A stretch of 30,064 bases of DNA. Source: a virus. Shown here piece after piece: positions 1-30,064 of the stretch. Location: the IMG/VR virus record IMGVR_UViG_3300044837_000119, positions 1-30,064 of that record. One strand, given 5' to 3'. Numbering within the stretch: the first letter of the stretch is position 1; each line of letters starts with the position of its first letter. The position numbers were made by a program, and so were the translations under genes. Under the pieces are notes generated by a model. That model was given only the letters and a program-made list of their open reading frames with translations. It ran no database searches and was not told the origin of the DNA.

Positions 1-2
1 GT

Positions 3-1202
3 GCTACATTAACTGTTGCCGCATCATCATTAACCGTTGATAGTGTAGTTGCAGCAGTAGGCGATAGAATTCTGCTACAAACCCAAACCAACACATGGGA
101 ACAAGGGATCTACGTTGTAACTAGTATAGGAAGCACTGTTGTATTAACTCGTGCCGAAGACATGCAATCCATTGAGCAATTAAAAGCAGGCTTCTATGTG
201 GCCGTTGGTGCAGGTTCTGTAAACGCCGGCAACTTCTACACATTAGTAGAGCCATTACCACAGCGTTTGGGAATTGATGCAATTGTCTTTAATGCTGACC
301 CTTCAGCTGGTGGCGTGTCGTTTTCTGGTCCCGCATCCACTGCAAATGCCTTGGCTGTGTTTTCAGATACCGCAGGCAACCTAAAGGCCGCAAGCACTAC
401 AACAACATTGGGGCAAGCATTGGCGGTAACTGGTGCATTGTCATCAACGACTAGTATGACTGCCGGTACTACCGTAACTGCCACCGCAGGCGCTGTGACA
501 AGTGGGGATTCCACAGGAGGTTTTGTAGGTCTCGTTAAAGCATTCCCTACAACTGCAACCTCTGGTTTTATAGCCATGCAAGCCGCTGTAAATGGCTCTG
601 GCAACTTCGGAACCACTATAAGCAATGCCACAACTCAAGGACAAGCACAAGTATTAACAATTCCTGATTCAGGCGCGGCTACCGCTAACTTCCTGTTAGA
701 TACAGGAGCGGGAAATATTATTGCCTGGCAAGAATTCTTAGGAATCAACAATGTATTGACCTTCGGTACCGGTACTTGGACAACCACAAGAATTGCACAA
801 GGAAACTATGTCTCTCGCCATACCGCAGCTGATGAAACGTCGATAATTGCAATAGATGTAACGCCGATGATCAGAGCGGCCGCTGCAAAGGGATTTAGGC
901 TAGATACTTTTGATTATATATATAGCATTGGAACTCTAGCACTGGATGCGCATAGCTTGACATTGGACAGGATTGCATACGCAAACAACGTGGCAGTAAG
1001 CGTCACCTCTATTGCGGGAACCTATACTTTGTCTACAGCAACCCAGGCCAACCCTTATGTTACTACTTGTACGGTAACAACACCGGCCTTTGATGTAACA
1101 GCAGACAGCAAGTATGTAATAGAAATCACAGTCAACAACGCAGCTACATCGGCCTTTGATTTCTATGGCATTATGCTTAAGTTCTCTCAAACAATTGCGT
1201 AA
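3..1202 (+). CDS. Tail fibre/appendage-type structural protein (5' end missing)
   Basis: The reading frame is open from the first complete codon at base 3 to the stop at 1200-1202, so the true start lies outside the window; the first internal ATG (162) is not the start. The visible 399 residues are rich in Ala, Thr, Ser, Val and Gly with few charges, typical of beta-structured phage tail fibres. An early stretch reading GDRILLQTQTN then GIYVV resembles a short motif common in phage fibre and tail proteins. The last ~130 residues look like a compact beta domain and could bind a receptor. The gene sits upstream of two further fibre genes on the same strand. Function is inferred from composition and context only. 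Confidence 0.6.
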   Translation, partial: ATLTVAASSLTVDSVVAAVGDRILLQTQTNTWEQGIYVVTSIGSTVVLTRAEDMQSIEQLKAGFYVAVGAGSVNAGNFYTLVEPLPQRLGIDAIVFNADPSAGGVSFSGPASTANALAVFSDTAGNLKAASTTTTLGQALAVTGALSSTTSMTAGTTVTATAGAVTSGDSTGGFVGLVKAFPTTATSGFIAMQAAVNGSGNFGTTISNATTQGQAQVLTIPDSGAATANFLLDTGAGNIIAWQEFLGINNVLTFGTGTWTTTRIAQGNYVSRHTAADETSIIAIDVTPMIRAAAAKGFRLDTFDYIYSIGTLALDAHSLTLDRIAYANNVAVSVTSIAGTYTLSTATQANPYVTTCTVTTPAFDVTADSKYVIEITVNNAATSAFDFYGIMLKFSQTIA

Positions 1203-1206
1203 TTGA

Positions 1207-1245
1207 TATCTACAGATATTAAGTTCTTCTTAATATCTGTAGATA
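1207..1245. terminator. Perfect 17-bp hairpin after the first fibre gene
   Basis: Arms 1207-1223 and 1229-1245 are exact reverse complements around a 5-base loop (TTCTT). It starts five bases after the stop codon at 1202, a usual place for a terminator, but it is AT-rich and lacks a following T-run on either strand. It may be a weak terminator, an mRNA 3'-end stabiliser or a protein site. Confidence 0.45.
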
Positions 1246-1260
1246 CTAAAAGGATTTGAT

Positions 1261-1401
1261 ATGCAAGGTTATTACGGTGGATTAATTGTAGTCATATTCT
1301 ATGGAGGAGGAGGAAGCCCCCCTGAAGAATTTTATTTAATTACTCACACAAACCTAGACATCTTGACTCAGACATCACAACGGATTTTGATACATCAATA
1401 G
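1261..1401 (+). CDS. Small protein of unknown function, 46 aa
   Basis: A short ORF starts at ATG 1261 behind a good ribosome binding site (AAAGGATTTGAT before ATG) and ends at TAG 1399-1401, nine bases before the next fibre gene. The product has a Gly/Tyr-rich, hydrophobic N-terminus with a GGGGSPPEE turn and a polar C-terminus. It resembles no family I recognise. Its tight fit between two fibre genes and its clear ribosome binding site support translation; a leader peptide or small fibre-associated protein are both possible. Confidence 0.5.
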   Translation: MQGYYGGLIVVIFYGGGGSPPEEFYLITHTNLDILTQTSQRILIHQ

Positions 1402-1410
1402 GGAAATAAT

Positions 1411-3321
1411 ATGGCCGGAACGTTTATCGATGCATTGCCCGCGGCACCATCAGCACAATTAACTGATGTGTTTCCCGTTGACCAACTTCCGGGTCCTGTT
1501 ACCAAACAAGAATCAAATGCTCAGCTTTTATCACTGTTTGAAGCAAATATTGTAATAACGCCTTCAAACTTCAGCGGAATATTGCCTCCTTCAAAAGGGG
1601 GAACTGGTATTAATAATGGGGTCAATACTCTTACTTTAGGTGGAAATTTAACCACATCAGGTGCTTTTGCAAGTACCTTTACGATGACAAATACAACAAA
1701 CGTAACTTTCCCTACCAGTGGCACATTGGCAACCGTTGGGGGCAGTGTTACCAGCGTATCAGGAACCACAAATAGGATCACCTCCACGGGAGGCACGACC
1801 CCTGTTATAGACATATCAGCTGCCTACGTAGGTCAAAGCTCTATAACTACACTAGGAACGATAGCAACAGGGGTTTGGCAGGGAACCATAATAAGCCCAA
1901 CCTATGGGGGAACAGGAGTCAACAATGGGACTTCTACCTTAACGCTTGCAGGAAACCTTGCAACCAGCGGTGCTTTTGCGTCCACATTTACAATGACAGG
2001 ACCTACTTCGGTGACGTTCCCAACGTCCGGAACTCTGTCAACAACAACAGGTACTGTTACTAGTGTATCTGGCACGTTAAACCGCATTACTTCAACGGGT
2101 AGCACGACCCCTGTTATCGATATATCGGCCTCTTATGTTGGTCAAAGTTCGATAACCACTCTTGGGACTGTGGCAACCGGTGTTTGGCAAGGCACTGTGA
2201 TAGGTGGAACTTACGGTGGAACTGGGGTAAACAATGGTGCATCTACGATTACTCTTGGAGGCTCTCTAACCACATCGGGCGCATTCGCCAGCACTTTTAC
2301 AATGACAGGTGCAACAAACGTAACATTCCCAACAAGTGGAACTTTGTCTACTACGACTGGAACTGTGACCAGCGTATCGGGAACCACAAACCGAATTACA
2401 TCCACAGGTGGTGCAACGCCTGTGATTGATATCTCAGCCAGTTATGTAGGCCAATCATCAATTACCACCCTGGGAACAATAACCACGGGCATATGGACTG
2501 GAACTACAATTGCGGTTGCAAATGGGGGCACAGGTATTACAGCATTTGGTACGGGCGTAGCTACGGCCTTAGGTGCAAACGTGACAGGTTCAGGAGGTAT
2601 CGCCCTCGCTACCAGTCCAACTTTTGTTACTCCTGTCTTAGGAACTCCTACATCTGGAGTTGCAACAAATTTGACATCTACTGGTGGCGTAAGAAGCTTT
2701 CAAGTATTTACTTCTGGCTCGTCTGCTACTTATACCAAACCTGCAAATGTAACATCAATTATGGTTGAGGTTATTGGAGGCGGAGGTGGTGGTGGTGGAA
2801 GTACGGGGGCTGCTTCTTCGGCTTCTCATGGAGCGGGAGGAGGCGGAGGTGGTTACGCAAGATTATATATAGCGAGTGCATCCGGAACCTATACCTATAC
2901 AGTTGGCGCTGCAGGAACTGCAGGTTCCTCTGGCGGAGGAACAGGGGGAACTGGTGGAACAACTACATTTAGCGCATCTTCCTTGCAAGCTACAGGTGGT
3001 GTAGGAGGAACAGGTTTAACTTCAGTTTTAAATACAGGAGCTGGCAGTGCACCAGGTGGCGATGCTGGTGTTGGCTCAAATGGTAACATTAATGCCCAGG
3101 GAACGCCTGGAGAGTGGTCTCTGGTGGTGCTTGGTAATTTTGGCGGAGGGAATGGTGGCTCTTCTTTCTATGGCGGAGGCGCTCGTTTACCATCGGCAAT
3201 TGGGGCAGGAACAAATGGTGGAAATTATGGAGGTGGCGGCTCTGGCGGCACATCAACCACAGTAAATGCGGCCGGAGGCACAGGAGGCGCAGGGCTTATA
3301 GTGGTCTGGGAATTTTCATAA
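1411..3321 (+). CDS. Glycine-rich tail fibre / adhesin with 103-residue repeats
   Basis: This 636-residue protein has three parts. Residues 1-60 form an N-terminal module with an ALP...TDVFPVDQ motif that the next gene also has (ALP...TDIFPVVQ), probably for attachment to the virion. Residues ~63-375 contain three consecutive 103-residue repeats, each opening GGTG(I/V)NNG and containing GAFASTFTMT, FPTSGTL, TPVIDIS and YVGQSSITTLGT, plus the start of a fourth. From residue ~430 the C-terminus has long Gly runs (GGGGGGGGSTG, GGGGGGYARLY, TYTYTVGAAGTAG) and ends GLIVVWEFS. This matches Gly-rich phage adhesin domains, where Gly-rich loops contact host receptors. Host specificity is inferred, not shown. 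Confidence 0.8.
   Translation: MAGTFIDALPAAPSAQLTDVFPVDQLPGPVTKQESNAQLLSLFEANIVITPSNFSGILPPSKGGTGINNGVNTLTLGGNLTTSGAFASTFTMTNTTNVTFPTSGTLATVGGSVTSVSGTTNRITSTGGTTPVIDISAAYVGQSSITTLGTIATGVWQGTIISPTYGGTGVNNGTSTLTLAGNLATSGAFASTFTMTGPTSVTFPTSGTLSTTTGTVTSVSGTLNRITSTGSTTPVIDISASYVGQSSITTLGTVATGVWQGTVIGGTYGGTGVNNGASTITLGGSLTTSGAFASTFTMTGATNVTFPTSGTLSTTTGTVTSVSGTTNRITSTGGATPVIDISASYVGQSSITTLGTITTGIWTGTTIAVANGGTGITAFGTGVATALGANVTGSGGIALATSPTFVTPVLGTPTSGVATNLTSTGGVRSFQVFTSGSSATYTKPANVTSIMVEVIGGGGGGGGSTGAASSASHGAGGGGGGYARLYIASASGTYTYTVGAAGTAGSSGGGTGGTGGTTTFSASSLQATGGVGGTGLTSVLNTGAGSAPGGDAGVGSNGNINAQGTPGEWSLVVLGNFGGGNGGSSFYGGGARLPSAIGAGTNGGNYGGGGSGGTSTTVNAAGGTGGAGLIVVWEFS
1597..2523 (+). repeat. Three tandem 309-bp coding repeats in the fibre gene
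   Basis: The GGTG(I/V)NNG-coding segment recurs at 1597, 1906 and 2215 and a related GGTGIT segment at 2524, an exact 309-bp (103-codon) period each time. The copies differ at many third positions but keep the protein sequence, so they are older duplications held by selection rather than a recent copying event. Such repeats can change in number by recombination and so change shaft length. Confidence 0.85.
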
Positions 3322-3332
3322 GGAATTGAATC

Positions 3333-4250
3333 ATGGGTATTAAAATAAGTGCTTTGCCATCGATAGTTACCCCTGCATTAACAGACATATTTCCGGTCGT
3401 ACAAGCTGGAGTTACTTATAAAGAAACTGTCACTCAATTAAGCGCTTTGATTGGAACAGTCGCAGTCACAACGATTACAGGTACTGCCGATCAAGTAATT
3501 GCATCAGCATCAGTTGGCCCCGTTACACTAAGCTTGCCCCAATCAATAGCAACAACAAGCTCTCCAACATTTGCAAATTTAACATTGACAAACCCATATA
3601 TAGCCGGTGCGGGCGGATTACATAGTTTTCAGGTATTTACAACTGGCACCGCTGCAACTTATACGCGCCCTGTCAATGTGAGTTCTATATTAGTTGAGGT
3701 ATTAGGTGGAGGTGGTGCCGGAGGAGGTGCCGTTAGTGGTGCTTTAGATCACATAGGAACTGGTGCAGGAGGGGGCTCCGGTGGATATGCAAGATTATTA
3801 ATACCAAGTGCTGCCAGCACATATACCTATACTGTAGGCGCAGGTGGAACAGCAGGAGCCGCCGGTAACAATCCTGGTGGAAATGGTGGAACAACTACCT
3901 TTGGTGCATCATTACAAGCTACGGGCGGTTCAGGAGGCGATGGTGGGCCTGCTGTTTCATCAGCAGTTTCAGGAATATCTATCGGTGGCGCAGGAGGCGT
4001 TGGCTCTAGTGGAACTATTAATGTTACTGGTCAATCAGGATTCGGAGGAATTAATTCCCAAGGCGTAGGCATTACTGGCATGGGTGGTGCGAGCCATTAT
4101 GGTGCCGGAGGGGCTTCAGCGTACGGCACATCCAATGGCAATATAGGTGGAAGCTATGGCTCAGGCGGTTCCGGTGGTCTTGCAGTCAATAGCAGCCAGA
4201 CAGGAGGGGCAGGTTCTCCTGGTTTAATCATCATTTGGGAGTTCGCCTAG
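3333..4250 (+). CDS. Second glycine-rich tail fibre / adhesin (short paralogue)
   Basis: The 305-residue product is a short relative of the preceding fibre. It shares the N-terminal module (ALP..TDIFPVVQAG) and the whole C-terminal Gly-rich domain: HSFQVFTTG.AATYTRPVNV, EVLGGGGAGGG, GGYARLLIPSA, TYTYTVGAGGTAG, and a terminal GLIIIWEFA. It lacks the 103-residue repeat shaft, with only a short stretch (TITGTADQVIASAS) in its place. It starts 11 bases after the previous stop behind AAGGAATTGAATC. Two adhesins with the same attachment end and different Gly-rich tips suggest alternative receptor binding. Confidence 0.78.
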   Translation: MGIKISALPSIVTPALTDIFPVVQAGVTYKETVTQLSALIGTVAVTTITGTADQVIASASVGPVTLSLPQSIATTSSPTFANLTLTNPYIAGAGGLHSFQVFTTGTAATYTRPVNVSSILVEVLGGGGAGGGAVSGALDHIGTGAGGGSGGYARLLIPSAASTYTYTVGAGGTAGAAGNNPGGNGGTTTFGASLQATGGSGGDGGPAVSSAVSGISIGGAGGVGSSGTINVTGQSGFGGINSQGVGITGMGGASHYGAGGASAYGTSNGNIGGSYGSGGSGGLAVNSSQTGGAGSPGLIIIWEFA

Positions 4251-4352
4251 AAGCTCCTCTATGGATTCTTTTATTTCTATATATTGCTCTTCATCAATGA
4301 AGAAATTAGGGTCTTGAACGTCCATCTCAATACCATCAACATAAAAACGCAT
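4224..4352 (-). CDS. Possible small acidic protein, 42 aa
   Basis: An ORF on the minus strand starts at ATG 4350-4352 behind AGGTGTACAT and gives a 42-residue acidic product (MRFYVDGIEMDVQDP... EELLGELPNDD). A longer version reaching 4478 would run through the terminator and into the recombinase gene and is not credible. The gene overlaps the 3' end of the fibre gene by 27 bases and lies downstream of the recombinase terminator, so it would need its own promoter, and none is clear. The amino-acid composition looks like a real protein, but the call is weak. Confidence 0.35.
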   Translation of the reverse strand: MRFYVDGIEMDVQDPNFFIDEEQYIEIKESIEELLGELPNDD

Positions 4353-4411
4353 ATGTACACCTGATGGCAAAAAAATTAGCGATAGTACGATAATAATTTT
4401 TAATTCGCAAC

Positions 4412-4439
4412 AAATAAAAAAGCCCAATTTCTTGGGCTT
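4412..4439 (-). terminator. Rho-independent terminator of the leftward recombinase operon
   Basis: An 8-bp perfect stem (AAGCCCAA at 4420-4427 with TTGGGCTT at 4432-4439) and a 4-base loop are followed, on the minus strand, by TTTTTTATTTG. It sits 13 bases past the recombinase stop. In the rightward direction the T-run is missing, so it mainly ends leftward transcription. Confidence 0.85.
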
Positions 4440-4452
4440 AATAAGATTCTTG

Positions 4453-5055
4453 CTAAGTCTGTGGTTCAACTTTATCAAATAAGTATGTGCCTTTAGTTGC
4501 GTAGCGTCCTAGAATTTTATATATGGTCATGCGGGACACTTTTAGCGAACTAGCAGTCTTCTTTATACTCTCGCCGTCTTCTATCATTGCCTTAGCCTTA
4601 GCAACAAGCATTGGGGTAACCTTTAAAGGACGACCTCCTGTGCGGCCTTCTTTCTTTGCAGCATCTATACCTTCACGCTGACGGGCTTTTATCATTGTTC
4701 GTTCAAACTCAGCAAAAGACCCCATCATCTGAAGCATAAGGGTTGAAAAGGCGTCTTTTTGGCCTGTGAACGTGAGATTTTCCTTTATAAACCGAACTTC
4801 GACGCCTTTTGTGATCAAACAATCTACTATTTCTTGTAGGTCACGCAAGTTTCGTGCCAGCCTGTCTATGCTTTCAACGACTAGAGTATCTCCTTGCCTC
4901 ACATATGCTATGCAGGCGGCGAGTCCTTCTCTATCTTTGGATGATCCGCTCATTTTGTCGACAAACTCCTTGTCTAGTTTAACTCCCTGTAACTGTCGTG
5001 CGGTATTTTGGGTGTGTGTTGATACTCGGATGTAGCCTACAACTTGGTGTGTCAT
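4453..5055 (-). CDS. Small serine recombinase (resolvase/invertase family)
   Basis: The protein is about 200 residues, the family size. It has the catalytic segment GYIRVSTHTQN (Arg10, Ser12 as nucleophile), the conserved GDTLVVESIDRLARN block that holds the active-site Asp and Arg residues, then FAEFERTMIKARQREGI leading into the long E-helix, and a GRTGGRP hinge. A C-terminal helix-turn-helix (SIKKTASSLKVSRMTIYKIL) completes a Hin/Gin/Tn3-resolvase layout. ATG 5055 is preferred over 5073 because it overlaps the upstream stop (TAATG), implying coupled translation. It ends near two paralogous fibre genes, so a role in fibre switching or multimer resolution is possible. No crossover site was identified by eye. 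Confidence 0.9.
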   Translation of the reverse strand: MTHQVVGYIRVSTHTQNTARQLQGVKLDKEFVDKMSGSSKDREGLAACIAYVRQGDTLVVESIDRLARNLRDLQEIVDCLITKGVEVRFIKENLTFTGQKDAFSTLMLQMMGSFAEFERTMIKARQREGIDAAKKEGRTGGRPLKVTPMLVAKAKAMIEDGESIKKTASSLKVSRMTIYKILGRYATKGTYLFDKVEPQT

Positions 5056-5273
5056 TACGTCATTCTCGCACATCGATCACATATCTTTGTTAAGCATTCT
5101 CCATCGCCTGAACAGTCTTGATCGCAATAGGTATCAATCATGGATTGTAATTTTGTCATTATATCGTTACCAGAGCTTACTCCAGGGGGAAAGCCATTAT
5201 GGGAAAATGACCAATAAACTGGTGTTATAAGTTTCTGTATTTCTTGTAACTCTTCTTTAGTAAAGTCGTTCAT
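5055..5273 (-). CDS. MNDFT-family small protein 4, 72 aa
   Basis: This is the last of four adjacent paralogues that begin MNDFT followed by basic/acidic residues (here MNDFTKEELQEIQKLI). The N-terminal half looks helical and includes MIDTYCDQDC, and the C-terminus has a second Cys cluster (CLTKICDRC), so a zinc-binding knuckle is likely. Its stop overlaps the recombinase start. Proteins of this shape are common in phages, but I know of no established function. Confidence 0.75.
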   Translation of the reverse strand: MNDFTKEELQEIQKLITPVYWSFSHNGFPPGVSSGNDIMTKLQSMIDTYCDQDCSGDGECLTKICDRCARMT

Positions 5274-5480
5274 CTATCTCTCCGGGAATGGAGGCAATGG
5301 CTTGTCCAGGTAAACTAGATTCTCTATGGCTTCAATAACCCAATAGATACCATCTTTTTTCTCTACTGGAACATATTTCCCAAGCTCCATAATTACCGAA
5401 GTGGCGACACCCATGACAAGCAATAGGCGCTCATTTAAATGATTAATTCTTTTTATTTCTTCTTTTGTGAAATCATTCAT
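5274..5480 (-). CDS. MNDFT-family small protein 3, 68 aa (no Cys cluster)
   Basis: The start is taken at the MNDFTKEEIKRI methionine (5480), not the upstream ATG at 5582, because this start matches the three sister genes and the upstream extension would overlap the previous gene heavily. The product keeps the helical N-terminal segment but lacks the C-terminal CxxC motif; it ends PLPPFPER. Loss of the metal site in one of four copies suggests divergence of function. It overlaps the preceding gene by eight bases. Confidence 0.7.
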   Translation of the reverse strand: MNDFTKEEIKRINHLNERLLLVMGVATSVIMELGKYVPVEKKDGIYWVIEAIENLVYLDKPLPPFPER

Positions 5481-5703
5481 AAAGTTCACCACATTTTTTA
5501 CATTTATTGGCCTTCGTAGTTTTCTCACCTTGATAATGAATGTGGTATCGACCATCATCATCATGATCGCAATAATTATCAATCATTTCTAAAACCTTGC
5601 TTCTTATGTTTATGAGTGTTTCTTTGCGAGTATCTAAAATTTCCATTGAATAGAATAAAGCGCATTCAATTTGTTTTAGATCTTCTTTTGTAAAGTCATT
5701 CAT
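5473..5703 (-). CDS. MNDFT-family small protein 2, 76 aa
   Basis: The protein starts MNDFTKEDLKQIECAL at 5703 through an ATGA overlap with the upstream stop. It has the family layout: a helical region, the MIDNYCDHDDD segment, and a C-terminal NKCKKCGEL zinc-knuckle-like motif. The position of the His and Cys residues (CDH then CxxC) suggests one bound metal ion. Function is unknown. Confidence 0.75.
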   Translation of the reverse strand: MNDFTKEDLKQIECALFYSMEILDTRKETLINIRSKVLEMIDNYCDHDDDGRYHIHYQGEKTTKANKCKKCGELYE

Positions 5704-5912
5704 TTTTCCAGCACCCCACATGTAGTACATTTGAAGTGGGCTTCGCTAGATGTTCTGAATTCATGATCGCAATAGTTCATAATCATATCTTGTATTTTAT
5801 GTGACAAATAAATAGTCCCTTCATCTGTTGCTTGGTCAATGCCTACTTCATTAAGTCTATTAACAGACCAGCATGCGACTAAAATTAATTCATCCCGTGT
5901 AAAGTCATTCAT
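5700..5912 (-). CDS. MNDFT-family small protein 1, 70 aa
   Basis: This first copy of the cluster begins MNDFTRDELILVACW, contains MIMNYCDHEF and ends with KCTTCGVLEK, the same CDH...CxxC pattern as copy 2. It overlaps the gene upstream by eight bases and the next copy by four. The arrangement shows tandem duplication within one operon. Function is unknown. Confidence 0.75.
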   Translation of the reverse strand: MNDFTRDELILVACWSVNRLNEVGIDQATDEGTIYLSHKIQDMIMNYCDHEFRTSSEAHFKCTTCGVLEK

Positions 5913-6138
5913 TTTTCAGGTTATCTATTATTTTCTTTGAAGCTTTAAAACCAGCGGCTCTTGCCTCTGGTGCTGTTTTAAATCCAGTATTGCGTTTTAA
6001 TACTTCTTTTCTAACTACTTCAAAACCAAATCCATGTTTTTCATCTACGTAAAACAATCCGAATGTAATACCATAATCAAGGGCAGTAACTTCTTTGATA
6101 GGCTTTTCTTCATCAACTTTCATGCCATAAATATCCAT
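5905..6138 (-). CDS. Small protein of unknown function, 77 aa
   Basis: I place the start at ATG 6138 (MDIYGMKVDEEK), two bases after the upstream stop (TGATTATG), rather than at 6186, which lies inside the preceding gene. The C-terminal part (GFKTAPEARAAGFKASKKIIDNL) looks like an amphipathic helix with a repeated AxxxGFK pattern; the middle is beta-like. It is not recognised beyond being a typical phage accessory protein. Confidence 0.6.
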   Translation of the reverse strand: MDIYGMKVDEEKPIKEVTALDYGITFGLFYVDEKHGFGFEVVRKEVLKRNTGFKTAPEARAAGFKASKKIIDNLKNE

Positions 6139-6140
6139 AA

Positions 6141-6371
6141 TCAAAACCAGTGAAAGCCATGAGCCATAACAGCCGCCAATCCACAAATAGCACCTATTAG
6201 GAAGCGAAAGTCATATTTTGCTTCTTTCTTTATTTCTCCAATACCTTTTTCAATGCGAATCATAGTTTCATTAATATGTCTGATAGACTGCTCTAGTAGT
6301 GCAACCCTAGTTTCAATGTGAACTGGTGCTGAGGAGAAAACCCCGCAATCATCTTCTGCTTTTTTCTTCAA
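6141..6371 (-). CDS. XhlA/holin-like coiled-coil membrane protein, 76 aa
   Basis: A TTG start at 6371 is chosen because AAGGGAG lies six bases before it; the ATG at 6452 would put the gene inside the RNA upstream. The product has a heptad-like coiled coil (ETRVALLEQSIRHINETM, IRIEKGIGEIKKEA) followed by one membrane segment (FLIGAICGLAAVMAHGF) at the C-terminus. This layout matches the XhlA/haemolysin-type small phage membrane proteins that can assist lysis. The location in an early-type leftward operon is unusual for a lysis gene, so another membrane role is possible. Confidence 0.6.
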   Translation of the reverse strand: MKKKAEDDCGVFSSAPVHIETRVALLEQSIRHINETMIRIEKGIGEIKKEAKYDFRFLIGAICGLAAVMAHGFHWF

Positions 6372-6393
6372 GTTTGACTCCCTTAATAAAGTT

Positions 6394-6600
6394 GACAATA
6401 GGCAGGTGCTGCCCCTGCTTTGCTCGGTTCTACCTAAGCGATATAACCGCAATTCTTAGGCTAACATAAACAATGACCACTAGTATTCCCGTGCTTATCG
6501 GGCTAGGGCAATCAACATGATCCGATGTTACCATCGGCTATTGCCGTCTTGTATAGAGCCTCTTATGCGAAGTCGCGTCACTGTCCGCGATGCTATTGTC
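6394..6600 (-). ncRNA. Large structured RNA of the 6.4-7.0 kb array (RNA 4)
   Basis: On the minus strand the segment is closed by a perfect 8-bp stem (GACAATAG at 6593-6600 with CTATTGTC at 6394-6401), as a tRNA acceptor would be. Next to it is a 5-bp arm TCGCG/CGCGA (6573-6590), matching the D-arm position, and at the 3' side an arm GCAGG/CCTGC (6402-6418) whose loop is not TTC-type. Inside are a hairpin with a GTAA tetraloop (6522-6537) nested in GGCAAT/ATTGCC, and further stems. At ~207 nt it is too long for a tRNA. It lies just upstream of the 6371 gene and shares its 5' box with RNAs 2 and 3. Confidence 0.5.
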
Positions 6601-6607
6601 ATAATTG

Positions 6608-6728
6608 GAGACAGGGCTACGGCTTTCACCTAGATTTCCCGCTTCACAGGCGGGTGATTTACGGTCTTATCACGTGTTATCCCCGCATTACATCTACCCC
6701 GTCATATTCTGTCCACGCTGTTATTGTC
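6608..6728 (-). ncRNA. Structured RNA 3 with a His-type anticodon-like hairpin
   Basis: The minus-strand segment starts with the shared box (TATGACAATAACAGCGTGGA). It contains a perfect 5-bp hairpin CCCGC/GCGGG with the 7-base loop CTGTGAA (6638-6654), which has the exact form of a tRNA anticodon arm with a GTG (His) anticodon. I cannot fit a matching acceptor stem or standard T-arm around it, so it is not called as a tRNA. The 3' boundary is approximate. Confidence 0.35.
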
Positions 6729-6744
6729 ATAATTGGGTGAAAGT

Positions 6745-6862
6745 TGACAACAGGAAGGAATCGAACCTTCTATCCCGAATAACGGAGCTGATTTACGCAT
6801 AAAGGAATCGGGTAACCCTCTGCTACCGTCCATCTTGTGTCACCGTCCACAACGCTATTGTC
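6745..6862 (-). ncRNA. tRNA-like RNA 2 with canonical T-arm and enlarged middle
   Basis: An 8-bp end stem (GACAATAG 6855-6862 with CTGTTGTC 6745-6752, one G-T pair) leads directly into a canonical T-arm (GAAGG-TTCGATT-CCTTC, 6753-6769). A D-arm-like stem TTGTG/CACAA lies at 6835-6852. The middle is about 65 nt instead of ~30, with GGTAG/TTACC and a long variable-arm-like stem CCCGA/TCGGG. No anticodon loop with the standard T33 fits well. It may be an aberrant class II tRNA, an intron-bearing tRNA or a tRNA mimic. Confidence 0.5.
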
Positions 6863-6868
6863 ATAATG

Positions 6869-6972
6869 GACCAGAAGGATAGGACTTGAACCTATCAGGC
6901 GGAAGCTATCACGTTCTAGCTTAGTCCGCGGAATGGCTTAATTCTGCATCTCAATCATGCGTCTTTCTGGTC
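6869..6972 (-). ncRNA. tRNA-like RNA 1 (first in array)
   Basis: The ends pair over 10 bp with one mismatch (GACCAGAAAG 6963-6972 with CCTTCTGGTC 6869-6878). It has a canonical T-arm (ATAGG-TTCAAGT-CCTAT, 6879-6895), a D-arm-like hairpin GCAT/ATGC (6946-6960), and a long variable-arm-like hairpin AAGCTA/TAGCTT within GCGG/CCGC. The anticodon position holds GAAT-TAAGCC-ATTC, a 4-bp stem with a 6-base loop, which is not standard. A consensus promoter ends just before its 5' end, so transcription should start almost at base 6972. Confidence 0.55.
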
Positions 6973-6978
6973 AAAGGA

Positions 6979-7006
6979 AGTATACCGCATTATTGGACAG
7001 TGTCAA
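6979..7006 (-). promoter_or_regulatory. Strong sigma70-type promoter for the RNA array and leftward operon
   Basis: On the minus strand TTGACA (7001-7006) and TATACT (6979-6984) are separated by 16 bases, a near-perfect sigma70 match. Predicted initiation near 6972 coincides with the 5' end of RNA 1. No gene or terminator separates the array from the coding genes down to 4453, so one transcript could carry all of them. Confidence 0.8.
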
Positions 7007-7080
7007 CAATTATAATGTAACCAAGGTTTCAATGGGTGTAACAGAATGGGGGATTTATTCTCGTTAGAAAGTATACTTTA

Positions 7081-7108
7081 TTACACGGGCTAAAATATAG
7101 TTTATAAT
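7081..7108 (+). promoter_or_regulatory. Probable promoter for the excisionase-like gene
   Basis: TTACAC (7081-7086) and TATAAT (7103-7108) with a 16-base spacer lie 36 bases before the gene at 7144. The -10 box is perfect and the -35 box moderate. It diverges from the promoter at 6979-7006. Confidence 0.55.
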
Positions 7109-7143
7109 AAGACTCCGTAAAAACGAACAAACAAGGACAAGCG

Positions 7144-7353
7144 ATGGAAGGCCTATACACTTTTAAGCAATTCGTAGAAGAGCAAAATCTTTTTTCCGAG
7201 GCTTCGATTAGAAATATGATATTTAAGCGCAATGAAAATGGTTTGGAAGAAAGTGGAGCGATAAAAAGATATGGTAGAAAAATTTTGATTGATAAAGAAA
7301 AATTTTATTTTTGGATTAAAAATCTTCCTGTTAATGATTACTCCTTAAAGTAG
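7144..7353 (+). CDS. Excisionase-like small DNA-binding protein, 69 aa
   Basis: The product (MEGLYTFKQFVEEQNLF... ENGLEESGAIKRYGRKILID) follows the pattern of small winged-helix/AlpA-like proteins of gammaproteobacterial mobile elements: a helical N-terminus with a TxxQFVE motif, an NGLxxSGAI segment, then a short wing RYGRKILIDKEKF. Such proteins act as excisionases or local transcription regulators. It has its own promoter, an AAGGAC ribosome binding site and a terminator, and it is the only rightward gene between two leftward operons, which suits a regulator. No integrase is visible, so a regulator role may be likelier than excision. Confidence 0.65.
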   Translation: MEGLYTFKQFVEEQNLFSEASIRNMIFKRNENGLEESGAIKRYGRKILIDKEKFYFWIKNLPVNDYSLK

Positions 7354-7361
7354 TCACAAAG

Positions 7362-7405
7362 ACCCAGGTTCCCCAGCCTGGGTTCACCTGGGTAAGCTGG
7401 GTTTT
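7362..7405. terminator. Terminator region with two alternative hairpins
   Basis: ACCCAGG (7362-7368) can pair with CCTGGGT (7377-7383), while CCCAGC (7372-7377) can pair with GCTGGG (7396-7401), which is followed by TTTT. The stems share bases and exclude each other. The site separates two convergent genes (7353 and 7404), so it probably ends transcription from both sides. Confidence 0.6.
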
Positions 7406-8324
7406 ATACTGATTCTTTTTGTGGGTTTATTATTTCGAACATTGTTCCATTGTAGACAAATTCATTGGTTCCTCGTAAATGCTCTTTTACATCAAAATCA
7501 ATTCCTGATTTCATGCGTCTTTGATGTGAGGCAACCCAATGCAAAATTGGCCTTTTCCTTCCGGTTTCTGTCATTGGAAGTTCTCTGGAATAAAATAGAC
7601 TCTTGATTTGCTCTTCATGGACAGCAAAGGTGGCTTTTGCAATACCTTCTTTTGCTCTCACGTTCCAAAGGTGTCTTCTGTCTTGATAAAATTGAATGGT
7701 ATTTGATGTCCAGGCTGAATAATAATCTCTGGTGTGTTTGGTTCCTTCCGATCCACCTTCAAGCATGCGCGGTCTATGATGGTGTAATATTTGGCGTCCA
7801 GTGTTAGGATCGGAAATAATCACGGGCATAAAGCATGATTCTATTAAGCCATTTTTATCGATAACAACATACGTGCCGCATCCCTCTACTTGAGTGTTAC
7901 CAAAGAATATTTGCGTTACGCGAAATATTTTACCAGGACGAGGGGCTTTCCATCCTTTTGGCAAAAACTTAACGCGCTCAACATAAAAACTCCATAGATA
8001 TTCAGATATAGTTCCAGGATTTGAAGAAAGAATAGCATAATCTGGTATACCGTCATTAACAGGATCAATGTGTTGTGTGCTAGAAAGTGTTTCCCCATCC
8101 TCTTCAAAGGTAACTTGGCAAACACGGTCATTTGATGGGAAGTAACACCCTAAACTACGTAACCTCGTAAATAACTCCATATCAAAACGACAGTTTTTAG
8201 GGCCACGCTTTTCTGGTTTAATATTTGTTTCATATAACCCGATTAAACTACTGACTACTAAGTCCTCGAATTCATCTGTTTCCCAATACGGGCTGTATTC
8301 ACTTAATGCAGGAGCTAATATCAT
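7404..8324 (-). CDS. Conserved-looking phage protein of unknown function, 306 aa
   Basis: The protein is soluble and mixed alpha/beta with no membrane segment. Its C-terminus (RKRPILHWVASHQRRM... VKEHLRGTNEFVYNGTMFEI) resembles a short C-terminal module, with LHWV.xHxRR followed by HLRG and a small beta hairpin, that recurs in uncharacterised phage proteins. The conserved-looking His/Arg cluster there could bind nucleic acid. It is the last gene of the long leftward operon and overlaps the previous gene by 26 bases. No function can be assigned from sequence. Confidence 0.7.
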   Translation of the reverse strand: MILAPALSEYSPYWETDEFEDLVVSSLIGLYETNIKPEKRGPKNCRFDMELFTRLRSLGCYFPSNDRVCQVTFEEDGETLSSTQHIDPVNDGIPDYAILSSNPGTISEYLWSFYVERVKFLPKGWKAPRPGKIFRVTQIFFGNTQVEGCGTYVVIDKNGLIESCFMPVIISDPNTGRQILHHHRPRMLEGGSEGTKHTRDYYSAWTSNTIQFYQDRRHLWNVRAKEGIAKATFAVHEEQIKSLFYSRELPMTETGRKRPILHWVASHQRRMKSGIDFDVKEHLRGTNEFVYNGTMFEIINPQKESV

Positions 8325-8517
8325 CTATACCCACCCTTTCTAAGTCACTTTTAAAAATAATTTTCTTCGATTCCTTCCCATCATAAATAAACCCGATGAC
8401 TTCTTGGTCTTTGCACCCAACAATCAAAAGCATCCCGTCTTCTTGGTGGAACAGTTGGTATTTGTAGCCTTCTGGGAAGGTCGCTATTATTTTTGCTGTG
8501 GGTACGTCTATAAACAT
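8299..8517 (-). CDS. Small protein of unknown function, 72 aa
   Basis: The product (MFIDVPTAKIIATFPEGYKYQLF... GFIYDGKESKKIIFKSDLE) looks like a compact beta-rich domain. GGTGG lies upstream of the start, and the start overlaps the preceding stop. It belongs to the leftward early operon. No family is recognised. Confidence 0.6.
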   Translation of the reverse strand: MFIDVPTAKIIATFPEGYKYQLFHQEDGMLLIVGCKDQEVIGFIYDGKESKKIIFKSDLERVGIDDISSCIK

Positions 8518-8780
8518 TAGATATCCACCCTTTCAGAATCAATAAAATACTCAGGGTTACTCTTAGCCAACTTCGCAATGCAGTCATAGCAAGCAAGTAA
8601 TATTTCCATGCCCAATACCGAGGCGAACCTCAATACGCCTTTCTTTTTTTCGGACATCCACATCTTGCCTTTGCACTTCGGGCAATCAAATAATTCACTA
8701 TGGGATTGGTCTTTAGGTTGCTCTTTGTATTCTTGGTATGGGGGACACATCACGATTGCTAGGTCTTTTTTTTCAGTCAT
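8517..8780 (-). CDS. Putative zinc-ribbon protein, 87 aa
   Basis: Residues ~33-65 hold CPKCKGKMW and ACYDC, two CxxC pairs about 30 residues apart, the pattern of a zinc ribbon. The N-terminus (KKDLAIVMCPPYQEY) is unusual and conserved in look. GAGG precedes the ATG at 8780. A role in nucleic-acid or host-protein binding is possible but not shown. Confidence 0.7.
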   Translation of the reverse strand: MTEKKDLAIVMCPPYQEYKEQPKDQSHSELFDCPKCKGKMWMSEKKKGVLRFASVLGMEILLACYDCIAKLAKSNPEYFIDSERVDI

Positions 8781-8969
8781 TTAATCCTCAATATTTATAA
8801 GTACATTAGACTGTTGGTTTTCTATAATAGTTAATAGGTCATCTATAGATTTCATCAATCTTTCAGGATCTCCAGATGTCATATCTTTGGAAATCATTAA
8901 ACGAATCTTTTGAGAATAATCTTTTGCAATTTCAATTAACAGCATTACCTGTCTTTCTGATATCTTCAT
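8781..8969 (-). CDS. Small helical protein of unknown function, 62 aa
   Basis: The product (MKISERQVMLLIEIAKDYSQKI... SIDDLLTIIENQQSN) is predicted to be almost all helix with an amphipathic pattern. It has a strong ribosome binding site (GGAGG, six bases before ATG). It resembles helical phage accessory proteins of unknown role. Confidence 0.65.
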   Translation of the reverse strand: MKISERQVMLLIEIAKDYSQKIRLMISKDMTSGDPERLMKSIDDLLTIIENQQSNVLINIED

Positions 8970-9010
8970 TTATTCCTCCAACAAGCCCTTACATCTTAAT
9001 CATAACTAGG

Positions 9011-9079
9011 TCTCCGTAATGGAATCTAACCATTGACCTTCCGCGAAAAGGCGGCACTCTAACACTGAGCTAACGGAGA
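9011..9079 (-). tRNA. Degenerate or noncanonical tRNA
   Basis: The minus strand folds as a tRNA: a perfect 7-bp acceptor (TCTCCGT 9073-9079 with ACGGAGA 9011-9017), TA at positions 8-9, a D-arm GCTC-AGTGTTA-GAGT, and a T-arm AATGG-TTAGATT-CCATT. It has several faults: the anticodon arm can form only CCGC/GCGG with a 6-base loop (CTTTTC), the T-loop has A where C56 is expected, and the total is 69 nt. The amino-acid identity cannot be assigned. It lies between two genes of the leftward operon. It may be a pseudo-tRNA or a tRNA altered to escape a nuclease. Confidence 0.55.
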
Positions 9080-9085
9080 ATATTC

Positions 9086-9331
9086 TTATAGATTAATAGT
9101 GCTTTCATAGTCTTCTTGCAATGCTTTGAATAGCTCAACATCAAGCGCTATGCTATCTGGAGTTAATATGCCCGTGTCCATCTCTCGGACTAAATGGACT
9201 AGAAATACATAAGCTCTTTGTATCGCAACAGGATTTCTGGTCTTAACGCTACGTTCCATATTATCTATGAACTTGTGAACATTTTTTAGTTCACGCAATA
9301 CGCCTAAGCGCATTTTATTTAGGTCATTCAC
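9086..9331 (-). CDS. Helical protein of unknown function, 81 aa
   Basis: A charged, helical product (MNDLNKMRLGVLRELKNVHKFIDNMERS...) with no Cys motif and no membrane segment. Its start overlaps the previous gene by eight bases. The opening MNDLN is superficially like the MNDFT family, but the rest shows no similarity. Confidence 0.6.
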   Translation of the reverse strand: MNDLNKMRLGVLRELKNVHKFIDNMERSVKTRNPVAIQRAYVFLVHLVREMDTGILTPDSIALDVELFKALQEDYESTINL

Positions 9332-9503
9332 CTTTGGCTATATTACTTTTTTCGTTTTTCTTACCCTTTGGGTGCTTGCCGCAACGTATGCAATTTCCTA
9401 TTACAAGTTTATATGTAGCTAGACCATTATCTAGCTTTCCATAAAACTCTGATGACTCAGAATATTCATGTCCTAATAAAACACACACCAACTTGTTCCA
9501 CAC
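9324..9503 (-). CDS. Small CxxC protein of unknown function, 59 aa
   Basis: A GTG start at 9503 is preferred, since AAGGAG lies six bases upstream (AAGGAGACAAAAGTG); the TTG at 9521 would sit upstream of this site. The product has a short hydrophobic start (VCVLLGHEY), a NCIRCGKHPKG knuckle and a Lys-rich tail. Phage proteins with a GHEY...CxxCG layout are common; their function is unknown. Confidence 0.55.
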   Translation of the reverse strand: MWNKLVCVLLGHEYSESSEFYGKLDNGLATYKLVIGNCIRCGKHPKGKKNEKSNIAKGE

Positions 9504-9524
9504 TTTTGTCTCCTTAAACAAATA

Positions 9525-9698
9525 TCAATCTAAAGGGTTGCCGTCCTTGTCGCAAAAATAGGCATATGAAACAGGATAGTTTTTGCAGTGCATTTTTCTT
9601 AAACCATTAAGTGAACTACGTTCTTTGCTTGTCATCTTTCGGCCACATTCATTCTTGCATCCTTTGCTCGCACAGAAGGTCTTATCCAATAAGCTCAT
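9525..9698 (-). CDS. Small cysteine-rich protein, 57 aa
   Basis: The ORF encodes MSLLDKTFCASKGCKNECGRKMT followed in the gene by a basic linker and SYAYFCDKDG near the end. The pattern CASxxCxNxCGRK with a later SYAYFC is a recognisable phage small-protein motif, probably one zinc site made by three to four Cys. Function is unknown. The ribosome binding site is weak (GGA). It is in line with its neighbours on the minus strand. Confidence 0.7.
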   Translation of the reverse strand: MSLLDKTFCASKGCKNECGRKMTSKERSSLNGLRKMHCKNYPVSYAYFCDKDGNPLD

Positions 9699-9712
9699 AA
9701 CTACAATCCAAA

Positions 9713-9856
9713 CTAAATAAATAAAAGTACTACACCCAGTGATAAAAGAATCATATCAAGGTAGGAAAATTTAATGCCTATCAATGAACGCCACATGCAA
9801 ACGGCACCACATATCATCCCGACAACGTGATGGCTGCAGTAGAATTCTCCCGTCAT
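9713..9856 (-). CDS. Small membrane protein, 47 aa
   Basis: An ORF coupled to the previous tiny gene by an ATGA overlap gives MTGEFYCSHHVVGMICGAVC..., with a hydrophobic C-terminal segment (MILLSLGVVLLFI) and a second weaker hydrophobic stretch. It could span the membrane once or twice. The pair with 9853-9936 looks like a unit, but lysis or superinfection roles would be guesses. Confidence 0.5.
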   Translation of the reverse strand: MTGEFYCSHHVVGMICGAVCMWRSLIGIKFSYLDMILLSLGVVLLFI

Positions 9857-9936
9857 AATTTCCCCACCATTGAAACCGCAATATTAGCCCCGATTAACAA
9901 AATTAAAATTATAACGAGCATTATTCCTTCTTTCAT
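9853..9936 (-). CDS. Tiny one-helix membrane peptide, 27 aa
   Basis: The peptide MKEGIMLVIILILLIGANIAV plus a short tail is essentially a single membrane helix. It starts through an ATGA overlap with the upstream stop and ends in an ATGA overlap with the next gene. AGAGAG upstream is a usable ribosome binding site. Double coupling in an operon supports real translation. Confidence 0.5.
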   Translation of the reverse strand: MKEGIMLVIILILLIGANIAVSMVGKL

Positions 9937-10154
9937 TCTTTTCTCTCTTGTAAAACTCCCCACACAGCTACCTCAACAGCTCCTTCAAGGTGTCTCAATG
10001 CTATTGTAGAAAAAATATTTTCATTTTGCTTTATAAGCATCGCCAATGTGTTAGCAGCATCGGATATGTTTTTTATAAGAAGCTCTTGTTCTTTGTTTTG
10101 TATTGGTGATTCTCTTATAGTCTCAATATTCATTCCATCAACATCAATATTCAT
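9933..10154 (-). CDS. Helical protein of unknown function, 73 aa
   Basis: The product (MNIDVDGMNIETIRESP... LIKNISDAANTLAMLIKQNENIFSTIALRHLEGAV) is mainly helix. It lies between two ATGA overlaps: with the DUF2829 gene upstream and the 27-residue membrane peptide downstream. The linkage suggests the four genes 9713-10525 are translated as a coupled set. Confidence 0.6.
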   Translation of the reverse strand: MNIDVDGMNIETIRESPIQNKEQELLIKNISDAANTLAMLIKQNENIFSTIALRHLEGAVEVAVWGVLQERKE

Positions 10155-10525
10155 AATTCAATCCAGTCATTTGCAATAAACGATTCGAACTCGGGTACAA
10201 ATGAAGTTTCTTCTAACGACTTAAAGACTATAGTTTTTATATGTGTATCCATAAAAATATAGGATGATACCCATTGTCTTCTTCTTGCAACATGCCCTTT
10301 CATCAAGTAGGGTATCATTTCTGAAAAAGACATCTCATCAGGCATTCCTTCAACATTCCAATCCTCTGAAACTATTGTCTCGCAGGAATAATTATAATTA
10401 GTAAGGATATAATGATATGCATTTACACATGTCCCGTTCATTTCAAGGTAGGTGCCATTAAGCCAACTCTTGCGGCATACCCGACATCCTGATGTAAGCT
10501 TTTGCATTGCTTCTTGAAAATTCAT
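10151..10525 (-). CDS. Two-domain DUF2829 (Tad2-family) protein
   Basis: The 124-residue product contains two copies of the DUF2829 pattern. Domain 1 (residues 1-57): MNFQEAMQKLTSGCRVCRKSW then TYLEM and ETIVSEDWNV. Domain 2 (65-124): MSFSEMIPYLMKGHVARRRQW then SYIFMD and FESFIANDWIEL. Each has the family order: an F-x-E helix, L..G, basic R..W, a hydrophobic strand and a terminal (D/N)-W strand. The named family includes Thoeris anti-defence 2 (Tad2), which sequesters TIR-made cyclic ADP-ribose signals; Tad2 is normally ~90 residues with a single domain. Ligand-binding activity here is inference. It lies in the early operon, a sensible place for an anti-defence gene. Confidence 0.75.
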   Translation of the reverse strand: MNFQEAMQKLTSGCRVCRKSWLNGTYLEMNGTCVNAYHYILTNYNYSCETIVSEDWNVEGMPDEMSFSEMIPYLMKGHVARRRQWVSSYIFMDTHIKTIVFKSLEETSFVPEFESFIANDWIEL

Positions 10526-10571
10526 TATTAAATCCTTAGTGTCATATCTTTATCGTCATAATTTATGCTTT

Positions 10572-11087
10572 TTAGAAGGGAACATCCTCGTCTTCATCTG
10601 AAAGAGGGACTTGCATTGGAGGCCTTGTATAGCTTCCAGCGGTTTGTTTTGATGACTGCGAATCTCTCTTAACATAATCTTCAACTTTGTTTTTGTCTGG
10701 ATACTTAGAGCCGTAATCTTTTCCTTGTAACTTATCTTCGGGAATAATTCTACCCTCTTCAATGGCTATTTTTACACGCACAGACTTTCCTTGAGCACCT
10801 ATTGAGCAAAGCTGACCGCTCTTGTACTGATCGATAATTCCTGCGGATTCCGAAAAGTGTATTGCTTTCCACATCATGGACTTAGTAAATACCAGAAAGT
10901 CCCGGACTGTATGTTCGCGTCCTTCTGCATCGTAAACAGTCAATGTCATATCCATCATTGGATTCCCGCTATTACTGGAAACCTTATCCTCTGATTTCTG
11001 AACTACTGCATCGTATTCGCCTTTTGGTAGTAATTGGAACCGTTCCTGCATGGCCTCTGCCTCATCCATTGGCGTGTAATTAAACAT
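10572..11087 (-). CDS. Single-stranded DNA-binding protein-like (DUF669/SSB type)
   Basis: The 171-residue protein has a beta-rich core (RFQLLPKGEYDAVVQKSEDK, MDMTLTVYDAEGREHTVRDFLVF, VRVKIAIEEG) and a disordered linker ending in an acidic SDEDEDVPF tail, the hallmark of SSB-type proteins that recruit partners through the C-terminus. Phage proteins of this layout commonly sit next to Sak4-type annealing ATPases, as here. AGGGG lies eight bases before the ATG. Core OB-fold identity was not confirmed by search. Confidence 0.75.
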   Translation of the reverse strand: MFNYTPMDEAEAMQERFQLLPKGEYDAVVQKSEDKVSSNSGNPMMDMTLTVYDAEGREHTVRDFLVFTKSMMWKAIHFSESAGIIDQYKSGQLCSIGAQGKSVRVKIAIEEGRIIPEDKLQGKDYGSKYPDKNKVEDYVKRDSQSSKQTAGSYTRPPMQVPLSDEDEDVPF

Positions 11088-11090
11088 TAT

Positions 11091-11207
11091 TTATTCCCCT
11101 TGTTTTCGGTATTTAAAAATATATAAAAGCAAACAAACAATTCCGCCTCCAATCGATCCGCCAATAATCCCTGTTGCAATATCTATTAACAATCTATCTA
11201 TAGTCAT
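11091..11207 (-). CDS. Tiny membrane peptide, 38 aa
   Basis: The ORF fills the gap between the Sak4-like and SSB-like genes. The product has a short acidic head (MTIDRLLIDIA), one Gly-rich membrane segment (IIGGSIGGGIVCLLLYI) and a basic tail FKYRKQGE. The start overlaps the Sak4-like stop (ATGA), and it ends four bases before the SSB-like start. Coupling supports expression. Confidence 0.5.
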   Translation of the reverse strand: MTIDRLLIDIATGIIGGSIGGGIVCLLLYIFKYRKQGE

Positions 11208-12061
11208 TCTGCACCCTTAATCTTGGAGTTAAGATGGTCGATACACTTCTGTATGGCATCGCGCGGCATTTCTTCCCATCGCTCTGAGCAACCCTTATCT
11301 AGCCATTTTTGGAAGATTTCGGAAGGAACTTTAATAAGGTCAATCAACCGGTTAATTTCTGTAACTTGTTCTTTTGTTGCAATCTCTTGGGCAACAGAAT
11401 CACGCTCTAATACATCGCGACCATAACGGTTTGCAATCTCGTCATAGCTAAAAGGGAAGCTGTCCATGTCTGGAAACCCTTCTATTCTAGATTTCTTTAC
11501 AATGCCTACCCTATCGGCGCCTCTCTTCTGAATCTGAAACACAAGGTCAAAAAGATAATCTAATTTCTTATAACAATCAAAAGTTTCCCCGACAACAGAC
11601 ATTTCTTTGCCGCTTATTTTGTATTCTGTCTTTGAATGGCTAGTTATAATAACGTTCATGTCCAACCTAAAAAGCAAGTTAAGCAATTGCTTCATTCTCT
11701 TGTTTGCTTCGGCATAATGCTTACCGAAATCAGATCCCACTTTTTTTTCTGCGATCTCAAGAAGGTCATTGTATAAAAGAGTCAATGAATCAATGACCAA
11801 GGTCTTGTATTCGTGCTTGGTTGTCAGAAGCTCTCGAACTTCATTAATCATTTCTTCAAAATCATTTGTCATCAATACAGCACCGCCAACTTTTTCAATT
11901 GCTTTAACGTACTGAGGCTTATTGGTCGACCCTTCCGTATCTATGATATACGGCGCAGGGAATTGTATAGCCGCCATGGTTTTCCCTATGCCTGCCGAAC
12001 CATAGAAAAAACACTTTAGTCTTTGCTCTTTGGTTGAAGGTTTTTTTGCTTTTAAAGCCAT
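11204..12061 (-). CDS. Sak4-like RecA-fold ATPase (recombination/annealing)
   Basis: The start is placed at ATG 12061 (MALKAKKPSTKEQ), which has GAGGA seven bases upstream; ATG 12088 has no clear ribosome binding site. The 285-residue product has a Walker A GSAGIGKT at ~21-28, a Walker B-type YKTLVIDS at ~85-92, a sensor-like NVIITSHSKTEY and a C-terminal helical region. This is the AAA/RecA-core layout of Sak4-type phage recombinases, which work with SSB to anneal single strands. The SSB-like gene lies two genes downstream, supporting the call. A generic ATP-binding phage protein is the alternative. Confidence 0.8.
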   Translation of the reverse strand: MALKAKKPSTKEQRLKCFFYGSAGIGKTMAAIQFPAPYIIDTEGSTNKPQYVKAIEKVGGAVLMTNDFEEMINEVRELLTTKHEYKTLVIDSLTLLYNDLLEIAEKKVGSDFGKHYAEANKRMKQLLNLLFRLDMNVIITSHSKTEYKISGKEMSVVGETFDCYKKLDYLFDLVFQIQKRGADRVGIVKKSRIEGFPDMDSFPFSYDEIANRYGRDVLERDSVAQEIATKEQVTEINRLIDLIKVPSEIFQKWLDKGCSERWEEMPRDAIQKCIDHLNSKIKGAE

Positions 12062-12111
12062 TTCTACATCCTCACAAGTTATGCCCATTTAAAGGCTTAA
12101 ATAAATTCCAG

Positions 12112-12151
12112 ATGCACATCGTATTGCTGATTATGGCAATACGATGTGCAT
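12112..12151. terminator. Perfect 16-bp hairpin between early genes
   Basis: ATGCACATCGTATTGC (12112-12127) is an exact inverted repeat of 12136-12151 around an 8-base loop. It lies between the 12159-12329 gene and the Sak4-like gene, in mid-operon. No T-run follows on either strand, so an attenuator, RNA processing or stability element is as likely as a terminator. Confidence 0.45.
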
Positions 12152-12158
12152 GAAGCAT

Positions 12159-12329
12159 TTATCTACTATCCCTCAAACAATCGCTATGGCAATACCACCC
12201 ACCCCAGTCCATCCAACGAGAACATTCTTCTATATCTTTTTCTGTCCAGTCTTCCTGGGCAACCAATTGCTCTGAGGTTATACCGCAACCCTCACATTCC
12301 AATCCTGCGTAATCTATTAGCTCATCCAT
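12159..12329 (-). CDS. Small putative zinc-binding protein, 56 aa
   Basis: The start at 12329 (MDELIDYAGLECEGCGI) overlaps the upstream stop (TGATG) and has GGAGG at a good distance; the ATG at 12344 is less likely. CEGCG near the N-terminus and CHSDC near the C-terminus make a two-pair Cys/His metal site. Several Trp residues (WMDWGGWYC) are notable. No family is recognised. Confidence 0.65.
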   Translation of the reverse strand: MDELIDYAGLECEGCGITSEQLVAQEDWTEKDIEECSRWMDWGGWYCHSDCLRDSR

Positions 12330-12850
12330 CACAACTTCCTCCATTCAACATCACCAGACTCCCGAGATTGAACTGCGCTATATCCACGCTCATTCATAGA
12401 ATCCTCAAGGCAATCATGACATGCGTCAGTTAATACCTTGTCGAGGTCACGCTCGTAATGGTTTATTATGTTTTTGCAGGTAATTTCTGCGAATGATTCG
12501 CGTGTCCGCTTGCAATCGTTCTTAAGCATTGCAAGAAGTGCACATGTAAAGTCATTGTCTATAGAGTAGTCAGTGCCGTTTAAGCAGTCCGTCCAGTCTC
12601 TATCGGTGTATTCAAGATATAGGCGCGCCAGCTCTTTCTGTGCGAATTCTGGCAATTCGGAAAATGTAATATTGTAGCATTCAGACTCAAATTTGCCGTA
12701 TTGTAAGACTAACTCCTGGGCGTAGAAATGAAGGTTTCTTGTGTGGCTCAAACTAGTCACTCCCTGTGACGACCAAGGTAGGTCAAAAGGATCGTCGTTC
12801 CATAACGATTGATTTTGTAAATTGTTTTGCTGTACTATTGCCTTGTTCAT
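12329..12850 (-). CDS. First gene of the long leftward operon, 173 aa, unknown
   Basis: The protein opens with a polar segment (MNKAIVQQNNLQNQSLW) and then has a helical, Cys-containing body (HACHDC-like TDACHDCLEDS near residue 145). No known domain is recognised. It lies ~70 bases downstream of the predicted start of transcription from the 12930-12959 promoter, so it would be the first early protein made. Confidence 0.65.
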   Translation of the reverse strand: MNKAIVQQNNLQNQSLWNDDPFDLPWSSQGVTSLSHTRNLHFYAQELVLQYGKFESECYNITFSELPEFAQKELARLYLEYTDRDWTDCLNGTDYSIDNDFTCALLAMLKNDCKRTRESFAEITCKNIINHYERDLDKVLTDACHDCLEDSMNERGYSAVQSRESGDVEWRKL

Positions 12851-12887
12851 GATAAATATCCTAATGAGTGTTTTATTTGAATGTCCA

Positions 12888-12919
12888 TTGAGATAAGGAG
12901 CTCTAACTTCTTATCTCAA
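12888..12919 (-). promoter_or_regulatory. Leader hairpin of the early leftward transcript
   Basis: TTGAGATAAG (12888-12897) and CTTATCTCAA (12910-12919) are perfect 10-base inverted repeats with a 12-base loop. Predicted initiation is near 12923, so the hairpin would form at the extreme 5' end of the mRNA. This could protect the transcript from decay or act as an antitermination/attenuation element. Confidence 0.5.
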
Positions 12920-12929
12920 CTAAAATGCT

Positions 12930-12959
12930 ATTATAACTTAAACATTTAAGTTATGTCAA
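12930..12959 (-). promoter_or_regulatory. Consensus early promoter with a palindromic operator in its spacer
   Basis: On the minus strand a perfect TTGACA (12954-12959) and a perfect TATAAT (12930-12935) are 18 bases apart. The spacer carries the palindrome AACTTAAA-TG-TTTAAGTT (12935-12952), with perfect 8-base arms. A repressor bound there would block RNA polymerase. The ribbon-helix-helix gene just upstream overlaps it with its 3' end and is an obvious candidate regulator. Confidence 0.75.
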
Positions 12960-13122
12960 CTGAATTATGCTTCTTTGTATCCATCTTAAAATTTTCTACT
13001 GCGTTTAAAATAAAGTCCATCATAGTCATATCCATATTCATGGCAGCCATTTTGGTATATTTCCACAATGGAACTGACATCTTTATGTTAAAAGTCTTAT
13101 ATGTTTTTTCTTCTTTGTTCAT
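12946..13122 (-). CDS. Ribbon-helix-helix (Arc/CopG-like) regulator, 58 aa
   Basis: The product has the compact ribbon-helix-helix pattern: a short basic strand (KTYKTFNIKMSVPLW), helix A (YTKMAAMNM) and helix B (MTMMDFILNAVENFK). Proteins of this kind are dimeric DNA-binding repressors or antitoxins. AGGA lies seven bases before the ATG at 13122. The 3' end contains the -35 box and operator of the next promoter, so the gene and its likely target are physically fused. No toxin partner is visible. The ORF that runs the other way over the same bases is a shadow. Confidence 0.7.
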   Translation of the reverse strand: MNKEEKTYKTFNIKMSVPLWKYTKMAAMNMDMTMMDFILNAVENFKMDTKKHNSVDIT

Positions 13123-13282
13123 TTTATACTTCCTATGCTTTAGTTACCAAAATGCTATGGTATTACATATAGTAAAATAAAGCAAATAAAAGTGCATAAG
13201 TTTTTAAGGGTATGTTGATATGTTTTTTTGATTTTGATCTGGGCAACGGGGAGAAGTTAGGGCATAATGACGAGAAGTAAGT

Positions 13283-13323
13283 GTTGTGGGTACATCTTGT
13301 TCCCACAACGGGAACTTTATATT
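13283..13323 (+). promoter_or_regulatory. Palindrome-rich control region before the O-like gene
   Basis: The 316 bases between 13122 and 13439 hold no convincing gene. GTTGTGGG (13283-13290) pairs with CCCACAAC (13302-13309), and GTTCCC/GGGAAC overlap it, so two palindromes share bases. A weak promoter (TTGTTC 13297-13302, TATATT 13318-13323, spacer 15) lies over them and points toward the replication genes. A separate 8-base inverted repeat (GATTGAAT / ATTCAATC) follows at ~13332-13372. Repressor control of replication is plausible but unproven. Confidence 0.4.
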
Positions 13324-13438
13324 TTTAAGCGATTGAATACTCCACCTACCAAAGTTGACATTCAATCTCTCGCAACAACCGGACACCAAGTTTTGGTGAA
13401 ATACGGCAACGTGTCCATACGATGAAGGCAATTATATC

Positions 13439-14263
13439 ATGCAATCTAAAGATAACAACCACGATGAATCATTTACTGTTAAAAGAGTTAAGTCGCGCTA
13501 CATAAACCTCAACGAAGATATCTACTTAGCTTTATCCGGTGAAGCATTGCGCGTCTACCTGGCACTAAGGTTTGAATCAGACTATAGCAAAGATTGCTCT
13601 ACTGTCGAGAAAAACACAAAATTCCTCTGTAATACATCCAAGGTAAGTAGAAGCTATTGCTTTGAAGCATTAAACGAACTTGAAAACCATGGGCTTCTTT
13701 TTAGGGAATCAAAGCTTGGTAGTCAATCTATCTACTGGGTATCTTCGGAACTGAACCACTTCAAGAAAAAAGAAGAACCCGTCCAGGATATGGACGGGCT
13801 CGAGGTACCCGTCCAGCATGTGGACGACCCCGTCCAGCATGTGGATACCATAACCACTAACTCTTTCACTAATAAACCATATATATATACACTTGAGCAA
13901 AAATTGTACTCTAATTCAGAACAACAACGGCAAGCTTTGATTTTCAGGGAAGAATGTTTGTCTGATCCAAAGGCAATAGAGTTATACGAACAATTACCGG
14001 AAGACTTTAAAAAAGACACTTCCTATGTAGAGATGTATGAGGCGTGCGTTTCTCATAATGCGACTAAATCTGAGCCAAAGCTTGTAGGAAAACATAAGCT
14101 TCAGTGTTGGATAAAAAAAGCATTGTCCTATCCTAAGTTGCTAGAGGTACAAAAGAAGTGTTCGAATTATTCTTTTAAGGAAAAGCTAGAAGATCCCACT
14201 TCAAAGCTGTATGCAAGTTATAACACCAACTCAGTTACTATTGAGCATGGAGCACTGTTATGA
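13439..14263 (+). CDS. O-like replication initiator (winged-helix)
   Basis: The 274-residue protein has an N-terminal winged-helix region (YINLNEDIYLALSGEALRVY... FLCNTSKVSRSYCFEALNEL... GLLFRES), the type used by phage O-like initiators. A linker at ~110-145 contains PVQ(D/H)(M/V)D repeats that encode iteron-like DNA, then a Lys-rich C-terminal part (HKLQCWIKKALSYPKLLEVQ). The next gene is P-like, giving the lambda O-P order. By analogy it would bind the repeats inside its own gene to start replication. A short AT-rich tract follows the repeats. Confidence 0.75.
   Translation: MQSKDNNHDESFTVKRVKSRYINLNEDIYLALSGEALRVYLALRFESDYSKDCSTVEKNTKFLCNTSKVSRSYCFEALNELENHGLLFRESKLGSQSIYWVSSELNHFKKKEEPVQDMDGLEVPVQHVDDPVQHVDTITTNSFTNKPYIYTLEQKLYSNSEQQRQALIFREECLSDPKAIELYEQLPEDFKKDTSYVEMYEACVSHNATKSEPKLVGKHKLQCWIKKALSYPKLLEVQKKCSNYSFKEKLEDPTSKLYASYNTNSVTIEHGALL
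13778..13846. other. Candidate replication origin: three iterons inside the O-like gene
   Basis: Three copies of CCCGTCCAGNATRTGGAY start at 13778, 13808 and 13829. Each has an internal palindrome GTCCA/TGGAY; the first extends to a perfect CCCGTCCA/TGGACGGG. They are directly followed by AT-rich DNA (13850-13920, with a CATATATATATACA run). This is the same plan as lambda ori: initiator-binding repeats then an unwinding region, inside the initiator gene. Confidence 0.65.
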
Positions 14264-15159
14264 CAAACACAGTGACCCAGATAAACCACTACGTTGACAA
14301 GCAACAAATAGCAAGAATGTTTATGGAATTTAAGGGAAGATATTTTCATGCTTGGACATCAATAGCCAAGACTGATCAAGATATTGAATTTTTTATTAAT
14401 CTTTGGTTTCAAGAACTAAGGAATTTCACTATAGGGCAACTTTACAGGGCAAAGACAGAAGCGTTTTTAATATATGAAAATTTTCCTCCTAAGCTTGGTG
14501 AGCTTGTATCTCTATGCCTTAAAGCTAGTGGAATGCCAGACGTAAGCGAAGTAATAAGGATGATGATTGACAAGAGACTTGACCATCCGATATCAAAGAT
14601 GATCTATGACAAAATAGGTTCCTGGAAACTATCCAATGGGACGGAAAAGGAAATAAGGGAGCAAGCCTCAATTGCATACCAACAAGCTGTCATAGATTTT
14701 ACTTCAGACCAACCAGGCCATTGGAAGCGACTTGAATCATTCAATGAAGAAAAACTGCGTCAGTTACCATCACCTGACAAAATACCCACGCCTGGAGAAA
14801 GCAAAGCCTTTAGAGACTGCATGGACAAGTGCCGAGAAATACTAGGGGTAAAGCTATCAAGCGCAGATAAACCCGCACAAAGAGAATTTGACGAGGAAAA
14901 GATATCTCCGACCAACCGATCTTTTGACCAAAAGTACTATAACGAGTTCCGAGATTATTTGCTTTCCATCAGAGAAGAAGATACGTATATCCTACAACCG
15001 AAGTACGCTTACCGGAGAATGAAGCTCATAGCGGCAAAAGGGCAGCCGGAATTCTTACGAAAGGCAGGATATAACCCTAACCCACAGGGTACAGACAAAA
15101 CGCCTCCTATAGGCTCTGGTGGCCCTCGTAGAGCATATACCAATTATGGAGGGGATTAA
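14260..15159 (+). CDS. P-like helicase loader / replication protein
   Basis: The 299-residue product starts with an ATGA overlap with the O-like gene. Residues ~20-90 (FMEFKGRYFHAW... WFQELRNFTIGQLYRAKTEA... NFPPKLGELVSLC) match the helical pattern of the lambda P / replication P family, with an aromatic-rich F..W start and a PP.LGE...C end. This family loads the host replicative helicase onto the O-bound origin. The C-terminal half is charged and may be flexible, ending in a Gly/Pro-rich tail (GGPRRAYTNYGGD). Confidence 0.7.
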   Translation: MTNTVTQINHYVDKQQIARMFMEFKGRYFHAWTSIAKTDQDIEFFINLWFQELRNFTIGQLYRAKTEAFLIYENFPPKLGELVSLCLKASGMPDVSEVIRMMIDKRLDHPISKMIYDKIGSWKLSNGTEKEIREQASIAYQQAVIDFTSDQPGHWKRLESFNEEKLRQLPSPDKIPTPGESKAFRDCMDKCREILGVKLSSADKPAQREFDEEKISPTNRSFDQKYYNEFRDYLLSIREEDTYILQPKYAYRRMKLIAAKGQPEFLRKAGYNPNPQGTDKTPPIGSGGPRRAYTNYGGD

Positions 15160-15455
15160 TGAACATAGGGCTATGGATAGCCAGGAAGAACTACCTTTGT
15201 ATGCTCGTTAGGAAAGTTTCAGATTACTTTGGAGGTGATGACATTGAATTTCTTCGTGAAAACTGTAAAGAGCTCATTAGACTTCACCAGGATGAAAGAA
15301 TAGAAGCACCTATCCGGTGTTATGAAGAAATCATGCATGTCGTGAAATACGAACCAATAAGAGTGAGAGCTACCATACCGGACAACAAAGAGGTTTTGAA
15401 GTGGGAGCTTGTTCCGCCGTTTATCCCGTACACAGACGAACTTAAGGAGAAATAA
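15159..15455 (+). CDS. Small protein of unknown function, 98 aa
   Basis: The start overlaps the P-like stop (TAATG). The protein is mixed charge with a helical N-terminus (IARKNYLCMLVRKVSDYFGGDD) and a C-terminus rich in Pro (VPPFIPYTDELKEK). It is probably part of the replication operon. No domain is recognised. Confidence 0.65.
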   Translation: MNIGLWIARKNYLCMLVRKVSDYFGGDDIEFLRENCKELIRLHQDERIEAPIRCYEEIMHVVKYEPIRVRATIPDNKEVLKWELVPPFIPYTDELKEK

Positions 15456-15743
15456 GTGGAATACCACGAAGACTTTTATGACTGGCTAAGGGAAATAACC
15501 TGGTTGTTGCCAATGAATATGTCGGTGCATGAAGCTAGAATGCTGTACGAAAGGAAGGTTAGAGATGAAATGGCACAACCACAGGAGGTGGTAATTGAGT
15601 CCAATACGCACGGTACCCCGAAAGAAAGAAGGGACACAATTTTCGGGTGCAATGGCAAAACACAAGTCCATGATTACCCCATTGGAGAGCCAGGAACAGA
15701 AGGCAATAGTAAAGTGGCTAAGCTACCACCCAGTTGTTCGTGA
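15456..15743 (+). CDS. Small protein, 95 aa; last half overlaps the nuclease gene
   Basis: A GTG start has AAGGAG six bases before it. The first ~48 residues (EYHEDFYDWLREITWLL... LYERKVRDEMAQPQ) look like a normal helical protein. From about residue 48 the frame overlaps the VRR-NUC gene for 149 bases, and the sequence there becomes Gly/Pro-rich and unstructured (THGTPKERRDTIFGCNGK). Either the overlap is genuine or the true protein is shorter and the tail is passenger sequence. Confidence 0.55.
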   Translation: MEYHEDFYDWLREITWLLPMNMSVHEARMLYERKVRDEMAQPQEVVIESNTHGTPKERRDTIFGCNGKTQVHDYPIGEPGTEGNSKVAKLPPSCS

Positions 15744-16044
15744 CTACTTCCTGAAACTCAACAACGAAGGAAAGAGAACCGAGGCCACCGGATGGCATCT
15801 TAAGCAGTTAGGGCTAAGAGCGGGTGCTTCCGACCTGTTCATTTATTACCCAACTAAGACGTATCACGGACTTTGGTTAGAGGTCAAAAGAAACAAAAAG
15901 TACACTCCGTCTGAGAGGTCAACACCTACCTGGATATCGCAAGAAAAGTTTATAGAATCAGTGAAAAAGGTTGGCTTTGCTGGGGAATTCTGCTATGGTC
16001 TTGAATGTGGAATAAAAATTATTGAAAGCTATCTCCTGACGTAA
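15595..16044 (+). CDS. VRR-NUC domain nuclease
   Basis: The core from about residue 32 reads ESQEQKAIVKWL, LNNEGKRTEATGWHLKQLG, RAGASDLFI, YHGLWLEVKR and FCYGLECGIKIIESYL. This is the VRR-NUC pattern: an N-terminal E, RAGxxDL with the metal-binding Asp, and ExK two strands later. VRR-NUC proteins cut branched DNA such as Holliday junctions; phages use them late in replication or packaging. The start is uncertain: TTG 15595 has AGGAGG six to seven bases upstream, while ATG 15652 (MAKHKSMITP) starts closer to the domain. Confidence 0.8.
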   Translation: MSPIRTVPRKKEGTQFSGAMAKHKSMITPLESQEQKAIVKWLSYHPVVRDYFLKLNNEGKRTEATGWHLKQLGLRAGASDLFIYYPTKTYHGLWLEVKRNKKYTPSERSTPTWISQEKFIESVKKVGFAGEFCYGLECGIKIIESYLLT

Positions 16045-16102
16045 TTTTTCCCATTATTAACTTCCTTAGTTAGTCGCTCAAATCCTTGTTGGTTGTTCTT
16101 TG

Positions 16103-16122
16103 TGGCCCTTCAACGAGGGCCA
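16103..16122. terminator. Hairpin between convergent genes
   Basis: TGGCCCT (16103-16109) pairs perfectly with AGGGCCA (16116-16122) around a 6-base loop. It lies between the stop of the nuclease gene (16044) and the end of a leftward gene (16134). Only short, mixed T-runs follow, so termination would be moderate. Confidence 0.5.
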
Positions 16123-16133
16123 TGAAGTTTAGT

Positions 16134-16322
16134 CTAGATGTTGTGTTCTCTCCAGTCACTTAGAGCCCATCTTGCTTCTTTGCGACACTCTTGTACATCT
16201 TCAAACATTTTCGCCTGGGATGCTACCTCGTCCCCGTATTCGTCAAATATTGACCATCCCCATAAATCGGTTTCGCTTTTGTTTCTTGCTGCTTGAAGCC
16301 AGACATCCATTTTGTGTTTCAT
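16134..16322 (-). CDS. Small protein of unknown function, 62 aa
   Basis: The product (MKHKMDVWLQAARNKSETDL... CRKEARWALSDWREHNI) is charged, helical and Trp-rich, with no membrane segment. It follows the membrane peptide gene by one base. No family is recognised. Confidence 0.55.
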   Translation of the reverse strand: MKHKMDVWLQAARNKSETDLWGWSIFDEYGDEVASQAKMFEDVQECRKEARWALSDWREHNI

Positions 16323-16323
16323 T

Positions 16324-16479
16324 TTAAAATCCCCAGTGCTTAAGCAAAATAGGAACTACAATGCCTGAAAGTATCAAACCAAGGCCTGCGTTCATTTTTA
16401 GGTTTATCTTTTTGTTCAGAATCTCTAGCATTCTTATTCTTACTTCGTGATCTATGTAGTTTTCTTGTGTTTTGTCCAT
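16324..16479 (-). CDS. Small C-terminally anchored membrane protein, 51 aa
   Basis: The ORF (MDKTQENYIDHEVRIRMLEI...) has a charged, helical N-terminus and a single membrane segment (AGLGLILSGIVVPILL) at the C-terminus, ending KHWGF. The layout is like the XhlA-type protein at 6141-6371. GGAG lies seven bases before ATG 16479, and a consensus promoter lies upstream. It sits back-to-back with the endolysin gene, so a lysis-accessory role is possible. Confidence 0.55.
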   Translation of the reverse strand: MDKTQENYIDHEVRIRMLEILNKKINLKMNAGLGLILSGIVVPILLKHWGF

Positions 16480-16515
16480 TGTTATCTCCGGTTGGTTAAT
16501 CGCTTGTATGAGGTC

Positions 16516-16543
16516 ATTATACTTTAATGCTAAAGCAAGTCAA
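16516..16543 (-). promoter_or_regulatory. Sigma70-type promoter for the two leftward small genes
   Basis: On the minus strand TTGACT (16538-16543) and a perfect TATAAT (16516-16521) are 16 bases apart. An inverted repeat AATGCT/AGCATT (16526-16531 and 16543-16548) overlaps the -35 box and could be an operator. Confidence 0.7.
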
Positions 16544-16581
16544 GCATTTTAGTTATATAAATATGAAAATAATTATGTATA

Positions 16582-16609
16582 GTGACATTTATTTTGCATG
16601 TGCTAGTAT
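16582..16609 (+). promoter_or_regulatory. Possible promoter for the endolysin gene
   Basis: GTGACA (16582-16587) and TAGTAT (16604-16609) have a 16-base spacer and lie 29 bases before the start at 16638. The boxes are imperfect. It diverges from the promoter at 16516-16543. Confidence 0.4.
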
Positions 16610-16637
16610 TTACTTAATAAAACCTTAAGGATTGAGA

Positions 16638-17048
16638 GTGCCAAAGTTTTCCCAAGAGTCATTTTCTAAGTTAGCGACATGCCATATGGACTTACAGGCC
16701 TTGTTTTATGAAGTTATCAAGAGCTTTGATTGCATGATTCTTGAGGGCTACAGAAACCAGTTTGATCAGGACTTGGCATTCAAAGAAAAACGTAGTCACC
16801 TGCAATGGCCTAACGGTAAACATAACGGACAGCCTTCTATGGCCGTAGATGTGACGCCATTCCCTGTAGATTTCAATAATATTAAACGAATCTACTGGTT
16901 TGGAGGGTACGTAATGGGTATCGCACAAAAGTTGAAGGATGAGGGCAAAATGACCCATTCTGTGAGATTCGGAGGGGATTGCGACAGAGACTATCATATC
17001 GATGACCAAGCCTTTTATGATTTACAACATTTTGAGCTAGTTGAATAA
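16638..17048 (+). CDS. M15-type peptidoglycan peptidase (endolysin)
   Basis: A GTG start at 16638 is chosen because AAGGA lies six bases upstream; the TTG at 16632 sits on the ribosome binding site. The 136-residue protein shows the L-alanyl-D-glutamate/D-Ala-D-Ala peptidase pattern: LEGYR, then KHNGQPSMAVDVTP (His62, Ser67, Asp71), GGYVMGIAQKL, and HFELVE near the end (His131). His and Asp in these motifs bind the catalytic zinc. Phage endolysins of this family cut peptide cross-links in the cell wall. There is no signal peptide, so a holin would be needed for release. Confidence 0.88.
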   Translation: MPKFSQESFSKLATCHMDLQALFYEVIKSFDCMILEGYRNQFDQDLAFKEKRSHLQWPNGKHNGQPSMAVDVTPFPVDFNNIKRIYWFGGYVMGIAQKLKDEGKMTHSVRFGGDCDRDYHIDDQAFYDLQHFELVE

Positions 17049-17067
17049 AAGCATAATGCGATATAAT
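17040..17067 (+). promoter_or_regulatory. Probable promoter of the terminase operon
   Basis: GTTGAA (17040-17045) and a perfect TATAAT (17062-17067) with a 16-base spacer lie 40 bases before the small terminase start. The -35 box overlaps the end of the endolysin gene. Confidence 0.5.
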
Positions 17068-17107
17068 AATGGCAATATTGGAACAACTTACAGACAAAGG
17101 GAATTGA

Positions 17108-17563
17108 ATGGAAAAGCGTGGCCCAGGCCAGCCAACCAAATGCACACCTGAAGCAAAGAAGATGATGCTTTATGCGATAAGTAAGGGTGCTCCCTATCAA
17201 TTGGCCTGCGATTATGCTGGTGTTCATATCACAACTTTTTTGAACTGGAAGGCCAAGGCTGAAGAGGAAAAGATTCCATCATATGTCGAATTCTTCAAAG
17301 AATTAAAACAGACTCAAGGTGCCACTGCTATACACTGGTTAGAAAAAATAGACGAAGCGATGGAAGATGGTACATGGACGGCAGCCGCTTGGAAACTAGA
17401 GAGAAGACAGGGAAGATACTTCGCCCCACAAAGCGCAATAATCGATGCCAATGAACGAATTGATAAACTTGAAGAGGGAGCTCAAAGTGCGAAAAGAAAA
17501 GGAAGCATTAAAGGACATGAAACAAATGAGGGCAGCGGAGAAGTTAAAGACGATGTCTCCTAA
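17108..17563 (+). CDS. terS: Terminase small subunit
   Basis: The 151-residue product begins GPGQPTKCTPEAKKMMLYAI and continues GAPYQLACDYAGVHITTFLNWKAKAE, a helix-turn-helix DNA-binding unit found in small terminases. WLEKIDEAMEDGTWTAAAWKLERRQGRYF matches the oligomerisation helix seen in this family. A Lys/Glu-rich tail follows. It would recognise the packaging site and hand DNA to the large subunit, whose gene lies ~1.7 kb downstream. AAGGGA precedes the ATG. Confidence 0.85.
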   Translation: MEKRGPGQPTKCTPEAKKMMLYAISKGAPYQLACDYAGVHITTFLNWKAKAEEEKIPSYVEFFKELKQTQGATAIHWLEKIDEAMEDGTWTAAAWKLERRQGRYFAPQSAIIDANERIDKLEEGAQSAKRKGSIKGHETNEGSGEVKDDVS

Positions 17564-17648
17564 GATGCCAAAGAAGAAGGCTATTAAAGATGACAAAAAG
17601 ATGATGGGAAATGTAGTCCTTAAGAAAGCCAAGGGCGATAAATACTAA
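17553..17648 (+). CDS. Small Lys-rich protein, start uncertain
   Basis: The frame after the small terminase codes for a basic peptide (MSPKMPKKKAIKDDKKMMG... KKAKGDKY). ATG 17553 overlaps the TerS stop; ATG 17517 would be an alternative with a poor ribosome binding site distance. Several small Lys-rich genes follow, so a basic virion or DNA-associated protein is plausible. Confidence 0.45.
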   Translation: MSPKMPKKKAIKDDKKMMGNVVLKKAKGDKY

Positions 17649-17658
17649 GGAGCATCAC

Positions 17659-17829
17659 ATGGGCGCTAAATACACATCCAACAAGCCAGACGGCTATATG
17701 TCCACACGAAATAACATCTATCTAGAACGCGAGAAGCTTCAAGAGATTCGTACATTCAAGGAGGCTGGGGCTTGTCGCAATCTTCCTGAGCAAAGCAAAG
17801 AGAACTATGGAAAAAAAGAACATTATTAG
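17659..17829 (+). CDS. Small protein, 56 aa
   Basis: The product (MGAKYTSNKPDGYMSTRNNI... EQSKENYGKKEHY) is polar and charged. It has a strong ribosome binding site (AAGGAG seven bases before ATG) and lies 10 bases from the previous stop. No family is recognised. Confidence 0.65.
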   Translation: MGAKYTSNKPDGYMSTRNNIYLEREKLQEIRTFKEAGACRNLPEQSKENYGKKEHY

Positions 17830-17838
17830 GAGCGAAGA

Positions 17839-17982
17839 ATGCCATTAGTCAAAGGTGCTAAAGCCAAGACCCGAAAAGGGTTTGGTGAAAATGTTAAACG
17901 TGAAATGGATTCAGGCAAGAAGCAGTCTCAGGCCGTAGCCATCGCATACTCAGAGGCTAGGCGTGGAAAAAGCAAGAAGTAA
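17839..17982 (+). CDS. Small basic phage protein, 47 aa
   Basis: The sequence MPLVKGAKAKTRKGFGENVK... QAVAIAYSEARRGKSKK follows a pattern seen in small basic proteins near phage terminase genes: a G/K-rich start, a short helix ending GKxQxQAVAIA, and a basic tail. AGGAG precedes the start. Its role is unknown; nucleic-acid binding is likely from charge alone. Confidence 0.75.
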   Translation: MPLVKGAKAKTRKGFGENVKREMDSGKKQSQAVAIAYSEARRGKSKK

Positions 17983-17996
17983 TACCCTATTATTGA

Positions 17997-18046
17997 TTTA
18001 TTGAATATCCTATTTATGATATAATTCTCACTTTCAGGAGTGAGAA
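17997..18046 (+). promoter_or_regulatory. Promoter and RBS-hiding hairpin of the HNH endonuclease gene
   Basis: A TATAAT box (18020-18025) with a weak -35 (TTTATT, 17997-18002, spacer 17) predicts initiation near 18032. A perfect 8-bp hairpin (TTCTCACT 18025-18032 with AGTGAGAA 18039-18046) holds the AGGAG ribosome binding site in its loop and stem. Transcripts read from upstream would carry the whole hairpin and hide the site; transcripts started at the local promoter would lack the 5' arm and leave it free. Confidence 0.55.
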
Positions 18047-18047
18047 G

Positions 18048-18683
18048 ATGAAGATAATAACAGCTAGAGAAGCTTTTAATAATGGACTTACAAGGTATTT
18101 TACTGGTAAAGAATGCATGTATGGGCATTTATCAGAGCGCATGATAAGCAATGGAAGCTGTGTGGATTGCTTGAAAGAAAGAAGAGCCAGGACAAGACAA
18201 GATATTTATGAGGCTACAAAAGTATGGAGATTAAAGAATCCAGAAGCGCGAACAAAAGAAGCAGCTTTGTACAGAAAAAAGCATCCAGATAAAGTAGCTG
18301 TTAACGCAAAGGCATATCGAGAGAGAAACATTGAAGAAGTAAGGAAGAGAGAAAGAGAAAATGCTAGAAGAATGCGATCTCTTAACCCAGAGAGAGAAAA
18401 AGAAAGATTAAGAAGACATTCTGAAAAGCTAGCCAAAAGAAGAGTTGAAGAAGCAGGCAGAGAAAAGCCTGATATATGCGACATTTGCGGTTTAAATGAG
18501 TTTAAGATTGTATTTGATCACTGCCATACCAAGGGACATTTTCGTGGATGGATTTGCGACAGATGCAATCGTGTATTAGGAATAGTCAAAGATGACTGTG
18601 AGCTGCTGTCAAAGATGAAGGATTATTTGGAGAAGGACTTTGAGCAAAATAACCACCAAGGCGAGAAACAAACTTCCTGCTGA
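18048..18683 (+). CDS. Endonuclease VII-like HNH/His-Me nuclease
   Basis: Residues ~144-175 carry the recombination endonuclease VII pattern: CDICG, then FDHCHTKGHFRGWICDRCN, with four Cys for a structural zinc (144, 147, 170, 173) and the DHCH catalytic core (157-160). The N-terminus (LTRYFTGKECMYGHLSERM... CVDCLKERR) is a second Cys-rich unit common in freestanding phage versions. Residues 60-135 form a long basic helical linker. It sits among small late genes, overlaps the next gene and has its own regulatory hairpin, as freestanding homing-type nucleases do. Holliday-junction resolution is an alternative role. Confidence 0.8.
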   Translation: MKIITAREAFNNGLTRYFTGKECMYGHLSERMISNGSCVDCLKERRARTRQDIYEATKVWRLKNPEARTKEAALYRKKHPDKVAVNAKAYRERNIEEVRKRERENARRMRSLNPEREKERLRRHSEKLAKRRVEEAGREKPDICDICGLNEFKIVFDHCHTKGHFRGWICDRCNRVLGIVKDDCELLSKMKDYLEKDFEQNNHQGEKQTSC

Positions 18684-18849
18684 TAAGTTTGCAGAACCTA
18701 AGGACAGAAAATACCCAGTAGATACTAGAGCAAGAGCTGCCAATGCGAAAAGTCGAGCATCGGAAATGGTCAATAAAGGCAAGCTATCTCAGTCTTCAGA
18801 GGCCAAGATAGATGCGAAGGCGAACAGGATTTTAGCCAAAAAGAAATAA
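18640..18849 (+). CDS. Small basic protein (DUF6582-like), 69 aa
   Basis: The product contains LPADKFAEPKDRKYPVDTRARAANAKSR in pieces (LPADKFAEP, RKYPVDTRARAANA), a pattern shared by small phage and bacterial proteins often fused to or near capsid genes. The start is TTG with GGAG seven bases upstream, inside the endonuclease gene. The 44-base overlap may reflect insertion of the endonuclease gene upstream of an older gene. Confidence 0.65.
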   Translation: MSKITTKARNKLPADKFAEPKDRKYPVDTRARAANAKSRASEMVNKGKLSQSSEAKIDAKANRILAKKK

Positions 18850-18859
18850 GGATGTTCCA

Positions 18860-19042
18860 ATGAACACCATTCCGAACAAATGGGTTGAAAAGAAACGCAA
18901 GAAGAAAGAACCCGAGACAGCACCATCCTACACCTCAGACAAAACAGATTACTTTGCTTATTCAATACGAAAGCCTGAATCACGGCACACTCCAGCTTCA
19001 CGTTCAGGGCTTGTTAAAACGCTACGTGGCATAAGGCGATAA
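18860..19042 (+). CDS. Small basic protein, 60 aa
   Basis: The product (MNTIPNKWVEKKRKKKEPET... RSGLVKTLRGIRR) is strongly basic at both ends. AAGGA lies upstream. Its stop overlaps the next start (TAATG). No family is recognised. Confidence 0.6.
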   Translation: MNTIPNKWVEKKRKKKEPETAPSYTSDKTDYFAYSIRKPESRHTPASRSGLVKTLRGIRR

Positions 19043-19236
19043 TGAACTGCACAGCCTGCAATTATCCATCATCCAGGGTCATTGAGACAAAGCATGATAC
19101 CTCTAGCGACCAGATATATAGGCGACGGGAATGCATCAAATGCGGTGCGCGTTATACGACACGCGAGCACTTAAGAGACAACTACAAAATAAGTCCCTAT
19201 AAGACGCTACCACCCCGCAAGGTACTAGATAAATGA
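19042..19236 (+). CDS. NrdR-like zinc-ribbon protein, 64 aa
   Basis: The sequence MNCTACNYPSSRVIETKHDT then YRRRECIKCGARYTTRE matches the N-terminal zinc ribbon of NrdR: CxxC, a SRVI(E/D) turn, RRRExCxxCG(A/E)R(Y/F)TT. The ATP-cone domain that follows in real NrdR is absent; the gene ends after ~20 more residues. It could compete with host NrdR for DNA or be a general DNA-binding ribbon. Its stop overlaps the TerL start. Confidence 0.7.
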   Translation: MNCTACNYPSSRVIETKHDTSSDQIYRRRECIKCGARYTTREHLRDNYKISPYKTLPPRKVLDK

Positions 19237-20786
19237 TGACCGCATCAGCTCTAGCCAAACGCATAGAAGACATAGAAGATTCAAGACGAAAGGGCGAGAC
19301 TCGCCACATAACAATAAACAAGGACAGGATGGTAATAAATGGACTTGAGCAGGATAAAATCTATATTCCGACTGCGACCGGTCGTGTTGCTCATATCGAC
19401 GACAGCTTTGTTCGTGTCATTATGGGCCCTTACGGAAGTGGAAAATCAACATGGGCAGCTACGGAGATTGTCAAACGAGCTTGCGCTGTACCCGCCTGGC
19501 ACTCAGGCAGACGACGTAGCCGCTGGGGAATCGTGCGAAACACCAGTGGAGAGCTATCAACAACCACCCTTGCAACTTGGCTAGCATGGTTTGAAGACCT
19601 AGGAGATGTGAGGCGTCGCATGAAGCCCATAATGACTTATGAGCACACCTTTAACGATGGCCATGGAGTGGTGGAGCTTGAGCTGCTATTCATTGCCCTA
19701 GACAGACCAGAGGACGTGAGGAAGATTAAGTCCCTTGAGCTTACGGGGTGCTATATCAATGAACTATCGGAGGTTCCAAAAGCCGCTCTTGCTCACATGA
19801 AGGGTCGTGTCAATCGCTATCCTTCAAAGGCTTTTTGCCAAGAGCCGTATTGGTCAGGTATTATTGCAGATACTAACCCTCCGGAAGACGACCACTGGAT
19901 TTACAAAGACTTTGAGGAACAAGCATTTGAGCATCATAGATTATTTAAACAGCCACCAGGTCTTATCAAGGTTAATGGTAAATGGGCTCGCAATCCTGTT
20001 GCTGATAATGCAGATCACCTGCCTGGCAATTATTATGAAATGCTTGCAGAAGGTCAATCTCAAGAATTTATCAAGGTATTCTGTCTTGGCGAGTATGGTT
20101 CTGTTGGCTTCGGCAAGCGTGTATATCCTGAGTTCAACCCTGATTTCCACGCTGTCGAGTCACTAACAGCAATCCAGGGAGAGCAATTAATACTGGGATG
20201 GGACTTTGGGCTAACTCCGGCTTGCGTTGTAATGCAGTTATCACCCAGAGGGCAATTGCTTATTCTTAAAGAATACGTGGCAGATGGTATGGGAATTAGA
20301 AGCTTTGCAGACTCCATCGTAATCCCAGGACTGCTCAAAGACTTCCCGTATTGCAAAGTTGGCATGAGTATTGCAGACCCGGCAGGGAACAACCGCAGCG
20401 AGATAATCGAAGAAATGTCTTGCATAGGAGAGTTATCATCCCTTGGCATACAAACCCGTGGCGCACGTACTAATGACATTGACCCGCGCCTAGGCTCTGT
20501 ACGATACTTCTTAAATAAGTTTGTTGATGGGAAACCAGGATTTGTGCTTGATAGGCGTAATTGCCCAACACTATTTAAAGGTTTTGTTAAAGACTATGTG
20601 TATGCCCGTGTAGCTGTATCGGGTGAAGAGCGCTACAAAGACAAGCCTAATAAAAACATGGCTAGTCATCCCATGGATGCTTTGGGCTATGGTTGCTTGG
20701 AAATTGCTTCCGATCGTATAGCCATGGACAAGATGGGTGATAAGCCTGTTATGGATTACTTTAACCCTGTTATGAGGTTGTTTTGA
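19233..20786 (+). CDS. terL: Terminase large subunit
   Basis: The 517-residue protein has a Walker A GPYGSGKST at 65-73, a Walker B-type ELTGCYINELSE at 169-180 with the catalytic Glu pair, and the C-terminal nuclease motif LGWDFGLTPA at 321-330. Further nuclease-like Asp positions follow in SIADPAGNNRSE and HPMDALGYG. Length and order fit tailed-phage TerL: ATPase motor then RNase H-fold nuclease. It pumps DNA through the portal and cuts the concatemer. ATGA overlap with the gene before and TGATG overlap with the gene after. Confidence 0.92.
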   Translation: MMTASALAKRIEDIEDSRRKGETRHITINKDRMVINGLEQDKIYIPTATGRVAHIDDSFVRVIMGPYGSGKSTWAATEIVKRACAVPAWHSGRRRSRWGIVRNTSGELSTTTLATWLAWFEDLGDVRRRMKPIMTYEHTFNDGHGVVELELLFIALDRPEDVRKIKSLELTGCYINELSEVPKAALAHMKGRVNRYPSKAFCQEPYWSGIIADTNPPEDDHWIYKDFEEQAFEHHRLFKQPPGLIKVNGKWARNPVADNADHLPGNYYEMLAEGQSQEFIKVFCLGEYGSVGFGKRVYPEFNPDFHAVESLTAIQGEQLILGWDFGLTPACVVMQLSPRGQLLILKEYVADGMGIRSFADSIVIPGLLKDFPYCKVGMSIADPAGNNRSEIIEEMSCIGELSSLGIQTRGARTNDIDPRLGSVRYFLNKFVDGKPGFVLDRRNCPTLFKGFVKDYVYARVAVSGEERYKDKPNKNMASHPMDALGYGCLEIASDRIAMDKMGDKPVMDYFNPVMRLF

Positions 20787-21061
20787 TGAGATTTGCACTT
20801 AATATTATAGATGAATATACCTCACCAACAGAGCATCACGATGCATCATTAATTGTTACATTTTATTCAAAGAAAGGCGAAGAACATGCAAGAGATGAAG
20901 CAATGGGAACAGACAACCCAGGGATTTATACCACCTCTATCTTTATGCCAAAAGAATTAAATGACCAGATTAAAGCAGTGGAATTTTGTATTAACAGGCT
21001 TATTGAAAAGCATCATCTTAATTTAAACGGAGAACAACCATGTCAACCCAATCACAAATAA
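20786..21061 (+). CDS. Protein of unknown function, 91 aa
   Basis: The start at ATG 20786 overlaps the TerL stop. The product (MRFALNIIDEYTSPTEHHDASLIVTFYSKKG... EFCINRLIEKHHLNL) has alternating strands and a C-terminal helix. It is not recognised. Confidence 0.6.
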   Translation: MRFALNIIDEYTSPTEHHDASLIVTFYSKKGEEHARDEAMGTDNPGIYTTSIFMPKELNDQIKAVEFCINRLIEKHHLNLNGEQPCQPNHK

Positions 21062-21300
21062 CACTCGTAGTAGATTTTGCAGGTGAGGCCAATGCAATTA
21101 TCCCACGCATGTGTCGCCTATATTGCCCTAACAACACCCTAACTGAGATTACAGTGGCAGGATACCTGGACAACTACTTGCACACACAGAACATAAGCCT
21201 ACTGGATACAGACTTCATAGCAGCCGTGGCCTCTAACGGTCACCAATGGTACAAGGCCGTGTTTACTGATGGCTCTTGCCAGTTGACCGTGCTGCCATAA
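21040..21300 (+). CDS. Probable small structural protein, 86 aa
   Basis: The sequence (VVDFAGEANAIIPRMCRLYC... LTEITVAGYLDNYL... WYKAVFTDGSCQLTVLP) looks beta-rich, with TVAGYLDNY recalling motifs in small virion-associated proteins near the head genes. GGAGAACAACC precedes the ATG. It overlaps the previous gene by 22 bases. Confidence 0.55.
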   Translation: MSTQSQITLVVDFAGEANAIIPRMCRLYCPNNTLTEITVAGYLDNYLHTQNISLLDTDFIAAVASNGHQWYKAVFTDGSCQLTVLP

Positions 21301-21503
21301 TGCAGGTAATTAAAGGGCTTAAGAACTCAAATCTTGCAATCCCAGTTGATCGTATAGATTGGATTAATTGGGAGGATGGGGCAAAAGGAAGGTATATTAT
21401 TAAAATTGGCACAGGTGGCGCAACTCATATCCTTGATTGCGACAACAAGGAAGAATTGATTGCGGCCTATGATGGCATAATTAAGTTTATTGAAGAATTA
21501 TAA
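21300..21503 (+). CDS. Small protein of unknown function, 67 aa
   Basis: ATG 21300 overlaps the previous stop (TAATG) and is preferred over TTG 21276. The product (MQVIKGLKNSNLAIPVDRIDWINWEDG... FIEEL) has a beta start and a helical end. No family is recognised. Confidence 0.6.
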   Translation: MQVIKGLKNSNLAIPVDRIDWINWEDGAKGRYIIKIGTGGATHILDCDNKEELIAAYDGIIKFIEEL

Positions 21504-21520
21504 ACCAAAAGGAGAAGTAA

Positions 21521-21772
21521 ATGCTGTTACAAGAAGCACTAGAAGCGTTAAAATCAGGAGCACAGTTATATCGCACAGGTTGGAGCCCACAAGACGGCTA
21601 CCTGGTATTCATGCCAGGAATGAGCCATGTTTGGAAGATTGTATTGAAGCCTCAGCCCAATGCCGGTAATTACATATTCAGCATGGAGGACTTAACAGCT
21701 GATGACTGGGAATTGTTTTCCATGGCAAGTCTTGGTTGCATTGAGGCTGAAGTTGAGCTAGAAGCCGCCTGA
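21521..21772 (+). CDS. DUF2829 (Tad2-family) protein, single domain
   Basis: The 83-residue protein shows the DUF2829 pattern well: LQEALEALKSGAQLYRTGW at 3-21, a hydrophobic strand DGYLVFMPG, and MEDLTADDWELF at ~56-67. AGGAGAAGTAA precedes the ATG. The family includes Tad2, which binds immune cyclic nucleotides; binding is not shown here. It lies among head-assembly genes, where it would be expressed late, in contrast to the two-domain copy at 10151-10525. Confidence 0.82.
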   Translation: MLLQEALEALKSGAQLYRTGWSPQDGYLVFMPGMSHVWKIVLKPQPNAGNYIFSMEDLTADDWELFSMASLGCIEAEVELEAA

Positions 21773-21847
21773 AAGTATCCTGTAACCCATGCGTTTAATT
21801 CATGGTACAAGAGCTTAAGTAATATCTTAGAATAAAGTGAAAGCTTA

Positions 21848-21870
21848 TAAGCCGCATAAATAGCGGCTTA
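21848..21870. terminator. Hairpin before the portal gene
   Basis: TAAGCCGC (21848-21855) pairs perfectly with GCGGCTTA (21863-21870) around a 7-base loop. Only AATT follows, so termination would be partial. It lies in the 116 bases between the DUF2829 and portal frames. A second, smaller inverted repeat (GGTGGG / CCCACC) follows. Confidence 0.45.
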
Positions 21871-21942
21871 AATTAGGTGGGGTGTTAATTGTTGATATCC
21901 CACCATGTTAAATGTTTAACCCAGGATGGGGAATTAAGCCAA

Positions 21943-24147
21943 ATGGAAATCATTGCTGAACAAATAGCACCCGAAGACATAGACGAGATAAACGAGTCCC
22001 TTCTAGCAGAACTTAAGGCCGCAGGCATTGATGAGGCAGAAGTATTAAAGAAAGCCCGTGAAGACATGGTCTTATGGGACGGCTACTTTGGCGAGAACAC
22101 AGTCCGAGGTAAGGATGATATGAACTTCGTACTGCGTGACCAATGGTCGGCAGTAGAACGTTCAGAGTTTAGCCGTACCTTCAAGCCCGCTATGACGTTC
22201 AACAAACTTTATGATACTACGAAGAAAGTAATAGGTGAGCAACGTAAGAACAAGCCTGATCTCATGGTGAGATCGCTCACTGGCAAAGCAACTCAGGCAC
22301 AAATAGACCTACGTGCAGACCTGGTACGCACAATCAGTTATCAGTCCCAGAATGACCTGGTATATCAGACAGCCTTCAAACAGGCCTTAATGATGGGATA
22401 TGGGGCTTTTGAGATAGTACTCGATTACGAGTCCCCCAAATCATTTAACCAAGTCATTCGCTATGAACTTATCCCAGATGTGATACGCACCTCATTTGAC
22501 CCATGCGCATTGAAGCCTCACAAAGGAGATGGTAACTTTTGTGCTCGTCAATACCTGTATACCAAAGAGGAGTTCTATGCCACCTATCCTCACGTACAAA
22601 ACCCAGTATCGTATTCCGACCCCAGAAGCCTATTAGACTTTCAATGGGAAACACGCGACACCATCATAGTTTGCAAGTACACACGCAAGGAATGGTTTCC
22701 GGTAAAACTCTTTCTTCTATCAGATGGACGTAGTGTCACAGAGGATGAATGGGAGGGCATGAAGCCCGAAATAAAGGGACTAGAAGAGTTGGCTGCATCC
22801 AGTGCCGTTGTGGGAGATATAATACGGAAAGATATCCCGCGCATTGTCGGGGAACGAATGAGCAAGGACTATAAGATACGGCAATATGTGCTTACCCAAA
22901 ACCAAATTATAAAATTCACGGATTGGCCTTCTAAGTTCTTGCCCATGATATTCGTAGACGGAGATTCGAACTACATAAACGGCCAGCAATACACACGTTC
23001 ATTTATTCATGAAGCACGAGATGCCCAGAAGTTTATAAACTATGTAGGTTCTGAGATTGCCGCTGAAATTAAGAACCGTAGACGTGAGCAATGGATAGTA
23101 ACGCCCGACAACATCAAGGGCTTTGAACAAATGTGGCGAAACCCCGAGCTGCAAATAGGCGCACTCGTATCAAATCCAGACCCAAAAACTGGAATGATGC
23201 CCCAAAAGCAAGCCCCCTGGGAACTATCACAAACCCTTTTACAGCAATACCAACGAGGGTCTCAAGACATCAGAGAAATCCTTGGGTTTAGTGAGAACGA
23301 GGCACTCCAAGGGCATGATATGTCTGGAAAGGCGAGACGTGAGCGCAAACTGGAAGGCTCAATGTCTTGCTATGTCTGGTTTGATAACCTAAACCAGGCA
23401 ATCGAGCAATCAGGGCGCGTAGTATTAGATCTCCTGCCAGTTATAGCCGGAGAAGAAGAGCGCCACATGATTGTGTCTAAGAAAGACGGAAGAACTGAAC
23501 CTATCACATTAAACAAGATTACAGGACAGACCGAGGACGGCGCACCTGTTCGCGAAAACCAACTTGATAACGAAGACTATGATGTAGAAATTGATACAGG
23601 TCCTTCATTTGCTGTGCAAAAAGACATCGCGCTTGAATACTTCCAGACAACTGTTGCTGCCAATCCTCAAGTATTTAACCTCATTGCAGACCTTTGGGCT
23701 GAGAACTTAGACATTCAACAGCGTGACCAGGTCAAGGGGCGCTTGAAGAACCTTGTTCCTCCTGAAATCATAGCTAAAGAGGAAGGAAAGGAGCTGCCTC
23801 CAAAACCTCCTGGCCCTCAAGAGCAAATGATGGCACAACAGCAACAAATGATGCAGATGGAAATACAAGAGAAGATGGCAGAAATACAAAACAAGCAAGC
23901 AAGGCTTGAGTTAGATAAGCAAAAGATACAGCTTGAAGAGGCGGAACTCATGCTTAAAGCCCAGAAGGTGCAACTTGATAGTCAAATGGATATCTATAAT
24001 CACCAGGCTGACATTGAAAAAACAAAGCTTGTTCATGGATTAGATAAGAACAAGCATGAGACAGACTTTGCAACAGACATTGCAAAGATTTTAAGCGATT
24101 TGCACAAGCATTCTAATCCCCAACAAAAAGAAACCAAGAAAGATTAG
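21943..24147 (+). CDS. P22-like portal protein
   Basis: The product is ~734 residues, the size of P22-type portals. It begins with an acidic N-terminal helix (EDIDEINESLLAELK), a stem/wing region with W-x-G-YF (VLWDGYFGENT), SAVERSEF.RTFKPAMTFNKL, IGEQRKNKPDLMVR and GYGAFEIVLDYES, and a Gln/Met-rich C-terminal coiled coil (EQMMAQQQQMMQMEI then alternating Glu/Lys). P22-type portals carry such a helical barrel. The ATG at 21943 is chosen; TTG 21889 would add 18 residues. The portal forms the DNA channel at one vertex. Confidence 0.85.
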   Translation: MEIIAEQIAPEDIDEINESLLAELKAAGIDEAEVLKKAREDMVLWDGYFGENTVRGKDDMNFVLRDQWSAVERSEFSRTFKPAMTFNKLYDTTKKVIGEQRKNKPDLMVRSLTGKATQAQIDLRADLVRTISYQSQNDLVYQTAFKQALMMGYGAFEIVLDYESPKSFNQVIRYELIPDVIRTSFDPCALKPHKGDGNFCARQYLYTKEEFYATYPHVQNPVSYSDPRSLLDFQWETRDTIIVCKYTRKEWFPVKLFLLSDGRSVTEDEWEGMKPEIKGLEELAASSAVVGDIIRKDIPRIVGERMSKDYKIRQYVLTQNQIIKFTDWPSKFLPMIFVDGDSNYINGQQYTRSFIHEARDAQKFINYVGSEIAAEIKNRRREQWIVTPDNIKGFEQMWRNPELQIGALVSNPDPKTGMMPQKQAPWELSQTLLQQYQRGSQDIREILGFSENEALQGHDMSGKARRERKLEGSMSCYVWFDNLNQAIEQSGRVVLDLLPVIAGEEERHMIVSKKDGRTEPITLNKITGQTEDGAPVRENQLDNEDYDVEIDTGPSFAVQKDIALEYFQTTVAANPQVFNLIADLWAENLDIQQRDQVKGRLKNLVPPEIIAKEEGKELPPKPPGPQEQMMAQQQQMMQMEIQEKMAEIQNKQARLELDKQKIQLEEAELMLKAQKVQLDSQMDIYNHQADIEKTKLVHGLDKNKHETDFATDIAKILSDLHKHSNPQQKETKKD

Positions 24148-24304
24148 ACCCCACATATAGGGTAACAATTAGTAATTATATGATTTAAGATGTATCTATC
24201 GGGTACAGGACGTACCTAGGGTATCAGGCCGCCGTAGCGCCTAGGGTCGAAGCCTACCGAAAGGCCGAGACATCAAAGAGATGTCGACATGGAGTAGTTG
24301 AAAT
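24148..24304 (+). promoter_or_regulatory. Structured leader before the scaffold gene
   Basis: The 157-base gap has no ORF of note but several hairpins: GGTAC/GTACC, CCTAGGG repeated twice in close spacing, and GACATC/GATGTC just before the start. The scaffold start has only a distant GGAG (10 bases away). Folding could control scaffold translation, which many phages regulate tightly. Confidence 0.35.
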
Positions 24305-25126
24305 ATGGACGAAGACCAAGATGTTTTAGCCGAAAATAATAGCGGTGATAGTGAAGATGTTGAGAATGGCGGAGTAGGCCCGGGTGACGTCGAACAGCAA
24401 GGAATTGATGACGACGAACAAGGAAGTGACCAAGATGATAGCCCCACAAGGTCTATTCAGAAAAGGATTCACGCCCAGGCTAAGAAGCACGCAAGAGAAA
24501 TGCGCCAAATGCAGGATCAAATGGCACATATGCAATCACAATTTGGAAGTGATAGCGCCAATCCCCAACAACATAACTATCAAAGCAACTCTTACAATTC
24601 ACCTGGGCAGCCTAGCTCGCCTAGCATGACGGAAGAAGAGAAGATACATCATGCCGTACGTTTTGCACTCGGGGAGAAGGAACACCAAGAGAGGCAAGCT
24701 AAGGACGCTGAACGGCAAGCCCATGTACATAAGCAGTATCAACGCTTAAATGATGAGTTTGATCGGGCAGGGGAAAAGTACGACGATTTCGACGATGTGG
24801 TACGGCACGAGGATGTGCCATTTACGCCACATGTACGTGACGCTTTGTTGCTCGTTGAAAATCCGGCAGAAGTAGCTTATAAGCTCGGCAAGAACAGGAA
24901 AGAACTCGAACGTATATCTAAACTCCATCCCCTAGAACAAGCACGCGAGGTTAATAAGCTGTCTTTTGCATTGCGGAGTGGTGCCGATGGTAAATCATCA
25001 AACGCCATGAAATCTAGTCCCTTAGGCTCCATAAAGCAAAATCCCGCTCATTCCTCAAATGCCGTTACGGACAAGACACCGCCTTCTGCAATTAGAGCGC
25101 GGATGAAGGCTGGCACATGGAAGTGA
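24305..25126 (+). CDS. Scaffolding protein
   Basis: The 273-residue protein lies between the portal and coat genes, where P22-type scaffold genes are. It is very acidic at the N-terminus (MDEDQDVLAENN), has helical, Gln/Met-rich and charged middle segments (KKHAREMRQMQDQMAHMQ), and ends basic (SAIRARMKAGTWK). P22-like scaffolds bind coat through a basic C-terminal helix-turn-helix and leave before DNA packaging. Scaffold sequences vary a lot, so the call rests on position and composition. Confidence 0.75.
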   Translation: MDEDQDVLAENNSGDSEDVENGGVGPGDVEQQGIDDDEQGSDQDDSPTRSIQKRIHAQAKKHAREMRQMQDQMAHMQSQFGSDSANPQQHNYQSNSYNSPGQPSSPSMTEEEKIHHAVRFALGEKEHQERQAKDAERQAHVHKQYQRLNDEFDRAGEKYDDFDDVVRHEDVPFTPHVRDALLLVENPAEVAYKLGKNRKELERISKLHPLEQAREVNKLSFALRSGADGKSSNAMKSSPLGSIKQNPAHSSNAVTDKTPPSAIRARMKAGTWK

Positions 25127-25202
25127 GCAGGGGACTACGGATTAGACCCTAATACCCCGATCACGCCTAAGTGTCATTAAAGGACTAATGGAGACTTAAG
25201 CA

Positions 25203-26414
25203 ATGCCTAATCAATTTATTACTACTGACTTAGTCAGTAATACCGCGTTAGCCATGTTTGCTAACAATGCACCTTTTGTAATGACCGCATCCCGTATTTA
25301 CCAAGATGACTTCGTGTCCTCTGGCTACAAGATTGGGGATACATTGCAAGTAAGACGTCAAAACCATTTTATCGTTGGTGATGGCTCGGTTGCGACCCCT
25401 CAATCAATCGTAGAAACTGTCGAAACAATCGTAGTTGCACATCAGTATCACGCACTTATTGCCTACACAATCCAAGATTTGACCCTACGTATTGAAGACT
25501 TCTCACGTCTCTTCATCGCCCCTGCCATCCAAGAAGTAATTACCCAGATGGAAAAGGACATTGCAAGTGCCGCTGAACAAGAACTTAACTTCTTTACAGG
25601 TACCGCAGGCGTAAGCATTAATAGCTTTACAACTGTTGATACAGCAGGGGCTAAGTTGCTAGAACAGGGCGTAAACATTGCAAGTGACGCCTACCTTGCC
25701 ATGACTGTACGCGATGGCTCAAGCCTAAAAGGCGCACTCCTGAACAACTTTACGCCTGTGTTCAATGAAGACATCGTGCGTTCCAGTGCTATTGGTCATT
25801 TGAGTTACTTTGACATCTTTCAGTCTCAGAATATCAAGCATCATATCGCAGGTGCAGGACCACGCTTACATAGTTCCGATCCATTGCTTGTAGCAGGTGC
25901 TGTGGCTTCCGGCAATACCATCCTAATGGATGGCGCAACCATTAACATTACAGATTACTTTGTGGTAGGGGATGTTATCTCTATTGCAGGCGTTGAGTCT
26001 GTAAACCCTGTAGGTCGTGCATCAACTGGTCAGGACATGCAGTTTGTAGTTACTGCCAATGCTTCCTCTAGCAACACAGGTACTTTAACAGTACTAGTAA
26101 GCCCAACAATCATCTCAGATACATTGAATCCTAACCGCAATGTTAGCAATGCAATACCAGATGATGCTCCAGTCACAATGGTTGGTACCCATAACGTCAA
26201 TGTAGCTTACCCAAGCCGCGGTCTAGATATTGTGTGCCCCCCCTTGTACAAGCTTCAAGTACCTTATGCATCAGTAGCTGTTGACCCTGAAACAGGACTT
26301 TCCTTGGCTGTTACCCAAACAGGTGACATCTTAGGCTATCAGAACTACATGCGTATAGACTTACTATGCGGCTTTAAATGGCACCAGCAGTATGCAGTCC
26401 GTGTACTCTCTTAA
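25203..26414 (+). CDS. P22-like major coat protein
   Basis: The 403-residue protein starts NQFITTDLVSNTALAMFAN and contains DDFVSSGYKIGDTLQVRR, YHALIAYTIQDLTLRIEDF and AIGHLSYFDIFQSQNIKHH, matching the gp5-type coat pattern (HK97 fold with an inserted domain). Length fits the family (~430). It would assemble the T=7 capsid with the scaffold. GGAGA before the ATG. Confidence 0.85.
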   Translation: MPNQFITTDLVSNTALAMFANNAPFVMTASRIYQDDFVSSGYKIGDTLQVRRQNHFIVGDGSVATPQSIVETVETIVVAHQYHALIAYTIQDLTLRIEDFSRLFIAPAIQEVITQMEKDIASAAEQELNFFTGTAGVSINSFTTVDTAGAKLLEQGVNIASDAYLAMTVRDGSSLKGALLNNFTPVFNEDIVRSSAIGHLSYFDIFQSQNIKHHIAGAGPRLHSSDPLLVAGAVASGNTILMDGATINITDYFVVGDVISIAGVESVNPVGRASTGQDMQFVVTANASSSNTGTLTVLVSPTIISDTLNPNRNVSNAIPDDAPVTMVGTHNVNVAYPSRGLDIVCPPLYKLQVPYASVAVDPETGLSLAVTQTGDILGYQNYMRIDLLCGFKWHQQYAVRVLS

Positions 26415-26424
26415 GGAACGTATT

Positions 26425-26613
26425 ATGCTTACTTGCGTACATAGTCCAATAGAGCCAATGCGGGTAGTAGAAGAGCATGAAGCCGCGCGCCTGAAATCTA
26501 CAGGCGTTTGGTTTGATTGTCCTGCCAAGGCACAAAAGTATAGGGAAAAGGTGGAGGCTGAAGTTCTTGATGAACCAAAGCCCGCACTTAAACAAAATGG
26601 GAGAAAGAAATGA
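26425..26613 (+). CDS. Small protein after the coat gene, 62 aa
   Basis: ATG 26425 (MLTCVHSPIEPMRVVEEHEAA) is chosen because AAGGA lies eight bases upstream; 26392 would overlap the coat gene. The product is mixed, with a WFDCPAKAQKYREK helix and a Lys-rich tail (KQNGRKK). It is not recognised. Confidence 0.6.
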   Translation: MLTCVHSPIEPMRVVEEHEAARLKSTGVWFDCPAKAQKYREKVEAEVLDEPKPALKQNGRKK

Positions 26614-26813
26614 AAGACAATTCTATGGTGCAATCAAACAATGCGTTTGTAAAAGCTGAACAAATGAAGATGAAGAGCAAGATGGGCAACCGTCCAGGAG
26701 CGCCTGCTGAAATGAAGCATTTCGATGCCTACATGAGCAACGATGGTGAAGGTGCACAAGCCTTTGGCCGTAAACTTTGCAGTGGATTGGATGACGCGTT
26801 TCCGTTGAAATAA
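26610..26813 (+). CDS. Small protein, 67 aa
   Basis: The start overlaps the previous stop (ATGA). The product (MKDNSMVQSNNAFVKAEQMKMKSKMG... SGLDDAFPLK) is polar with several Met/Lys. It ends just before a strong terminator and is the last gene of the head operon. Confidence 0.6.
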   Translation: MKDNSMVQSNNAFVKAEQMKMKSKMGNRPGAPAEMKHFDAYMSNDGEGAQAFGRKLCSGLDDAFPLK

Positions 26814-26821
26814 GTCGATTG

Positions 26822-26854
26822 AATCGACATGACGTAATGTCATGTCGATTTTTA
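26822..26854 (+). terminator. Strong terminator after the head genes
   Basis: A perfect 12-bp stem AATCGACATGAC/GTCATGTCGATT (26822-26833 and 26839-26850) with a 5-base loop is followed by TTTTAA-like sequence. It separates the head genes from the tail genes and is the best terminator on the plus strand here. Confidence 0.75.
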
Positions 26855-26882
26855 ATGGCTTTTTAAACATGAGGAAGCGGCC

Positions 26883-27620
26883 ATGGTTCAAATAGTAAGA
26901 ACTATAAATGAGTTAATTATTAATTCACTTTATCTAATCGGTGAACTTGGAGTTGGAGAGCCAGCCGACTCGTTCATGCTTTCATCAGGATTAGAGCTTA
27001 CGAATGAATTATTGGCACAATTTGCACTAGACAGCATATACATTCCTTATTTGACAGAAGTGCCGTTTAACATGATTGTAGGGCAGGCCACCTATACCGT
27101 AAGTGACATGATATTGCCCGTAGATGTGCCATTTAGTGAAATCGTAGATTTGTCCTTTGCAAATTACACCGTACCCAGTGCAGGACAGGGGATTATTTAC
27201 CCACTGCAAATTATAACGAAATCCCAATATTACAATGTAACTAGGCTTTTGCCTTTGCAAACACGTCCTGGGTTTATCTTCTTAGACAAGCAGCCAGAAT
27301 ACACGACCGTTACGTTATACCCGCAACCCGATCAGCCATATCCATGTCTTTTGGGTGCGAAGCTTATGATTAGCAGCATGATTGCGAACCAACCACTGGA
27401 TAGGGTGCCACCGTTCTACTATGGGTTTTTAAAGTACAGCCTTGCGCGTAAATTCTTAAGTTATTATCCATCTGGAAACTGGCCAGACACATCAGAGCAA
27501 GCCTATCAGGATTATTACAACTCAATAAAGGGGGTCAATGAAACAGATTTGACCATCCGGCCAACTGCAATATTATCAAGACCAGAGCCTTTCTACTGGC
27601 AAAACATTTTGGCATACTAA
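26883..27620 (+). CDS. P22 gp4-like tail accessory factor
   Basis: The 245-residue product matches the gp4 layout: a helical start (VRTINELIINSLYLIGELGVGEP), QATYTVSDMILPVDVPF, then PGFIFLDKQPEYTTVTLYPQP and YYGFLKYSLARKFLSYYPSG near the end. P22 gp4 binds the underside of the portal and begins tail assembly. The gp10-like gene follows by one base, as in P22. Confidence 0.8.
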   Translation: MVQIVRTINELIINSLYLIGELGVGEPADSFMLSSGLELTNELLAQFALDSIYIPYLTEVPFNMIVGQATYTVSDMILPVDVPFSEIVDLSFANYTVPSAGQGIIYPLQIITKSQYYNVTRLLPLQTRPGFIFLDKQPEYTTVTLYPQPDQPYPCLLGAKLMISSMIANQPLDRVPPFYYGFLKYSLARKFLSYYPSGNWPDTSEQAYQDYYNSIKGVNETDLTIRPTAILSRPEPFYWQNILAY

Positions 27621-27621
27621 T

Positions 27622-29496
27622 ATGGCGACTAAAGCCGAAGATTATGACTTTGTTGGGAGCTATGATAACCAGCGCGTAAGCCCAATAAGTGCAGAACGCA
27701 GTGTTAATCTATTTGAATACATCGACCCGGAAGGCAAAAAGCCTAAATGCCTTATATCTACAGCAGGGCTTGTTGACCAAGAGCTTGATTTCCAATTTGG
27801 CACAGGGGGAAGCCGTGCTACATTCGTCTTTAAGGATGCCATATATCAGGTATTTGGCGCAGCAGTTTATCAGATCACAGGCACAACAGGTGCTCTTATT
27901 ACCTCACATATTGGTGATTTGTCTACGACTGTGGGCTATGTTGGCATAGATGCTAATACCTTTCAGGTAATCTTTGTAGATGGGTTTGGAGGCAAGGGCT
28001 TTATTTATGATACAAACGCGCTAACATTCGTAGAAATAACAGACACATCCTTCCCAGACAACCCAATTGACGTATGCTTCATAGACGGGTTCTTTATTGT
28101 AGCCCATGGCGGTACAAATGAATTTCAAATGTCTAAGTTTGACCAGGGATTGATATGGGGGCCGGACTTTACAGCCGCAGGTACAACAGGCAATGCTTTC
28201 GTGGCAACTAGTGGGGCATCTCCTAATCTCGTATTAAGCACAGGAACCACACTAAACTACCAGATAGGAACACCAATACAATTTAATGGCGCAGGTACAT
28301 TGCCCGTAGGCACGCCTGCTATTGCCAAAGGCGTCACATACTACGTCGTTGGGATAGTAAACGCCACAACATTTACAATTTCGACTACCGTAGGCGGTAC
28401 ACCTATTACATTTGCGACTGTAGGAACCGCTCCGATATTCGTAACAAATGGTGGTCAAGCCCAAGTTGGCACCATTTCATCACACCCAGGCAACATTGTA
28501 GGGTGTCGTACGCTTCATAGGCGTATATTCCTTTTCTCGGAAAACTTTACAGAAGTTTGGGAGAACGCAGGAGCTGGCACAAACCTCCCTATAAGACGCA
28601 ATAATTCCCTTTTAATGGAAGTAGGGACGCCCGCACTTGGTAGTATTATTGTAGGCTTTGATAGGATGTTCTTCCTTGCACAAGATAGAGATGGCCTTGC
28701 GGGTGTTATGGGTGTTGCGGGTTCGGAATCAACACTCTTAAGCAATCGCGCATTAGACTTTCAACTAGCCCAATATGCAGCAGATCCATTAACAGGAGTT
28801 GCCGACGCAAGAAGCGTTCTAATCAAAGAAAATGGCCTGATATTCTATCGTTTAAACTTTACGGCTGCCAACCATACCTTCGTGTTAGGCGTCACAATGA
28901 GTACCCCTGATAGCCCAAAATGGCATGAGGAAGAGGTACTTAATGGAGATAGGCACCCAGCCCAGTCTCACGCGTACTTCCATGGCGTGAACTATTATGC
29001 AGACTACAACCAGAAGAAGTTTTACATGGTTGATGATGAGGTATCTACAAATGATGGAGAGCACATCAGGCGCATGCGTATAGGGAAGCAAATGACCCCT
29101 CCTGGGTACAATCGCATACGTATAGATAGATGGCAGCTTGATTTGCTGCAGGGCCAAAGGGACATTTTAAGGCGTGTTGACATAACACTTGATACAGAAG
29201 ACAGTCAAATAATTACTACCGAAAATGATATAGATTTGATTCTTGATCAGGGTGTTTTGGTAGGTGGTGGTCAACCTGTTGTTTATCTCTCCTACTCAAA
29301 AGACGGCGGCCAGACCTATGGCTTTCAGCAACAAGGTCTTATGGGGAAACTTGGCCAGAGAACTTATCGTACCGTATGGCGCAAACTAGGTGTTACACCC
29401 CGTGGACAAGGATATGTTCCAAAAATAGAGTTTTATGCAGACTATCCTCTAATTGTATTAGGGGCGGCGTGGGCTTATGAGATATTACCGGAGTAG
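27622..29496 (+). CDS. P22 gp10-like packaged-DNA stabilization protein
   Basis: The 624-residue protein begins with a conserved segment (SYDNQRVSPISAERSVNLFEY) and is beta-rich throughout, with repeated GxxVGxxT-like strands and EVGTPALGSIIVGFDRMFFL later. The length is larger than P22 gp10 (~470). An Ala/Thr-rich stretch at ~180-270 may be an inserted domain. gp10 seals the packaged DNA and joins the tail needle and tailspikes. Position after gp4 supports the call. Confidence 0.78.
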   Translation: MATKAEDYDFVGSYDNQRVSPISAERSVNLFEYIDPEGKKPKCLISTAGLVDQELDFQFGTGGSRATFVFKDAIYQVFGAAVYQITGTTGALITSHIGDLSTTVGYVGIDANTFQVIFVDGFGGKGFIYDTNALTFVEITDTSFPDNPIDVCFIDGFFIVAHGGTNEFQMSKFDQGLIWGPDFTAAGTTGNAFVATSGASPNLVLSTGTTLNYQIGTPIQFNGAGTLPVGTPAIAKGVTYYVVGIVNATTFTISTTVGGTPITFATVGTAPIFVTNGGQAQVGTISSHPGNIVGCRTLHRRIFLFSENFTEVWENAGAGTNLPIRRNNSLLMEVGTPALGSIIVGFDRMFFLAQDRDGLAGVMGVAGSESTLLSNRALDFQLAQYAADPLTGVADARSVLIKENGLIFYRLNFTAANHTFVLGVTMSTPDSPKWHEEEVLNGDRHPAQSHAYFHGVNYYADYNQKKFYMVDDEVSTNDGEHIRRMRIGKQMTPPGYNRIRIDRWQLDLLQGQRDILRRVDITLDTEDSQIITTENDIDLILDQGVLVGGGQPVVYLSYSKDGGQTYGFQQQGLMGKLGQRTYRTVWRKLGVTPRGQGYVPKIEFYADYPLIVLGAAWAYEILPE

Positions 29497-29498
29497 TC

Positions 29499-29798
29499 AT
29501 GGCACGAGATTTTGACCACTTCCCAACATACGATCCTGTTATTAAGGACAGTGTGTACTTAAGCAATGTTTGGTCTGATTTCATGGCGACCTTTGTAGAG
29601 TCATTGCGTGAATACTTATCATTACATGGCATGTTTGTGCCTATACTTACACAAGAGCAGCGTGATGCTATACAGCAGCCCGTTGAGGGGCAAATGATTT
29701 ACGTGTTTAATACGAGCCTTCCAGGATTGCCCAGGACTGCACAACTACAGATTTGGAAAGTCACGGCAGACGTTGGCCAGTGGAACGTTATAGTATAA
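29499..29798 (+). CDS. Small tail-associated protein, 99 aa
   Basis: The product (MARDFDHFPTYDPVIKDSVYL... VWSDFMATFVESLREYLS) has a helical N-terminus and a beta C-terminus (GQMIYVFNTS... LQIWKVTADVGQWNVIV). The latter recalls short fibre-tip-type segments (GQMIYNT). GGAG precedes the start. It lies between gp10 and the ejection-type gene. Confidence 0.6.
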   Translation: MARDFDHFPTYDPVIKDSVYLSNVWSDFMATFVESLREYLSLHGMFVPILTQEQRDAIQQPVEGQMIYVFNTSLPGLPRTAQLQIWKVTADVGQWNVIV

Positions 29799-29827
29799 AA
29801 TGAATTATTAATCTCAAGGAGTGAGAT

Positions 29828-30064
29828 ATGCCATTTGATTTTGGAAATGCATTGGGGTTTTTAGGTGGCATGTTTGGGCATCCAGAAAAGCCTTATAATG
29901 ATGCAGGGAAGACCTACAATGATTGGGTAAACAAAGAAACTACCATAAATTCCCCTTATTATAATGCGGGTACTGGTGCTCTTGGTAATTATCAGAATTG
30001 GTTACAAGGCCAGAAAGACCCGAGCCAGTTCATTAATAGCCTTATGGGCAATTACAGTGAAAGC
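29828..30064 (+). CDS. Probable ejection/virion protein, 3' end missing
   Basis: The frame starts behind AAGGAG (ATG 29828) and is open to the window edge. The visible 79 residues (MPFDFGNALGFLGGMFGHPE... TYNDWVNKETTINSPYYNAG) are Gly-, Tyr- and Asn-rich with little charge, like the N-termini of phage virion proteins that travel with the DNA. In P22 the ejection proteins follow gp10 in a similar order. The identity is inferred from position. Confidence 0.55.
   Translation, partial: MPFDFGNALGFLGGMFGHPEKPYNDAGKTYNDWVNKETTINSPYYNAGTGALGNYQNWLQGQKDPSQFINSLMGNYSES

What the first reader, a model, noticed from the sequence alone, without database searches (positions are those of the whole stretch)
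6394..6972. Array of four structured RNAs, two with tRNA-type T-arms, behind a consensus promoter
Three copies of a box (ATGACAATA(G/A) followed by a GGAC(A/G)-containing arm) mark the 5' ends of RNAs 2-4, and RNA 1 precedes them next to a TTGACA/TATACT promoter. RNAs 1, 2 and 4 are closed by 8-10 bp end stems, RNAs 1 and 2 carry canonical T-arms (TTCAAGT, TTCGATT), yet their middles are enlarged and lack standard anticodon loops. RNA 3 holds a perfect His-type anticodon hairpin; RNA 4 is ~207 nt with a GTAA tetraloop. They look like relatives that diverged from tRNA and may be tRNA mimics, decoys for tRNA-cutting defences, or intron-bearing tRNAs.
Basis: partly seen in the sequence, partly recalled or inferred. 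Interest (0 to 1): 0.78.

Follow-up and report, generated by a model that had tools for sequence, protein, structure and literature searches.

The report
Phage tRNA-like RNAs with hypervariable cores
Many uncultivated phages carry small RNAs that keep the acceptor end and elbow of a transfer RNA but replace its code-reading half with a folded insert that differs almost every time; this RNA family is not in Rfam and may be a set of tRNA decoys or scaffolds used in the contest between phage and host.

Summary
In detail: the array lies on the minus strand, 6394-6972, behind a TTGACA-16-TATACT promoter. RNA2 and RNA4 belong to an RNA family absent from Rfam, which I followed to over 60 distinct units in IMG/VR phage contigs. 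The constant frame is an 8-bp (often 9) acceptor-like stem (GRCAATMG/CKATTGYC), 2 nt, a 5-bp D-like arm with loop GACAGTGA, and a 5-bp T-like arm (loop TGCAATT) stacked on the acceptor, giving a 13-bp 8/5 branch like bacterial tRNASec. All three stems covary (97.8% of cells paired; 12 of 19 pairs compensated). Elbow position 18 follows position 55 (48 A18/G55, 2 G18/U55, no exceptions). Where the anticodon arm should be sits a 32-160-nt domain, in about 50 unrelated sequence types; in the best-populated type it holds a conserved pseudoknot. Units lie in early operons or inside tRNA arrays, 3-21 nt from true tRNAs, and most have A73. They were not detected in the cultured-phage collection or in about 750 bacterial genomes. 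RNA1 and RNA3 are more tRNA-like. They are therefore tRNA-like RNAs that probably mature like tRNAs and cannot decode. A tRNA decoy is the most likely job but is unproven.

The parts
6979..7006 (-). sigma-70-type promoter TTGACA-16-TATACT upstream of RNA1; also present, as TTGACT..TATACT, in the related array L036
6867..6972 (-). RNA1: tRNA-like, 8-bp end stem GACCAGAA/TTCTGGTC, D-like arm 6946-6960, anticodon-like arm with 6-nt loop TAAGCC 6931-6944, long variable-like arm 6899-6929, T-arm 6878-6896 (loop TTCAAGT), encoded CCA at the 3' end
   Evidence: orthologue at L036 5620-5735 with compensatory changes in the anticodon-like and T stems
6746..6862 (-). RNA2: member of the family (acceptor GACAATAG/CTGTTGTC, D-arm 6835-6852 with loop GACGGTGA, T-arm 6754-6770 with loop TTCGATT; 64-nt variable domain)
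6709..6729 (-). TGACAATAACAGCGTGGACAG box before RNA3, an unpaired remnant or leader of the family's 5' strand
6606..6703 (-). RNA3: tRNA-His-like; acceptor GACGGGG/CCCTGTC, T73 and CCA, anticodon arm CCCGC-CTGTGAA-GCGGG 6638-6654, T-like arm 6617-6633 (loop TGAAAGC, one mismatch), about 22 extra nt before the D-like arm
   Evidence: (19.3 bits to the tRNA model, below the cut-off of 29)
6394..6600 (-). RNA4: member of the family (acceptor GACAATAG/CTATTGTC, D-arm 6573-6590 with loop GACAGTGA, T-arm 6402-6418 with loop GGCAGCA; 154-nt variable domain)

Best explanation
The array encodes phage tRNA-like small RNAs. A constant frame of 8-bp acceptor-like stem, D-like arm and T-like arm folds into a tRNA acceptor branch and elbow. 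In place of the anticodon arm each unit carries a different folded domain. Shown by sequence comparison: the frame and its base pairs, the 18/55 elbow covariation, the variable domain, a pseudoknot in one subfamily, and a genomic position in early operons and tRNA arrays. Inferred: the primary transcript is cut at the frame like a pre-tRNA (RNase P at T-1/G+1, RNase Z or exonucleases at the 3' side, CCA where needed), releasing stable RNAs that cannot decode. Most likely function (about 35% within this explanation): they act as tRNA decoys that occupy host tRNA-binding proteins, in particular tRNA-cutting or tRNA-sensing defence proteins, with the variable domain diversifying under that pressure and the A18/G55 elbow keeping them out of normal modification and translation.
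For: Frame covariation on 38 units chosen without any pairing requirement: 97.8% of cells paired against 30-46% when the partner is slid, and 12 of 19 pairs with changes on both sides. Position 18 follows position 55: 48 A18/G55 and 2 G18/U55 with no exceptions, and an otherwise normal phage tRNA-Met in L316 carries the same double change. Units lie 3-21 nt from true tRNAs in L247, L305, L314, L316, L321 and L381, a tRNA-array spacing. T at -1 and G1-C72 are typical, A73 occurs in 49 of 66, and several units end in encoded ACCA. Neighbouring genes are mostly on the same strand. Known elbow readers include RNase P and RNase Z, and viral and long noncoding RNAs use tRNA mimicry to recruit tRNA enzymes (PMC4810234). 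Non-translating tRNA-Gly isoacceptors of Staphylococcus aureus replace G18G19 and bind EF-Tu weakly (PMC4052509). A gene with an RNA-ligase domain, a typical tRNA-repair function, lies just upstream of the L314 array.
Against: No expression, processing or binding data. In the two contexts (early operon, tRNA array) the RNA could do different things. If the target were an anticodon nuclease, anticodon-like hairpins should be common; they are only modestly enriched (10 of 66 against 4.5 expected, p = 0.015). Acceptor and loop sequences are partly fixed by the search patterns used, so their conservation is overstated. The decoy function rests on analogy only.
Confidence: 0.6

Rival explanations
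1. tRNA-scaffolded regulatory RNAs: the tRNA-like frame only protects and matures the RNA, and the variable domain is the working part (protein-binding, antisense or sensing), different in each phage.
For: About 50 unrelated middles on one frame, yet within a subfamily the middle is conserved and covaries, including an H-type pseudoknot (15 compensated pairs over the whole RNA, 3 of them in the pseudoknot helices) and a third arm, so the middle is under selection.
Against: The most conserved elements are the loops that build the elbow, more than a mere scaffold would seem to need; the shortest units (85-93 nt) have almost no middle domain.
Confidence: 0.25
2. tRNA punctuation: the units are processing sites for RNase P and RNase Z that split polycistronic phage transcripts; the excised RNA has no job of its own.
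For: Units lie in intergenic gaps of operons, such as ssb-[unit]-cas4 in L085, L101 and L161 and directly after ssb in L014, and between tRNAs, with flanking genes mostly on the same strand.
Against: Many relatives of the ssb-cas4 operon lack any unit; a plain tRNA or RNase site would do; it does not explain conserved, covarying middles or tandem units.
Confidence: 0.12
3. Unusual but aminoacylated tRNAs (tRNASec-like or allo-tRNA-like suppressors) that insert an amino acid at special codons or feed a non-ribosomal reaction.
For: 8/5 branch and extended D-stem with a CRGT tetraloop resemble E. coli tRNASec, GGAAGATC-GT-CGTCTC-CGGT-GAGGCG; A73 and some encoded CCA; RNA3 keeps a His anticodon arm; L014 has a CTA-containing anticodon-like loop.
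Against: No common anticodon arm: middles are unrelated, from 32 to 160 nt; G55 is not what the ribosome and EF-Tu normally see.
Confidence: 0.1
4. A DNA-level element (short transposon with hairpin ends, such as IS200/IS605-derived or MITE) whose ends look like tRNA arms and whose cargo varies.
For: Conserved ends with subterminal hairpins and unrelated cargo; different positions in different phages; repeated copies in one genome.
Against: Orientation follows the surrounding operon; the acceptor strands covary with each other, G-T pairs are tolerated and the loops at 18/55 covary, as expected for RNA; spacing to neighbouring tRNAs is that of tRNA genes.
Confidence: 0.05

Closest known systems
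Bacterial tRNASec (selC)
   Same: 13-bp 8/5 acceptor-T branch, 2-nt linker, extended D-stem; the family's D-loop GA-CRGT-GA can be read as two G-A pairs capped by a CRGT tetraloop (E. coli has CGGT)
   Different: no UCA anticodon arm, hypervariable domain instead, mostly A18/G55 instead of G18/U55, A73 instead of G73
allo-tRNAs / tRNAs with novel cloverleaf (8/4, 9/3; recalled from memory, paper not held)
   Same: lengthened acceptor stem, reported from bacteria and their phages
   Different: those have 12-bp branches and normal anticodon arms; here 13 bp and no standard anticodon arm
tmRNA
   Same: acceptor and T-arm half of a tRNA closing a large interior with pseudoknots
   Different: a true D-stem is present, no conserved tag reading frame was seen, interior not conserved; ARAGORN and Rfam make no tmRNA call
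Bacterial Y RNA (YrlA) and viral or lncRNA tRNA mimics
   Same: tRNA elbow mimicry in a noncoding RNA
   Different: different topology as far as I recall it; no Rfam match of any such family
Non-proteinogenic tRNA-Gly of Staphylococcus aureus
   Same: elbow change that removes G18G19 in RNAs kept out of translation (PMC4052509)
   Different: those are complete tRNAs with anticodons, on a bacterial chromosome; UU or CU at 18-19, not AG

Membership tests
Canonical tRNA | cloverleaf with 7-bp acceptor, 7-nt anticodon loop, G18G19/TTC elbow; called by ARAGORN or Rfam RF00005 | tested here: not met
   no call in the array; RNA3 reaches 19.3 bits only; standard anticodon arm absent in the family
Bacterial tRNASec | 8/5 (13-bp) acceptor-T branch | tested here: met
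   T-arm abuts an 8-bp acceptor in the family
Bacterial tRNASec | extended D-stem with a 4-nt loop | tested here: inconclusive
   5 bp plus a possible tandem G-A and CRGT tetraloop; E. coli selC sequence confirmed
Bacterial tRNASec | UCA anticodon and G73 | tested here: not met
   no common anticodon arm; A73 in 49 of 66
allo-tRNA | 12-bp branch as 8/4 or 9/3 with a working anticodon arm | tested here: not met
   13-bp 8/5 branch, no standard anticodon arm
tmRNA | tRNA-like domain plus tag reading frame, called by ARAGORN or Rfam | tested here: not met
   ARAGORN and Rfam make no tmRNA call
Any Rfam 15 family | match above gathering score | tested here: not met
   only true tRNAs outside the units and one abiF RNA elsewhere
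Intron-bearing tRNA | group I or II intron core, or a standard anticodon arm once the insert is removed | tested here: not met
   no intron family match; the shortest members lack a standard anticodon arm; no splicing test possible
Processed tRNA-like RNA | 5' end made by RNase P at G1, 3' end at 73 to 76 | not testable with these tools
   sequence context only (T-1, G1-C72, A73, some encoded CCA)

The most novel reading that the evidence does not exclude
A widespread phage RNA family not described in the sources searched uses one constant tRNA elbow and acceptor half as a display frame for a fast-changing folded domain, giving phages a diversifying repertoire of tRNA decoys against host tRNA-targeting immunity.
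Probability: 0.28. Interest if true: 0.9.

Novelty: new variant of a known kind. Interest (0 to 1): 0.72.

Why it matters
Phage tRNA arrays are usually explained by codon supply or replacement of cut tRNAs. Here the same arrays and early operons carry tRNA-shaped RNAs that cannot decode, with a conserved elbow change and a core that differs almost every time. Hypervariability on a fixed frame is often a mark of conflict. If the RNAs are made, they give a direct handle on which host factor reads the tRNA elbow during infection, and they are invisible to standard tRNA and RNA-family annotation.

Tried and rejected
blastn of the array, of single units and of 33-nt frame queries against the cultured-phage collection found no unit (only neighbouring tRNAs or short chance matches). 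Pattern scans of bacterial genomes gave only chance hits, with the frame not continued (369 Gammaproteobacteria and 385 Alphaproteobacteria). A general H-type pseudoknot next to the T-arm was tested over all units and is only weakly enriched (17% at p<=0.05), so I claim it only for the L161/L218/L229/L294 subfamily. A one-base-changed control pattern (ACGGTGA loop) gave 96 distinct matches but only 2 complete frames, against 48 of 83 for ACAGTGA (the scans that fetched the loci differ slightly in the acceptor bases allowed); it was meant to find more G18/U55 members and found none new. A covariance model was not built because the variable insert of 32-160 nt would be penalised. Intron-bearing tRNA, tmRNA and mobile-element readings were considered and set aside for the reasons given.

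Full report
CHECK OF THE OBSERVATION. The four RNAs lie on the minus strand between 6972 and 6394, behind TTGACA-16-TATACT (7006-6979). Read on that strand, RNA1 (6972-6867), RNA2 (6862-6746), RNA3 (6703-6606) and RNA4 (6600-6394) show the features described. ARAGORN and Rfam at gathering thresholds see nothing in the array; a permissive Rfam search finds only a sub-threshold tRNA match to RNA3. The combined descriptor (8-bp acceptor, D-arm, T-arm directly on the acceptor) occurs 0.25 times per Markov-shuffled window, 0 times with a conserved loop, and is met by both RNA2 and RNA4.

RELATED LOCI. A contig with the same neighbouring 306-aa gene (L036, 54% identity) has the same array in the same place with the same promoter. 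It holds an orthologue of RNA1 whose anticodon-like stem changes GAAT/ATTC to GCAT/ATGC and whose T-stem changes GATAGG/CCTATC to GATTGA/TCAATC, and two family members. L014 and L085 (same contig as L040) have single units directly after an ssDNA-binding protein gene. In L085, L101 and L161 the next gene is a Cas4-like exonuclease.

THE FAMILY. Filtering for the full structure gives 68 hits, 66 after removing two that span two units. Frame: acceptor GRCAATMG/CKATTGYC (8 bp, often a ninth T-A), 2 nt, D-like arm 5 bp with loop GACAGTGA, a middle of 32-160 nt ending in A (65 of 66), T-like arm 5 bp with loop TGCAATT directly on the acceptor. Thirty-eight distinct frames selected only by sequence patterns that leave most of the stems free have 97.8% of cells paired (slid controls 30-46%) and 12 of 19 pairs with changes on both sides. 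Some units have quite different acceptors that still pair (GTTAGCAG/CTGCTAAC in L262, GAGACGCT/AGCGTCTC in L274), so the stem matters more than its letters; because the search patterns fixed many letters, sequence conservation is overstated.

ELBOW. In tRNA, position 18 contacts 55 and 19 contacts 56. Reading the D-loop as GA-C-R18-G19-T-GA, 48 frames with A18 all have G55, and both frames with G18 (window RNA2 and a second unit in L207) have U55; T-loops were located by pairing, not by sequence, although part of the loci had been fetched with the TGCAATT pattern. A canonical tRNA-Met in the L316 array has the same double change (D-loop AGTAGTA, T-loop TGCAATT); it is the only one of about 45 distinct tRNAs with this T-loop. 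This ties the RNA family to tRNA proper.

MIDDLE DOMAIN. Middles fall into about 50 sequence types. In the L161/L218/L229/L294 type the middle contains two hairpins and an H-type pseudoknot; over the whole RNA 99.4% of cells pair and 15 pairs are compensated, 3 of them in the two pseudoknot helices. In the L247/L309/L393 type a third arm has four compensated pairs. Over all units, a helix whose 3' strand ends just before the T-arm is stronger than in shuffled middles (KS p about 4e-7). Anticodon-like hairpins are only mildly enriched (10 against 4.5 expected).

CONTEXT. In L247, L305, L314, L316, L321 and L381 the unit lies 3-21 nt from true tRNAs on the same strand. The L314 array (seven tRNAs) follows a gene with an RNA-ligase domain. 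Elsewhere units sit among replication and recombination genes (Sak4, RecT, SSB, Cas4, replication initiators) or beside the large terminase. Flanking genes are mostly on the same strand. Base 73 is A in 49 of 66, and several units encode ACCA exactly at 73-76. No unit was detected in about 50,000 cultured-phage records by BLAST, which is a weak test for so short a frame, nor in 754 sampled proteobacterial genomes.

INTERPRETATION. The frame is that of a tRNA acceptor branch and elbow, with two points recalling bacterial tRNASec: 8/5 stacking and an extended D-stem with a CRGT tip (E. coli selC confirmed). The tRNA elbow is what RNase P and RNase Z read, and viral and long noncoding RNAs use tRNA mimicry to recruit such enzymes (PMC4810234). 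Loss of G18G19 marks tRNA-Gly species kept out of translation in S. aureus (PMC4052509). I therefore infer that these RNAs are released by the tRNA maturation pathway and do not decode. Why the core is hypervariable is open. A decoy for tRNA-targeting host factors explains the fixed elbow, the placement in tRNA arrays and the diversification, but was not tested; a scaffold for diverse regulatory domains is the main rival.

RNA1 AND RNA3. RNA1 is a type-II-like tRNA relative with a 6-nt anticodon-like loop TAAGCC, identical in L036. RNA3 is closest to tRNA-His but has about 22 extra nucleotides before its D-like arm and a TGAAAGC T-loop; the same loop type occurs in the L036 copy of RNA1. They support an origin of the array from tRNA genes, but their status is less certain than that of RNA2 and RNA4.

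LITERATURE. Six full-text searches found no description of such an RNA. The library holds only open-licence papers, and the paper on tRNAs with novel cloverleaf structures (8/4 and 9/3) is not held; it is recalled from memory.

Noticed in passing
window 9009-9079 (-): Isolated tRNA (42.6 bits to RF00005) that ARAGORN calls with an incomplete anticodon (tt), that is, a shortened anticodon loop; 6-nt anticodon-like loops recur in RNA1 (TAAGCC) and in the L314 unit (TTAACC).
   Followed up: partly
window 5055-5912 (-): Four tandem small ORFs that all contain MNDFT(K/R)(E/D) near their start: a local paralogous array of unknown proteins beside the RNA array.
   Followed up: no
window 4453-5073 (-) and 1411-4250 (+): Serine recombinase (DNA-invertase type, phrog_125) next to two glycine-rich repetitive ORFs that look like tail-fibre or collagen-like genes, a possible invertible host-range cassette; the L307 unit also lies beside a DNA invertase.
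   Followed up: no
L145 about 3270-3380: A unit-like closing stem (ATGACAATC ... GATTGTCA) in the ssb-cas4 gap whose D and T arms are replaced by a TTTATATA-type tandem repeat: a decayed or remodelled unit.
   Followed up: no
L316 3056-3250: The variable domain of this unit contains most of another tRNA-like RNA (D-arm GCTCAGTCTGGTAGAGC, T-arm GCTGGTTCAAATCCAGC) whose own anticodon arm is also expanded: nested tRNA-like elements.
   Followed up: partly
L314 2335-2680: Further unannotated tRNA-like segments between and after the tRNAs, for example GGCATTAA...TTAGTGCC-ACCA, suggest more non-standard members in the same arrays.
   Followed up: no
L014 7567-7800 (-): Long CGGCTC/CGGCTA hexanucleotide repeat that encodes a GSGSGYGY-type low-complexity protein near the unit.
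   Followed up: no
L294 3893-3937 (-): abiF-type RNA (RF03085) in a phage contig that also carries a unit of this family.
   Followed up: no
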